DNA of 64,000 nt. Origin: Aurantiochytrium sp. KH105 (taxonomy: Eukaryota > Sar > Bigyra > Thraustochytrida > Thraustochytriidae). The position numbers were made by a program, and so were the translations under genes. The notes below the pieces were generated by a model, which saw only the letters and a program-made list of their open reading frames with translations, had not been told where the DNA came from and searched no databases. Shown piece by piece: positions 1 through 64,000 of the stretch (its first letter is position 1; each line of letters starts with the position of its first letter). The stretch spans positions 96,616 through 160,615 of the forward strand of contig BGKB01000153.1 in the NCBI GenBank assembly GCA_003116975.1, in the 5' to 3' direction.

Positions 1-1660
1 AGAGACCTGGATAGGCGCGTCCGAGAAAGAGGATTTCACGTGCCAGAAAATCAAGGAGAATTTGGTCTCGCTCGTCAATCTTGTTGGCTGGAAGGTGAGT
101 GATAATGCGGGCGTAGGTGCGAAGGAAGCGTGCGTGACGCACAACTTGCTCTGTGCGACGCTTGAGATGGAAGCGGGCGTCGCCCGCAATTTTATGTGAG
201 GAAAAGAGAGTGTAAGTTTCGTCCTCCATGTCCGCTTGCGTCATGCCAATGGTGGTGCTGTCGAGAAGGCCGGCCGTGGAGCTGGCTGCGGTTTCCGCGC
301 TAAGAAATGCAGGCACGAGGTGCTCTTCGTTGCGGTCAATGGTGTCGCTGGCCTCTTTGAGAATGTGAAGGAGGCGGCGAAGCACATTGGCGTCCTCGAA
401 GGCAAGGACCGCAGGCGCGAAATAGCCGTAGCCGTTGATGACGAGCTCTACATCCCGATTGGTGAGCGTCTCGGCGTGGTGCTTGGCGCTCGAGGTTGCG
501 GCCGCGTCGGAGGCATCTGCGGTGGCGTCTCCGCGCGCATCTCGCGCGTGCTCGAGAATGTTGCGAAAGGTGTTCATGAAAGAATTCATGGTATCGCGAG
601 CATGAGGAGGGGTTTCGCCTGGTGCGGCGGCAAGATCGGCGAGACTGCGCCCGACGGTCTTGAGAACCGCCAAGGCGCCGCGATAGCCGGGACTGCGTAC
701 TTTTTGGTGCGGGGAGCGCGAGAGGGTATACAGGGCATTGTAAATGTCTTTTGGGTCGCGGAGCACGTCAGGCTCAAAGGTTTGGATTTGGTCCGCGAGT
801 AGGAGCGCGGCACGTTTGGGAACTTCGAATCGGTTTTGTCGCGAGGAAATATTGAGTTCGTGTCGAATAAGCTTGAAGAGGCGAGCGCGTTCGTCTGAGC
901 TGCAGAGTGGAAAGTGTCGCAGGAGCGTCTGAAGGCACTGGAAGGCGCCCTCGACGAGTGCGTTTTCAGCCTTGGAGTCTTCCACCCCTGCGTTTTTCTC
1001 GAGAACGGCAATGCAGACTTGGCGAAGTTTGTCGCCGAGAGGTTTTTCCATGTGTTCATGAGTGCGATCGCGGGCAAAGAGGGGCGGGTATCGATTGACA
1101 AGTATGCCAAGCGTGATGAGACATTCCTTTTTCACGGAGGGGCGGACCTTGGGTCCCGAGTGAGCGACGCGGAAGAGCGCGGTGGCGAGTGGATCAACAG
1201 CAAGCTCTTTTGCATCAAGGAAAACAGCGGTGAGTTCGAAGAGGCTTTGGAGTGGCAAGAGCGCAGCGCGTCGCGCGTCTGCGGCGGTTTCGACTTTGAA
1301 GGCGCGGAAGGCGACGTCTCTGATGTCGAGGGCGTAGTCGACGACGGATCGCGCGCCAACGCGTTTGATCCAGCGGCCCACGAGGCTGTAGAGCTTTGCG
1401 CGGAGTGAGATCTCGGCCTTGTCGGAGAGTGCTGGGTCGGCCTGTGTGACGGCCTGTTCGAGAAAGTGGAGAAGGCCTGGTGCTTCTGTGCGGAGAAGCA
1501 AGAGGTGCGAGCATTCGAGCACGGCCCGTGCGCCGGGCTGCAGACTAAGGAGTGTTTCCTCGAGCTCGTCGACGAGGAGGTCGAGGCCGGCGTCGAGGCG
1601 CTCGCCGGCGTGCAGCTCTTGCAGCTTTTCTCGCAAGGTCGCGGCGGGTCCTTGGTCCAT
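1..1660 (-). CDS. PRKDC: DNA-PKcs-like PI3K-related kinase, N-terminal part (runs off left edge)
   Basis: One open frame begins at the ATG complementary to 1658-1660 and stays open for 553 codons to the window edge. The product starts MDQGPAATLREKLQELHAGE and is a helical HEAT-type array with no kinase domain yet, as expected because the PIKK kinase domain lies at the far C-terminus. The match to the DNA-PKcs N-terminus is by eye: the stretch NRDVELVINGYGYFAPAV resembles the vertebrate segment around NKELSIAIRGYGLF, followed by a PAFLSAETAAS / PSFLQSVAS correspondence at the right spacing. DNA-PKcs is recruited by Ku to DNA ends in non-homologous end joining. No intron is needed in this part. 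The gene is divergent from TFIIE-beta across about 510 bp. Another PIKK is possible, but the GYG segment favours DNA-PKcs. Confidence 0.75.
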   Translation of the reverse strand, partial: MDQGPAATLREKLQELHAGERLDAGLDLLVDELEETLLSLQPGARAVLECSHLLLLRTEAPGLLHFLEQAVTQADPALSDKAEISLRAKLYSLVGRWIKRVGARSVVDYALDIRDVAFRAFKVETAADARRAALLPLQSLFELTAVFLDAKELAVDPLATALFRVAHSGPKVRPSVKKECLITLGILVNRYPPLFARDRTHEHMEKPLGDKLRQVCIAVLEKNAGVEDSKAENALVEGAFQCLQTLLRHFPLCSSDERARLFKLIRHELNISSRQNRFEVPKRAALLLADQIQTFEPDVLRDPKDIYNALYTLSRSPHQKVRSPGYRGALAVLKTVGRSLADLAAAPGETPPHARDTMNSFMNTFRNILEHARDARGDATADASDAAATSSAKHHAETLTNRDVELVINGYGYFAPAVLAFEDANVLRRLLHILKEASDTIDRNEEHLVPAFLSAETAASSTAGLLDSTTIGMTQADMEDETYTLFSSHKIAGDARFHLKRRTEQVVRHARFLRTYARIITHLPANKIDERDQILLDFLAREILFLGRAYPGL

Positions 1661-1681
1661 GGTCTCGACGGCCGGGCCTCC

Positions 1682-1717
<36 letters not shown>

Positions 1718-2169
1718 ACCGCCGCGCCGTCAGGCAGTCACCCACACAGCTGGGCTCTGCGCGTGGCGTGCAAGCGCCCGCGCGCTTTCAAGTCGCTCTG
1801 CTCTGCTCTGCTCTGCTCTGCTCTGCTCTGCTCTGTTCGATTGTCCGCAACTCGTATCTGCGGAACCCGAAGCCTGCGAATCTGCGTTGTCCAGAGGCTT
1901 CGCGTCTGCTAGATATGTCCTTGCCCGAGCTCGCTCTGCGCGCCAGAGCAGGTTTGCCTTGGCTTCCGCGCGCGGGCGAGCGCGGGCGAGCGCGCGACGG
2001 GGCGCGACGGGGCGCGGCCGCGCGGAAGCGTCTGCAGCGCGAGCGTTGGCGGCGCGGCGAGCGAGCGAGGGAGCGAGGGAGCGAGCGAGGGAGGCGCGCG
2101 CGCGCGACGGCGGCGGTCGTCGTCGCGGTCGTCGCGGGCGCGGAGGAGGGCGCGGGCGTCGCGGGCGCC
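1661..2169. promoter_or_regulatory. Divergent intergenic region, DNA-PKcs / TFIIE-beta
   Basis: About 510 bp separate the two divergent start codons, so the region must hold both promoters. It contains a (CCAG)9 tract at about 1682-1717 and a (CTCTG)8 tract at about 1796-1835. The 300 bp before the TFIIE-beta ATG are very G+C-rich and read through in frame from 1552. An upstream TFIIE-beta start is therefore not excluded, but the conserved part of the protein does not need it. Confidence 0.5.
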
Positions 2170-3411
2170 ATGTCGGCGCAGTTCCTGGGCGCCGCGTACG
2201 CGGGCGGAGAAGGGGGCGGCGAGGAGGGCGAGGCTGCGCGCAAGCGCAAGCGCGTGGACGAGGACGAAGGCGATAAAGAGGAGGGCGGCGAGGACGAGGG
2301 AGAGGATGAGGACGGCGACACGGGGAGCGAAGACGAGGACGGCGAAGACGAGGACGACGAGGAGGGGAAGAAGGCGGCGTTGATGAGCACGAGGCTGTTC
2401 ACCGTCCGCTCGCACCTGCAAAGCGTCGCGAACCACGACTATGTCTTCTTTTCGGATATCCTGCAGGAGCTTGACATCAACCTCGAGGGGGATCCGGACC
2501 TCCTGGAGCGCTTAGAGAAGAGCGACATGATTGTGGTGGACATGAACGAGAAACGGATCAAGTTCGAGCCACGCTTTGACGTGCGCGACATTCCAACTCT
2601 CTTGCAAGCGCTCAAAAAATTTCCTGATGGGATTTCTGTGCAAGAAATCGAGGCGAGCGGTCCAGAGGGGGTCATCTCGTACGTGCAGAGGGCGATCACC
2701 TGGGGGCTGGTGATTGCGATCCGGAACCGCAACGCTGCCGGCGGGACGTCTCCGTACGTGTTGTTCCCGCGCGGAGACTCCTTTTTCGTCCCGCTTAGTG
2801 GGGCGGTCACGGCGGAGCCTGGTCGTTCGGCCTTGGGGTCGACGTGCGACCTGCAGGGCGAGGTGCACCGCGGCGATGCCCTCGTGCTGGGACGCGACGC
2901 CGTGGAGGCGTTCGAAGACAACGACCTCTCTGTGGTGGAGCAGCGGTGCCTGCGTGTCTCAACTGAACCGTACGGTGCTAGGCAGCCGCACGCGGACCGC
3001 GAGTACGCTGCGGCTGTGGAAATCTTGCAGCGGAACCAGGTCCCTTATTCGCGATCGTCCGCTGAACCGCCGCGACCTCCCAAAGAAGGCGACTACAAGC
3101 TCGTTTTCACGGACTCAAAGGTGCCAGTGATTCCGTCTGTGAAGGCTGCCTCGGCTTTGAGGGGCGTCCAAGCGCTCAAGCACGGGTGCACGAACGACGT
3201 CAAGGCGTTGTGGCGCGAGGTGTGCAAGAAGCACCGGTATCGTGCGGCGGCGGCCCCGATTGTGGACCATTTGCTGACGGAGAACAACTTGACGACGGCG
3301 GAACGGCTTGCGCAGAGCAGTGTCACGCGCAAGCGCAAGGTGCGCCTCAGCGCCAAGCCGAGGCGGCAGAACAACCGTGCGCGCAAGATTACCAATACGC
3401 ACGTCGACTAA
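2170..3411 (+). CDS. GTF2E2: Transcription initiation factor IIE, beta subunit
   Basis: 413 residues. An acidic, low-complexity N-terminus (about residues 10-75, with a KRKR basic patch) precedes two winged-helix regions. The second has the segment FEPRFDVRDIPTLLQAL, which parallels FKPKYNVRDKKALLRLL of human TFIIE-beta. The C-terminus has a WREV helix and a basic tail (KRKVRLSAKPRRQNNRARK) followed by THVD, like the KRRKKMFKTHN tail of the family. The protein is longer than human TFIIE-beta (about 290 residues) because of the acidic head and an insert between the winged helices. TFIIE-beta pairs with TFIIE-alpha, recruits TFIIH and helps open RNA polymerase II promoters. The start at 2170 is the ATG closest to recognisable protein. 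The frame is open upstream to 1552, but that sequence is repeat-derived. Confidence 0.85.
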   Translation: MSAQFLGAAYAGGEGGGEEGEAARKRKRVDEDEGDKEEGGEDEGEDEDGDTGSEDEDGEDEDDEEGKKAALMSTRLFTVRSHLQSVANHDYVFFSDILQELDINLEGDPDLLERLEKSDMIVVDMNEKRIKFEPRFDVRDIPTLLQALKKFPDGISVQEIEASGPEGVISYVQRAITWGLVIAIRNRNAAGGTSPYVLFPRGDSFFVPLSGAVTAEPGRSALGSTCDLQGEVHRGDALVLGRDAVEAFEDNDLSVVEQRCLRVSTEPYGARQPHADREYAAAVEILQRNQVPYSRSSAEPPRPPKEGDYKLVFTDSKVPVIPSVKAASALRGVQALKHGCTNDVKALWREVCKKHRYRAAAAPIVDHLLTENNLTTAERLAQSSVTRKRKVRLSAKPRRQNNRARKITNTHVD

Positions 3412-4083
3412 ACGGATGAAACCTACGTTAGCTCTGAGCTTTCAAAATGGCAGCAAGAGCAACAACAGTCATGGCGATCGGAAAAGGGTTGCGGCAGTAA
3501 ATTGAGGCGGGTAGGTCCTAAAGGACCTGTGATCCGCGAATTCAGGCGGGTTTATGCATGAATCTCTAGTGGCGGGTAATGCGGGCCGGCCCGCAATGTG
3601 GAGGCACGTGGGAACAGGATTCAGGAAGGTCTTGGCCGGCCGCCACCGGTGACAGTGAGTGCAATTCGTGGCAGGTCCATAATTCGCAAGGCGCTCCCAA
3701 GTTCCAAGCCGCTGCACGCACCTGCCACTGTTCGTGATCGTCTTTAGTTTTTCTCGGGGCTGCTACATTTTGCAGCTGCAGCGAAATTTTTCTGCTGTGC
3801 GTTTGCAGTTAGCTGCTGTGCGCTTGCAGGCCGCCCTCCACGAGATGATGAAGATTTTACTGTGAGAGTCATGAGGGGGCAAGTTGTACTTTTATTTTAC
3901 TTACTACAGTTTATCGAACTTTTGACTTGATTGAGAGTGGTTACTGTTACTCTTTGGTAGGTAAAAAGGGGGATTTTCTTTTGACTTGCGGAGTTCGGAA
4001 CGGCCGCTGGTCGGATCCACCACAGGATCTCAGGCGCGACAGCTTGTCTCCCAAATCGCTCAGCAACTAGCAGTAGCTGTAGC

Positions 4084-4158
4084 TTGCATCGCATCGCATT
4101 GCATTGCATTGGATTGCATTGCATTGCATTGGATTGCATTGCATTGCATTACATTGCA
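4084..4158. repeat. (GCATT)n pentanucleotide array with GGATT variants
   Basis: About 75 bp of GCATT units. GGATT replaces every third or fourth unit, giving a weak higher-order pattern. The flanks are unrelated. Confidence 0.9.
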
Positions 4159-4477
4159 AGTCCGTGAATTTCATTCCATCCATTCATCCACCCGAGAGCT
4201 CTTTACTTGGCTGGCAAGAAAGTTGGATCGAGCTGGAACTCTTGCAAGCAATGGCGCGTGCCGCACCGCACTGCCACGAGCAAAAAGATTTTTACTTTTA
4301 CTTTTTCTTTTACATCGTGTTTGCTCCCAACTAGTACGCACGAAGAGGTGGCAGCAGCGGTGTGGCCCGCTGCAGGTAGAATAGTTTCCCGCGATTCTCT
4401 CGCTTGCGCACGAAAGCCGAAGACCCGCGCCAGATTTCGATGCCGACCGCGAAGCCGTCCCGGCCGCTTCAGGGCGC

Positions 4478-4530
4478 TCTGCTCTGCCCTGCCCTGCCCT
4501 GCTCGGCTCTGCTCTGCTCTGCTCTGCTCT
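4478..4530. repeat. (CTCTG/CCCTG)n pentanucleotide array
   Basis: CTCTG units surround a CCCTG core. The same CTCTG unit recurs at 1796-1835, 2.7 kb away. Confidence 0.85.
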
Positions 4531-5267
4531 TCGCCACGCCACTGCCCGATCCTTCTTGCGCACTCGGGCGCGCACTCGGGCGAGCGAGCACTCCTTGGCC
4601 CCCTTGCCGGTGCGGATGGCGGCCGCGACGGCATCCGCGAATTGGCGAACGAACCCACAGCTGCGCGGCGCCGGTCCGGGTTCCAGGATGTCCCGGTCCG
4701 CTGAGGCCGGAAAACCTCGGTGTCAGTGCGGCGGCGGAAGCAAGAAATTGGAAAGAAATGGAAAGCCTGGGCAAGGCAGGAGAGAAAGGAAAGCTTCGGA
4801 AAGGCTCCAAGGAAAGGAAAGCCAAGGCTGGCTTGGGCCTGTTCGCTGAGCTGAGCTTTGCTTGGCTTGGCTTGGCTTCCATTCCACGTCTTCTTCCGAG
4901 TCCTTCCTGGGCCGCTCGGCTGAGCTGGCTTGCTGCAATCTGCCATGCGTGGCTCGGCCACTGCTCGCATCTTTCGCGGCCTCGTTCCTTCTCATTTATT
5001 TATTCCTGTTTGCGTCTGTCCTGGGAGGCAAGCAGGCAGGCAGGCAGCCAGGCAGGATTGCAAGCAGCACAGCCGCCGCTGTCCTGCCAGCCGCTCGGCC
5101 GCGATCGCGATCGGCCTCGCGGAGCCGCTCGCGCTTCGAGCTTGCTCTCCCTCGCTCTCTCCCTCCGCGTCCAAGAACCTTGGACGCGGCCGCGCGCATC
5201 GCAGCTGCAGCTACTACGCAGGGCCTGAGAAGTTCGCGTCGGATCCACCTGTCGCCGCTCCTCTTTG

Positions 5268-5346
5268 TTTTTTCTTTCTTTCTTTCTTTCTTTCTTTTTC
5301 TTATTCTTTTTCTTTTCATTTCATTTCTTTTCTTTCCTTTCTTTTC
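5268..5346. repeat. Polypyrimidine TTTC/TTTTC tract
   Basis: Roughly 80 bp of almost pure T and C on the plus strand with TTTC periodicity, in an otherwise G+C-rich spacer. Confidence 0.85.
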
Positions 5347-5814
5347 TCATGTTTTCTGTGATTGAAGGTTTCTGTTTCTCAAGCACGCGGACTCTCTGGC
5401 CTCGAGCCCTGCGTGCGTGCGAGCGTGCGTGCGTGCGTGCGCGGCCGCCCGCGCTGCCGTCGTCCCGCCACGCTCCCGGCCGGCGGGTCTTCTTTTCGCC
5501 CGGCCGCCCGGCCGCCCGCTCGCGGCCTGGCCACGCAAGCAAGCTAGCTAGCTAGCAAGCAGCCAGCAAGCAGCGAGCTAGCCCGCAGGCCGCCGCCGCG
5601 CGAGACGAACTTGACGTCACTGCCTGCGTGCCTAGCCGCCTGCCTGCGTGCCTTGCCTGCCTTTTGGCCTGCAAGGGCCTCGCGCAACCTTATGCAGGCC
5701 GCCCGAGAACCGACCCGCCGCGGCCTCGCGCTTCCTGCCCGCGTGGAGGCAGCCTTCCTGCGCAGTGCGGCGCCTGGAAGCCCGGCGTTGCTTTCCTGCT
5801 TTCCTGCATGCATT

Positions 5815-6201
5815 CATTCTTTCTTTCGTTCGTTCGTTCGTTCGTTCGTTCGCTCATTCGTGGCCACTTGCAGCGACACGGCGAGCGGGTCATCCGTCGC
5901 TTGCCTGCAGAAACGCCCTCTAGCAACAGCAACAGCAGCGGCAGCGGTGCGAAGGCAGGAAGGAAGGAGTCCAAGGGATAGACGTGGATGGATGGATGAT
6001 AGATGGATGGATCAAGCCTCGCTGCACTGGCTGCATGAGCCAGATGCAGCTGGCCGACGAAACCGACTCGTGGCGACTCGGCTCGAGCCAAATTTGAACG
6101 AAACGACGAACGAACGATGGTCGATGGATTGACGGATCGATCCATGGATCCATCGAACGATCGACCGATCGATCGATCGATCGAACGAACGAACGAACGA
6201 A
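5815..6201. repeat. Cluster of tetranucleotide arrays (TTCG, GATG, GATC, GAAC)
   Basis: A (TTCG)n tract at about 5826-5852 is followed by GATG units at about 5988-6015. From about 6120 to 6201 there is a mosaic of GATC and GAAC units. Neighbouring units often differ by one base. Confidence 0.8.
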
Positions 6202-7325
6202 TGGAGGCATGGCGAGGAAAGGAAGCTCGCGAGCGAGCCGTGGCGTCCGTTTGTCTGTCCAGTCAGTCTCTCTGTCTGGCAGCCTGCAGGCAACAATCAA
6301 CCACCCACCTCGGCCGCGGGCCTGCTCCGAAGTCGCCGCGCTCGGCAGCTCGCATCGGTGCTGTCAGCCTCCGCCTCCCGAGTTCCCCCGCGTGCGTTGC
6401 AGCGCGGGTGCTCGGCGTCGCAGCGCAGCGCTCGTCCGCGGCGGCTCTGCTGCAAGCCTCTATCTCTCTATCTCTCTAACGAGCTCAGCTTGGCTGCGGC
6501 GCCTAGCGCACGCCTAGCGCACGCCTAGGACTCCCCGAGCCGCACGGGCGAATCCGCGAACGCGGGACTCGCTGTGTCGCAGCTGTGCCGGCATTGCAAG
6601 TGCCGGTTCCGGTCCCTGGGTGCCGCGGGGCCTCGGCGCCGCGCAACTAGCTGGCAGTGGCCATGGTAGCAGTCAGGCGGGCGTCGTCGTCATCATCACG
6701 CTCGACTCGGACCCGGAGGTTCTGCCTGGCCTCGCCTGCCTTGCTTCTTGCTTCTTGCCTTGGCTTCTTTCTTTCGATCGATCTTGTTTTTCACTCCAGC
6801 AGCCAGCTTACGTGTCTCGCAGCGGTCGGCCGAGACCGCCGCGAGCGCGCACGCGCACACTGCGCTATCGCCGGCTTTGCCCCACTTGCGCCGGCCCTTT
6901 GCCCCACTTGCGCCGGCGTTTGCGGCCCTTTGCGCGCCGCCCCCCCGCCCGCGCAGAAATTTGGATCCGCGCGCCCTGGCTGGCTGGCTGGCTGGCTGGC
7001 CCTGCCTTCCCTCCCTTCGTCCCGCGCTCTCTCTCCTCCCCTCTCCCCTGCTCGCTCCGCATCGCGCTCGGCGAGGCGACGTCTCCGGCCGCTCCCGGCT
7101 GCGCCACGCCTTCCGCCCGCCCGCCCGCCCGCCCGCCCGCCGGGCTCGAGAGCGGCCCGGGCTGCGAGCCTAGCCTCTTCGCCCGCCGCAGCCGAGCCAA
7201 GCCAGCCAAGCCCAGCCGCACCCGCGAACGGCGCCGCCCCTGGAGTTGCTTGGACGCCGCGCAACAGTATCCGCGAATTTTTCGCGGATGGCGCCGGGGG
7301 ACGGCCGCCGCGCGTCCCCCGCTCG

Positions 7326-7404
7326 CAGCAAGCAAGCAAGCAAGCAAGCAAGTAGAATGTCTCTACGCAAGCATGCATGCATGCATGCATGCATGCATGC
7401 ATGT
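7326..7404. repeat. (AAGC)n and self-complementary (GCAT)n arrays
   Basis: (AAGC)n at about 7326-7352 is followed by an uninterrupted (GCAT)n run at about 7371-7404. GCAT repeats are perfectly self-complementary and could form a cruciform. A shorter (GCAT)n run lies 3' of acetyl-CoA synthetase at about 10776-10799. Confidence 0.85.
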
Positions 7405-7671
7405 AGGATGGAGCATGTATGTAGCATGTCCCCTGGCCGCTCCCCTGCGCTCCTGCTTTCCTTCCGCTGCTGCTTCTTTGCGCGCTGTCGACGCCCGCGC
7501 GCGACAGCGAGCGTCGTCTCGGGGCACAGCCGCGACGATGGCGCCGAGTATGTCTGTCAGTCTGTCTGTCTGTCTGTCCGTATGTGTGGATGCGTCGATC
7601 CAGGGACCGCCCGCGACCGCTCCCGCGCGTACGTGTGCGGCCAGCAGCGGCGCCCGCGAACTCGGTCGCTA

Positions 7672-7672
<1 letters not shown>

Positions 7673-7709
<37 letters not shown>

Positions 7710-7710
7710 A
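7673..7710. repeat. (GCTT)n array
   Basis: About 38 bp of perfect GCTT repeats. GCTT is the complement of the AAGC unit at 7326-7352, so the two arrays form an imperfect long-range inverted pair. Confidence 0.85.
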
Positions 7711-8163
7711 GCCGCGGCGAGAGATCGGCCGTCTTCGGCCGGGGAGGGAGACGGGGAGGCGGAGAGTGGGAGGGAGCGAGGGAGGATGGAGCGGGCGCGC
7801 GAGCGGTGGTCGCAGGTCGGCCTGGGCTGGCTGGCGTCGCATTCTTGGGTTTCCTTTCCTTCTTGTTCTTTGCGTCTGATTGATTTTTATTATTTATTAT
7901 GATGGTGATGATTTCGAAATTTGAAACTTTCTTGTTTTGTTTTCTTTCTTTTTCTTTTTTTTCTTTGAGGCCGAGAAAGGAAAGATACGCACGACATGAC
8001 ACGAGACCAAGCGGGCGAGACGGCTCGGTCTGGCGCGGCTCGGCTCGGCTCGGCTCGGCGCGCGAGTCGTCCCGGGTCGGCCGAGGTCTCGCGGACGGAC
8101 GCCGCGCAATCAGGCACGCAGGCAGGCAGGCAGCCCGCCAGCCGGGAAAGAAAGGAAAAGCGG

Positions 8164-8208
8164 CAGGAAGGAAGGAAGGAAGGCAGGAAGGAAGGAAGGA
8201 AGGAAGGT
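8164..8208. repeat. (GGAA)n array
   Basis: About 45 bp of GGAA units with two GGCA interruptions. A TTTTC-rich block follows at once, so a purine tract abuts a pyrimidine tract upstream of acetyl-CoA synthetase. Confidence 0.8.
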
Positions 8209-8587
8209 CGTTGTTTCTTTCTTTTCTTTTCTTTTCTTTTTCCTTTTTCTTTCCTTTGCCTTGTTCTGCTTTGCTTTGCTTGGGTGTTGCTGGTGGTTTT
8301 CCCTCTTTCTTTCATTCATTCTTTCCTTCTTTCTTTCATTTTGAACTTTGATCTTTCTTTCTTCCTCTTCCCTCTGGGGCAAGAGGCCCCTCTGGGCGCA
8401 CTGCGGCGGCGGCGCTCTGCGCTGCACTGCGAGGCGGCGGCGGCGACCCGGACCGCGGCAATCGAGGCAAAGCAAACCCGAAACTCGCCAACGAGCAAGA
8501 GAACAAGCGCAAGAAGAAGAGCGAGCAAGAGCAGCAGCAGCAGCAGCAGCAAGCAGCAAGCAGCAAGCAGCCAGCCAGCCAGACAAG

Positions 8588-10573
8588 ATGGCTGAGGAGA
8601 AGGGCAACGCCGTGGGCGAGGTCGTCCACGAGGTGCGCTCGCACTCGAGCAAGGGCGCCCACGTCGCCAGCCTCGAAAAGTACAAGAAGCTCCATGAGGA
8701 CTCCGTCCGCGACCCCAGCGGATACTGGGGCCGCCTCGCCCGCCGCGAGCTCAAGTGGATGCACGACTTTGACAAGGTCAAGATCGGTTCCCTCAAGAAC
8801 GGCGACCTCGCCTGGTTTGTCGGCGGCAAGCTGAACGTCTCGGAGAACTGCCTCGATCGCTGGGTTGAGGAGGGCCGCGGCGACGACGTTGCCATCATCT
8901 GGGAGAAGGATGAGCCCGGCCAAGCCGTCAAGTACACCTACCTCGAGGTCCTCCACAAGGTGTGCCAGATCGCCAACGTCATGCGCAAGTTCGGCGTCAA
9001 GAAGGGCGACCCCGTCACGTTGTACATGCCCATGATCCCCGAGGCCGCCTTTGTCATGCTCGCCTGCGCCCGCATTGGTGCCCCCCACTCCGTCGTCTTT
9101 GCCGGCTTTTCCGCCGAGGCCCTCCGCGCCCGTGTCGATGACGTCCACTCCAAGTGGATCTTCACCGCCGACGAGGGCCTCCGCGGCGGCCGCACCATCC
9201 CCCTCAAGAAGACCGTCGACGAGGCCATCTCCTCGTGCAACTTCGTCAACAAGTGCTTCGTCTTCAAGCGCACCGGCGCTGAGGTCAGCATGACCGAGGG
9301 CCGCGATCTCTGGATGGAGCCCGAGCTCGAGGGCCAGCGCCCCTACTGCCCGCCCGAGGTCATGGACGCCGAGGACCCTCTCTTCTACCTGTACACGTCC
9401 GGATCCACCGGCAAGCCCAAGGGTCTCATGCACTCCACCGCTGGCTACATTCTCTACGCCCAGACCACCTGCAAGATCATCTTCGATCTTCGCCCCGGCG
9501 ATGTCTACGCCTGCGTCGCTGACGTCGGCTGGATTACCGGCCACAGCTACATTGTCTACGGCCCCCTCGCCAACGGCACCACCACGCTCATGTTCGAGTC
9601 CACCCCGCTCTACCCGGATGCCGGCCGCTACTGGGACGTCGTCGAGACCCACTCGGTGACCCAGTTCTACACGGCCCCCACCGCCATCCGCGCCCTCATG
9701 CGCCACGGCCCGGAGCCCACCGAGAAGTACGACCTCTCCACCCTCCGTATCCTCGGTACCGTCGGCGAGCCCATCAACCCGGCCGCCTGGACCTGGTACT
9801 TTAAGCACGTCGGCAAGGAGCGCTGCGCCATCATTGACACCTACTGGCAGACCGAGACCGGTGGTATCATTGTCACCCCGCTCCCCGGCGCCACCCCGCT
9901 CAAGCCCGGCTCCGCCACCCTTCCCTTCTTCGGCATTGACCTTGAGGTCCTTGACCCCCAGAGCGGCAAGGTCGTTCCCTTCGTCGAGGGCGAGGAGTCC
10001 TCGGGTGTGCTCTGCGTCAAGTCGGCCTGGCCTTCCATGACGCGCACCGTCTTCAACAACCACGAGCGCTACATGAACACCTACCTCAAGCCCTACCCCG
10101 GTTACTACTTTACCGGCGATGGCGTGACCCGCGACAAGGACGGCTTCTTCTTTGTCACTGGCCGTGTCGATGACGTGCTCAACGTCTCGGGCCACCGCAT
10201 CGGCTCCGCTGAGATCGAGTCCGCGCTCGTCGCCCACGACGCCGTCGCCGAGTCCGCCTGCGTTGGCTTCCCCCACGAGGTCAAGGGCGAGGGTATTGCC
10301 TGCTACGTCATCCTCAAGCTCGGCAACGAGGAGACCGACGACCTCGTCAAGGATCTCCGCAACCAGATCCGCTCCGTCATTGGCCCCTTTGCCTCGCCGG
10401 ACTACATTGTCATCACCCCGGCTCTCCCCAAGACCCGCTCGGGCAAGCTCATGCGCCGCGTGCTCCGCAAGATCATTGCGCTCGAGGCCGACCAGCTTGG
10501 CGATACCTCGACCCTCGCCGACCCCTCGGTCGTCGACAGCCTCATCGAGAAGGTCGCTACCCTCCGCAAGTAA
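8588..10573 (+). CDS. ACS: Acetyl-CoA synthetase (AMP-forming)
   Basis: 661 residues, close to the usual 640-670 for this family. It converts acetate, ATP and CoA to acetyl-CoA, AMP and pyrophosphate, feeding lipid synthesis and acetylation. Motifs seen: ATP-binding loop YTSGSTGKPKG (residues 269-279), GWITGHSYIVYGPL (314-327), DTYWQTETGG with the acetate-pocket Trp420 (417-426), the hinge region TGDGVTRDKDGFFFVTGR (509-526), and PKTRSGKLMRR with catalytic Lys620. No targeting peptide is evident, so a cytosolic or nuclear location is likely. The ATG at 8588 follows a CAG-rich leader and fits the family start. Codon choice is extremely C-biased, suggesting high expression; this also leaves a spurious 747-codon frame on the opposite strand. 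Confidence 0.97.
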   Translation: MAEEKGNAVGEVVHEVRSHSSKGAHVASLEKYKKLHEDSVRDPSGYWGRLARRELKWMHDFDKVKIGSLKNGDLAWFVGGKLNVSENCLDRWVEEGRGDDVAIIWEKDEPGQAVKYTYLEVLHKVCQIANVMRKFGVKKGDPVTLYMPMIPEAAFVMLACARIGAPHSVVFAGFSAEALRARVDDVHSKWIFTADEGLRGGRTIPLKKTVDEAISSCNFVNKCFVFKRTGAEVSMTEGRDLWMEPELEGQRPYCPPEVMDAEDPLFYLYTSGSTGKPKGLMHSTAGYILYAQTTCKIIFDLRPGDVYACVADVGWITGHSYIVYGPLANGTTTLMFESTPLYPDAGRYWDVVETHSVTQFYTAPTAIRALMRHGPEPTEKYDLSTLRILGTVGEPINPAAWTWYFKHVGKERCAIIDTYWQTETGGIIVTPLPGATPLKPGSATLPFFGIDLEVLDPQSGKVVPFVEGEESSGVLCVKSAWPSMTRTVFNNHERYMNTYLKPYPGYYFTGDGVTRDKDGFFFVTGRVDDVLNVSGHRIGSAEIESALVAHDAVAESACVGFPHEVKGEGIACYVILKLGNEETDDLVKDLRNQIRSVIGPFASPDYIVITPALPKTRSGKLMRRVLRKIIALEADQLGDTSTLADPSVVDSLIEKVATLRK

Positions 10574-13491
10574 AGACACAGCGAAGATCGCGCTTGCGCC
10601 TTGTGTCGTCGTGTCGTCTCTTCGACAACATTTATCCGTATGAGTCCCTCACCCCCACAACTGGGTCTCTTCGTTACTTACCTTTTTACTTACCAATCAA
10701 TTTATCCGTATTTTCTTTATACACGAATGCACCAGAAGTTTTCTCTCGAGCCAGAATGCAAAACTTGAACCTGACGCATGCATGCATGCATGCATGCTAT
10801 GTATGCTCTCTCGCCTCGTTCTTCAAAGACGGAAATGGTATGACTTGATTTGGTGATCATCAGGTCAACCAATTCGCATTCTTGGGCGCGCGCGCAAGAA
10901 GAAGAAGATGTTCTTCTTCGAGGAGGACTTCTTGACTGAAGACGACAAGATCTCGATCATGAATTTGGAATCTGAACATAGTCCGCGGCCAGTGCTCTTG
11001 TCATTGTGTAAATTGCGCTACTGTTGCGCTTTACAGATTTGGTGCCAAAATTTTTGGGCAGGTGCTCTTGGCATCGCTACTGTGCTCAGGGCGTTCCAGA
11101 GATTTTGTGCTGGACCTGAACATCGTGCACTTACTTGCACGTTGGTTTTTATCAAAGTAGTTTTCACGGACAGAGCAGATGCGCAGATGTCCACGCTGCA
11201 AAGAAAAACCTGAAAATGGTCCGTCCATTAGCTGACGGCCTCCTTTCAGAAATGGCACTTTGCCAAAATTTCTTCTTGTTGCTTCAAACTCAACATCCGA
11301 AATGGAAGTAGAGTAGTATCCGGTCTGCACTCGTTTAGTAGTGTTCAGCTCTCACTCGGGTCACTCGGTTGTCGCAGTTTACACACTCGTGCTTTCACAA
11401 GGAAGAATGTGCGTCGAAGATGCCTCGTTGCTAAATGACTGTCCCGATGATCCCTCGTCGGGAGAGAAGTTGCTAGAAGGCTTCAAGATTCAGAAAATCA
11501 TTAAAATCTATCACGAAAATGTTGGCTTCGGGCTCCAAGATTTTGCGCTGAGTCAGGACAAGCAGTTGGCAGCGCCGTAGTCCGCGTCAGAGCTTTGGGG
11601 TTCGAGCCCAAGCTTAATCAGACCATGCACGCACACATCCGCGTCAGAGCTTTGGGGTTCGAGCCCAAGCTTAATTTGACCATGCACGCACACATGCACT
11701 GAAAACAGACCAGGTATTTGACCCAAGGACCATTGAGCCGAGCAAGCCAGGCCACGCTCGGAAAATCGCTGCAGGAGACTGATAGACCGAAGTATACCCA
11801 CCATTAAACAAGATCTTCGATTTGCAGCGCGAGAAGCCTGCAACCATCCTTAGCGCTCTCGTGCGAGCCATCGAGTGGAGAAAAATCTACGTTTCGTCAA
11901 ATCAACTTTCCCTCCATTTCCGATTTCCCGTTAGAATATGACGTACCTCCAACTTTCACGAGAAAGTTCAGTCGTTCCGCATCATCACATGATTCAGAAG
12001 GGGAATCACACACGCGAAGCGCGAGACCGGTCTTCTTTGGGGTTAGCATCAAAGCAGATAGCGGAATAAAGATCTTTTCTCTGCAGGCCAAAGGAAGAGC
12101 TGTGCGAAAACATTTTCTGCGCAAACCTTGTCTCATTGGTGAAACCTTGGAAACTTTACTGGATCGACGCACGCTATACAACGCATGCAATTGCGACAAA
12201 GAAGAGTTTCCTTGTTAAATCAATGGTACCTCCTGTGGATAGATAGCCCGCAAGAGGCTCACACGATTCATGTTTCGGGCACGGTCAAAAGAATTCCCTT
12301 CGGAGGAAGCACAAAGTGTTCGTGAAAGATATGCACGAAATCGCGACGAATGCAGGTCCTCAGCACAGTTTCTCACGCATAAGGTCAGTGATAACTGAGC
12401 AAATGTACGTCGTGCCGCCTGAGAGAGCTCGCATATCCAAAACTAGGCCTAGTCAAAAGTTATGAAGTCTATAGAGTCAAAAGGATTGCTTGTATGCCTA
12501 AATATACGAGGAATGCCTAGGTAGTTTCGCTTCTGCTGAGACAAAATTGGTCTGGTGGTGGAGCTCGATGCTTCTCCTCACTCTCAACGTCATCTTGAGG
12601 ATGTAGTGAAGAGCTTGATGATCATAAATCTTTGGGCGTGCTATTTCGTGCTCTGAGGGATGCTAGACTTACCGTGATGTCGCACGAACTCTTGGCTGCT
12701 GAGATTGAATGGTTGTTGGCACGGCAAGTCTACAAGAGACTTCCCACGGGTACCAAGTTGACTTCGTCACATCTGTGGCGCTGCTGTCTGCTTACGTAAT
12801 TTCCATGTCCCCCCAAAACGCATCTAAAGCGACTGATGCCCTTTACCATTTCCAAAAGCTGTGCATGCCTCGTAAAGCGCAATCCAAACCTTATCTGCGG
12901 AAACGACGAAAAAGTCGCTCAGAGTGCGTATGTCGTGCAAAGCACGAGGCTGTTCGATTTTGCGAGTTCGAGGAAAAGTCGGCTGAAAGACGCAGGCTGT
13001 ACGAGAAGCAAAAGAAAGTTGACTGTGCAAAACATCATATTGTGGTATGGAAAAAGTCATGGGGGCGCTGTGCCACAATCCAAGAAACAAGAATGTCCGC
13101 TGCGGAAATCGCGCGGAGTACGGAAACGGAAAACCGATCTCCACACTTTTTTTCCCCCCAGAAAATAGCTGCTAACGTCGGAAGCATCGGGCGACGCCTG
13201 CCCAAATTTCGAGGTCGTTACCACGCACGCTAAGCGTGTGACGATGTTTGCGTTTATTGCAAGTTCACCAACCTAGAAAAAGCATAGCATTCGAATACGC
13301 GAGCGATGCAAGGGATAAGCAGGGATCGGTTAATCTTTTTGAAAGCATACTGCTACAACAACAACATCGGGGGAGAGTGAAAAGGATGGTATTGTCCTTT
13401 GACGTGATTCATTCGCGTTGAAGCCCTATGCTTGGGGTCGCCAGCGCGCGTTGGCGACATAAGTAACAAAACATCATTGGGCGCATCCACT
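10574..13491. other. 2.9 kb spacer, no supportable gene
   Basis: A+T-richer than the preceding gene. It starts with the acetyl-CoA synthetase 3' region, including a (GCAT)n run at about 10776-10799. An ATG-initiated 174-codon frame at 12709-13233 has no recognisable domain, is rich in K, R and C, and has no similarity I can name. A 57-bp tandem duplication lies at 11581-11694. Weak echoes of retroelement sequence were not strong enough to annotate. Confidence 0.5.
11581..11694. repeat. 57-bp tandem duplication containing a B-box-like motif
   Basis: Two nearly identical 57-bp copies (11581-11637 and 11638-11694) differ by about two bases near TTAATCA/TTAATTT. Each contains GGGGTTCGAGCCCAAG, which resembles the internal B box of RNA polymerase III genes and folds as TTGGG-loop-CCCAA. 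No full tRNA cloverleaf can be drawn. Confidence 0.85.
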
Positions 13492-14197
13492 CTAGATCGA
13501 GTACTTGTCGTCGTCGTCGTCATCGTAGTCGTAGTCGTCGTCGTAGTCATCCTCGTCGTATTCGTCGTCTTCATCGTACTTTGAGCGTTTTCCGCGCGAG
13601 ATCCCCTTTTTATCCTTGAGTTTGTCGACGGCGGCCCCGAGAACCTCGAGGCGAGCGCCTTTTCCATCAGACTTGTCGACCTCGACCATGTCTCCGAGTT
13701 GGTCGAGGAGGCCATTGACATGAGTGCGGCGCTCCTTCTCTCGCTTTGACTTTTTCTCTTTGCGGGCCTTGAGACGCTCTTGGCGCCTCTTCTCGCGCTC
13801 TGCTTGCGAGAGGTCTTTCTTGCCCTTGTTGCGTTTTTTCCCGCCCGATTTGGACTTGGACCTCGAGAAGGCGCCACGCACCTCGTCGAGGGACCAGCGG
13901 AGTCCAGAAAAGCTCAGGCCGGACGAGTGTCCTGACGTTTCGCGGTCTGGTCTCGAGCTCCTGGAGAAGGGGGCCATCAGGAGATTTTTAACTGCGCGGA
14001 GAGATGAGCAAGCCACTTGTCAGTGTTCGTGTGTTCCCGTTGAAGATCTTTTTCCTTCTTGCTCATCGTGTCTCTGGCTGTCTCTCAGGCGTCGCCACAT
14101 GTCACGGTTACTCGATCGTGGGATGCGGCGCCATTGACATGAGCCACCGAGCAAGCGCGCCACCGAGCAAGCAAGCACGCCATTGAGCACGCCATTG

Positions 14198-14245
<48 letters not shown>

Positions 14246-14445
14246 CGTCAATGAGCAATTGAGCGAGCTCAACCAGCAAGCATCGCCTCTGCGCTCGCTC
14301 GCTCGCCTCCTCCTCCTCCTCCTCCTCCTCCCCGGCGTCGTCGTCGTCCCCGTGCTCCTCTCGCGTTCGCTCGCGGCGTCTACTTACCCTCCTCGATGCT
14401 CCAGCGCGAGCCGGACTCCGTCTTGCTGTCATGCTTGGGCGCCAT
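13492..14445 (-). CDS. bHLH-like basic/acidic nuclear protein (two exons)
   Basis: Spliced model: exon 1 is complement 14388-14445 and exon 2 is complement 13492-13991. The intron, 13992-14387, has a GTAAGT donor and a CGCGCAG acceptor. The product has 185 residues. The splice restores the segment RWSIEEVKNLL, which is echoed inside exon 2 by RWSLDEVRGAF; this supports the join. Residues 97-147 look like a basic helix-loop-helix. The stretch KSKREKERRTHVNGLLDQLG aligns without gaps to the MAX basic region and helix 1 (Glu9 and Arg13 positions kept, His5 replaced by Lys), and GARLEVLGAAVDKLK fits helix 2. Residues 68-110 are strongly basic and 158-182 are an Asp/Tyr-rich acidic tail. A sequence-specific transcription regulator is inferred. 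An alternative is a generic nucleolar K/R-D/E protein. Confidence 0.65.
14180..14246. repeat. (AAGC)n array inside the intron of the bHLH-like gene
   Basis: About 55 bp of AAGC units lie within the intron 13992-14387. It is the same unit as at 7326-7352. Confidence 0.85.
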
Positions 14446-17080
14446 GCTCGCGCGCTCGCTCCCTCCCTCGCCTCCTCCCCGCGCCGCCGCTCGCTCGCTC
14501 CCGAGCCGGGTCTGCCCGCCGCCTGCGCGCTCGCTGCCCGCCCCCGCTCGCCGCACCGCTCGGTCGCGCGACTCGCGTCTGCCGCGCCGTCNNNNNNNNN
14601 NNNNNNNNNNCCCCCCCCCCCGCGCGCGGCGGCCGCGGGGGGCGCCGCGGGAGAGCGCGCGGGGAGGGTGTGCGCCCGCCGGGGGCGGCTGGGCCGGGCT
14701 GGTGCACGCGCTGCGCCGCTTTCGTTCTTTTATTCTTTTTGTTCTTGGTTTGTCTGGGGCTGTTTGCCTGCTTGCTTGCTTGTTTGCTTCGTTCTGGTCT
14801 GTGCTTCCCTCGATCGATGTTTTCTCTGGCTGGCGTTGTTCCCTCGCGCGAGCCGCTGCCGCAGTCGGTCGCATCAACCGACCTCGAAGGCGACTGGTTT
14901 TGTTTTCTTGGCCGCTCGGGCCGCGCGCGCGTCGCTGCAGCGGGGACGGCGCCGCCGGCGGGGCCGCAGCCCGCGCCCCGAGCGAGGCCGGACGCGCGCG
15001 GGGCCGGGCGGCTTCCGCGGCGGGTGGGCCGCGACCCGCAGGCGCGGCGCCGCCCGGGAGGAGGATGGGTGCGTGCATGCGCATGCATCGGCGGGCGAGT
15101 CCGTGCGATCGATAGCGTAGTGCTTAGGCAGGCGTTATTAGGTAGTGGTCAGGGGGCGCTGGAAAGAAACACTCGCACCAGCCAGTGAGAGGTCGCGGTG
15201 TGAGCGCGTGTGAACCGGTGCGAGGAAGGACTCGGGAGGAGGCGAGACCGTCGAGCTCAGACGAAACGAGACGAGACGAGACGAGACGAGACGAGACTCG
15301 AGCGACGAGACACGAGCGAGACGCGCGAGATGCGAGAAGCGGGCAAGCATGCAAGCAAGCAAGCGAGCGAGCGACAAGCAAGAGTTTGCGCGCTGCCGGG
15401 TCTTCGAGTCTCTCTTCCCCCCCCCCGAGTCTCTTCTCTGCACTTGCGCTCCGTGGCCGCTGCGCGCGATACTCGTTCACATCAAGGGCCGGTAGCGGGC
15501 AGCAGCGTCGCGTCTCGCCGCGACGCTGCGTCGCGTCGCGGGTCGCCGCGGCTCGTCGCGGGCGGGGGCTGGGTGGGTGGGTGGGCTGGGCTACGCTCTT
15601 GGCGGCGAGGTTTCCAAGTGGGGACTCGCCGGATGGATACGCGTGCATGGAGGGAGGCCTGCCTGCCCTCTCGTGTCGCGGCCTGGCTGGCGACAGCTGC
15701 CTGCTCGCGCGGAGGCGACGCGCCGCGGGCCTCGGACCGCGGACCGCGAGTTGTGCTCTCGCGCCGCGCGCGGTCCGGCTTCGCGGCGTGCAAAGAGCAC
15801 CCCAGGGAGGAGGGTGGATGGATGAATGGAGATACGGGATGATCTGATCTGGTGCACCGACCGCTCTCCAAGCGCTGCCTCAAGCGGCGGCGCAGCGCGG
15901 GCGCGAGGAGGCGCAAGACGGAGGCTGCGGCGACGCAGATCGCCGTCGCCGCAGATCGCCGCTGCCTCGTCGCGCTCGTCGCTTCTCTCGCCGCTGCGTG
16001 CGTCCAACCAACCCCCACTTCCCATCTCGCAGGACCGCGCCCGTCGCGAGCCGAAGAACCAGACCGGGCCGGACCAGCCCGGGCCGGTTGGACCAGAGCG
16101 GGCCCGCCCCCGCAAGCATCAAGTTGCCTGGCCGCGTCGATCAGCCAGATCAAACCCGCCTCGCCGAGCCTCGCCTCGCCTCGCCGAGCCGAGCCGAGTT
16201 GATCTCCTCCCCGGCTTGCCAACGGACGTGAGTGAACGTGCCTTGCAACGCGCGAGATTCTCCTGTCCTCCTCGCAAATCCCGTCGGTGCATCCATCCAC
16301 CGCTCGATCGCTCGCGAGCCGGCTGCGCTGTCGGTGGGGTGAGTCGCCTGGCCAGGGTGCCTTCGCGTGCCTGCGTGCGTGCCTGCACATACGATGCGGA
16401 CGCGGACGCACGCGCGCGTCGCTGCTCGCGGAGCGAGCGCGCGCTCGAAATCCATGCTGTCGACTGCCCGCTCGGGAGGAGGCCGAGGCTTCGCGGGACT
16501 GATTCTTCGAGCGACGACCTCCGGCCAATGGCGGCTCTGGGGTGAGGGCCGTCGAGCTTGGCGAGGCTCCTGCATGAGTCCGAGACACCCTATCGGCAGC
16601 ATCAGCAGCAACGGCAGCTAGAGCAGCTGCAGCTGCAACGTGGAGCACAGAATCCCGACTTCCTTTCCTTTCATGCGGAAGTCTTGGCAGCGCCTGGCAT
16701 GGACGGGCCTACTCTTGGGGGTTGAAAGCGTTGTTTCGAGGTGCTTGACTTTCCTTTTCTTCTCGACCCTTTGCGCTCGCTTGCTCGCTCGCTTGCTCCC
16801 CTCTATCGGCGACGGTAAAAGAGGTATAATGGTATACATCAAAGAAAAGAGCGCAAACGTGCCGGCGGTAAGTAAAGGAGGCACGATACTCACACTCGTG
16901 AGACCAAAGTCTTGACTATTGGCAAGTCGATTCTTCCCTCTCTTGCGGGCCAGGTAGTAGTAGCAGTACGACAGAGGTCGAAACGAGATGCAGTCAAACG
17001 GAATGACCGACAAAGGCCAAAAGCATGGTAAGAGGGAAAGATTCATTTATGATTCGCCATCTCTTGGAAAGCAAAGACTT
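14446..17080. other. 2.6 kb spacer with assembly gap, G+C-rich
   Basis: A 19-N gap lies at 14592-14610, followed by a C run. A (GAGAC)n pentanucleotide array occupies about 15264-15297. Frames in this region are R/A/P-rich shadows of G+C-rich repeats and I support none of them. Confidence 0.5.
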
Positions 17081-17266
17081 TTACCAAGCCATGTAATCAT
17101 GGCGCGAGGGCCAAAGCATGACCATAAGCAGCATGATGAAAATGAAAACCAGTCTGCGGTCGAAGAGACGCGCTTGCAGCGAAGCGACGGTCATCGCCGA
17201 AGCGTGGTCGCCATCGTCGTCAAGCTGCTTGGGAGCCCCCAGCAGGGGATATGACGCTCCAGACAT
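17081..17266 (-). CDS. Possible small single-pass membrane protein
   Basis: 61 codons starting at the ATG complementary to 17264-17266 (MSGASYPLLGAPKQLDDDGD). There is a polar N-terminal half, then a hydrophobic stretch LVFIFIMLLMVMLW near the C-terminus, then SRHDYMAW and stop. The stop codon overlaps a possible splice donor (GTAAAAG), so the gene may continue in exons nearer 16900, where the frame SYCYYYLARKRGKNR also looks coding; I could not find a join that keeps frame. No family was recognised. It lies directly downstream of the aminotransferase 3' end, on the same strand. Confidence 0.25.
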   Translation of the reverse strand: MSGASYPLLGAPKQLDDDGDHASAMTVASLQARLFDRRLVFIFIMLLMVMLWPSRHDYMAW

Positions 17267-17556
17267 GGGCACAATGTGCGCGCTGTGTTGGCCAAAACGT
17301 AGCAAGCAAGCAAAAAAAAAAGAACAAGGTAAGAAAGACCAGTTAGTTGGGAGAGATTCGAACGCAAGGAAAAGCATCCATGCTTGATGCTGTCATTGGT
17401 GTGGAACCAAGAAAGGAACACCCAAACACACACAGGACCTAGCCACGGTGACAGACAGCCATCTCACCGCATCAATCCGATCTTTCGTGTCCCCTCAGGG
17501 ACGACATCCTCTTCTCTCCTTCTCTCTCAATCTGACTCATACAGACTCGAGAACAC

Positions 17557-18930
17557 TTACTCGTCAGAGGCAGCCGCATTAGAAACCTGCACGCTGGCGA
17601 GAACCTTGGAAAGACGGTTGCACAAAAGAGCCATGGCCTCTTCCGAAGCAGCCGCAAAGCAAACGCGGTAGTAACCGGGTTCCTTAAAGTGGCAGGCCTT
17701 GCCAGGCGTGATGATGAACTTGTTCTTGAAAAACGTCTGGAAAAGCTCCATCTCCGCGTCCCACGTCGGCGCAGAAAGGTACTTGCGCAGATCAATCATA
17801 AAAAACAGCGAGGCGGTAGGACGGTAAAACTCGATACCCAGCGAGGTGAGGTGGCCCTGCACCTTGTCGCAGGCATCACGAAGGCGGCGGTTGCTCTCCG
17901 CGACGTATGAGCGGACAAAGTCGAGGTCGCTCACGAGCTCGTATAGGACGGCCTGCGCCGGGCCCGAGACGCTCTGAAAGCCCGAGAGGCTTGAAATGGA
18001 CTTTACGGCGTCCTTGTTCTCAGTGTAAATGAAGCCCATGCGGTGGCCGCTGAGACCAAAGTCCTTGGACATACCGTAAAGAACGTGAATGTCGTCACCC
18101 TCGGTGAGGTCCAGGACGCTCACGTGCGTCGCGTCTCCCTCCCGCGCGCTGTGGCAGTCTCCAGCGTAGATCTCGTCACTGATGAGATGCATCTTGTGCT
18201 TGCGCACAAACTTGATGACCGTCTCGAGCTCCTCGACCGTGTGGCTAAAGCCGAGCGGGTTCTCCGGGTTGGTGAGCAAAAAGATGCGCACGTTGAGGCC
18301 CTTGGCCTTGGCCTCGGCGAGGCCCTTTTCCAGAGACGCCTCGGTGATGCGCCATTGCACGGGGAGACCAGGGACGTCCTCGGGCTGGTCGATCTTGATC
18401 TTCTCCATGCGCGCGGGCGTGGGCACGAGGCCCGTGCGGGTGTGAAGATCGTTGTCAAAGGCCGGGTAGTACGGCGCCGGAATGAGAACACCATCGCCCG
18501 GGTTGCCCAGCACAAAGGCCATCATGTTGACAGCGCTCGTGACGCCCGGCGTCAGGCACAGGCAGTCCGGGTCTAGCTTCTTTTTCTTGACCACGAGCTC
18601 TTCCATGAGGCCCGCAACAGCCTTGCGGACGTTTGGCATGCCGCGCATGTCGCCGTAGTACGGGCTAAAGAGCTCGTGCTCGGCGACCTCGCTCAGCTTG
18701 CGATGCGCCTCGCACAGCTTGGGCTCGAGGATATCTTTGTACAGGAGCTTGTTCTCGGCGGCGGCCGCCACAACGTAGCCCTCCGGGTTGGTTTCCGGGT
18801 CGTAGAGGTCGCCCATCGCGGCGAGCATCTCGGGCAGGTACGAGATCGCGGGCTTGGCCGCCTCCGCGCCGCGCTTGCTCAGCGCGGGCGGGCCGTCGTC
18901 CTCGCGCGCGGTGGAGTTCGAGTTGCCCAT
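17557..18930 (-). CDS. ACC-synthase-like PLP-dependent aminotransferase (fold type I)
   Basis: 457 residues. Class I/II aminotransferase signatures are complete: YYGDMRGMPNVRKAV near residue 91, NPENPLG (221-227) that positions the cofactor ring, SDEIYAG with Asp252, and YGMSKDFGLSGHRMG with the PLP-forming Lys289 and phosphate-binding Arg297; YYRVCFA holds the substrate-carboxylate Arg422. The pattern is that of 1-aminocyclopropane-1-carboxylate synthase and its non-plant homologues, many of which do not make ACC and act as aminotransferases or C-S lyases, so the substrate is left open. The N-terminus MGNSNS fits an N-myristoylation signal, which is unusual for this family. The start is the only ATG consistent with the conserved body. 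The gene is divergent from the DUF4476-like gene. Confidence 0.85.
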   Translation of the reverse strand: MGNSNSTAREDDGPPALSKRGAEAAKPAISYLPEMLAAMGDLYDPETNPEGYVVAAAAENKLLYKDILEPKLCEAHRKLSEVAEHELFSPYYGDMRGMPNVRKAVAGLMEELVVKKKKLDPDCLCLTPGVTSAVNMMAFVLGNPGDGVLIPAPYYPAFDNDLHTRTGLVPTPARMEKIKIDQPEDVPGLPVQWRITEASLEKGLAEAKAKGLNVRIFLLTNPENPLGFSHTVEELETVIKFVRKHKMHLISDEIYAGDCHSAREGDATHVSVLDLTEGDDIHVLYGMSKDFGLSGHRMGFIYTENKDAVKSISSLSGFQSVSGPAQAVLYELVSDLDFVRSYVAESNRRLRDACDKVQGHLTSLGIEFYRPTASLFFMIDLRKYLSAPTWDAEMELFQTFFKNKFIITPGKACHFKEPGYYRVCFAAASEEAMALLCNRLSKVLASVQVSNAAASDE

Positions 18931-19942
18931 CTTGCCTTGCTTATCTTATCCTCGTCCTCCTTAGTCTCGTCGTCGCTGGCGTGGCGTGGCGTGGCGTGGC
19001 GTGTCTTCCGCCGCTTGCGTGTCGAGCTCGTGCCTGCGTGCGTGCCTTCTTGCCTGCCTGCCTTCTTGCCTGCCTGCGCGCCGCAATGCGTCTTTGCCGC
19101 GCGGCCGCGCAGACCCTGCTCGGAATAATCTTTCGGGAGGCCCGAGGCGCAAGGAAGGAAGGAAGGAGCAGCTGCTGCTGCTGCAGAGAAGAGGAGAAGA
19201 GGAGAAGAGGATAGGAATCCCAGGCCGCGCCAGCCAGCAGTGGCGGCGGACCTAGAAAGATAGATATGCTAGATCCACGCACGCTGACGCAGGCGCGCAA
19301 GCACGACAGACAGACAGACAGACAGACGGGCAGGCAGACGGGCAGGCAGGAAGGCAGGAGAAAGGAGGGAGCGCTGCTGCTTGCTTGCTCGCTCGCTCGC
19401 TGGCTTGTTGCCGTGGATCGCAGTCGCTTACTCGCTTGCGTACGGGTCTTCGGGGAATGACGCTGCGACGCCCGAGATCCCGAGGCGGCGAGAACAGCGA
19501 AGGGGAGGCCAAGAGGCGCAGGGAGCCCCCCTGAAGCGAGGGCAGCGATTGGGAGTGAAGGCGAAAGGGAGGGGCGTGGTACGAGTGCTGAGGAGGTCAG
19601 ATTCGGTGGAGATCTGCACGAAACCCAGGGAGTGGATACGCGACAAAAAGGAGAGGAAGCGGCAAAGACTCTCAAAGTAGCCCCCAAAAGGTGTGCACCC
19701 GTACGCGGAGGGTCCCCGGAGAGCTTTGGGTGCGCCGCCCGGCGGCCGGGCGCGTCCAAGATGAGCGAGTGTGCGAGGGGCCTGGCAGAGTGCGAGCGAG
19801 CGTCCGGGCGTACGAGAGCAGCGCGAGCAGTCGCGGCGGCGGCGGTGGCGGCGGCAGTGCAGAAGCGCTGGACCAGAATCCGGTCTTGAAGCGAAGCGGG
19901 CGCTTTTTGGGAGACGGTAAACCAGGCACATTTCCAGCAACG
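18931..19942. promoter_or_regulatory. Divergent intergenic region, aminotransferase / DUF4476-like gene
   Basis: About 1 kb with (GTGGC)n at about 18977-19003, CTTG/CCTG-rich stretches, and (GACA)/(GGCA) units at about 19305-19352. The long minus-strand frame across this region (to 20380) is a shadow of the DUF4476 gene and repeats. The plus frame is open from 19691, giving a possible 84-residue Arg/Gly-rich extension of the next gene. Confidence 0.4.
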
Positions 19943-20353
19943 ATGGCGGAAGCAGAGGTGAAGGAGCGCGTGCCTCTCGAGGACGGCATGTTTGAGCAAA
20001 AGCTGGGCCAGGTGACGCGGCAGGCGAGTGAGCGCGACCGCGCACGGCTCATCAAAAACATCGTCGACAATTTTGCTCTCACCGTGGACCAAGCCATTGC
20101 TATCGTTGGCGCGTGCCACGACTCGCAGAGCAAACTGGATGCCAGCGTGGTAATCGTCGCGAGCATCCCGGAAGACGCTCTCGAGGAATTTGCCGACGCC
20201 GGTGTCGCCAAACTCTTCAAGTACAAGGAGGATCGCGAGGAGTTTTGCGAAAAATTGGGCGTCGAGTACCGCGAGCCGGAGCGACCCAAGTCTGCCCAGC
20301 GTCCCAAAGTCGCGACCTTTGACAAGCAGAATGTTGCCGGATACTCGACGTGA
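19943..20353 (+). CDS. DUF4476-like small protein
   Basis: 136 residues from the ATG at 19943 (context AACGATGG). The segment from about residue 15 to 107 resembles DUF4476: a helix ending in FALTVDQAIAIVGACHDSQSK, then KLDASVVIVASIPEDALEEF, then LFKYKEDREEFCEKLGV. DUF4476 is a short all-helical domain of unknown function in animals, protists and bacteria. The tail REPERPKSAQRPKVATFDKQ is polar. The TGA stop overlaps a GTGAGT donor at 20350-20355, and a strong acceptor (TTCTCTTGCAG) ends at 20449. Splicing would replace the stop with a 50-residue tail ending at 20603. That tail is A+T-rich with poor codon bias, so I prefer the unspliced end and read the intron as lying in the 3' UTR. Confidence 0.65.
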   Translation: MAEAEVKERVPLEDGMFEQKLGQVTRQASERDRARLIKNIVDNFALTVDQAIAIVGACHDSQSKLDASVVIVASIPEDALEEFADAGVAKLFKYKEDREEFCEKLGVEYREPERPKSAQRPKVATFDKQNVAGYST

Positions 20354-21164
20354 GTCAAATTCTAATGCGGGCGCGCGCATTAGGGTTTGTTCTTCTCGTT
20401 AATGGCCCGGTTCTAAGCCGTTGAGACCCGAATCTTTATTCTCTTGCAGAAATGGGTGGCAATTGAGTCTTCAATCTACCCCATCAATCCATGTTCAATG
20501 TTCACGCGTGCTTTTTTCTTGGACGACTGGAGGTGAAAGAAAGTGCGGAAAACCTTTTATTTTGTTTGGATTCTTTGTCTCCTTTTTTCTGTACAATACT
20601 TGATTAAGCATCATTGGTTTTCTTTTCTCAAGAACGAGAAACGTTGATTCGTCTTGCCTTGGCTTGGAGCGAATGGGATTGGGGACTTTGCTCAGAACGT
20701 TGATATGTCCAGACTTGGCTATTGGGGAATGTTTGCGATGTGGATTTTGCTCTGTGGGACAACTAATCGACTTGCACAAGCGAGTTCAAAGATAGGCTTT
20801 ACGCACTGCATCAGAAAATGCAAAGGAATCTGATTCTCGCAGTCAAGTGACGACTCAAGTCAGAATGTTCTCGTCAAGACGAGCAGACACAATTGAAGTT
20901 GGTTGATCAAGGCAAAGTCTCTCCATCTGTTTCGTCGAAAGCGATAACAAGGCACTTACAGGATACAAGCTTGCTTTGATTAGGAAGAGAACATGAGAAC
21001 ATTTAAGAAAAAAATACAAGGGTCAAAATGCATGTGCGTGGCAGTGTGTGTGTGTGTGTGTGTGTGAGGGAGTGAGAGCATGCGCGTGGTTGGCTGGCAG
21101 AGGGTGGAATGGAGGGAGTGGGCCGTCACCAATATCGTAAAGGAAGCAGGAAAAGAAGTGTCGA
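20354..21164. other. Convergent 3' intergenic region
   Basis: A+T-rich sequence between convergent genes, holding the candidate 3'-UTR intron 20350-20449 and a (GT)n run at about 21046-21065. No gene seen. Confidence 0.5.
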
Positions 21165-21716
21165 TTATTCGAGGCCGACCGCCTTTTTGATTCGACGCAT
21201 CGAGGTGCCGCCTCGAATTGGTCCGCGCATGGTGGCTGCTTGCATCTGCTGCTTCTTCTTCTTTTTCTTCTCGCTGCGCTCGGAAGCTTTCTTCAGACGC
21301 TCAATGTGAAAGTCAAGCTCGAGATTGCCCTCAAGATCGTCCTCAAAGCTGCGCAAGACGGCCGAAGGCCGCGGCGTCTCGGCGAACTCGAGCTCTGCGA
21401 GAAACTCGGCGGTCTCCCTCTCGACGCCAGTTTTCTTTCGTGGCGGCTTGCCATCTTGCTCGTCGTCCATCTCGGGCGTTTGTTCTGCCTCGTCGTCCTC
21501 GTCGGCCTCCTCGAAGCGGTGGTTCTCGTATTGAAACTCCTCGGCCTTGGGGTCGTAGACGTCGTCGAGGTCCACCTTGGACGGGCCGGTGGCCCTCGAG
21601 GAGGCGTCCGAGGACGCCTTGGAGGACGCGGACCTCCTGCTGCCGGCCGAGAGCGCCAAGCTCCTGCCCAGCCTGGCCAGCGACAGCTTGCGCACGCTCT
21701 TCTCCGACTGGGACAT
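21165..21716 (-). CDS. Acidic/basic hypothetical protein, local paralogue family member A
   Basis: 183 residues from the ATG complementary to 21714-21716. The N-terminus is basic and Ser-rich (MSQSEKSVRKLSLARLGRSL), residues 48-90 are acidic, and residues 104-142 form a core: FLAELEF, then AVLRSFEDDLEG, then HIERLKKASERSEKKKKKK. A basic C-terminus follows (RGPIRGGTSMRRIKKAVGLE). The same order and core occur in the minus-strand genes at 26741-27259 and 29193-29687, so this is a dispersed local family. The alternating charge and lysine-rich helix suggest a nucleic-acid or chromatin partner, but that is only inference. No known domain was recognised. Confidence 0.65.
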   Translation of the reverse strand: MSQSEKSVRKLSLARLGRSLALSAGSRRSASSKASSDASSRATGPSKVDLDDVYDPKAEEFQYENHRFEEADEDDEAEQTPEMDDEQDGKPPRKKTGVERETAEFLAELEFAETPRPSAVLRSFEDDLEGNLELDFHIERLKKASERSEKKKKKKQQMQAATMRGPIRGGTSMRRIKKAVGLE

Positions 21717-22900
21717 GCTGGCAATGGGGAAACAGGTGAAGGGGGTCTTGTGTCTTGACTGCTCTCGTCCTGCCGAGCGATTGGGTTTTGCTCGCGGTCT
21801 CGCCCGAGTGTGCGTGCCTCCGAGCAGCAAGGTAGCTAGCTAGCTAGCTGGCTAGCTGGCAGCAGCCCTAGAAGCAGGCCGCCGAGCAGGCAGGCTCGTG
21901 GTTTGCTTACCTCAGAGCTGGCTGGTTGGCTCGCAGCTCGGCCGCTTCTTCCTGCCCGCCGCCCCTTCCTGCGGCGCCACTGGTGGCCCCAAGAGACTGG
22001 CCGAGACGAGGCAGAAGATCAGCGCAGACCAGGCAGGCAGGCAGGCAGGCAGGCCGCGCTAGCTCTTTCGAGGATCGCCGCGCGGCCCGCGGGAGGTGCG
22101 GGAGGACGGCGAGCAGGCGAGGCGAGCAGGCGAGCAGGCGGGCCGACAAGAGGTGGTGGCGGCCGGCCGCCGGGTAGCGAGGCAGCGCGCGCGGGCCGCA
22201 CCGCGGTCGGCCCGGGAGGAGCCAAGGCGGCCGGGCTGTGAAGGCGGAGGAGCAGACGCGGACGCAGGCGTGGGCGCGTGTGCGCGTGTGCATGCGTTAC
22301 GTACGTACGCGCGCGGACGGTCGGGGACAAAAGGGGGGGAAGGGGGAGGGGCGGTGTGAAGAGCGCTCGCGTGCTTGGCTGGCTTGTGCACGCTGCACCG
22401 CCTCCCGGGCGCCCGTGGACGCCGCGTACGTACATCCCCGGCCCGCGCCGAGCCGCAGCCTCGCCGCCAGTCGAGGGTGTAGCGATGCCGAGGCGCGATG
22501 CGACGCCGTGGTCGATGCGACGCGATGCCATCCCATCCGAGGCGGCGGTATGGCGAGGGGGGTGTCCCCGCCGGTGGCCAGCGTAAGCCCCGCAGCGTTC
22601 CCGCAGCTTGCTTCTGCCGCTCTCCATGAGCGGCGGCGGGCGGGATCCGCACCTCCCTCCCAATAATAACCAACCAACCACCGCGGGCTGCTAGAGCTGC
22701 AGCTGCCCGAGCAGGCGCCTCGGCGCAGGGCAGGCGAGGAGGCGAGGCGACACGCCGCCGCACGGCTTCTAATTCCGGCCGGAAGTAGAGCTCGCTGCCC
22801 GTGGTGTGGCAGGCGTGTCGAGGCTGCACCGCCTGCACTTCTGCGGCGCGTGCAGCAGCAGACTTTCGCGAGGAGTAGTAGGAACAGCCCGTGTCCGTCT

Positions 22901-22928
22901 CTTTGCTTTGCTTTGCTTTGCTTTGCTT
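22901..22928. repeat. (CTTTG)n pentanucleotide array
   Basis: Five and a half CTTTG units. It belongs to the set of distinct pentamer arrays in this spacer. Confidence 0.85.
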
Positions 22929-23445
22929 CGTCCTGCCACTCCTCTTTCGAAGCGAAGCAGGCGAAATTTCGCTGGCTGGCTGCAGCAGCCACAGCAGGCT
23001 GGACGTGACGGCCGCACAACTTGAGAAAGAAGCCGGAGGTCGGTCGCTGCGCCCACCACGGCCAATGGTCGCAGGGAGGCGCCGGGCGCGAACCGACAGC
23101 GGGCTGCAGCCGGCCATGGTGGCTCTCTGTCTGTCGCTGGCCGCTGCCGCCGCAACGCCAAGAGGCGACGCCGATCCTGACCGCGTGGAGAGAGAGCCCT
23201 AACGAACTTGTCGGGGCGGCAGGGCACGCGCTGCAACTCGTGCCGCTGGCACGATGGGCCGCTGCGAGTGACTCGCGCCAGGCAACTTGAACTTCTGCGG
23301 CGAATCGATCGACATGGTCGGCGCGGGGCCGCGGGCCGGACGTTTACGAAGTTTACGCTCGCGCATGCTGCTGCTGCTGCTGCGCTTGCGGGCGGGACAG
23401 TGCAGAGGGAGGGCGGCACGGGCTGCGCTTGGACGCCCCGGCGGC

Positions 23446-23520
23446 GATGCGATGCGATGCGATGCGATGCGATGCGATGCGATGCGAGGCGATGCGATGC
23501 GAGGCGAGGCGATGCGATGC
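23446..23520. repeat. (GATGC)n pentanucleotide array with GAGGC variants
   Basis: Fifteen 5-bp units. GAGGC variants are spaced in the second half. Confidence 0.9.
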
Positions 23521-23717
23521 GAGCGGACGGGCGGGCGTAAAACACGCGCCATGGGAAAAGCGGGGCCCGGGCGGCTTCTCGGGCCGCGGCCGGCGCGGCT
23601 GGCTGGCAGGCTGGCTGGCAGGGAGGGCGGAAACGGAGGGAGGAAAGGAAACGAAATGAAAAAGGAAAAGCGCGGCGGCGCAGAGCGAGCGAGCGAAGGA
23701 CTTGTGAGTTTAATGGT

Positions 23718-23746
23718 AGTCTAGTCTAGTCTAGTCTAGTCTAGTC
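23718..23746. repeat. (CTAGT)n pentanucleotide array
   Basis: About six CTAGT units, only 200 bp from the GATGC array. Confidence 0.88.
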
Positions 23747-24523
23747 AAGCTAGTCTGGTCACTCACGTCCTCGGCGGGCGGGCGGGAGGGCACCTGCCTG
23801 TACTGCCCGTACGAGGAGAGTGACTGAACGGCCGGGCGACAGCGAAGCGGGCAACGGTGCAGGTAGGAGACAGGATGGAGAGCGGCCGTTGCGTTGGAGC
23901 AGGCACGTGCAGGCAGGCAGGCAGGCAGAGACGCGGTTGCCGCGGGTTGCCGCGCGCCCCACACCTGGATGTGCAAAGAGAGTGAGATTCGCCGCACCGA
24001 CCGCGACCAGCCACCGGACACGCGGCAGGCGACTCGCGACGACAGCAGCGGTGTGGGTGGCCACGCGCATAGCCTGCCACTGCCCCAAGGAGAAGTGAAT
24101 GCAGGTAGTAGAGGTGGTATACATACGAAACCGCGTGGCAAATCGCGAAAATTTTCTCTCTTCCCCTTCCTTACTTGCTTGCTTGCTTGCTTCCTTCCTT
24201 CCTTCCTTTTCTCCTTCTTCCCCCCCGTTCCTTTCCTTTCCTTTCCTTTCCTTTCCAAGCCAGGCAGTCACGGACCGGCCGGAGGTGTGGGGCTGGGCCG
24301 AAGTGGCACCTGAGTCAAGCTCCCGCAGACGGCGCAACATCGCCTGCTATATTTGCCCGCAGCTATGGACTGCCCGTGTAATTACTTTCTGCCGTGGCCG
24401 CGGGTGGACGCGCCTCAAAACACGCCGGTGCGCGCGGTAACGGGCCTTCCCCGGCCCGTACTCCCTCCGAGGGCCCGCTGCCGCACGCGCCCCGAGCTCT
24501 CTCTAGCCGGGCTTGCCCCGCAT

Positions 24524-24555
24524 CGTCTCGTCTCGTCTCGTCTCGTCTCGTCTCG
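24524..24555. repeat. (GTCTC)n pentanucleotide array
   Basis: Six GTCTC units. The unit is the complement of the GAGAC array at 15264-15297. Confidence 0.88.
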
Positions 24556-25867
24556 CCCAGGCCTCCCGGCAGCGGAGACGCGGCGCGGAGGCGCGCACTT
24601 CGCAGGGCGCGGGCAGGGTGCAGCGATTCTGGACAAGCCAGAGATGAAGGTGAATGACTCGGACGGATGAGTACACATGAACGAACGGATGTATGGATGA
24701 ATGGATGGATAGATGAATGAATGTCAATGTATGAAATGACAATGAATGAATAAATGAGAGCCTTGATGAATACAGCTGGCTGGTAGGTGTGGCAATGTGG
24801 CTGGCTGAAGGCAGAGTGACCGGAGGCGACCGTCTCTACGCGGGCCGCCTACACCAGCCCGCAGCTGTGGCGGTGTGGCGGAGCCTGTAGAAGCGGGGAT
24901 AAGCAGGGGAGAACGGGGCTGAGTTGGAAGAGAGAGTCTCGTTCTTCCGGGACGAAAGGGAGGGGCGGGCTTGACAGCTCGGCGGCCTTTCTCCCGCGCC
25001 GAGACCGTCCCGCGCGCGGCAGCGTGCGCCGGTCCGGGCAGGGCGGTCGCCGTCTCGGCCTTTCTGCCTGGTGGAACCTCTCGCGTTCTCGGCCGGGCTG
25101 GCAGCCGCGATATGCAACGCGAGGCGCGGTGTTGGTGTGGGGGTTAAGGTGTAGCGGGAGATTTTAGGTTAGCTCGGTGCACGAGCGCGTGTGCACGGAA
25201 ACGAATGTATACTACGAAAAGCCAATAGCAAGCAAGCACTAGCAAGGTGAACGGCGAAGCACAACCGAAGCAAGGGCAGCTGGCTGATGACGATGACGAG
25301 GAAGGCCCAGCTCATACTAGCAGCACAGTCAATAAGCGAATGCTGCGTGTGCAGAGCAGAGCTGAGCAGTGCAGAGCAGTGCTGCGCGGACGACAAGTGT
25401 GTCGCTAAGATTGCGGCGTGGCACGACCTAAAAAACCAGTCCAGCGCAGTACAGTGCTGTGCAGCGCAGTGCAATGTCGCACGGGACAAAGACGCTGAGC
25501 TCTAGCCTGGTCTGGCCCAGTCTGGCCCAGTCTGGCTGCTGGCACGATGGGTCGGCCCGCCGCGCGAACTTTGGCGCTGCACCTGGCAGCTATCTAGCCA
25601 GCTATAGCCAGCTTTTGAACACTGTAGAAGAACAAGGCAACCAATCATGCTTACTGTTAATCCATGCATCGGAGAGCCACAGGCGAACAGGCCGGTTCTA
25701 ATATGTATTGGACTATACTGGTGCGGTGACAAAGATTGCCTCTTTTTGCTGTCCCCCTCTTTCCTTTTGAAGCCCCAGCCCTCACGCTCTTTCTTATGGC
25801 TGGCGCTGCACCGTTGCACAAGTGCAATCCCTCGCTCGCGTGCGCGTGCCGGGACAGTGCGAAGCGT

Positions 25868-26197
25868 TCAGAACTTTCTTAAAGTGCTCTCGCACGCTCC
25901 GACCACGAGCCAGAGGCTTTCCTGAAGGCTGCTGTCAAAGGCGTAGGAGAAAGCTTCACGGCCACTTGACACAGGAGTCTGAATGAGTGCATGGTTGGCC
26001 CGTCGTGAGTTGTAATGCACGCGAGCATAAAGTCTATTTCCATGTTTTCTTCTTTCCATTATTCTTCCTTTTCCTTCCCAAGAAAGAAACTGTCTTACTT
26101 GGGCCTCTCGTTCCGGCTGAGCGTACTTGTCGAACGGCATGACAGCGAAACGCAGCTGGAAGCTCCGAAGCAAGGCCTCAGATAGGGTTGCGCTCAT
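25868..26197 (-). CDS. Possible two-exon small hypothetical protein
   Basis: Model: exon 1 complement 26099-26197 (33 codons from ATG, MSATLSEALLRSFQLRFAVM...), a 120-bp intron 25979-26098 with GTAAGA donor and ATTCAG acceptor, and exon 2 complement 25868-25978 (36 codons plus stop, ending ESTLRKF). Both exons join in phase 0. The exons read more like protein (FAVMPFDKYAQPEREAQ; AFSYAFDSSLQESLW) than the intron. Without splicing the same frame also stays open, which weakens the case. No family was recognised. Confidence 0.3.
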   Translation of the reverse strand: MSATLSEALLRSFQLRFAVMPFDKYAQPEREAQVRQFLSWEGKGRIMERRKHGNRLYARVHYNSRRANHALIQTPVSSGREAFSYAFDSSLQESLWLVVGACESTLRKF

Positions 26198-26740
26198 TTC
26201 GGGTTGCGCTCGTTTCGGATTGAAGTCCTGTTGTCGCAGTTTCTGTCGTCCGTCTTCGCGATGCCCGTGTGCTTGCATCGATAATCTCCTCGTCAAGGGC
26301 GTGACTGAGCCTCTGACGATTTTACTTCGTCTCAATGCGTGCGTGCTTGCTTGTCTTCTTGAAAACAGTCAGACAAGCGAACGCCTCAAGTAGCGCTCCC
26401 GTCCTGTCGTTGAACACGGAAAATCAATCATACACCAAATCGACAACAACAACAAAAACAACAATTTCTTATCAAGGCGCAAAAAGCCTTGCTTCTGCAA
26501 AGAGTCCAACACAGACAAAACTTTTGCCATCTCATGCTCAAATATACAATGACACAGTCACTCGCCCGCATCCACAATGAACGCTGACTGTGTGCGGAAA
26601 AGTAGTGCTTCTCCGAAGCCCAAAACGTGATGCTTGCTTGAAGCGCAAAAACAGGCTCTTTGTGAAGCTGAAAGCGCGACGCTTTCTTCAAAGTTCAAAA
26701 AGCAACGCTCCCTCGAAGCTGAAAGGGAAAAAACCACTCT

Positions 26741-27259
26741 TCAAAGCTCTGGCATCTGCCCAGGTACGGAAGGAGCCGAGCTCTTTTGCCTGCGCAACGA
26801 GGTCTTCATGCGCATGATCAGGGGTGCCGGCGACCCTTTCTTGCGCTCCGTGCTCTTTGCTTTGGCGTTCTTCTTCTTACGACGAAGCGTGCTCGCTTGA
26901 ATACGCTCAATGTCATGTTGGATCTGCAGCACAGCCTCGAGGTCCTCGTCAACAGTCCGCAGCACCTGTGATGCCCGAGCTGCGTTGGAAAATTCGAGTG
27001 CCGCAAGGTAAGGCGTCCCTTGTTTGCAGCTCTTGTGCACCTTGGCGCGCAGCGCAACATCTTCTTGCCTTTGCGCCTCTGGGTCGAGATCCTCCGGCGT
27101 CTCCTCGATTTCCTCTCGAGTCTCCTCGTCATCGGTCATGCCCTCGTCATCTCGCTCGTCCCGCGTATCGCGCCAAGTTCCCCTGTTCCGTGGGGACACC
27201 GATGAGTCTTGTGCGCCCGACGCCCGCAGCGCTCTGGAGAGAGACTTGCGCAGACTCAT
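26741..27259 (-). CDS. Acidic/basic hypothetical protein, local paralogue family member B
   Basis: 172 residues from the ATG complementary to 27257-27259. N-terminus MSLRKSLSRALRASG matches MSLRASLRRSLNASS of member C. Residues 31-70 are acidic (DTRDERDDEGMTDDEETREE). Core 84-131: YLAALEFSNAARASQVLRTV, then DEDLEAVLQIQHDIERI, then RRKKK. The tail is basic (MRMKTSLRRQKS). The match to member A (LEF, VLR, DLE, HIERL) is collinear. No domain is known to me, and there is no signal peptide or membrane segment. Confidence 0.65.
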   Translation of the reverse strand: MSLRKSLSRALRASGAQDSSVSPRNRGTWRDTRDERDDEGMTDDEETREEIEETPEDLDPEAQRQEDVALRAKVHKSCKQGTPYLAALEFSNAARASQVLRTVDEDLEAVLQIQHDIERIQASTLRRKKKNAKAKSTERKKGSPAPLIMRMKTSLRRQKSSAPSVPGQMPEL

Positions 27260-29192
27260 CTTCTCCCCTCGCGTCTCGTTGCTCGCTCTGCGCCGCTCTG
27301 CGCCGCTCTGCGCGCCTACGCGTGGGCCTCTGCGCCTTCCTCTGCTGGTCGCTTGGTCGCTTGGTTCTCGCCAGAGGCCTCGTAGGAAGAGGGGGAGGGT
27401 TAGGCCTCTGCTTGTCGAGGGGCCTGTTCCGTTGCGGGTTTGCTTGCACGATGCTAGCCCTGCTCGCTTGACGTTCCATCACGTTCACCCAGGATTGACA
27501 AGTGAGAGACCCCGATGACTGGTGGAGCGTGAAGTTGAAGTTTTTAATCACGCCAGGCAAGTATAAAAGCCTGACAAGTAAGCTGGCAAGCTGGCTTGCA
27601 CTTGAACGAGAACCACACCCACCCCAATTGGCCGTTCCAACCTCTTTCAAAGTTTCCATTATACAAGCAATAAAGCCGAAAATCGACATCGTCCAGCTTT
27701 GTCTGAGGCCTTGTCACTGCTATCCACCAGAAAGGTGGCCAGACGTTGGTCTTCGCACACGGCCACAGCAGCACTCACTCTGACTCCTTAGTCATCATTT
27801 TTCATTATTTTATGATTTACTGTTACGTAGGCCTAGTGCACAAGTCAACTAGCAAGCTGGCTTGCCAGCTTGCGAGCAAGCAAGCAGGCACACACGCAAG
27901 CAAAAGTCTGCACAAGTCTACTCATTCCACGAACCACCTATACCTTTGTAAAGAATAGGCAGACAAGCAGCTAGCAAGCAGACAAGTAGACTCACCAATC
28001 GCGATCGGCGCGCTGCGAGCTCGGCCATGCGATCCCACTCGCAGGCTCGACACACGATTCACACCTCCATCGAGCATGTCACCTGCATAGTGCTGCTGCT
28101 TCGAACGATGGCGTCGACGATGCCGCTTACCTCGCGCGCGCGCGAACCACGAGCGTCCCTGGTGTGTAGAAAGTGTGAAGAATTCTGAGCAGGAGAAGCA
28201 ACACTTCTTGTGGCCATCGCAAGAAAGCCAGCCAGTTTCTGGAAGCATCGAATGATAAGAATTCCTCTATACAGAGCCTATGTATACCTTGCTCGCCCCT
28301 TGGCCGAAAAGGAGCCCAAAGCAAAGCTCAACTGCAGCCAGGGGGGCGATGACCACCGACCAACGAGCAACTAGCACGGGACAGCAACAAGCACCCATCA
28401 GGTCACACCACCTCTTTGGAGCAAAGAAAAGAGCCAATGCGGAAATTTTTCGCATCAAGCCTCAATCCTTAAGGTTAGTATGCCGAGGCAAACATGATCT
28501 AGTTTGATTCGAGCCTCAGATCCAAACGCAGATTCAGGAAAAACTAGTACCTTCCAATCTCATTTTCGGGTAATAAGTAGCCTACGCCCACGACAGCGAC
28601 AGAGCGTGCTTTTTTTTAAGAGAAAACATTGCTAATCTCCTTTCTCAGAGACACTTGTCTTACGCCTGTGAAGACGCAAGGTCAGTGTTCTAGATCCGCA
28701 AGGGCCATATTTTTAAGATCCGCAAAGGCAAAGATCAAGATCCGCGTCGGTTAGCGCCTCGACGTTATCGTACAGTCATTCGCTCACCTCCCTGCACCTC
28801 TTGCTGAACTGGCACGTCATAAGCTCAAAGTAAATCCGTCCTACAATCGCTTGGTCAACAAGTACGAGATCTAGCCCAAGGTCCCCTTGTCCACTAACAG
28901 ACGTATACGCAGTACGAATCTGGCCGTGCGTGCGGAGCGGATCACGACTGTTCTGGCTCTTGCCTTTGCGGCATAGACAGACAACTTTCAAAAACATTTT
29001 TTTCTTTTTCAGGGTTAGTATAGTTTGGTCAAGGTTGTGTGCAAATCGGGTCCTCTCTTGCAGTCAGGCAAGAGGTGCATTGCGCTAGAATCTTCACGCG
29101 CATCAATCAATGGTCAAGGTGGTAAAATGATCGGTCCACAGGCTTGCGTGAAGAAAAGGGAGGCAGGGTGGAAAGAGCGGTATGCGTCGCAT
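27260..29192. other. 1.9 kb spacer between family members B and C
   Basis: No supportable gene. Mixed composition, A+T-richer from about 27540 on, without the long microsatellites of the neighbouring spacers. It includes a C-to-G-rich start and short CTTGC/GCAAG clusters at about 27845-27905. Confidence 0.45.
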
Positions 29193-29687
29193 TCAAAAGC
29201 TCGGGCGCCTCCCTTCAGAGGCCTCGGGCAACCGCAAGCTCTTGATCAACTTTCGACCAGTCCGGAAAATTCCAGTGCCCCGTCGGCCACTTCTCGCGGG
29301 CTGAGCAGGTGCCGCCGCCGCTCCCGAATCAGAATCATCATCGGCGAATGCCTTTGCAGCAGCTTCTTTGCGCCTTCGCAAGCTTCGAATGCGGTCAAGC
29401 ACCTGTTCCATCTTCTCTGCCTGCTCAGGTTCCTCCTCGTCCGAGGAGAGCACGTCAGCCGGCTCCAAGGGCGCGAACTCGAGCGTGGCCAACACCGCGG
29501 CAGCTCGAATTCCCTCTTTCCGCTTCTCGTCGCCGTACTCGTACTCCTCGTTCTCATCATAGATGTCTTCGCGGTCCTCCTCGCCGTCGTCGTCGTCGCT
29601 CTCGCTTGCCCGCGTCGGCGTCCGCGCCATGAACGAGCTCCGCGAGCTCGCGTTTAGCGACCTGCGCAGAGACGCACGCAGAGACAT
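29193..29687 (-). CDS. Acidic/basic hypothetical protein, local paralogue family member C
   Basis: 164 residues from the ATG complementary to 29685-29687. Basic N-terminus MSLRASLRRSLNASSRSSF, an acidic Tyr-containing segment (residues 29-55, DDDDGEEDREDIYDENEEYE), core 64-107 (AVLATLEFAPLEPADVL, then VLDRIRSLRRRKEAAAK), a second small acidic patch (DDDSDSG) and an Ala/Pro linker. The tail is basic (FRTGRKLIKSLRL). The order of charge blocks and the LEF...VL...RI...RRK pattern match members A and B. It is the most diverged of the three in the core. Function unknown. Confidence 0.65.
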   Translation of the reverse strand: MSLRASLRRSLNASSRSSFMARTPTRASESDDDDGEEDREDIYDENEEYEYGDEKRKEGIRAAAVLATLEFAPLEPADVLSSDEEEPEQAEKMEQVLDRIRSLRRRKEAAAKAFADDDSDSGAAAAPAQPARSGRRGTGIFRTGRKLIKSLRLPEASEGRRPSF

Positions 29688-31572
29688 GGCCCTTGCTTTC
29701 GTTCGAGCAAAATTCGACCCCTAGCTCCTTCGTGCCTTGCGCCTTGCGCCTTGCGCCTTGCGCCTTGCGCCTTGTGCAGCAGCAGCCAGCAGCAGCAGCA
29801 AGAGCAGCAGCAAGAGCAGCACCTCTTGCCTGGCCTGACTCGGAGGGCGCCTTGACGGGTGTTCAGTCTGTTCGGAGCGCGTGCAGCCTTCGCAAGAATG
29901 GCTGATGCACACAAGAAGCTGCTGCTGCCGAGGCTCTGTCGAGACGCTCTCGAGGCGCCCTGCGCGTCCACGCGGTCCGTGTCGTCGGCCGGCGCGCGCT
30001 GCGAAGCGGTCTGCACGCCTGCGCGTGGTGTCTCTTGTTTGCTGCCTGCTTGCCTGCTTGCTTGCTTGCTTGCTTGCCTTCTTGCCCTGCTGGCCGTGCA
30101 CCAGGCCAACCTGCCAGCCAGCCAGCCACAGCAGCGTGCCCTGCCTTCTGGTGCTGGTTGGTTGCCAGATAGCCAGGGTGGCGCACGTCAGCTTTGGCAC
30201 GAGACAGAACCTTGCGGCCCTCTTCCGAATCTTGGAGGGGGCAAGCGTCCTACCTCGTCTCTCGCCGCGCCGCGCCTTGCCTCGCGAACGCACGTGCGCG
30301 GATGCCGCGACGCGACCTTGCCGTGGGTCGTGAGCTCGTCGCCACGGTCGTGGTGAACGCGCGCCAATACGAGCGACGGGGCCTCTTCGTACCTGCTGCT
30401 TGCTTGCTTGCTTGCTTGCCTGCTTGCTGACTCCGCACGCACAGCGAATCAAGTTCCCGGTCAGAATCTAAGAGTACCTCCCTAGCAAACGGGAGTGGAT
30501 GGGGAAAAGAAAAGCTTCGCGGCGGTCTTGCCCTCGTTGCGCGACGAGCCAGCGCCACCCGATTGCCGAGATTCGGCCCACTTGCCGAGGCGAGGCGCTT
30601 CTGTTCGAAGCAACGTAGTCACGGGGATACCATGGAGTCGGCACAAAGAGGAAAGCACAGCTAGCCAGATGCAGGCAAAAACCTGCGATGCTTCAGCCAG
30701 CAGATGAAACGAAGAGCAGCCAACCAGAGCCTTTATCACGAAGAGTAGAAAAAGGGGCTTGACTTCAAGCTATGACTAATGGTATACCTTGCCAAGACTC
30801 ATAACAAAGAGCACAAGGTGGCCTTTGACGAAGATTAAGGTTTGACTCAAGCTCTCAAAGAGCAACTTTCATGATCCTTTGATGGGCGACAATGCGTTGC
30901 CGTAAGGAAAGAGCGCCATGGTATTCTTGCTAAGATGGAAGGATCCTTGCATGATTGATGCGTGCAAATCAGCAAGGACTATTTGGTTAAAATCCAAAAG
31001 TTGACGCCGGGCCAAAGCGACTGCGTTCTTCTATCGTACCTGCGCAGTCGAAATGTCGGCTACGCTGACAATGATTCTTTTGCATTCTTTGAAAGGAATC
31101 TGGCATCGTGCGGACTCGAAATAGCCATTGTGAAAGAAACGCGAGTGGTCTGCCTACCAGAGTCGATAATTGTACGCAAGTCCCCATGACGTTAGCTTAT
31201 CCTTCTTGGGCTCCTCGTATGAGGAAAAAGGTTTCCATTTTGATCTTAACGCATTGGCTCAATGAGATGTCATCATTTTCTCCTCGTCCCGAGTGCGATG
31301 ACAACTTTGTTGTTTTCAACATCATCATCGATACTCAAGAAAGAGCGAGCAGATTTCCGAACGGCATGCAAAAGCACATTAATTAACTGTAAATTCGCAA
31401 CGCCACTTCGTCGCTCCTCCACGATGCATCACGTAACAAGATGATGTGATGGACGCAGCGTCGCGGTGCAAAGAAAGATAGTAGGCGTATACAAGCAATC
31501 GAATCGAAAAATGAGGATGTGACGTGGCCAAAACAGGAATCAGGAGAGAAGAGAGCTGCAAGAGAAAACACG
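29688..31572. other. 1.9 kb spacer upstream of the BAP31-like gene
   Basis: No supportable gene. Holds a (CGCCTTG)n array, (TTGC)n tracts near 30045-30085 and 30403-30428, then A+T-richer DNA to 31572. An unsupported 75-codon frame lies at 30962-31189. Confidence 0.5.
29734..29775. repeat. (CGCCTTG)n heptanucleotide array
   Basis: Six 7-bp units just upstream of family member C, followed by CAGCAG-rich DNA. Confidence 0.88.
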
Positions 31573-32250
31573 ATGGCGCCCGTTGCGTGGATGGGACTCA
31601 GCGAGGCAGTGAGCCTGGCGCTCGTTGTCACCATGGCGCTCTTGGCTGCGCCGCTTCCGCGGAGCGTCGTGGAAACCGCGCTCGCGGTTCGTCCGGGTCT
31701 GGTCATGCTCATTGCTGCGGCGTCCACTTCGCTCGTGCCCTTCGCAGAAAGCGTGGTCGGTCTCGTCGACTACAAGCCGCGGAGCGACGCCCACGGCTAC
31801 GAGTCGGATCCTCGCTGGCAGTCGCTCGTCATTACCACGTACCGATCATCCATGGTCGGAGCCCTCCTGCTTACTTTCGTGCTCTTCACCTCGGTCTGCA
31901 GCCGTTTGGTCAAGGCGCAGGCTGCGGAGGAGCGCATGGGTAAAAACTTGCAAACGCTCGAGAAACAAGCCAAGGCCGGCTCTGCTCAATCGATCAAGAT
32001 GCTTCATGAGGCCGCACAAAAGGCCGGGACCGATGGCGGCGCCACGGAAATTGCCGCCAAGTTGGAAAAACTCATGGCAGAAAATGCGCGTCTCAAGCGC
32101 GAAGCTGAGGCCGCGACCAAGGAGTGCAACATTATCAAAGAGCAGAGCAAGGCTTTTAAGAACGAACATGAACGTCTCATTGACCAGATTGCAAAGCTCG
32201 AGGCCGCCGCTGACAAAGTAGCGTCGGCCGAGCCCAAAAAGGACCGATAG
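31573..32250 (+). CDS. BAP29/BAP31-like ER membrane chaperone/cargo protein
   Basis: 225 residues from the ATG at 31573. Hydrophobic segments near residues 8-27, 35-55 and 92-110 form the membrane domain. From about residue 115 there is a coiled coil whose end, EQSKAFKNEHERLIDQIAKL, parallels KQSEGLTKEYDRLLEEHAKL of human BAP31. The last four residues, KKDR, are a KKxx dilysine retrieval signal, as in BAP31 (KKEE), placing the C-terminus in the cytosol and the protein in the ER/Golgi cycle. BAP31 proteins bind membrane cargo at the ER and assist export or degradation. Length fits the family (about 240). Confidence 0.85.
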   Translation: MAPVAWMGLSEAVSLALVVTMALLAAPLPRSVVETALAVRPGLVMLIAAASTSLVPFAESVVGLVDYKPRSDAHGYESDPRWQSLVITTYRSSMVGALLLTFVLFTSVCSRLVKAQAAEERMGKNLQTLEKQAKAGSAQSIKMLHEAAQKAGTDGGATEIAAKLEKLMAENARLKREAEAATKECNIIKEQSKAFKNEHERLIDQIAKLEAAADKVASAEPKKDR

Positions 32251-32440
32251 AGGCAGGCCTCTTCGATCCAATCGTCCGTGCTCAATCCACAATCTGCCGG
32301 CCTCGTGCACGCAAGTAAGCAAATGTCTACACCCAGGGCCTAGGCCAAGGCACCGAGACGACGTGAGGCCGAGAGGCCAAGGTCAAGACCCAGTCTGAAT
32401 ACAAAAGCAAAGCCAAATTGTTCGATTCTATCTGGTGGTA

Positions 32441-34540
32441 TTACAATTCTGAGACCTCGACGCGTGCTGCGCCGAGATTTAGCGCAACCTCGAATTTAAG
32501 AGGTGGCTGCGCCATACCCGAGCCCAGTCCATGCCTCGATGCCATCTTGTGTAATGCCTCATTAAATAGATGTGTATTCGGATCTGCTTGCAGACGCACC
32601 GTCAACGACTGTCCTCGCCGGTTTGGAACAGCATTTGCGATAGCTCGTAAGATCGCGGCCATTTGTGGCGCCGCTGTAGGGCCACTTAACTTGAGCGTAT
32701 CCACTTCTCTTGCCTCCCTTCCATGCGCAATTTTCACAAGTCGTGGCACGCTTCGAGGCGGCGCCTGACACATGGCGTGCAAAAATGGCACCGGCGAAAC
32801 GAGCTGTGGGCATTCGTGAAGACCGTTGCGTTGCACGATGCGATTCATGAGTACATTGAATAATCCGTGCACTGCTTGACGCCCCACAAAGCCAAGCAAC
32901 GAGCGTAATCGATCGTCAGAGCCAATCGTGCTCGAGGCGCGCGTAAGCAGAGCACTCCGAGTTGCGCCCGCCCCGCGGCTTGCGCTTGCAGATCTTGAGT
33001 AAGCGCGCAACTCGTCCTGGAGCTCGGGGTCAATCGTAGACATGTCTTTTTCCAGTGAACTGTCCAATGGACATTCGAATTTAACCTGGCAGCGAGTCAA
33101 CTGGCTTCGTAAGCTTGCTGACGACTGCGAGAAGACAGCACAAACGGGCGCCTCCGGGTCCGCGCCAAGTTGTCCGCGGCCCATGAAGAGCCCGATGACT
33201 CCGCTGTCCGGGTCATTGACGTAAAAATATGGGCACTTGTTCTGTTCAAGCAAAGACATGACTGACTTGAACGCCTCACCCCATTTGCATCTCTTGTCAA
33301 ACAGAAAATGCCCTTCCCCGCTGCCTGCTGCCCCTGCGCCGGAACCTGCGTCACCCCCCATATGTCGCCGCGATCCCCTTGCGCCCGCTCCCATTGGTCC
33401 TCCGCCATCTTGCTGCATACCTTCCCCTTGCTGTGACGTTATCGACGTGGTTGCTTGCAAGCCTCCACTTCCTATTCCGCCTATGCCTCGCGATCGCTCG
33501 CCGGCCTCAACTGGGCCGTCTGACGATCCATCCACGCGCTGTTGACAGTGAAGCTTGAAATTTGCAGGCACAATGCTTTGCAGTCGATTTAGGTCGGCCG
33601 CACTTGGCCCTTGTGATGCGGGATACTCAAAATGGCTCAGCAACGATAAGAGATCCCGATCACTGTTGTCTCCGGTGGCAGCCTTGCGAATTCCGGCAAC
33701 AATGTCTTGAGGCATCCACAGCCGCTCTGCCCAATCGAGGCCGTCGCTTTCGTTAGACTCGATTGTCATTGTTTGTGCCAGAGACCAATTAGGAATGTGT
33801 CGTCGCGCTACCTCTGCCAAGGCAACGCGAGGACGTTGCTGTCCGGTGCCCGCTGCAGAAGGCATAAATCCATTGCTTCTTGACATTCCAGTTCCCTCAC
33901 CCCTGCTCAAAGCGCTGCGAAAGTTGCTCATCGACGTCGCGCTTTCCCGACTACTTGCTTGCGCTGCCCCGGCGCTTGCCTTGACGCGAAAAGATGACGA
34001 CGTCAGCGTCGTCGCCGCCTGACCAGCACGACTCGTGTCCATCGCTCCCAAAAAGTCGGCATACAAGTCCATGGAATTGCTGTTCGGTCCAAGAACATCG
34101 TCCACAGGAACGTGATTTACTCGGTTGACCAAGGAGGCCTTCTCGTCGTGGTCATCTTTGGTCTCGGTGGGAGCTTTGTTCCGCTGTATGGTCGATGGCG
34201 ACAGCTGGCGTCTCTTGATGCCACTGCCTTGGGCGTTCTTGGGCACAAAGGACGAAAACGGCGCCGGGCGTTTGCCTGGTCGCCTTCCTCGCCCTTTGGC
34301 CGCAGACAGCGGCGGAGGTTGCGGCGCTGGCTGCCCGCCACGTCCGCCGTCATTCTCCTTGCCCCGTGACTCGCTCTGCGCGGGTCGCTGCTGGCCCTCC
34401 TGCTCCTGGCGAAAGTCCAAATCGTTGCTGCTGCCGCCGCCGCCGTCGTTCTCCTCGTGCTGACCGCCAACCTCTGGCGCCTCCAAGGTCGTCGCCGCCG
34501 ACGCCGCCGTCGCGCTCGCCTCGCCGACCCGGTGAGCCAT
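32441..34540 (-). CDS. DONSON: DONSON homologue (replisome assembly/fork protection factor)
   Basis: 699 residues from the ATG complementary to 34538-34540; the frame extends upstream only through a non-ATG codon. The N-terminal half is disordered (Gly/Gln/Ser-rich; basic KGRGRRPGKRP). The C-terminal half carries DONSON landmarks in order: NWSLAQTMTI, WGEAFKSVMSLLEQNKCPYF followed by YVND (human: [20 protein letters not shown]), GLFNVLMNRIV, LVSPVPFLHAM (human LLSPVAF), and TLKLSGPTAAPQMAAILRAI (human SLEITGPIMPHSLHSL). In vertebrates DONSON brings GINS to loaded MCM2-7 during CMG helicase assembly and protects forks. It is head to head with CDC6 over about 190 bp. No intron is required. Confidence 0.8.
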   Translation of the reverse strand: MAHRVGEASATAASAATTLEAPEVGGQHEENDGGGGSSNDLDFRQEQEGQQRPAQSESRGKENDGGRGGQPAPQPPPLSAAKGRGRRPGKRPAPFSSFVPKNAQGSGIKRRQLSPSTIQRNKAPTETKDDHDEKASLVNRVNHVPVDDVLGPNSNSMDLYADFLGAMDTSRAGQAATTLTSSSFRVKASAGAAQASSRESATSMSNFRSALSRGEGTGMSRSNGFMPSAAGTGQQRPRVALAEVARRHIPNWSLAQTMTIESNESDGLDWAERLWMPQDIVAGIRKAATGDNSDRDLLSLLSHFEYPASQGPSAADLNRLQSIVPANFKLHCQQRVDGSSDGPVEAGERSRGIGGIGSGGLQATTSITSQQGEGMQQDGGGPMGAGARGSRRHMGGDAGSGAGAAGSGEGHFLFDKRCKWGEAFKSVMSLLEQNKCPYFYVNDPDSGVIGLFMGRGQLGADPEAPVCAVFSQSSASLRSQLTRCQVKFECPLDSSLEKDMSTIDPELQDELRAYSRSASASRGAGATRSALLTRASSTIGSDDRLRSLLGFVGRQAVHGLFNVLMNRIVQRNGLHECPQLVSPVPFLHAMCQAPPRSVPRLVKIAHGREAREVDTLKLSGPTAAPQMAAILRAIANAVPNRRGQSLTVRLQADPNTHLFNEALHKMASRHGLGSGMAQPPLKFEVALNLGAARVEVSEL

Positions 34541-34731
34541 CCTTGCACATCTATCTATCTGGACAAGCAGCCTCGCGGCCACGATGCGATGCGCGCAACA
34601 CTCTAAAAATGACTGCGACGGTTAGGTCAGAAGCTACTGCACGACTTAACCGTCACATCGGGCTTGCGCACCATTATCTTGGCCGCACGCAGTTCGGATC
34701 GAGCAAGCGAGGGAGTCCGCACGCACGCAGG
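34541..34731. promoter_or_regulatory. Shared DONSON/CDC6 promoter with an 8-bp inverted repeat
   Basis: The 191 bp between the two start codons contain GACGGTTA at 34617-34624 and its exact reverse complement TAACCGTC at 34647-34654, 22 bp apart. TAACCG fits the MYB-type core (T/C)AACNG. A symmetric site suits coordinate control of both genes. The binding factor is inference. Confidence 0.45.
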
Positions 34732-36297
34732 ATGCCGACCACTCGCGCGCGCACGCAGGCGGCGGCGAGCCAAACGACGAAGACGCTGGCAACGCGCGCT
34801 CCCAAACGCCACCGCGTGGCAGCGCCAGCACCGCGTCGAGGGAGGAGGAAAACGGAGATCTTGGACCAGAACGTGCAGCACAATAGCGCGGCGGCGCCCG
34901 GCGGCTCGCACAAGAAACGCTGTAAGCGCGACGTAGAAGGCATAGGATCGCAAAACAAGACGGAGAAGAGCAAAAGTAAAAAGGCCAAGCTCTCTGTGCC
35001 AGTGCTCTCCGCAGAAGAGGCAGGGATCATTGGCCGTCAAGAGCAGCTTGACGCCGTGCGCGAGTTCCTGCGTAGCCATCTTGAGCTCCGCAAGGGCGGC
35101 TCCCTTTATGTATGCGGCACGACCGGGACGGGAAAGACTGCTTGTGTGCACTATGTGCTTGCGTCAGAGATGGCGCAAGGCGCGGGACGCAAAGGTTCGA
35201 TCAAGGTAGGAAAGTTGAACGGCAACACGCTCGAACGGCCCGGACATATTTACGGAGCGATTCTCAAGGCACTAGGATTCGATTCTTCAATCAACGCAGC
35301 AACCTCAACCGCGCGCGCAGCACTTGAAAAGGTATTGCGTCCTTCGCAAGACGGCCGCGGTCGCAGTGCAAATCCACTCTTCGTGGTGTTGCTCGATGAG
35401 ATCGACCAGCTCATCACCGCAAGCAAGTCGCAAACGGCACGACAAGAGGTGCTGTACCAGCTCTTTCGTTGGGCAAACCTTCCTCGCTCGCGTCTCATCC
35501 TCATCGGGATCGCCAACGCGGTAAATCTTCACGATCGCTTCCTTCCCGAGCTCTTGCGCGAAGGCTATTCCTCGGAAATGCTCGTTTTTCCTGCTTATAA
35601 CAGGGATCAGCTCAAGGCGATTCTGGAGGCGCACACAAGTCGCTTGGCTAGCGAGACCACTTTGGGCAAGGTCCGTTTTGATCCCGTTGGCATTGAGCTT
35701 TGTGCGCGCAAGGTGGCTGCCAAGTCTGGTGATTTGCGAAAGGGCCTCGACATTTGCAAATGTGCGTTGCTTCAAGCTGCACAAGCTGCCCCCCCAACGT
35801 CTTTGCAAGCTGAGAGCACCAGCGAAGATACAACGGGTCGACGAGAAATAGTTGTGGGCGCCGCGACGATGCTTCGGGTCATGCGCTCTGCTCTCGAAGC
35901 AAGCCACATCAAAACCATCACGGAGCTGCCGCTTCAAGTACAGTACGCGCTCTGCGCAATTATCCGACAGCAACGCGCCATCGCACGCGAAGGGAAGCGT
36001 GCGCTCATCGTTAACGACGTCTTCCGCACGTACACCTCCATGACTCGAGAATGGGGTCTCCCCGCGCAGCCTTTTGCGAGCTTCTGCGACTCCTTGCTCG
36101 GGCGCCTCTTCGAGGACGGTCTTGTTGCTCTTGCAGGTAATCCGAAGAAGGAGCTTCGTCAGCGATCGCTCAAGGTCGATGTGCTCGAGGCAGATGCCGT
36201 CAGCGCTCTCGAGGAAAACGTCGCCACCAAGAACCTTCTTTCCGGGAAGTCTCACAGGCACAATGGAGGCGTCAACTTTTACGCTGCTGGGTCTTAG
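34732..36297 (+). CDS. CDC6: CDC6/ORC1-type AAA+ replication licensing ATPase
   Basis: 521 residues from the ATG at 34732 (MPTTRARTQ). An alternative in-frame ATG at 34609 would add 41 residues but would place the promoter inverted repeat inside the coding region. A basic N-terminal tail (residues 1-90; KRHR, RRGRRK, KKRCKR) resembles regulated nuclear tails of Cdc6. AAA+ motifs: Walker A GTTGTGKT (129-136), Walker B VVLLDEID (218-225), sensor 1 IGIANAVN (258-265), sensor 2 SGDLRKGLD with Arg337. A winged-helix domain follows (about 400-505). There is no BAH domain, so Cdc6 is favoured over Orc1. Cdc6 with ORC and Cdt1 loads MCM2-7 at origins in G1. Residues 350-370 form a non-conserved linker. 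Confidence 0.88.
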   Translation: MPTTRARTQAAASQTTKTLATRAPKRHRVAAPAPRRGRRKTEILDQNVQHNSAAAPGGSHKKRCKRDVEGIGSQNKTEKSKSKKAKLSVPVLSAEEAGIIGRQEQLDAVREFLRSHLELRKGGSLYVCGTTGTGKTACVHYVLASEMAQGAGRKGSIKVGKLNGNTLERPGHIYGAILKALGFDSSINAATSTARAALEKVLRPSQDGRGRSANPLFVVLLDEIDQLITASKSQTARQEVLYQLFRWANLPRSRLILIGIANAVNLHDRFLPELLREGYSSEMLVFPAYNRDQLKAILEAHTSRLASETTLGKVRFDPVGIELCARKVAAKSGDLRKGLDICKCALLQAAQAAPPTSLQAESTSEDTTGRREIVVGAATMLRVMRSALEASHIKTITELPLQVQYALCAIIRQQRAIAREGKRALIVNDVFRTYTSMTREWGLPAQPFASFCDSLLGRLFEDGLVALAGNPKKELRQRSLKVDVLEADAVSALEENVATKNLLSGKSHRHNGGVNFYAAGS

Positions 36298-36811
36298 ACT
36301 ACCATTCTCTGCTCTCCCCGCTTGTTTGTCTATCGTAAATGCCAGGCCTTGCCAATCAACATCTGACCCCCCCCCCCAAAAAAAGTCGAATTTGAAGCCA
36401 GCAAGCGATTTGCTCGACACTCGTCTGAACATTTTTTTCCGAGTTGGAAATGTGAACGTGCTTGCTTGTATCAAACATCCAACCCACTTGCCTTTTCTCG
36501 ATCTCATTAGATGATGCTCATGTCACTTCCATCTCTCATGGCGCCCACGGCGGCCTCCGCGCACAGCTTGCATGGATTCTGAAGCTCGCTCAGGCGGTAG
36601 GAGACCCATCGAGAATGGTAAGATGACGCGGCGTTCCAAGACTCAACTTGTGAAGATTGGGCGAAACAAAATTCGACCTCCATATTCGACATGTCGTCGT
36701 TAGGTTCAAGTGCATGCGGCGCGTAGTGCGAGGGGAGGCGCGTGAGATCGGTGACGAACGGGGAAGCGCGAAGTTGGTGGCAGAGCGCAGGTGTCGTACG
36801 CCGAGACAATC
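36298..36811. other. Spacer between CDC6 and the HTH gene, with a weak minus-strand frame
   Basis: A C11-A7 homopolymer pair lies at about 36368-36386. A minus-strand ATG frame at 36507-36692 (61 codons, MSNMEVEFCFAQSS..., ending GSDMSII) has Cys residues (PCKLCAEA) and looks mildly coding, but has no recognised family and could be a 3' exon or chance. I annotate it only here. Confidence 0.3.
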
Positions 36812-38128
36812 ATGCCGGGGCAGCGAACGCTGCGCGGCTTCTTTGGCGTCGGCCCTCCTGTGCGTGGACAAGGTCCTGTCGAGGTCATGGCTCCGACGAA
36901 GAAAATGGCTGGGAGACCCAAGCGCAAGGCGAAACATCCCCCGCCAACGACGAAGAGCGCTCGCCGGGCAAGGCGCGAAGCTTATTCGAAAGCCCGCGGG
37001 CCATCGGCGCCTAGGTCCAGGCCATCGTTGTTGCCGCTGCCCGATTGCCAGTCAAGCGAGGAACTCCGTGAGGAGACTGAAGAATCGACGGCGGCGAGAG
37101 ACGTTGCGGACGATGAGGAGGCCGAGAACCACAAGAATGACAAAGACGACAAAAACAACGAGGACGACGAGGATGACGAAGACGCTCTTCGCATGAACGA
37201 ACCAGCTTCGCGAACCTACAACGTCGTAAGCAATAGCGCCTATTGTGCTCAACTGCAGCGGGCGATCGACATGGTCCTTTGCCGTGGCAAGTTTGCCGGA
37301 CATGCTCCTGTGAGTGTTTCGGAGGCTGCCCGTGTGAACAGCAGGAACGGGATCAAGATCGCGAGGACGACGTTGATTAGTCGCCTAGAAAAGGCGCGCA
37401 ACAACGATGGACAATGCAATATGGCGGCGACTCGCCTGACCAAGCAAGAAGAGGAAAGGCTAGTTAGACTTGTTCTGGATTCGGCCCGTCGCAATTTGCA
37501 TCTTGATGTCAGTATGATCAAGCAAGTTGCACGGGACATTGCCGCACAGCGCAAGGTAAAATTCGTCGCGAGCAATGGCTGGTGGTCGGGCTTCAAACAT
37601 CGCCATCCGGAACTTTTGCAGCGCAATTCTAAGGTCCCGACCTCTAATCGCAATCAGGCGCGTGACTTCGACAATGCCAAGACGTGGTTTGATAAGCTTG
37701 CAGACCACCACACCGAAGTCGGAATCAGACACGAGAAGATTCTGGATCACCTCGGCGAAACAACAGAGAAAGGGCACCAAGGGGGCACTGAGTCTCGCTT
37801 GAGCGACAAGAACCCGGCCTCGCGCGATCCTAGCGAGGAGACGAAGACCAACGAATTGATGAGCAAAATTGCTCATTTACTACGCAGGCTGGATGAGAAG
37901 GACCTTGTCTCTGAGGCGTGCCGGGCCGGCCCTTTTCCTCAGATTGTCAACAACGCCAACATGACCTTCAACATCAACATTTTTCTCAATTGTCCGTCCA
38001 ATGGCGAAATCAATCATGAAGACGCCGAAAAATTCAAACAGAAACTTCTGCATGAGCTCTCCAGACAGATTATTGGAGTGTTATCCCCCCAGATACCCGC
38101 CGTGCCTCAAAATGCCCCAAATGCTTGA
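36812..38128 (+). CDS. CENP-B/pogo-type HTH protein with PIP box and AT-hook; DDE domain missing
   Basis: 438 residues from the ATG at 36812; the frame reaches a GTG at 36791 but no earlier ATG. Residues 4-11, QRTLRGFF, form a perfect PCNA-interacting peptide (QxxLxxFF) at the extreme N-terminus, as in UNG2. KMAGRPKRKAK (31-41) is an AT-hook. Residues 83-125 are acidic. A psq-like HTH (about 143-200) and a Tc5/CENP-B HTH (208-272; LTKQEEERLVRLVLDSARRN through NGWWSGFKHRHPELLQR) follow. In pogo transposases an N-x-DET motif of the DDE nuclease should come next; here KILDHLGETT lies at the matching place, with Gly where the first catalytic Asp would be, and the rest is unrelated. A domesticated DNA-binding protein is likelier than an active transposase. 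Confidence 0.75.
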   Translation: MPGQRTLRGFFGVGPPVRGQGPVEVMAPTKKMAGRPKRKAKHPPPTTKSARRARREAYSKARGPSAPRSRPSLLPLPDCQSSEELREETEESTAARDVADDEEAENHKNDKDDKNNEDDEDDEDALRMNEPASRTYNVVSNSAYCAQLQRAIDMVLCRGKFAGHAPVSVSEAARVNSRNGIKIARTTLISRLEKARNNDGQCNMAATRLTKQEEERLVRLVLDSARRNLHLDVSMIKQVARDIAAQRKVKFVASNGWWSGFKHRHPELLQRNSKVPTSNRNQARDFDNAKTWFDKLADHHTEVGIRHEKILDHLGETTEKGHQGGTESRLSDKNPASRDPSEETKTNELMSKIAHLLRRLDEKDLVSEACRAGPFPQIVNNANMTFNINIFLNCPSNGEINHEDAEKFKQKLLHELSRQIIGVLSPQIPAVPQNAPNA

Positions 38129-38382
38129 GCGCGTTCGTCCAGCGCACTCATGCCGCCGCCAGTTCACTAAAAAGTAATCGATTTTCGCTTCACAAATAGA
38201 CTGATCAGGCTTTTTTAATTTTTTAGAAAATAACAGGCCATGCAGCGTGAAAAGGCTCCAAAGATGGGCGCATTTGTAGAGAACCTATTCGTTGTTGGCA
38301 CAGCGGGCAGAGGACACGGATCCGGGCGATTGGCACCATCTTGCTCTCTCGGAGACAGGGAGACACGCAAATGTAGGTTCAG

Positions 38383-39151
38383 TCAGATGCTGGGTGCGAG
38401 GGAGTATGAGGTCGCGTCGGAGCTCGGGCAGGCCTGGTGACGCCATCGGCGGTCTCTGCAAACATTTCTGTGAAATGAATTTATTTTTATTTCAATTTTT
38501 TTCGACGCCGGGGGCCTCGTTCTCGCCGAGCTGGCGCGGTCGATGGCATCAACAGAGCGCAGGGTCGGGGTCTTTTCATCGAGGGCGTTGCCCTTCCACG
38601 AGACAAAGCCGCTGGGGAGGAAGAGGGTCTCGGCGCGGACAAACGGAGGGCTGGTGCGATTCCAGGTAAAGAAGGCGGCGGCTGAGTGCGTTTGAAAAAA
38701 AAAAATGAAAACGTACCGGGAGGCAAAGTTGGGCTGCTGGAGTTCTGCATTTGCGCTGAGATCGCAACGTGCTCCACTTGCGACGACGTCTCGGGGGCTT
38801 CACCCAACGCCTCAGGGGCATTGATGTCTGTGCGCGACGCTTTCCTTCGCTTTGCTTGTCGTTGTCCTGGGTTGCGGGTAAAGCTGCCTGGGTTGCGGGT
38901 AAAGCTGCCTGGATTGGGGAGTCGATGTTCCATGAAGGAGCCCATTGTTGTAAGTTCGAAGTACTCAAAGGTCGCTCCATACACGCAAGCATCTTGAGCA
39001 GGCTCGTGCGCTTGAGCATCCGCCTCAGCATTGGCATCGGCTTCGTGGGCAGCAACGTGAATGTCCTCGTCTTCGGCAATTTCATCCCTTATCGCGGAGT
39101 CCCAGCACCCCTCCCCTTTCCCCCAGGCTCGGCGAAGGCGCTTTCAGACAT
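38383..39151 (-). CDS. Hypothetical gene with a 35-nt intron (or frameshift) and a disturbed 5' end
   Basis: Coding-like sequence changes frame twice. From about 39107 to 38717 one frame reads WDSAIRDEIAEDEDIH..., a tandem NPGSFTR repeat, KRRKASRTD and SSSPTLPP. A GTACGT donor (38716-38711) and CTCAG acceptor (38682) would remove a T-rich 35-nt intron, in phase, into AAFFTWNRTSPPFVRAETLF and SWKGNALDEKTPTLRSVDAI, ending at the TGA complementary to 38383-38385. Upstream, an ATG at 39151 (MSESAFAEPGGKGRG, context ACCATG) lies in another frame; a G-rich run (GGGGGAAAGGGGAGGGG) sits at the switch, so one miscounted G could explain it. If the 5' frame is wrong, the first in-frame ATG is at 38945, giving 175 residues. 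No family was recognised. It may be a pseudogene. Confidence 0.4.
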
Positions 39152-39547
39152 GGTGATTGTCGTTTTCGTGCTCGTGCTGGTGAGTGTCAAAGCGAAAAGA
39201 AAATTCTGGGCTGCGCGGCATCGCACTGAAGCTTTTTGCGTAGCTTGATGGTCTTATTGACCGGCTCCACAAGGTCCTGCAACTCACACGACTTCGCATT
39301 GCACGTTCAACGCCAACCTTCTCGATTCGTTTGGTCCATGAATTGGGGCTTCTCTCCTGGCCGTTCGGATGTTGCTGTCGTGGTGATTGTCGTCTTTGTG
39401 CTTGTGCTGGTGATTGTCAAAGCGTTTTTTTTTGTTTTTTTTGGGGGCTGCGCGGCCTCGCACTAAAGCTTTTGGCGTTGCTTGATGGTCTTGTTGACCG
39501 GCTCCACCAGGTCCTGCAGCTCACGCGACGTCGCGTTGCACGTTCGG
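39150..39547. repeat. Diverged tandem duplication, period about 230 bp
   Basis: Segments 39150-39308 and 39380-39547 align throughout (shared GGTGATTGTCGT, GTCAAAGCG, GGCTGCGCGGC, CTTGATGGTCTT, GACCGGCTCCAC). On the minus strand both encode the peptide ELQDLVEPVNKTIK, then break at different stops. It looks like an eroding duplicated exon next to the damaged gene at 38383-39151. Confidence 0.75.
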
Positions 39548-39551
39548 ACAC

Positions 39552-40656
39552 CAGCCGTTACGAACGCTTAAGAAAAGTGCCGCGCATGCCTGCTGGCGGC
39601 TGCTTGTGCTATCGGGTCGGTCATCATTCGTATTCTCCACTCATAATTGCACCCCTTGAAAACAGGACGAGACGAGCGTTCGAGCAGGTTTCGCAGCGCC
39701 TATTTCACGTACAGACGAAATGTTTACCTCTCCAAGGTCCGCCGTCAGTTACACCAACGCACAGAGCGCGGCGTGCTAGAGAGAGCCGACTCAAGGCGGA
39801 ACGATTACGCGGTAAGGCCCGTCCGCTCGAGATGGTGTTCGGGAGGCTTTCTCTGACGCGCGGGACCGATTAACACCTAGCTCTCGAGCATTCTCCCTTG
39901 TCCAAGCGTTTGCTCCACTTATTTCGCTTTTCTTTCACATTCTTTTCTTTTCTTTTTAGTTCGGCTCCTAAGCCCACTGTGGGCGCCGAAAACGTTCGCC
40001 GTTGGCCCGGATCGCGGCAGCCAGCGGAAATGAATGGCTCCCAAGGACAGCCCGGGGACCGCCGCCGGGGCGCAGAGGCAGGACCGGACGCGCGAGGGAC
40101 CGTCTGCTCGTAACGCGTCCTCGCGGAGCACCCGCTGAGGCCGCCGAGCAGAGGGCGATTGAGCACCGCTCGACTCCCCGGACTTGTTCGCGTCGTGCTC
40201 GGAAAAGGGCGGCCGCCAATGCAAGGCTAGGTGAGGCGAGACGAGGCGAGCGAGCGTCAAGACGTCGGTTGGCCAGAGTTCATCGGCTGTCAAGGTCCGA
40301 GATGGTGGGACGGGCTGGCCAGCGGCGTCGGTGTTGGATCGGGAAGTGGCAGCCCAGGCGCGTGCTTGAGAGAGCCGGCATGGCTGGATTGGCACGCCAG
40401 CCGCTAAGCGCGTCTCGTTCGCCGAGCAGTGCTTGCGGGCTGGGGCGAGACCTGCGCCAGCGGTCTCCAGAGGCGGCGCGCGCGAGCCCGTCCCGTAACG
40501 TCTCACGTTCTGCCGCCTGCCGCTGGCGCCGCCCCCTGCGCGCGCTGCGGGCGAGACCGGGCGCGCCGGTAAAGCGAGACGCGCTCCACAATCACGCGAG
40601 ACTGGTCCTGCTACGCCTCCCGCGCCCGCATTCGCGCGCGACCGCCCGCCCGCGCG

Positions 40657-40696
<40 letters not shown>

Positions 40697-41306
40697 TGGG
40701 CCCCGCGTCGTGGCGCAGCGCCGCTGCCCGCCGCGGCGCCGCGCCCGGGCTCCGGCCCCGCGTCCGTCCGGGCGCGGCCGTCTTGCGTCTGCCAGGCCGG
40801 CCGCGCGCCCCCGCCCGCGCGCCCCCGCGGACGGGCGGGGGTCAGAATGGCGCGCGAGCGAGGCAGGGCGGCGGGCGCGCCGAGCAGGGAGCCTGGCCGC
40901 GGCGAGCTGCGCGGCATCGCGAAGCGGCGAGAGAAACGGTGTGTGGAGAGCGGGCGGAAGTAGTGGGGAAAGAGGAAGAGGAGGACGGGAAGGGGAAGGG
41001 GGAGGGGAGTGCGGCGCGGAAATCGCGACGGGTGGCCGGCCGGCCGGCCGGCGGCTGGTGGAGGTGATCATTGCTACTCACGCGCGCGCTCGGCGGAGGA
41101 GTCGTGCTGGCAAACGCAGTGAGCAAGAGACGTTTCACATTGCAAGGGTTTTTATGATCGGAGACAAGGCTCGCCATCTTACAGCAAATATATAAGGGAA
41201 ATAGTATTCAAGGCTCTTGGCTGACGTGTTAGGCATACTTAAATCTTTTCTAATTGCTAAGGAGAGCGTGACCTCTAGAGGTGCCCGTTTTGCCCCGGAA
41301 TAAAGA
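39552..41306. other. 1.8 kb G+C-rich spacer
   Basis: No supportable gene. Long frames on both strands (up to 397 codons) are Arg/Ala/Pro-rich shadows of a very G+C-rich block at about 40000-41070. It contains a (CCG)n run at about 40660-40697 and GGCC repeats at 41034-41052. The last 200 bp before the giant gene are A+T-richer and may hold its promoter. Confidence 0.5.
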
Positions 41307-44300
41307 ATGCATCAAGCAGACCGCCAATTCCGAGCCCAGAGCAGACCGCCAATCCCGAGCTCAGAGCACGCCGCCAATCCCGAGCCCAGAGACGTTCAAG
41401 AAGCATCCCGAGCAACCTTGAACCCCTTGAGCCCCAGCGAAGAAAGCGATTTTCAGCGAGTGCATCATCCACGAAGGAAGGAAGTACAACGCAAGCCAAA
41501 CTGCAAGTTGATCAAGCTCTTGATCTCACATTCATTAACTCGAAGCATGCCGCGAAATCAGCAAGGCAGAAGAGACGCGAGGAGGGAGGATGCCTCTCCC
41601 GCTGTTCCAGGGTATATGAGACCGACATTGAACTCGTCAGCGCGAGTGCGCGCGACCTTTGAGCGCTTCAACATTCAGGGTCAGACTCCTGGTGAAGCGG
41701 CCAGGCCGGCGAGAAGGGTCCGCCGCGAAAGACGCGCTCGTCGCTACAGAAGACAAGCCGTCATTGTCGAGGACGACAATATTGATGTACAAGACGAGGC
41801 AAAGAACGAGCAGGTAGGTGAGGTAGCGAATCCTCCTCTACCGATGGTGGCCCCTCAACACGGAGAAGAGGAAGTCAACGAGGATGACAAGGCGATGCGC
41901 GATGGCCAGGCCGCAAACGAGGACGTCATTGAAGCGGCGAATGAGCACGTGGGGGAAGCGGCGGATGTCCTTGTCCGAATGCCCACACCTAGTGCTGGCG
42001 AGCATGAACAGAACCAGCCCGTCAATGCCGATGACGAGAACATTCATGAACAAGACGAGGTGAAGGACGAGCAGGTAGGTGAGGAAGCGAATCCTCCTCT
42101 GCCGATGGTGGCCCCTCAACACGGAGAAGAGGAAGTCAACGAGGATGACGAGGCGATGCGCGATGGCCAGGCCGCAAACGAGGACGTCATTGAAGCGGCG
42201 AATGAGCACGTGGGGGAAGCGGCGGATGTCCTTGTCCGAATGCCCACACCTAGTGCTGGCGAGCATGAACAGAACCAGCCCGTCAATGCCGATGACGAGA
42301 ACATTCATGAACAAGACGAGGTGAAGGACGAGCAGGTAGGTGAGGAAGCGAATCCTCCTCTGCCGATGGTGGCCCCTCAACACGGAGAAGAGGAAGTCAA
42401 CGAGGATGACGAGGCGATGCGCGATGGCCAGGCCGCAAACGAGGACGTCATTGAAGCGGCGAATGAGCACGTGGGGGGAGCGGCGGATATCCTTGTCCGA
42501 ATGCCCACACCTAATGCTGGCGAGCATGAACAGAACCAGCCCGTTAATGCCGATGACGAGAACATTCATCAACAAGACGAGGTGAAGGACGAGCAGGTAG
42601 GTGAGGTAGCGAATCCTCCTCTGCCGATGGCGGCCCCTCAACACGGAAAAGAGGAAGTCAACGAGGATGACGAGGCGATGCGCGATGGCCAGGCCGCAAA
42701 CGAGGACGTCATTGAAGCGGCGAATGAGCACGTGGGGGAAGCGGCGGATATCCTTGTCCGAATGCCCACACCTAACGAAGAGGTCACCATTGCCTCTTCA
42801 CGAGGGGACATCCACGGCGACGGCGACGACAGCCACGACGACCACGACGACGACAACCACAACGACAACGACGATGACGGCCACGAGAGGAGCATCGACC
42901 ATCTACAAAACGAGCACCAGATGCAAGAAGGCAGTCACATGAAAGGGTTTGAGGCCCCTAACGTTGGCGACAGAGACACCATTGAACCAGTCTTAGTGGA
43001 TGGCGAAGTGAAGCATGAAGTTCTCGCCGACCATACGAAGGACGAGGTGCGTGACACCACGGAGAATTCGACAATTGACAAGATCACTGCTGACGAGAGC
43101 GGCGTATACAACATCGTGGTCTCCGAGGGAGTAAACCTCAGTCCTTCTTCTACGGGCGCAGTGGAGTCTTTCAGCGAGTCATCTCATAGTCCAATCGTGT
43201 CTGCTAACTCTTCAGACCGCAAAGAGGATTTCGCAGACGCGCAGAATGCGTCGACGCCGCGCCGCGGTCCCAGCCCTTCAAGATTCGAGGTGGAGTCGAT
43301 CAGCGCTTCGATGACCCGAGCTACTGGCATCTCTCGACCTGTGGCTCTGCAAGATGGCGGATTCGTGTCTGCAAACTTTTCAGGCCGCAAAGAGGATTTC
43401 GCAGACGCGCAGAATGCGTCCACGCCGCGCCGCGGTCCCAGCCCTTCAAGATTCGAGGTGGAGTCGATCAGCGCTTCGATGACCCGAGCTACTGGCATCT
43501 CTCGACCTGTGGCTCTGCAAGATGGCGGATTCGTGTCTGCAAACTTTTCAGGCCGCAAAGAGGATTTCGCAGACGCGCAGAATGCGTCCACGCCGCGCCG
43601 CGGTCCCAGCCCTTCAAGATTCGAGGTGGAGTCGATCAGCGCTTCGATGACCCGAGCTACTGGCATCTCTCGACCTGTGGCTCTGCAAGATGGCGGATTC
43701 GTGTCTGCAAACTTTTCAGGCCGCAAAGAGGATTTCGCAGACGCGCAGAATGCGTCCACGCCGCGCCGCGGTCCCAGCCCTTCAAGATTCGAGGTGGAGT
43801 CGATCAGCGCTTCGATGACCCGAGCTACTGGCATCTCTCGACCTGTGGCTCTGCAAGATGGCGGATTCGTGTCTGCAAACTTTTCAGGCCGCAAAGAGGA
43901 TTTCGCAGACGCGCAGAATGCGTCGACGCCGCGCCGCGGTCCCAGCCCTTCAAGATTCGAGGTGAAGTCGATGAGCGCTCCATCAACCCGAGCTACTGGC
44001 ATCTCTCGACCTGTGGCTCTGCAAAGTAGCGGATCAACTTTGAAGTCATCTCTGAACGGCAGCGCAAAAGCTCGAGATCTTGCCGTGATGTCGCTCAAAA
44101 ATGTCGACAAGATGTCCAATGGCTTGACACTTGGGCAGATCATCCACATTCCCATCATGCGAACTCAGAAGCAGCAAGATGCCGCTCCTTCGGATAAGAC
44201 GCAAGCCAAGCCGCTTACCAGGAGGATGTATACATATCGACATGGCGAAAAGCCTGAAGCAGGACGCACTTACTGCTTCGAATCGTCGTATGGTCTGCTT

Positions 44301-46778
44301 TCAAAACGGCCGATTTCCCCCAGACAGCCAGTAATGCATCGCATTGGTAATGAAGAGTCCTCGCCGAGCGAACCAAGAAAGATGGACGAGCGAGCGTCCC
44401 ACTCATCTTATGCGAGCGCTCAAACGCCTCCGACACCTTCGGGCTCCTCCTATGGGTACCATAGGAGCGTGGAGGTCGACGAACTTTATCTCGGTAACGC
44501 GCCCAAAAATCAACAAACAAGTCGCTCCTTCTTTGCAAGAGGCAGGACACCTCAAATCCCATGTGGAACACCCCCTGATGCACCCCCGGTGCCGCGCAGG
44601 GCACCTCCTTCGCCCCCTAGGACACCTCCTTCGCCCCCTAGGACACCCCCGGTGCCGCGCAGGACACTTCCTTCGCCCCCTGTGACACCTCCTACGCCCC
44701 CTAGGACACCTCCTCGCACGCCACTAGGATTCGGAGATGCTTATCGCGGGTATCAAAACGCGCCATGCAGGGTCCCTCCACCACCTGGATTCGAAGCTGC
44801 AGTTTGGGGCTACGATGAGACGCCATGCAGAACGCCTCCTACGCCATTTGACTTTGAAGCTGCATCTCGTGTTTACGAGGAGGCGTCATGCCGAACGCCT
44901 TCTACGCCATCTGATTTTGCGAGTCAATTTCCTGCGAAAGAGGACGTTGACGAGCCGCACATTTCTAGAGACGACCTTGACGAGCTGTGCTTTTCCCAGG
45001 AAGATCTTGACGAACTGGGCATCTCGGAAGAAGATCTCGATGATCTTTGTTTTCCGCAAGATGACCTGCACATTCCCAAAGACAACCTCGGCGAGCGGTG
45101 CTTTTCTCAGGAGGAATTCGATGAGCTGGGCATCTCGGAAGAGGATCTCGATGATCTTTTTTTTCCGCAAGATGACCTGCACATTCCCAAAGACAACCTC
45201 GGCGAGCAGTGCTTTTCTCAGGAGGAAGTCGATGAGCTGGGCATCTCGGAAGAGGATCTCAATGATCTTCTTTTCCCGCAAGAAGACCTGGGTGACCTGT
45301 CCGTCTCACAAGACGACCTCGACGAGCTGTACGCGGTTGCTGAAAGCACAGCGAAAGAAGGTTTGCTCGACTCGAGGCTGAAGCTTTCCGACCTGGCGAC
45401 ATCCGGCTCAAGCGACATCACAAGCATTAACACGAGCGTAGCGACGGCGTGCAGCAGCGACTTACAGGCTGCGCACGCCATCCTGGACCTTTTTCCCTTC
45501 GAGGAGGAGGAGGAGGAGGAGGACATCGATTTGGAAATGTCGGATGCCCAATCCGATGTTGATTTCCAACGAGGAAGCCAATGCATTTTAGCGGGAACTG
45601 GCGCCACAGCCAAAGGCGATCCAACGAGAGTGATGTCGCCTGCATCTTTGTCGAGGCCAGTACGGGCCCTCAGAGACTTTGGGTGTGAACCGCCGCAGCC
45701 AATGCCATTCACGGCGCACCAACGGTCCGAGCGCAACCTTCCAATCACTGAGCAAAGGAGCGCGAGTGAAAGGCTCGTCAGCAAAGCAACGCCCGGGATG
45801 CAGCTGAGTCCGCATCAGCCGCGACTTTCAGAGACGGAACGGGCAGAAGAAGATCATCGTTCATTCCTGACGCCCATGCGAGAAGACCTGGGTGACCTGT
45901 CCGTCTCGCAAGACGACCTCGACGAGCTGCACGCGGTTGCTGAAAGCACAGCGAAAGAAGGTTTGCTCGACTCGAGGCTGAAGCTTCCCGACCAGGCGAC
46001 ATCCGGCCCAAGCGACGTCACAAACAGTAACACGAGCGTAGCGACGGCGTGCAGCAGCGACTTACAGGCTGCGCACGCCATCCTGGACCTTTTTCCCTTC
46101 GAGGAGGAGGAGGAGGAGGAGGACATCGATTTGGAAATGTCGGATGCCCAATCCGATGTAGATTTCCAACGAGGAAGCCAACGCATTTTAGCGGGAACTG
46201 GCGCCACAGCCAAAGGCGATCCATCGAGAGTGATGTCTCCTGCATCTTTGTCGAGGCCAGTACGGGCCCTCAGAGACTTTGAGCGTGAACCGCCGCAGCC
46301 AATGCCATTCACGGCGCACCAACGGTCCGAGCGCAACCTTCCAATCACTGAGCAAAGGAGCGCGAGTGAAAGGCTCGTCAGCAAAGCAACGCCCGGGATG
46401 CAGCTGAGTCCGCATCAGCCGCGACCTTCAGAGACTGTACGGGCAGAAGAAGATCGTCGTTCTTTCCTGACGCCCATGCGGCCCTTTCGTTCTTCCCCCA
46501 AACTTTCGCCTTTGTTGTCTTGTGAGGACAACTCGCCCATGCCGCAGCCCTCGTGCTTGGGAGTTCATACGATGGAGGAACCTCGCAGCGCTGCCCGTGT
46601 AGCAGCAGACGAGGCGAAAGAGCCAGAAGAATGCGAGTGGATCCAGCTCGTGCCTGGCCTGCCCTTTACGGCCATTCGTAAAGTGTCACAGGCAGAGAGG
46701 TCCCCTCTCCCTCTTGACGAGCTGCTCGAAGACATCAATGAATCCTTCCGCAAGATGAGTCTTCGCGAAGCAGCCTAA
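41307..46778 (+). CDS. Giant internally repetitive hypothetical protein
   Basis: 1823 codons in one frame from the ATG at 41307; a later in-frame ATG at 41547 (MPRNQQGRRD) is a good alternative, because the first 80 codons include their own short tandem repeat. Layout: a basic region (ARRVRRERRARRYRRQ); four 87-residue acidic repeats (DNA period 261 bp, about 41770-42775); a His/Asp run (about 42810-42890); five 56-residue repeats (168 bp, 43200-44039); a proline tract of TPPSPPR type (about 44560-44730); DELGISEEDLDDL-type acidic repeats (about 44940-45270); and two 200-residue repeats (600 bp, 45282-46481), each with an eight-Glu run. A unique tail has EWIQLVPGLPFTAI and ends SFRKMSLREAA. 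All repeat periods are multiples of three. No signal peptide, membrane segment or known domain was seen. Possibly a scaffold or cortical protein; that is a guess. Confidence 0.75.
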   Translation: MHQADRQFRAQSRPPIPSSEHAANPEPRDVQEASRATLNPLSPSEESDFQRVHHPRRKEVQRKPNCKLIKLLISHSLTRSMPRNQQGRRDARREDASPAVPGYMRPTLNSSARVRATFERFNIQGQTPGEAARPARRVRRERRARRYRRQAVIVEDDNIDVQDEAKNEQVGEVANPPLPMVAPQHGEEEVNEDDKAMRDGQAANEDVIEAANEHVGEAADVLVRMPTPSAGEHEQNQPVNADDENIHEQDEVKDEQVGEEANPPLPMVAPQHGEEEVNEDDEAMRDGQAANEDVIEAANEHVGEAADVLVRMPTPSAGEHEQNQPVNADDENIHEQDEVKDEQVGEEANPPLPMVAPQHGEEEVNEDDEAMRDGQAANEDVIEAANEHVGGAADILVRMPTPNAGEHEQNQPVNADDENIHQQDEVKDEQVGEVANPPLPMAAPQHGKEEVNEDDEAMRDGQAANEDVIEAANEHVGEAADILVRMPTPNEEVTIASSRGDIHGDGDDSHDDHDDDNHNDNDDDGHERSIDHLQNEHQMQEGSHMKGFEAPNVGDRDTIEPVLVDGEVKHEVLADHTKDEVRDTTENSTIDKITADESGVYNIVVSEGVNLSPSSTGAVESFSESSHSPIVSANSSDRKEDFADAQNASTPRRGPSPSRFEVESISASMTRATGISRPVALQDGGFVSANFSGRKEDFADAQNASTPRRGPSPSRFEVESISASMTRATGISRPVALQDGGFVSANFSGRKEDFADAQNASTPRRGPSPSRFEVESISASMTRATGISRPVALQDGGFVSANFSGRKEDFADAQNASTPRRGPSPSRFEVESISASMTRATGISRPVALQDGGFVSANFSGRKEDFADAQNASTPRRGPSPSRFEVKSMSAPSTRATGISRPVALQSSGSTLKSSLNGSAKARDLAVMSLKNVDKMSNGLTLGQIIHIPIMRTQKQQDAAPSDKTQAKPLTRRMYTYRHGEKPEAGRTYCFESSYGLLSKRPISPRQPVMHRIGNEESSPSEPRKMDERASHSSYASAQTPPTPSGSSYGYHRSVEVDELYLGNAPKNQQTSRSFFARGRTPQIPCGTPPDAPPVPRRAPPSPPRTPPSPPRTPPVPRRTLPSPPVTPPTPPRTPPRTPLGFGDAYRGYQNAPCRVPPPPGFEAAVWGYDETPCRTPPTPFDFEAASRVYEEASCRTPSTPSDFASQFPAKEDVDEPHISRDDLDELCFSQEDLDELGISEEDLDDLCFPQDDLHIPKDNLGERCFSQEEFDELGISEEDLDDLFFPQDDLHIPKDNLGEQCFSQEEVDELGISEEDLNDLLFPQEDLGDLSVSQDDLDELYAVAESTAKEGLLDSRLKLSDLATSGSSDITSINTSVATACSSDLQAAHAILDLFPFEEEEEEEDIDLEMSDAQSDVDFQRGSQCILAGTGATAKGDPTRVMSPASLSRPVRALRDFGCEPPQPMPFTAHQRSERNLPITEQRSASERLVSKATPGMQLSPHQPRLSETERAEEDHRSFLTPMREDLGDLSVSQDDLDELHAVAESTAKEGLLDSRLKLPDQATSGPSDVTNSNTSVATACSSDLQAAHAILDLFPFEEEEEEEDIDLEMSDAQSDVDFQRGSQRILAGTGATAKGDPSRVMSPASLSRPVRALRDFEREPPQPMPFTAHQRSERNLPITEQRSASERLVSKATPGMQLSPHQPRPSETVRAEEDRRSFLTPMRPFRSSPKLSPLLSCEDNSPMPQPSCLGVHTMEEPRSAARVAADEAKEPEECEWIQLVPGLPFTAIRKVSQAERSPLPLDELLEDINESFRKMSLREAA
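41770..42775 (+). repeat. Four 261-bp in-frame repeats in the giant gene
   Basis: Copies begin near 41770, 42030, 42291 and 42552. The middle copies are almost identical; the first and last differ at a few codons (e.g. EEAN/EVAN, HEQD/HQQD). Each encodes a unit with NPPLPMVAPQHGEEEVNEDD and EAANEHVGEAADVLVRMPTP. Confidence 0.9.
43200..44039 (+). repeat. Five 168-bp in-frame repeats in the giant gene
   Basis: Copies start at 43200, 43368, 43536, 43704 and 43872. The central ones look identical; the outer ones carry substitutions. Each encodes RKEDFADAQNASTPRRGPSP and a segment ending TGISRPVAL, with several S/T-P sites. Confidence 0.92.
45282..46481 (+). repeat. Two 600-bp direct repeats in the giant gene
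   Basis: 45282-45881 and 45882-46481 are nearly identical. Differences are scattered single bases (e.g. C/R, T/S, C/E changes). Each encodes DLGDLSVSQDDLDEL through FLTPMR. Confidence 0.92.
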
Positions 46779-47432
46779 AAAAAGAGAGCCTGCGAAGAGG
46801 GGCGGAAGGAACCTTTGTTTTCGGCATCGAGAGACCGCTCGAACCAAGATCATTGAGGTCAAGGATCTAGCCTCTTTCAAGACTGACTAGCCTAAAAGAT
46901 TATAAAATAAAAAAGCAATCTTGGACTTTTCCCTTCGACTTTGGGCCGTCAATTGCCCTCGTATATTCGCCCTGTCGTTCGCCCTGTTGGTCATCTCCTT
47001 TGTGGAGCTCAAGGCAGAAGCCCCCAAGTCTTCATTTGCAGCTCTGCGTGCGTGCAAGGCGAGGGAAAGCACACCGTCGATCCAGAGCAGCTCAGCGCAA
47101 CACAACACAGCACAGCACATCCTCCACCCCGCCTTCCACCCTCCCCCGCCCAAAGCTCGTCAGCCCGCCCGAAGCTCGTCGCCGCGCCCGCGCCGCATCC
47201 AGCAGGCGGCCACCTACCTAACTGTAAAGAAAGGCCGGCCGGCGCCTTGGAGTTCTCGCTGGCCCGCCTGCCCTCGCGACGCAGCCAACTTGAAGAGCGG
47301 CAGACCCGCTTGCCTGCCTGGCCGCCTGGCTGCCTCGCTGCCTCGCTGCCTCGCTCGCTCGCTCCCTCGCGCGCTCGCTCCCTTCCCGCGCGCGGTGCGG
47401 CTCGGCAGGCGCGGGCGGCGCGGCGCGGCGCC
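46779..47432. promoter_or_regulatory. Spacer upstream of UBA5
   Basis: The 3' end of the giant gene, then a G+C-rich leader with GCACAACACAACAC-like and CTCGCTGC-type short repeats. The frame runs open from 46941 into UBA5, but the conserved part needs only the ATG at 47433. Confidence 0.4.
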
Positions 47433-49109
47433 ATGGAGGCCGGCGGCGGAGACGCGCGCGCGCAGCTGGAGGCGCTGCTGCGGACCGTGCGCGAGCTCAA
47501 GGCCAAGCTGGCGCAGCTCGGCGAGGGCGAGGCGCGCGTGGGCGCGGGCGCGGTGGGCGCCGGCGCGGAGAACGGCGACGGCCAGGCGCAGGCCAGGCGC
47601 AGGCAGGACCGCGCGGCGGACGACGCCGGCGGCAGCGGCCCCGGCGGCGGGATGCAGGAGGCCGCCGCGGCCGAGACGGCGAGGCCGCGCCTCGAGGAAG
47701 GCGCCGCCCCGAGCGCAGAGGTGCGGCCAGAGAACCCGTACAGCAGGCTGATGGCGCTGCAGACCATGGGCGTCGTACCAGAATTCGAGAGGATTCGGGA
47801 CTTCAGCGTCATGGTCGTCGGGCTTGGCGGCGTGGGCGCCGTGGCTGCCGAAATGCTCGCGCGGTGCGGCGTCGGCAAGCTCCTGCTCTTTGACTACGAC
47901 GGTGTCGAGCTGGCCAACATGAACCGCATGTTCTTCCGGCCCGAGCACGTCGGCAAGTCCAAGGTCGAAGCCGCCAAGGAAGTGTTGGAGACAATCAACC
48001 CGGACGTCGAGTACGAGCATTACGCCTATGACGTGACGCTCATGACCAACTGGGAACATTTTCTAGATCGCATGCAATACGGTGGCATCGGAGATGCGTC
48101 CCCCGTGACGCTGGTCCTCTCGTGTGTGGACAACTACGCTGCGCGCATGGCGGTAAATCAGGCCTGCACGGAACTGAACCTGCCCTGGATGGAGTCCGGT
48201 GTCTCGGAGTCTGCAATGTCGGGTCACATCCAGTTTATGTTGCCAGGACGCACGGCATGCTTTGCATGTGTGCCGCCGCTCGTTGTGGCAGAGGGCAGGG
48301 ACGAAGGTGAGCTCAAGCGCGAGGGCGTCTGCGCGGCGTCGCTGCCGACGACAATGGGAATTGTCTCGAGCCTCTTGGTGCAAAACGCGCTCAAGTTCAT
48401 GCTCGGCTTCGGGCAGATTTCCTACCTCCTTTCTTATGATGCCATGGGCAACTTTTTCCCTAGTGGAATTGTACGACCCAACCCCGAGTGCAATCTTCCT
48501 TCATGCTTGGAAAGGCAGCATGAATATTATGGCCAGTGGCAGCCTGAGGAATGGGTTGCAGCACATGCGCAGGACGCAGAACCAGTAATCCACGAAGACA
48601 ACGCGTGGGGCATTGAAGTCAGCCACGACGACAGCGGCGTTGAGGAGACTGCTGCTGCCTATGATGGATCTCAAATGGATTACCAAGGGGGCGCTAGCAG
48701 CACAAGTTTTCCCGACCCGAACTCGCATCTTTATGCTGAGGTTGATGCGAGCCAAGACCTCTCGTATTACGAGTCTCAGTTTGAGACTTCGCAGCAGGCA
48801 TCTGGCCAGCACAATTACGACGACCACCAGGAGAGCTCGCATGAGTATCGTGACGACAATCATGGTCAGCAGCATTATGACGAAGCAGATGATGATGTTG
48901 ATGATGTTGATCAAGAAGAAGATGGTGCCTCGTCTGGTGTAGCAAGCAGCACAGATGTGCCGACTCATGCACGTGTCGGAGTTGATGAGATCGTGTCTGG
49001 CGATGAAGAGGAAGACGACTATGTTGCTGATGAACACGATGACCCTGCTCGTAATGGTCTCGGCGAGCCTGATGTTTATGAACATGGCGATGACGCCTCG
49101 CTCCTGTAA
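47433..49109 (+). CDS. UBA5: Ubiquitin-like modifier-activating enzyme 5 (UFM1 E1)
   Basis: 558 residues. It activates UFM1 with ATP and passes it to UFC1. The start of the catalytic domain, ENPYSRLMALQTMGVV (100-115), is nearly the human sequence. Nucleotide loop VVGLGGVG (128-135), DYDGVELANMNR (154-165), catalytic Cys300 in KREGVCAASLPTTMG, and zinc pairs Cys276/Cys279 (CFAC) and Cys353/Cys358 (NPECNLPSC) are all present. Residues 388-396, EDNAWGIEV, match the UFM1/ATG8-interacting motif (human EDNEWGIEL). Two features depart from the family: a 98-residue Ala/Gly-rich N-terminal extension, and an acidic, His/Gln/Asp-rich C-terminal tail of about 160 residues after the motif. I cannot identify the usual UFC1-binding C-terminus in that tail. 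Convergent with the quinone reductase. Confidence 0.93.
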   Translation: MEAGGGDARAQLEALLRTVRELKAKLAQLGEGEARVGAGAVGAGAENGDGQAQARRRQDRAADDAGGSGPGGGMQEAAAAETARPRLEEGAAPSAEVRPENPYSRLMALQTMGVVPEFERIRDFSVMVVGLGGVGAVAAEMLARCGVGKLLLFDYDGVELANMNRMFFRPEHVGKSKVEAAKEVLETINPDVEYEHYAYDVTLMTNWEHFLDRMQYGGIGDASPVTLVLSCVDNYAARMAVNQACTELNLPWMESGVSESAMSGHIQFMLPGRTACFACVPPLVVAEGRDEGELKREGVCAASLPTTMGIVSSLLVQNALKFMLGFGQISYLLSYDAMGNFFPSGIVRPNPECNLPSCLERQHEYYGQWQPEEWVAAHAQDAEPVIHEDNAWGIEVSHDDSGVEETAAAYDGSQMDYQGGASSTSFPDPNSHLYAEVDASQDLSYYESQFETSQQASGQHNYDDHQESSHEYRDDNHGQQHYDEADDDVDDVDQEEDGASSGVASSTDVPTHARVGVDEIVSGDEEEDDYVADEHDDPARNGLGEPDVYEHGDDASLL

Positions 49110-49639
49110 TTGCAAGCAAACAGCTGGTGCCAGTCACCCGCCTGCGCTGCGAGTGATTTATTCTTAGTGTTAGTACAACTTATTTTCCATCATCGTGTGG
49201 CTTTGCAAAGGCAAAATGGAACGACCATCCAGCCAAAATGTTCTCTCCACGCCCTTCTGAGAAAACGAAGAAACCAAAAAATGTCGATTTGCTTCTCACC
49301 CAGGGCGTAAATGTTTACCTTTTGAAGTTTCTGGTGCTGTCCCGCAAACGAAAGGAAGTTCTTGGACTCTTCCTTCACCTCCCTCCTTGCCACAAAGGTA
49401 TCATAAGGATGATAAAGGGAGAGACGGGATGAAACGCAAAAATGCCAGTAAAATGAGCGCAAACATTCCGCAAGATCTAAAGGAGTGCAAAAGAAACGAC
49501 AGTCTGTCGGAGACAGAGAGATTCATTGCGTAGCCTTCAGCTAACTGCATGTCTCGATGCTGCTCCTGAAAAAGTTATGGTTATGGTCGCTCTCGGGAAC
49601 GCCAAAGATACCCTTTTTTGATTCAAGAAGAATAGGAAC
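49110..49639. other. Convergent 3' intergenic region, UBA5 / quinone reductase
   Basis: About 530 bp, A+T-rich, containing the 3' ends of two convergent genes. I see no further gene. Confidence 0.5.
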
Positions 49640-50647
49640 TTAGAGGAGAGACACAATAATTTTGCCCATGCTCTGGTTGGATTTCATGTACTCGTGCGCT
49701 TCTTGGAAAGAAGACAGTCCTTCGAAATGCTTCTTGTCAAGAACGGGTCGTAATGTCTTGTCGGCAAATTTGTCAAAGGTAGCTTTGACAAATTCATTGC
49801 AGAGTTCCGCCTTGTACTCGGGTGCCCGAGCGCGCAGAGTAGTGCCGAGCAAATGGATGCGCTTCATGAGGATCTGCTGGAGAATCGGAGCCATGGTGCC
49901 ATCCGAAGGTGGACCTCCCATGAGGCCGTAAAATACCCAGCGACCATCACGCGCCATGGCCTTGGCGTTCGATTCGACGTAGGGGTACCCAATCGGATCG
50001 AGCAAAATGCTGACGCCGGCCCCATCTGTAGCATCAAGCACACGCTGCGCCCAGTCCTCGGTCTTGTAGTTGAATCCATCATCGGCCCCCAGACTCTTAC
50101 AAAAGTCAATCTTTTCCTGCGAACCAGCCGTAACAAAGATTTTCGAGGCGCCGAAAACGTGTTTGGCGAGCTGAATAGCGGCAGTGCCAACGCCACTTGC
50201 GCCCGCATGCACGAGCAAGGTGTCTCCGGGCTGCGCTTTTGCGACGAGAAGCAAGTGCTGGAATGCGGTGAGCCACACCTCGGGAATCGCGGCAGCCTCA
50301 ACAAAGGTCTGATCATCCGGAACGATAAGGACTTGACGTTCATCGACAAGGGCGAACTCGCCGTAACCTCCGCCTTCGAGGAGTGCGGAGACGCGCATGC
50401 CATCGGTCCACTGACGCTCGCAGCTCGGCCCAGTACCTGCGATTGTTCCAGCGCACTCGAGACCCAGAACGTCTGTGGCCCCCGGAGGCGGTGGGTATTT
50501 TCCTGCGGCCTGGATGAGGTCTGCTCTGTTGAGCGCGGTGGCATGGATCTTGATGAGGACTTGGCGTTCCTTGGGTTCGGGGATCGCGCGTTCCTCCTCT
50601 TGAAGACCGCCGTTCTGCCCTGCCACGACGCAACGCATGGTGCTCAT
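49640..50647 (-). CDS. PIG3/TP53I3-type NADPH:quinone oxidoreductase
   Basis: 335 residues from the ATG complementary to 50645-50647, matching the 332 of human TP53I3. Medium-chain dehydrogenase/reductase without the zinc Cys/His set. Seen: ALNRADLIQAAGKYPPPPGA, the catalytic-face segment AAAIPEVWLTAFQHL, the cofactor loop HAGASGVGTAAIQLAK, VTAGSQEKIDFCKSLGADDG, the segment DGRWVFYGLMGG, and C-terminal EAHEYMKSNQSMGKII. Such enzymes reduce quinones with NADPH and generate reactive oxygen species. An upstream in-frame ATG at 51094 would add 149 residues, beginning MRGGRQLLRLAVVAALFSRS (presequence-like) and including a TQS tripeptide array encoded by a 9-bp microsatellite. The short start fits the family better; the long form could be an organellar isoform. 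Confidence 0.88.
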   Translation of the reverse strand: MSTMRCVVAGQNGGLQEEERAIPEPKERQVLIKIHATALNRADLIQAAGKYPPPPGATDVLGLECAGTIAGTGPSCERQWTDGMRVSALLEGGGYGEFALVDERQVLIVPDDQTFVEAAAIPEVWLTAFQHLLLVAKAQPGDTLLVHAGASGVGTAAIQLAKHVFGASKIFVTAGSQEKIDFCKSLGADDGFNYKTEDWAQRVLDATDGAGVSILLDPIGYPYVESNAKAMARDGRWVFYGLMGGPPSDGTMAPILQQILMKRIHLLGTTLRARAPEYKAELCNEFVKATFDKFADKTLRPVLDKKHFEGLSSFQEAHEYMKSNQSMGKIIVSLL

Positions 50648-50678
50648 CTTGCTGGTCTCGACGGTGCTCTTGCTCGCT

Positions 50679-50742
50679 TGCGTGCTTTGCGTGCTTTGCG
50701 TGCTTTGCGTGCTTTGCGTGCTTTGCGTGCTTTGCGTGCTTT
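50679..50742. repeat. 9-bp tandem array (TGCTTTGCG)n
   Basis: About seven units just upstream of the core quinone reductase ATG. In the gene frame it would encode Thr-Gln-Ser repeats. Confidence 0.88.
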
Positions 50743-51840
50743 CTGTGCCTGTGTTTGCGTCTGCCTGCGCTCCTCCCTGCGCCTGTGCCTTCGTCCGCGT
50801 CCGTGTCTGCAGCGTGCCTCGCTCTTCCTGCGTGAAGGCGGTCTGCTCGCAGAGCTTGTCCGCCTCGAAGTCGCTGCAGCTGCAGCTGCTGCTGTCAGTC
50901 CTGCCCTCGGTCAAACCAGTGCAAGATACCGCTTTTTTTAGTCGCTGTTGCTGCACCTCATCGTCGCCCTCGGCCTCGCTACCACCACTGCCGCCGCCAA
51001 CGCCGCCGTCGAGGACAGGAAGACTCCGCACCGAGCTGCGGCTGAACAGCGCCGCGACGACAGCGAGGCGGAGCAGCTGTCGTCCGCCGCGCATGGGCCT
51101 CGCCGGTGGAGGGCTTGCTTGACAATCCGAACGCCGGGCCCAGGGTCGGTCGGGTCCGGGTTTGTCTCTCACTGTCACCGCCCATGGCGACAGTGAGTGG
51201 CCAACAATATGTACAGTCGCGGGCGACCAACCCCGCTGACCTCGCATGCAGCTGCAGTGCAGATGCACGAAAGAGAGGAAAAAGGATCTCGTTTTGCCTG
51301 GCTGTGGACGTTTGTTTGTATTGCCCTTCGTCTTGCTTCGTTTACGAGATCCCCTAGGACGCTAGCAAGGGAAGAAAGGGAAGACAGCTTCAGTCAGGCC
51401 ATTGGGAGCCTGGAAGGACTTGTGTCAAGCAACTTGAAGGCATAAGAGAAAAAAAATAAGTTGTTTGTTTGCAACGCGTATTGGTATGGATTCTAAGCCA
51501 TGAACTTGGTGCCAACGTCGCTGCGAAGCAGCCGCCAAGAACTCAGTAGTAGGCGGCTGCAGCTGCAAGGCAAGAACGACCACGAACACGACGATGTAGA
51601 GGTGTAACTCGTAATTCGAAGCAGAAAAGAGAACCGAGCAAGAGGGAGAGAAAGGGAGTCAGGTCTGCGCGCGTGGAAGACGGCGGGAAAACGGCGACCG
51701 CAGCGCATAGTGTCAAGACCGCTCCGACAAAGTCAAACTCGAACTCACAGAGATTTCCCCAAGGATGTCAAAAGACAGAGCCATACGCCCCAAAATTGCA
51801 ACTCTGGATCATCGCGGACGCGCGCGCGCAAAAAGAACGT
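50743..51840. other. Spacer / possible 5' extension of the quinone reductase
   Basis: 50743-51094 keeps the quinone reductase frame open (see that entry). 51095-51840 has no supportable gene and contains the 3' side of the BFR1-like gene. Confidence 0.4.
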
Positions 51841-53451
51841 TTACTCTTCCGCGGCTTCAGCCGGAGTTGGTGCCGGCGCAGGGGCAGCGACAGCGGCGGC
51901 AGCAGCGCCACTGTTGGCAGCAGCAGCCTTGACGCGGTCGAGGGCGGAAGGGCCGGACGCGGCCGAGGGAGTAGCGGTCGTGGGCTTGGCGCCCGGGAGC
52001 GAGGGAAAGAGCTCCGACGAGTCAACGGGGGGGGCGACAGTCTTCTTACCGCCCTTCTTCTTGCCGGCAGTGTCCGCGCTCTCGGTGGCAGCAGGGGCGG
52101 CCTCCTCGGTGGCAGCCTTCTCGGCCTTCTTCTTCGGGGCCCTTGGGAGAACGTCGTAGTAGGCGCGCTTCTCCTTGAGCTCGTCAATCGACTTGGGGAT
52201 GTCCTCGGGCTTGCCCGGGGCCGTGAGCGAAAGGAGAGAAAAGGAGCCAAGCATGTCGAGCGAAAGCATGAGGCGGTCGCTCTTGGCCTTCTTCTTGTTC
52301 TTGTTCTTCTTCTTGCCGCCGCCCATAACGAGGAAGTCGTCAATGTCGTTGTTCTTCTTGCCAATGGCGCGCATGCCGCCAAAGTCGTCGTTGGACTTGC
52401 GGATCTCGGGCTTGTCCTCGCCGTTGGCCTCCTCCTTGTCGTCGCCCTCGGTCTGAGTCTTGACGTTGCCGATCTTCTCGAGGTGAGAGATGAGGTAGTC
52501 GCAGAGAGCGATTTCCTCCTCCCAGGGCTTCTTCTTCATCTCCTCCTCCTCGATCATGCGCTCGTACTCCTCACGCTGCTTGCGGTACTCTTCCTCGCGC
52601 TGCTTGCGCTCGGCGTCGCGCTGCTTGTTGAGCTTGTCGAGGTACTCCTTGTACTCCTTCCACTTGGCGTTGTGCTCCTTCTTGACGGCATCGCGCTCGG
52701 CAAAGAGGGCGTTGAGCTCGGTCTGGATCTCGCTGCGCTTCTTTTGGAGCTTGTCAGCCTTGGAGGCGGAGTCCTTGTTCTTCTCCTTGAGATCGTCGAG
52801 CTCCTTGGAGAGGCCGTCGATCTGGGACTTGAAAGTATCGGCCTCCTGGCGCTTCTCGCGGATCTGGTCGCGGAGGGCGGGAATGTTCTCGGCGCCGGTG
52901 GAAGAGGACGACTTGGACTTGAGGTACTCCTCGACCTTGCGGCGGGTCTGCTTGAGCTGGGAGATCTCCTTCATCATTTCCTTCTCCTCCTTGGGGGTCA
53001 TGGAGGTGGTCTCGTACTTGCGCTCGAGCTCGGCAATCTTGGAGTCGGCTTCCTCGACGGAGCGGAACTTGAGCTGCTGCTGCGCGGCCTTGTCCTTCTG
53101 CTTCATGTCCTTGTCCTTCTTGACGATGGCGTCGACCTTCTTTTGCATATCGGAGGCGGCATCAAGGAGGGTGCTGCGCTTGCCACGGAGCTCCTTGAGC
53201 TGTCCCACCAGCGTCCGGCGCTTATCGTTGAAGGGCTTGTTGCCGGCGCGCGAGGCCTGCTGCGCCTTGTCGATGCGCTGACGCTCGGCGATGAGCTTGT
53301 CGATCTTCTCGGAGATATCGCTCACCTTCTTGTTCTTGCCAGCATCGTCGGGCTTGGACACGCGCGTCAGCTCCACGGAGGCCACGCCGCCCGCGGGCGC
53401 CTCGGCGCCGGCCGCCTCGCCAGCCTGCACATTGCTCTTATCCTCGCTCAT
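51841..53451 (-). CDS. BFR1-like coiled-coil protein
   Basis: 536 residues from the ATG complementary to 53449-53451 (MSEDKSNVQAGEAAG). Residues about 45-350 are almost continuous coiled coil, starting KKVSDISEKIDKLIAERQRI, with FNDKRRTLVGQLKELRGKRS and EYLDKLNKQRDAERKQREEE. KKKPWEEEIALCDYLISHLE (about 327-346) is the conserved WE-I--C--L-SYL block of the Bfr1 family. A Lys-rich patch (GGGKKKNKNKKKAK), a helical module DIPKSIDELKEKRAYYDVLP (about 440-460) and an Ala/Pro tail follow. Yeast Bfr1 binds mRNPs and polysomes at the ER and affects secretion and segregation. Length fits (yeast 470). Codon bias is strong, so expression is probably high. The start lies next to a TTGC/CCTG microsatellite. 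Confidence 0.8.
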   Translation of the reverse strand: MSEDKSNVQAGEAAGAEAPAGGVASVELTRVSKPDDAGKNKKVSDISEKIDKLIAERQRIDKAQQASRAGNKPFNDKRRTLVGQLKELRGKRSTLLDAASDMQKKVDAIVKKDKDMKQKDKAAQQQLKFRSVEEADSKIAELERKYETTSMTPKEEKEMMKEISQLKQTRRKVEEYLKSKSSSSTGAENIPALRDQIREKRQEADTFKSQIDGLSKELDDLKEKNKDSASKADKLQKKRSEIQTELNALFAERDAVKKEHNAKWKEYKEYLDKLNKQRDAERKQREEEYRKQREEYERMIEEEEMKKKPWEEEIALCDYLISHLEKIGNVKTQTEGDDKEEANGEDKPEIRKSNDDFGGMRAIGKKNNDIDDFLVMGGGKKKNKNKKKAKSDRLMLSLDMLGSFSLLSLTAPGKPEDIPKSIDELKEKRAYYDVLPRAPKKKAEKAATEEAAPAATESADTAGKKKGGKKTVAPPVDSSELFPSLPGAKPTTATPSAASGPSALDRVKAAAANSGAAAAAVAAPAPAPTPAEAAEE

Positions 53452-56400
53452 CGTTGTTCGCTTGCTCGCTGCTCGCTCGCTTGCTTGCTTGCTTGCTGCG
53501 CTACCTCTCGCTGGCCCCGGCCGGCTCCTTGCTCGCCCGCCCGCCTGCCTGCCTGCCTGCCTGCCTGCCTCGCGCCGCTCCGCACTGCCGCCGCTCAGCT
53601 GCTCTGCTTTCTTGCTTTCCCGCCCTGCCCCGGCGCCTCCGAGCCGCAAGCTGCGCACAGTGCGCTGCGGCACTTGCACCGCAGCGCGCACACTGCCACA
53701 ACCGCGCCCCCAAGTCGGGAATGCCGCCTATACTTCACTGACGCCGGCGCGCGCATGCCGCCACCTTCCTTCCTTCACTGGCCTGGCCTGCCTGGCCTGG
53801 CAGCTGACGTGCCAAGGAGTGAGTGACGGGAGAGAACACGGCAAAAAGCAAGCAAGCAAGCAAACGAGCAAGCCCAGCGAAATACAACAGAAGCAGCAGC
53901 GCAGTGCGGAAAAAATGAGGGTGCTAAAGGGACATGGATGAGGGTGGACGGAGGCGCGAGCGACCTGAAAGAGAGAGAGAGATGAGATCATCGTGGTGAG
54001 GATAACAAGGTTGAGGCCAGCTAGCTCAGCTGGCTTGGCTCGTAAGGCAGGATGATGCTTCTTTCGTCATCCTGCTCATTCCTCTGGCAGCATCTATAGA
54101 TGCTGATCTCTTGACAACCTGGATCATAAAAGTCTGTGGGAAATTGAGACGAAAATTTGCGTTGCCACGTTGACTCTCGTCAGCCAGAGACAGGTTGGTA
54201 GAAAGGTTTACTTGTATCCTAAAGTCGCTCTCATCGCGGCCGCGTCAGATCAGCTCGGTTTGCAAATGTTTGCATCGAGAAATCCAAACATTAAAGTTGC
54301 ACCCGACCAAAACTCAGGCAATATTATGTCATGGTGAAAAGTACTCCCACTTTGCATGCACGTGTGCATGCAGAATACCAACAGCATCTGCGTGCCATGC
54401 TATGCTTTAGCGATAGTTATTTCTCTGTCTCTCGAGAATGGCTGCGACGGCAAGGACGTCGTTTCATCTTCACTGTCAGCTGCAGCTGGTCGCCGCCGCA
54501 TCATCTCATGTGAGATTCCGAGGCACCTACTATTCTGTCAGCCTGCAATTGGCCTCAGCCAGCCAATTGCAGGCTGTCGACGAGGCCGCGGAAACCGGGC
54601 TCCTCGACTTTCCTCTGGAAAAAAAAAAAGACACGCCGTGCTCGGTCTCTCAAGAAAAACCTTATTATGACCTTTGGCCCCGCATCGTATACCCGGGCTG
54701 GCTGCCTCGCTTTTGCTGCTGCTGATGCATAAGAAGAAGAGTAAGAGCAAAGGGCCGGGAGTGTCGGCAGCGGCCTCGGCTGCGCCCACATGTCTCAGCT
54801 GCGAGCGCTTTTCAAAAGTTCTTCAAAGGCTTGGCCCAAGGTTTCCAGCTAGCGCTTTAGAGGAAAAACTTTTTACTTTCAACCACCAAGTAAAAAAAGA
54901 CAAGCTTCGAGGAAGAAAGACGTGGTCGCCGGCCACCCCCACTGCTGCTGCAAGGACGAGACGGAGTCAAGCTGTAACCCGAAGAAGCATCTCTCGTTCC
55001 GGAACAAGGGTTAGGGTATGTGCCAAGCCCAGTGCACACCTTTGCTCAGCAAACCTAACCGGTTCGGGGCCATAAACCTAACCTGGCCGTTGGGCTGGGT
55101 CAGGCGCGTTCCCCTCCGACGGTTGATCTTTTTTTTTCTCTCTTTCTTTTTTTCTTTTTTTCCGTTCTTCTTTTTTTTGATGTTATTCTTTCCTTTTGTT
55201 TGGATCTGATCATTCGCGACAATAAACAGCTTGCTCGTTCCGTTTGGTTCTGATCGGGCCTCCCCATTGAGGAGGGTTTTCTATTTCGAGACCCCGTATC
55301 GTCAGGTGGGTTGCGGTCGGCCAGAGGCTGCAGCATGCGGCAGCGGGCGGGTAAGAGATAGCAGATAGCGATGGCCCCGACGTGGCTTGGAGCCGTCTGT
55401 GCGTTGCCGCGCACGTCGGCGCGCGTGGCGACGGCAGCTTCACTGGACGGGAGAGGGGTGCGCGAGACTCCCTTAAGTTGCATATTTCTGCGTTTCCGCG
55501 CGTTGCCTTTGTGAGCAACTGCATCCCCAGCAGCCGTTTGTATTGGTCATCGTCGCTTCGACCTCCTTTCCACGCTTCGCTATCGTTGTCGTCGCGAAAG
55601 CAAGCAAGTGCTTCACCTCTGCGGAGAAGACTATCTACGTGCTCGTGCTCGTGCCCTTACCCGCGCGCATTCCACCTCAGCAGGCGACACTACGGGTTGA
55701 GCCAGGCCCAGAACGTTGAGCACCTTTTTTCCCGTCGATGACTACCACGGGAGGAGCAAGCGAAGCTTGCAATGAACAGGCGCTACCTGAACGAGAGAGG
55801 CATTGAGATGAATACATCTTCGACGCAGTTCGCTCACGCGCAATGTACCGGGGTAAAAGGAATAGATTTGAGGGGGCGCTGAGGTCCTGGTCTTCAAGAC
55901 TCTTGCTGATGCAGATGAAGTCCTCAAGCTTCTCAATGTGAAGAGCACAATGTCTCAAGGTCGTGCACGGAAAGCAAAGCCTGGCAGAGGCTTCTTTACT
56001 TTTCTATCGTCCTTAAACGATGTTTCCTCTAAAGGCTGTGCACCTCNAAAAAAAATAAAAATAAAAATGACAAGTATTGTCGCGAATTTTGCGCGTCACC
56101 TTTTGTTCCCATTTCCTTCCCTTCTGTTGGAGTCATCCCATGCCAGCCCAAGATGAATGATCCCAGCCCCGGCCGAGCACTCGACCCTGCCCGCCGGGCG
56201 CGAACCCCGGCGCCGGGAGCTGTGCAGGCAGCGATGCGGGTAAAGCTGCGCGTCGCGGCCTCGGCCGGTCCGGTGGCCGCTAAACAAACCCCTCGGCCAC
56301 AGCCAGGCAGGTTGGCTGGCCGGCCGGTCTCGGGCGGGCGTGCGGTCCTTCGAGAAAGAACGTTGGGCGGCAACCGGGCTTGCGGCGCGCGACGCAAGTA

Positions 56401-56847
56401 GAGCAAACGGCGGCGCAAGTGCCTCAAATGGTGGCGCAAGTGGCGCAAAGGTCTCCCTGGCCGGCTGTAGGGGCGGCAGTTAGATCCCCGAAGAAGAAAG
56501 AACTTGAAAGAAAGAAAGAAGGGGAAAAGGAGAGAGGATCGGGGGGAGAGAGAAGGGGGAAAAGGCAGAGACAGACTGACAAGGCAGCGAGCGGCGCGCG
56601 GAGACAGACAGGCAGGCACAGCGACGCGGCGACGCGGCGACGCAGCGCAGGGCAGGCGCGGCGAGCGGGCGGGCGGACGAGCGGGCGAGCGGACGCAACG
56701 CTGCTCGGGGCGTTTTCACCCCAAAAGGACGCACAGGAGGACGCGCAGAGCAGAGGCGCGAGACCAGTAGATAACGGGCCGACAGCGGCGATCGTTCATC
56801 AGCAACAGCAGTAAAGAAACAAACGCCAACGTGCGCAAAGAGGAAAG
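53452..56847. other. 3.4 kb spacer between BFR1-like and CCT zeta genes
   Basis: No supportable gene. Contains TTGC and CCTG arrays at about 53466-53570, a perfect 15-bp inverted repeat at 54539-54576, a T-rich block at about 55127-55200, one N at 56047, and a purine-rich GAAA/GGAGA block at about 56490-56570. An ATG frame of 95 codons at 54438 spans the inverted repeat but has no recognised family. Confidence 0.5.
54539..54576. repeat. Perfect 15-bp inverted repeat (hairpin)
   Basis: CAGCCTGCAATTGGC at 54539-54553 and its exact complement at 54562-54576 are separated by 8 bp (CTCAGCCA). The stem is strong and stands alone in the spacer. Confidence 0.85.
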
Positions 56848-58479
56848 ATGAGCGCCCTTGAACTGCTCAACCCGAACGCGGAGAATGTGAACAAGACGCA
56901 GGCGCTCGCCATCAACTTGGCGGCGGCACGGGGCCTCCAGGAAGTCCTCAAGAGCAACCTGGGCCCAAAGGGAACGCTCAAGATGCTGGTAGGCGGCGCC
57001 GGCCAAATCAAGCTCACCAAGGACGGCAACACCCTCTTGCACGAAATGCAAATCCAGCACCCCACCGCGCAGCTCATCGCTCGCGCTGCCACCGCCACCG
57101 ACGACACCGTTGGCGACGGAACGACGAGCACCGTCCTCTTTGTGGGCGAGCTCCTTAAGCAGGCCGAACGGTACCTCGGCGAGGGTCTCCACCCCCGCGT
57201 CCTCGCCGATGGCTTTGACGTGGCCCGCGATGCGACCATGACCTTCTTGGAGGAGTTCTCCAAAGAAATGCCGGACCTCGTCAAGGACCGCGAGCAGCTC
57301 TGCAACATCTGCCGCACCACCCTGCAGACCAAGCTCCGCGAGGAGCTCGTCAACAAGCTCACGGACATCGTCGTGGACGCCATTCTCTGCATTCGTCGCG
57401 ATGACCAGCCCATTGACCTGCACATGGTCGAGCTGCTCCACATGCAGCACAAGCTCGATCTGGAGACCCGCCTTGTGCGCGGCATGGTGCTGGATCACGG
57501 TGCCCGCCACCCGGGCATGCCGAGCAAGCTCGAAAAGGTCTGGGTCATGACGCTCAACGTTTCGCTCGAGTACGAAAAGAGCGAGGTCACCTCGAACTTT
57601 TTGTACAAGACTGCCGAGGAGCGCGAGGGCATGGTCGTGGCTGAGCGCAAGTTCACCGACGACAAGGTCAAGCAAATTATTGAGTTCAAGAAGCAGATCT
57701 GTGAGGCCAACCCTGGCACCACCTTTCTCATTTGCAACCAAAAGGGTATCGACCCGCCCTCGCTCGACATGCTCGCCAAGGAGGGCATCCTGGCGCTCCG
57801 TCGCGCCAAGCGCCGCAACATGGAGCGCCTTACGCTCGCTTGCGGCGGCATGCAGATTAACAGCGTCGAGGAGCTCGATCAGGACATGCTCGGCTACGCC
57901 GAACTTGTCTACGAGGACACTCTTGGAGAGGACAAGTTCACCTTTGTGGAGGGCGTCCGCAACCCGCATTCGTGCACAATTCTTGTCAAGGGACAGAACC
58001 CGCACACGATTGCTCAAATCAAGGATGCTGTCCGCGACGGTCTTCGTTCCGTCAAGAACGCCATCGATAATCCCAAGATGGTGGCTGGCGCTGGTGCGTT
58101 CGAGATCGCCGCCTATGCCAACCTTGAAAAGGTCAAGGCCGATGTGCGCGGCCGTGCCAAGCTCGGTGTGCAGGCCTTTGCGGACGCCCTTCTCGTCATT
58201 CCCAAAGCTCTTGCGGACAATTCTGGTTTCGACGTGCAAAACACCATTATTGACTTGCAGGAGGCCTACCAGCGCGATCCGTCCAAGCCTGTTGGTCTTG
58301 ACGTAATCTCTGGCAAGCCAATCTTCCCGGAGGACATTGGTGTTTGGGATGGTGCCATTGTCAAGAAGTCTGTCATTCACATGAGTTCCGTCCTGGCCTC
58401 GCAGCTTCTTCTCGTCGACAGCATGCTTCGCGCTGGCCGGGGCTCAAGGCCCAAGGACCCCAACATGCCTGACATGTAG
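56848..58479 (+). CDS. CCT6: T-complex protein 1 subunit zeta (CCT6)
   Basis: 543 residues, the normal CCT length. One of eight paralogous subunits of the cytosolic chaperonin that folds actin, tubulin and WD40 proteins. The start [20 protein letters not shown] is close to the human zeta subunit start ([20 protein letters not shown]). ATP-site motifs: [11 protein letters not shown] (about 37-47), TKDGNTLL (57-64) and [12 protein letters not shown] (85-96). The zeta-typical segment [15 protein letters not shown] and the apical [20 protein letters not shown] support zeta over other subunits. The late [13 protein letters not shown] corresponds to the conserved VVPGGGAxE ATP-site loop. Strong codon bias implies high expression. 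The ATG is the first after a purine-rich leader and fits the family start. Confidence 0.96.
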
Positions 58480-59753
58480 GCTTGATCCCGGTCAGTGATG
58501 ACGACGACGACGACAACAAGGACTTTGCCGGCTGCGAGACTCTAGTGTCTAGCGTAGAGCGAGCAGCTACGAGGCCTCGAGCGGACGAGTGAGCAAGCAT
58601 GTCAAATCCAAAGCCGTGAGTGTGTGGAGAGTGAGAATTTCTCAAATCAAAAAGTCGTGAGAAAAAAAGAAAAACGAGCGATAGGAAGGAAGGAAGGGAG
58701 GAAGAACTAGTCGTGGATATTGGAGGCGTGCGTCGAACACGCAGAACCCACACTATTTTACGTCCTTGGTGGTGCCCCGGCGTGTATGTTTGCATGCCCG
58801 GAGCGCTTCGTAGAATTTAAAATCAATTGCTTCATCGTTTGCTTTGGGATTTTTTTTTGGCATCTTGACGCGTTTTGTTTTTTTATTAACCCTTTTTAAA
58901 ATGGAAAGATCAACTTTTGAGCCAAGCTTCGAAGCGCTCCACTTTATGGAAAACCCGGAACTCAAAAGAAGAAGCGTGCATCTCAAGACAATATCTCGCT
59001 TTTTTTTTGCTTTTTTTTAGATAGTCTCACATGAGCTTCTGAGCTCGCTGGGTGACTGAGCTTGTTTGCGAGCCAGGATGGCTTGCCATACAACCATCCA
59101 TTCACATAAACATAGAATCTTTGATTTACTGAAGACAACTGGCTTGCATGTCTGGTGTTTTTCAGCATATGTATGTAAGCCACAGCCAGTAGTTGGAAAC
59201 AAGCGCACACGCAAGCTAGTGCTTTCTATGCGATGCCACGCGACGAACATGCCATGCACAATCTAATTTTACTATCCAAGATAAATTAGCAAACCTACGT
59301 CATTCAAATTTTATAAATTATCCCTGACATCTTGGCTTAAAATCAAGACTGAGAATGAGGTGAGGATGAGGCTCCCTTGCCATTGAGCAAATAACCTGAA
59401 CGCTCGGCCGTCTACTCTGCAAAGCTGCCTTTCGCAATCAAAAAACTGACAATTGTGACCTGTCCTCTTTTCTCGGCAGGGCAGACACTGCAAGCGATGA
59501 TGAAAACGAAGCCCACCATCTACCTATCTCATGGTGTTCGAACCAAAAAAAAAAGGCGAAATGAGTAAAAAAAAAAAAGGAGAGGAGAGGAGAGGAGAGG
59601 AGGAAAATATTCTTGTCGGAGAAGCTCATATTCCGTGCGCGCATTCACACACGCACGCGGTTCCACAGAGTCTTCACGCTACCCCAAGCGACGCCGAGCT
59701 CGCAACGAGCAAGCTTCATTTCAGAAGCTGCCAGCATCATATTCACTGATGTG
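58480..59753. other. Convergent 3' intergenic region, CCT6 / cyclin
   Basis: About 1.3 kb, A+T-rich, with T/A homopolymers (58850-58880, 59000-59020), a short GAC run right after the CCT6 stop, and a (GGAGA)n purine array at about 59578-59600. No supportable gene. Confidence 0.5.
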
Positions 59754-59860
59754 TCATGCCCAAGCAGAAGAAGCGGACTGAACAAAGTGGCTGCTGGCTT
59801 GCTTCCCCTGCGGACCCGAAGCCTGGCCGCTGACAGGTTTTGCAAATCCGGTGTGGTTCA

Positions 59861-59897
<37 letters not shown>

Positions 59898-60386
59898 GTG
59901 GACCATGGGGTCTCCGCTCGCAGCTTGCTGGTGTTGGTGCTGCATTTGCTGATGCATCGGAGGTTGGTGAGCTTGTGGGTGTCCTTGCGAGGGCGCGTGC
60001 CACATGGCGTGGGTGCCAGCATACGGATTCTGTCCTTGAAAACCATTCGGGCCTGGCGCGTTGGGCGCCAAATAAGTAGGAGTTTGCTGGCCAGGCGTTG
60101 CATAGGACTGTGAAGAAGGAGAAGGGGTGAAACCGGGCGGGGCTGACCTATCCCCTATTGGTGCGGCCCCGCCTTCGACGTGAACCCACTCTACCTCCCC
60201 TGATGGACCCGACCCGGGTGCTCCACCTTGCGGTGCCATGTTGCCGCCCATGCCCGGGGCGTGCGACCCTGGCATTCCAGGTGAGACTATGTACTGGTGC
60301 TCTGATGCTGCAACGTGCTGGTGCTGCATCGGGTGCTGCATGGCCTGGGGGGAAGTCTGCACAGGGACTTGTGACTGGACCTGTTG

Positions 60387-60417
<31 letters not shown>

Positions 60418-60971
60418 TGTGTCTGCTGACCCGCCTCGTTGCCCAAAGGGCGGGGTGCAGCCTTGTTTGCCGACATGTTCTTGAGAGTCCCGTGGTAGGT
60501 ATTGTAGTTGTCGGTGGTGACAAAGAGATTGAACCCGAGGAGAAAGAGCATTTCAAGCTCGAGCTCATTGATCTCGTTACGCGGGAGACCGCCAACGGCC
60601 GAGTAGTGCGCATTGTCGAGATAGTGGTCGTCAAAGAACTTTGCGGCAAGCAGCGTTGCTGTGATGACTAGCCTGTGCACGTTGAGGGCGTCGAGTGGGA
60701 TGTCCTTGTTGGTGACGAGGCGATCAATGTATATGAGCATGAGAATGAAGCACTCTGTGGAGCAGCCCGAGAACTGGGCAATGCGTTGTAGATAGTCTCC
60801 GAGGGGGATGGAGGGAGCGCGCAGGCCGTGAAACTTGGTCATCTTGGTATTTACAGAGTTTCGGCGCTGCTCTTCTCCTTTACGGACAAGTTCCTCAAGA
60901 ATGGAGGCGATGACCTCGAGAAGTGCCTTGGCTCCAGGCTCCCGCTCGCCCATCATGAGCATGGAGGCCAT
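59754..60971 (-). CDS. U/P-type (PHO80-like) cyclin with polyglutamine tail
   Basis: 405 residues from the ATG complementary to 60969-60971. The cyclin box spans about 15-160. FHGLRAPSIPLGDYLQRIAQ, then ECFILMLIYIDRL, then HRLVITATLLAAKFFDDHYL and VGGLPRNEINELELEMLFLL are diagnostic of PHO80/U-type cyclins (plant CYCU: HRLLITSVMVAAKF, KVGGI...EMN-LE). These cyclins partner a PHO85/CDK-like kinase in phosphate, nutrient or cell-cycle signalling. The C-terminal 230 residues are low complexity: two Gln runs (CAG/CAA DNA at about 60383-60420 and 59862-59895) and Gly/Pro/His/Met-rich stretches, reminiscent of prion-like domains. Such a tail is not part of the core family. Confidence 0.85.
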
Positions 60972-61444
60972 GGTATGCGATGGATCGGTGGGTTGCGCCC
61001 TGCCTCGGCTGGCGCAATTGTATTACCCACTCCAGGAGGCGGATGCGACCACGGTTTGGGGGACCGACCTTTCGAGAGCTTTCGCTTTGGCCAATGTGGA
61101 GTCCGTGGGTGGCGTCGCTGTTATGGCAGCGGCTGCGTGCTGGTTTTCAAGCAGGCCCGCGTCCTCGCGCGCGTGCGCTCGCGGGCTCTGCTTGTGCGGG
61201 TAAAGGTCTTCGTTGCCTCTTGATCACCAGCCACTCATTCGTTCCGGCCGCCTCGTTTTAATTTATGCGCGCGCGGCGTGGCCACTACGCGCGGGCGCGG
61301 GGCGGGGGCGGCGCGCCTCGCCCGCCCGCACTCCGGCTGGGCGCGCGGGGGAAAGGCGCCGGAAGGGGGGAGCCCGCGCAGGTGCGACCGCGCGGCGCCC
61401 GAGCGACCAAGCAAGCCAGCCGCTTGCTCTGCTTCTACTTTACT

Positions 61445-61445
<1 letters not shown>

Positions 61446-61476
<31 letters not shown>

Positions 61477-61984
61477 GCCTGTGCTTGTGCCTTCCTCGCC
61501 TCGCCTTGCCTGCTTGTCTGCTTGTCTGCCTCGCCCTTCTTCCTGGGCCCTGGCTTCCTGCTTTCCTGCTTTTCCTGCTTTGTTTTCTTTCTTTTCTTTT
61601 CCTCCTTTCTTTTCTCCTGCTTTCTTCCCTTCTTTCCCTTCTCCGCGGCGGCCTCGACTGTCTGCCCCGGCGGTCTGCGCGGCGCGGCGCTGCGTGCCTG
61701 CCTGCCTGCGTGCCTGCGCCTGCCTACGTGCCTGCTGCGCGTGCGCGCTGCAGAGCGCCCAGCCACCCGGCCAGCCAGCCAGCCAGCCAGCCACTCGGCC
61801 AGCTGCAGACCCTGCGCTGCGCGGCGCGGCGCGGCGCTGCGCTGCACTGCGCGGCGCGGCGCTGTGCTCCGCTGCTGCCCGCCCGCGAGCGCCGCCCGCC
61901 GCAGGCCGCGCGCGCCGAGGTCTCCGCGCCTGCCTCACGCACGCGCGCCCGCGCGCCTGCACGCACGCACGCACGCCCGCGGCC

Positions 61985-62015
<31 letters not shown>
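61446..62015. repeat. (CCTG)n to (ACGC)n microsatellite cluster
   Basis: (CCTG)n at about 61446-61475, CCAG units at about 61773-61795, GCGGCGC-rich block near 61820-61865, and (ACGC)n at about 61962-62015, all within 570 bp. Confidence 0.8.
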
Positions 62016-62754
62016 CGCTGCCTGCGTGGCTGAGCCGGCGCGCTTGGACTTCTGCGCGCCTCCCTTCTTCCCTCCCTCCCTCCCTCCCTCCCTCTCTCCC
62101 TCTCTCCTCTTTCCCCTTCCCTTCCCTGCTTGTCTCCCTCGTTCCCCTGCGGCCTGCTACCGCGGCCTCGTGCGCCGCTGCTCCCGCCTCTTCTTCTACT
62201 GCTGCTACTAGGCGCCTTTCCGCCTCCTGCCGTGCCACTTTGGCCGCGCCGAGTTACTAACTAGCCTCGGGCTAGGCCCAGTAGCGCGGCCGATCGGCCA
62301 GGCGCAGCGATCCTCGCGGCCGAGCGGCCTCCGCGTCCTGCTCGGGCGTGCCTGCGCCACAGTGCAGTGTGGCTGGCTGGCTGGCGGCGGAGCGGTGCGG
62401 CACAGAAGGCAGCGGCAGCGGCAGCCACAGCGAGCTCGCTGGCGAAGCTGGCTACGCAGGCGGCCACTTGCCGGGTGGCTGGGCTGGCTGGCTGGTGGGT
62501 GGGTGGGTGGCTGGCCGCAGGGGCCGCTCGCTGGTGGCTGGGTGGGTGGCTGGCTGGCTGGCTGCGGCGCAGACGTGCGGCGGGCAGCTGCAGCACGGAC
62601 GGACGGCGGGGCGGGCGCGAGTCTTGCCTGCCTTCTGCACCAGCTGCTGCTGCTTGCTTTGTGCCCTTATGTCTCGGTGCTACTACCACGGGTGGCTGGC
62701 ATGTAGCCTATGTTGTAGTAGTCGTGTGGCTGACTGTGCTACATGGCTGGATGG

Positions 62755-62776
62755 CTGACTGACTGACTGACTGACT
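62755..62776. repeat. (GACT)n array
   Basis: Five and a half GACT units after GGCT/GGTG-rich sequence. Confidence 0.85.
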
Positions 62777-63957
62777 GCCACAGTGGCCACCGGCGATGGC
62801 TTGGTGCTCTCGCATCGCGCATGGCTTGGCGGGCCATGCCGTGCGCTGTGCCGGAGCCACCGGCGCGAGACCGCTGCGCCCGAGATGCAGCTTGCTGCCC
62901 GGCAAGCGGCGCGGAGCGACGACCAAGGGGGCCGCGTCAGTCCTAGAGGTTCCCAAAGTGCTAATTAACACAGATGGTCCAGACGCACTAGATTTAGCAC
63001 CTTGGGGTACTATGAATATACTGACGAACGGCGACGACGATAACGATGACGCAAGGCACGGCCAGGATGGACGTGGTACGGCAGCGGCTGGTTCTTCCCC
63101 CCTCCCTCCCTCCCAAGCAGGCCGCAGCCCCGCGCAACCAATGGCTGGCTCAACAGACCTGTGCCGCGCGCGACATCGATCGAGGGTCAAGACCGACCGC
63201 CGCTGTCAGCCTGCCACCATGGCCACTACAGAGAGACTACGGCCTGAAGATCGCCCTTCTGGGACCTCGTTCTCTCTCAGGTTGATTCAGGCCTCGCCAG
63301 GCCAGACCCAAAAAAGGGAGAGGCTGCGAGCTGCCGGGCACAGGGGCCAGACTAGGCGAGGCCAGGCAGGTCCAGATTGCTGCCAAGGGCCGTGCCGCTC
63401 GCTGTTGCCGACTCGGCAGCTCCGCTGTGCCGCTCGCTCCAAGTCTGAGCTTTGCAGTGCGTGCAGTGCAGAGAGAGGCGTGACTTTTCCTGCTGCCTCC
63501 TTCGCCTCCCTTGTAGCACTCACTACCAGTACCAGTAGGAGGGGTGGGTTAGGAGTCCCGGCCTGGCCTCGTCTGTCTGGTCTGTCTTTTCGCCCAAAGC
63601 TGTGGTGCGGCTTGGCCTGGCACTGGCCTCGCGCCAGTGCGCAGAGCCGAGTACAGCACAGCGCGGAGCTGAGCGAAGTGCAGCGCAAAGAAGAGCCGAG
63701 CCGAGTCGAGCCGAGACGAGCCGAGCCAAGCTTGGACGAGCAGCCAGAAGCAGATCGCGACCCGAAAAACGCACAGAGGAATGAATGGATGGATAGCTTG
63801 ATCGATTTGGGGGATGGTTGCCTAGCTCGTGCCTTTGTATAGCCTCTACATAGAGATAGATTTCGCAGACACAACATAATTCATCGTTTGCAACCAACCT
63901 GCAGTGCAAGGAGAAAACCAATAATACGACGTTCGCATGTGCTGTCACTGTAGAAAT

Positions 63958-63994
63958 CCCCCCCCCCCCCCCCCCCCCCCCTCAAAAAAAAAAA
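63958..63994. repeat. C24 run followed by A11 run
   Basis: Homopolymer pair near the window end. A shorter C11-A7 pair lies at about 36368-36386, and the complementary T-then-G arrangement at about 39424-39446. Confidence 0.9.
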
Positions 63995-64000
63995 GAGTCC

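Follow-up and report, generated by a model that had tools for sequence, protein, structure and literature searches.

The stretch of DNA analysed here, to which we refer as the window, comprises 64,000 nucleotides of contig BGKB01000153.1 (C153 below) of Aurantiochytrium sp. KH105. Within it an open reading frame for a DONSON-like protein of 699 aa (32441..34540, minus strand) lies head to head with one for CDC6 of 521 aa (34732..36297, plus strand, reckoned from the ATG at 34732). Both are single open frames, and the 191 bp between their ATGs, 34541..34731, form a candidate bidirectional promoter: the genes are head to head with their starts less than 1 kb apart, and the layout is the same on C75, the contig that we take to be the other haplotype. 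A preliminary description of this DNA had reported two genes facing away from each other across a 191-bp divergent gap, and our open reading frames agree exactly with its coordinates.

That description had also named the genes CDC6 and DONSON, and both names hold up, the second at a weaker level. The CDC6 frame matches human CDC6 (8s0e) at E 4e-40 and the best ORC1 at E 2e-24. In Pfam its AAA match lies above the cut-off and its Cdc6/ORC lid and Cdc6_C matches lie below the curated cut-offs; the protein reads as an AAA+ protein with lid and winged helix, nearer to CDC6 than to ORC1. Since the match to CDC6 is the better of the two and since the genome has another gene of ORC1 type (on C209/C80), which matches BAH weakly, the CDC6 assignment is firm. 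For the DONSON-like protein the only PDB sequence found at E ≤ 1 is DONSON (8q6o, E 0.0021, in two collinear stretches), a profile of the two haplotypes returns the same single match at E 0.0066, and a Pfam search gave no family. This weak but specific match suggests that the protein belongs to the DONSON family. As described in PMC10626419, DONSON has a role in replication initiation and is missing from most fungi, and PMC10801813 terms it a metazoan protein. A DONSON relative in the present organism, beside CDC6, would bear on when that role arose.

By itself the pairing is less special than had been claimed, since closely spaced divergent genes are nothing unusual in the window: four divergent pairs closer than 400 bp, CDC6/DONSON included, occur among the 23 open reading frames picked there. 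Among the literature matches listed there is no CDC6/DONSON pair, and no MYB-type element of replication genes in a protist. Elsewhere in the window, a cyclin-family gene (59757-60971, Pfam PF08613) stands in a short divergent pair with an open reading frame at 61265; its 600-bp upstream region is without GTTARGT, the core word introduced below. The gene after CDC6 (36812-38125) encodes a Tc5-type HTH protein (Pfam HTH_Tnp_Tc5), and about 113 bp 5' of its ATG at 36812 lies a related site, GTCGTTAGGT (36694..36703, plus strand), unchanged in both haplotypes.

Because the replication genes that we searched for mostly occur as pairs on two contigs, we take the assembly to hold both haplotypes. 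C75 carries both genes and the gap, head to head, with proteins 97% identical to those of C153. At the two genes the contigs differ by 3-3.5%, and over aligned blocks of the window by about 6-17%, gaps included, with one repeat block lower; this divergence is high for alleles, and the strain may be a hybrid or very heterozygous. Between the haplotypes a run of 136 bp without substitution (34607..34742) is interrupted by a single 3-bp insertion after 34675, and the remaining gap on the DONSON side, up to 34606, has 8 substitutions. As a footprint the run deserves little weight: it is the second-longest in 7.7 kb, where the eight longest span 107-147 bp.

Inside this run the octamer GACGGTTA occurs at 34617-34624 on the plus strand and at 34647-34654 on the minus strand, 22 bp apart, exactly as the preliminary description had it; these are the only two copies in the 64 kb window, and both arms are unchanged between the haplotypes. 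Shuffled windows contain 0.61 copies on average, and 13 of 100 have at least two. Shuffling the gap 1000 times gives an exact inverted repeat of 8 bp (loop 3-40) in 78 cases, so that such a repeat is not rare; the longer arms seen here, 12 bp with a single mismatch (GACGGTTAGGTC / GACGGTTAAGTC), are rare, being equalled in 9 of 1000. Taken alone, the palindrome is a weak finding. Moreover, it does not recur as a unit: in the 76.0 Mb assembly the pattern ACGGTTAN{10,38}TAACCGT is present at the CDC6/DONSON locus, in both haplotypes, and nowhere else, and the reversed pattern is found at 18 places. The exact 12-mer GACGGTTARGTC likewise shows no excess genome-wide, with 12 copies against 12 for its reversal. 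Since the inverted pair is unique to this locus, we regard the single arm as the recurring unit, in place of the palindromic site first proposed.

Arm a, GCGACGGTTAGGTC (34615..34628, plus strand), lies 74 bp from the DONSON ATG, and its core GTTAGGT recurs at replication promoters. Arm b, GTGACGGTTAAGTC (34643..34656, minus strand), lies 75 bp from the CDC6 ATG at 34732, and the same 14-mer is found 5' of the GINS gene PSF3 on C28. Each arm presents ACYTAAC on the sense strand of the nearer gene: arm a has exact ACCTAAC (GTTAGGT on the other strand), and arm b has the variant ACTTAAC, one change away. This A/G difference between the arms gives the combined core GTTARGT, that is, ACYTAAC.

Does such a word mark other replication genes? 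We chose these by protein family: MCM (16 matches, read as 8 genes), B-family polymerases, PCNA, the RNR large subunit, RFC, GINS and ORC1. Names were checked, PSF3 by Pfam PSF3_N (3e-16), PSF2 by PSF2_N (1e-26), polymerase delta by a PDB match (E 7e-160); the names of the RNR and ORC1-type genes were checked too. The promoter set comprises 21 genes, one haplotype each, taken as the ATG with 558-600 bp upstream; it retains RFC_C6, whose N-terminus looks truncated, and GINS_C210, whose frame opens shortly before the match, and in both of these the upstream piece probably starts inside the gene. Outside the set, for want of a start, are GINS C44/C141 and the B-family polymerases C44/C141, C28, C358 and C33/C47; the RNR matches C40 and C82 were left out. 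The RNR large subunit has at least three divergent relatives besides the best match. As background we used 33 open reading frames, a small set picked by frame length; it is what remains of a first set of 38 after five promoters from motif-selected loci were dropped.

The heptamer ACGGTTA, which derives from the gap alone, occurs within 300 bp upstream in 5 of 21 replication genes against 1 of 33 in the background (Fisher 0.028), and none of 1000 dinucleotide-shuffled sets reaches 5; the carriers are PCNA, RNR1 on C227, GINS PSF3 and two MCM-family genes. The preliminary description had recommended a search of other replication promoters for TAACCGTC, and this search is positive: within 600 bp upstream the word is found in 4 of 21, namely at PCNA, the RNR large subunit on C227, GINS PSF3 and one MCM (at -575). 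A de novo count points to the same sequence, in that ACCTAAC (= GTTAGGT), a heptamer overlapping arm a in its 3' part, ranks first of 3512 heptamers, with 9 of 21 promoters observed (300 bp) and 0.19 expected from shuffles. With the degenerate core GTTARGT we find 11 of 21 against 3 of 33 within 300 bp (p 6e-4; 0 of 1000 shuffle sets reach it), and with GTTARG 18 of 21 against 10 of 33 within 600 bp (p 7e-5), where the p values are optimistic as GTTARGT was chosen after the MCM promoters had been seen. One of the three GTTARGT matches in the background (L049) is an open reading frame divergent from PCNA, with which it has upstream DNA in common. The three promoters without GTTARG in 600 bp belong to RNR large-subunit relatives (L052, L053 and L054, on C235, C168 and C17). 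Both strands are used, and 11 of 18 GTTARGT sites lie 100-290 bp before the ATG. The word AACCACC is enriched as well (10/21 vs 4/33, 600 bp). Where GTTARG is paired the spacing is often 23-26 bp (26 at polymerase delta, L074; 23 and 24 at RNR1, L050; 23 at 55053/55076 in the window; 24 at CDC6/DONSON), and spacings of 48 bp at MCM_C48 (L071) and 11 bp in RNR1 also occur; these are few cases.

The main doubt about the arms is that they could lie in translated CDC6. An in-frame upstream extension of 41 codons (34609..34731, plus strand), which may be 5'UTR and promoter or else coding, begins with an ATG; were CDC6 to start there, the gap would shrink to 68 bp, both arms would fall within the first CDC6 codons, and the likeness to a replication-gene element would be chance. 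The frame is indeed open from 34219 through the gap (stop to stop, 34219-36297), both haplotypes have ATG 34609 in frame with CDC6, and the sole indel, of 3 bp, keeps the frame. Against this, the 41 codons show no substitution, where about three would be expected from the 8% of third codon positions that differ in CDC6 (an argument of little force), and two arms with the replication word would hardly fall by chance into 191 bp when ACGGTTA occurs just once in the other 63.4 kb of the window. We favour the start at 34732 because the N-terminus from there (M-P-x-T-R) resembles what we take to be typical of animal CDC6 N-termini; a PDB search with the N-terminal stretch of CDC6 gave no match. On balance we consider translation of the arms distinctly unlikely.

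Genome-wide, the element appears in two flavours. The 14-mer flavour GYGACGGTTARGTS is found at CDC6/DONSON, PCNA, RNR1 and PSF3, and with one mismatch at MCM_C48, 579 bp upstream; in the whole genome there are 17 matches against 7 for the reversed pattern. Four of its eight haploid loci (where the pairing into loci is inferred) are not at known replication genes, which is about what the control predicts. One (C7:412517, L075/L077) precedes by 351 bp the gene of an acidic protein that contains the PIP-box-like stretch ITAFF, matches no Pfam family and is perhaps a PCNA partner; the others are at a ubiquitin-conjugating enzyme (C51), at a MORN/PUB pair (C84) and near open reading frames with no family above the cut-off (C97). 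The second flavour, GGTCGTTAGGTYG, has 56 matches in this two-haplotype assembly against 5 for the reversed pattern, among them sites at MCM_C48, MCM_C16, polymerase delta, ORC1, one RFC and GINS PSF2. Nine sites that we viewed are not repeat copies, since their flanks are unlike. When the 56 sites are compared with 48 replication-family matches, 11 have one of these no more than 3.5 kb away, where 0.28 would be expected, with the proviso that 9 of the 11 are the genes from which the pattern was drawn or their other haplotype; the two further ones are at PSF2 and inside the polymerase gene on C358. From the 45 sites away from the searched families we fetched two, on C2 and C5, and found three open reading frames there, with no Pfam family.

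The sites also change little between the haplotypes. Over 11 gene pairs the motif windows show 3 changes in 182 positions, where overlapping windows enter twice; for the upstream positions the figure is 545 in 6028, raised by one badly aligned GINS pair. The motif windows were defined on one haplotype with the core present, so that a site lost there goes uncounted, as at GINS PSF2, a pair outside the 182 positions, where GTTAGGT in one haplotype corresponds to GTTAGGC in the other. Among the three changes is one at an RFC gene, from ACCTAAC to ACTTAAC, which is the same alternative as that between arm a and arm b.

Our analysis suggests that the gap is probably a bidirectional promoter and its two arms copies of an element that marks replication genes as part of a MYB-type regulon. 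A MYB/SANT-family protein would bind each arm, and the nearer arm would serve the gene on its side, one site per gene being the simplest reading. The factor would switch on CDC6 and DONSON together with MCM, GINS, PCNA, polymerase delta, RFC and RNR around G1/S, and the two genes would be co-expressed. The inverted order of the arms would then arise because each of two divergent genes has one equally oriented site, and not because a palindrome is read as a unit. The original interpretation, a two-way promoter with a palindromic site, is supported in part. In one respect it gains strength, in that the arm belongs to a word over-represented at replication genes; the palindrome and the pairing turn out less special than it made them.

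How could the same observations arise if the arms served one gene only? The neighbourhood of CDC6 and DONSON would then be an accident of a compact genome, as the other short divergent pairs of the window may suggest, and it would fit that the substitution-free run abuts CDC6 and the substitutions of the gap fall on the DONSON side. On the other hand, there is one arm for each gene, at 74-75 bp and with the same relative orientation, neither arm has changed between the haplotypes, and both products act in replication initiation (for DONSON, as described in PMC10626419), and we judge an element serving a single gene to be rather improbable. Far less probable still is that the words are splicing signals. 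CTAAC is a branch-point-type sequence, so that ACYTAAC could mark branch points of 5'UTR introns, and CYTAAC does lie on the sense strand of the gene at 17 of the 25 GTTARG sites in the 21 promoters. However, the other 8 sites have GTTARG in the sense direction (p 0.11 for the bias), a conserved form extends over 13 bp, more than a branch point spans, and has 56 exact copies against 5, and the word turns up more often at replication genes than before other open reading frames. Because the sites lie on both strands, we think a DNA-binding factor more likely than a signal in RNA or for splicing.

Which factor would read the word? The preliminary description had called the site MYB-like. This label gains support in that ACCTAAC is a published MYB element: GTTAGGT = ACCTAAC is the AC-III element, or element R, which according to PMC3756741 is bound by R2R3-MYBs such as MYB46. 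The core of the plant MYB3R site, AACGG/CCGTT, is in neither arm. Counted against the first background of 38, which still includes the five motif-selected promoters, AACGG shows no clear enrichment at the replication promoters (8/21 vs 11/38), and the same goes for the generic MYB consensus YAACNG, which both arms fit with TAACCG, at 15/21 vs 18/38 within 300 bp (p 0.065). Against the same 38, and again within 300 bp, neither the E2F-like TTSSCGC (5/21 vs 10/38) nor ACGCGT (2/21 vs 3/38) is enriched, and TTGGCGC gives 3/21 vs 1/38 (p 0.12).

More boldly, one may suppose that in this lineage the MYB-type element (GTTARGT, with the flavours GTGACGGTTARGTS and GGTCGTTAGGTYG) replaced E2F as the general G1/S switch, and that CDC6 and DONSON form one two-way unit in which licensing and GINS delivery rise together. 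We put this forward tentatively, as a possibility that we would sooner doubt than accept. If true, a MYB-type word at MCM, ORC1, PCNA, polymerase delta, RFC, GINS and RNR, without an excess of E2F sites, would mean that the G1/S switch is open to rewiring. The element is defined, with 56 GGTCGTTAGGTYG sites, and should be useful for finding the factor and its regulon, and the CDC6/DONSON pair would make a good test promoter, in which a single short gap gives a readout of two initiation genes.

In animals, plants and fungi, E2F/DP and MCB-type G1/S regulons govern MCM, PCNA, RNR and CDC6, and animals use E2F for their G1/S genes. What we describe resembles these regulons in that one cis-element extends over many replication genes, and differs in that the enriched word is MYB-type. 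The plant MSA element offers a second comparison. Like the word found here, it is a short MYB-type element near the starts of cell-cycle genes, in variable number and orientation, as PMC10905365 describes it; unlike our arms it has the core AACGG, and in the same account plant MYB3R proteins drive G2/M and E2F drives G1/S.

A third comparison is with telomere-like words. Teb1 of S. pombe, a MYB-domain protein, binds TTAGGG in the AACCCT box of histone promoters (PMC5128866), so that it too acts at S-phase promoters through a word containing TTAGG, and in plants telo boxes are described 5' of genes whose expression is raised in cycling cells (PMC3022908). GTTAGG is itself contained in TTAGGG-type telomere repeats, and the factor could be a telobox-type MYB (TRF-, TRB- or Teb1-like) that reads a diverged telomere-like word, in place of an R2R3 or 3R MYB. 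We hold this to be unlikely, though worth keeping in view: the telo box TTAGGG/CCCTAA is in none of 22 promoters (those of the 21 genes plus the gap), and the base after GTTAGG is mostly T and never G in the sites listed. The genes differ as well, being replication enzymes here and histones in the Teb1 case (PMC5128866).

The fourth comparison, with the plant AC-III element or element R, returns us to an R2R3-type site. The heptamer is identical at arm a and in 9 of the 21 replication promoters (300 bp), and arm b departs from it by one change. The targets, however, are quite different. Those that PMC3756741 names in plants are lignin, secondary-wall and disease-resistance genes, whereas in the present organism, which we take to be unicellular, the same heptamer stands before the genes of DNA replication.
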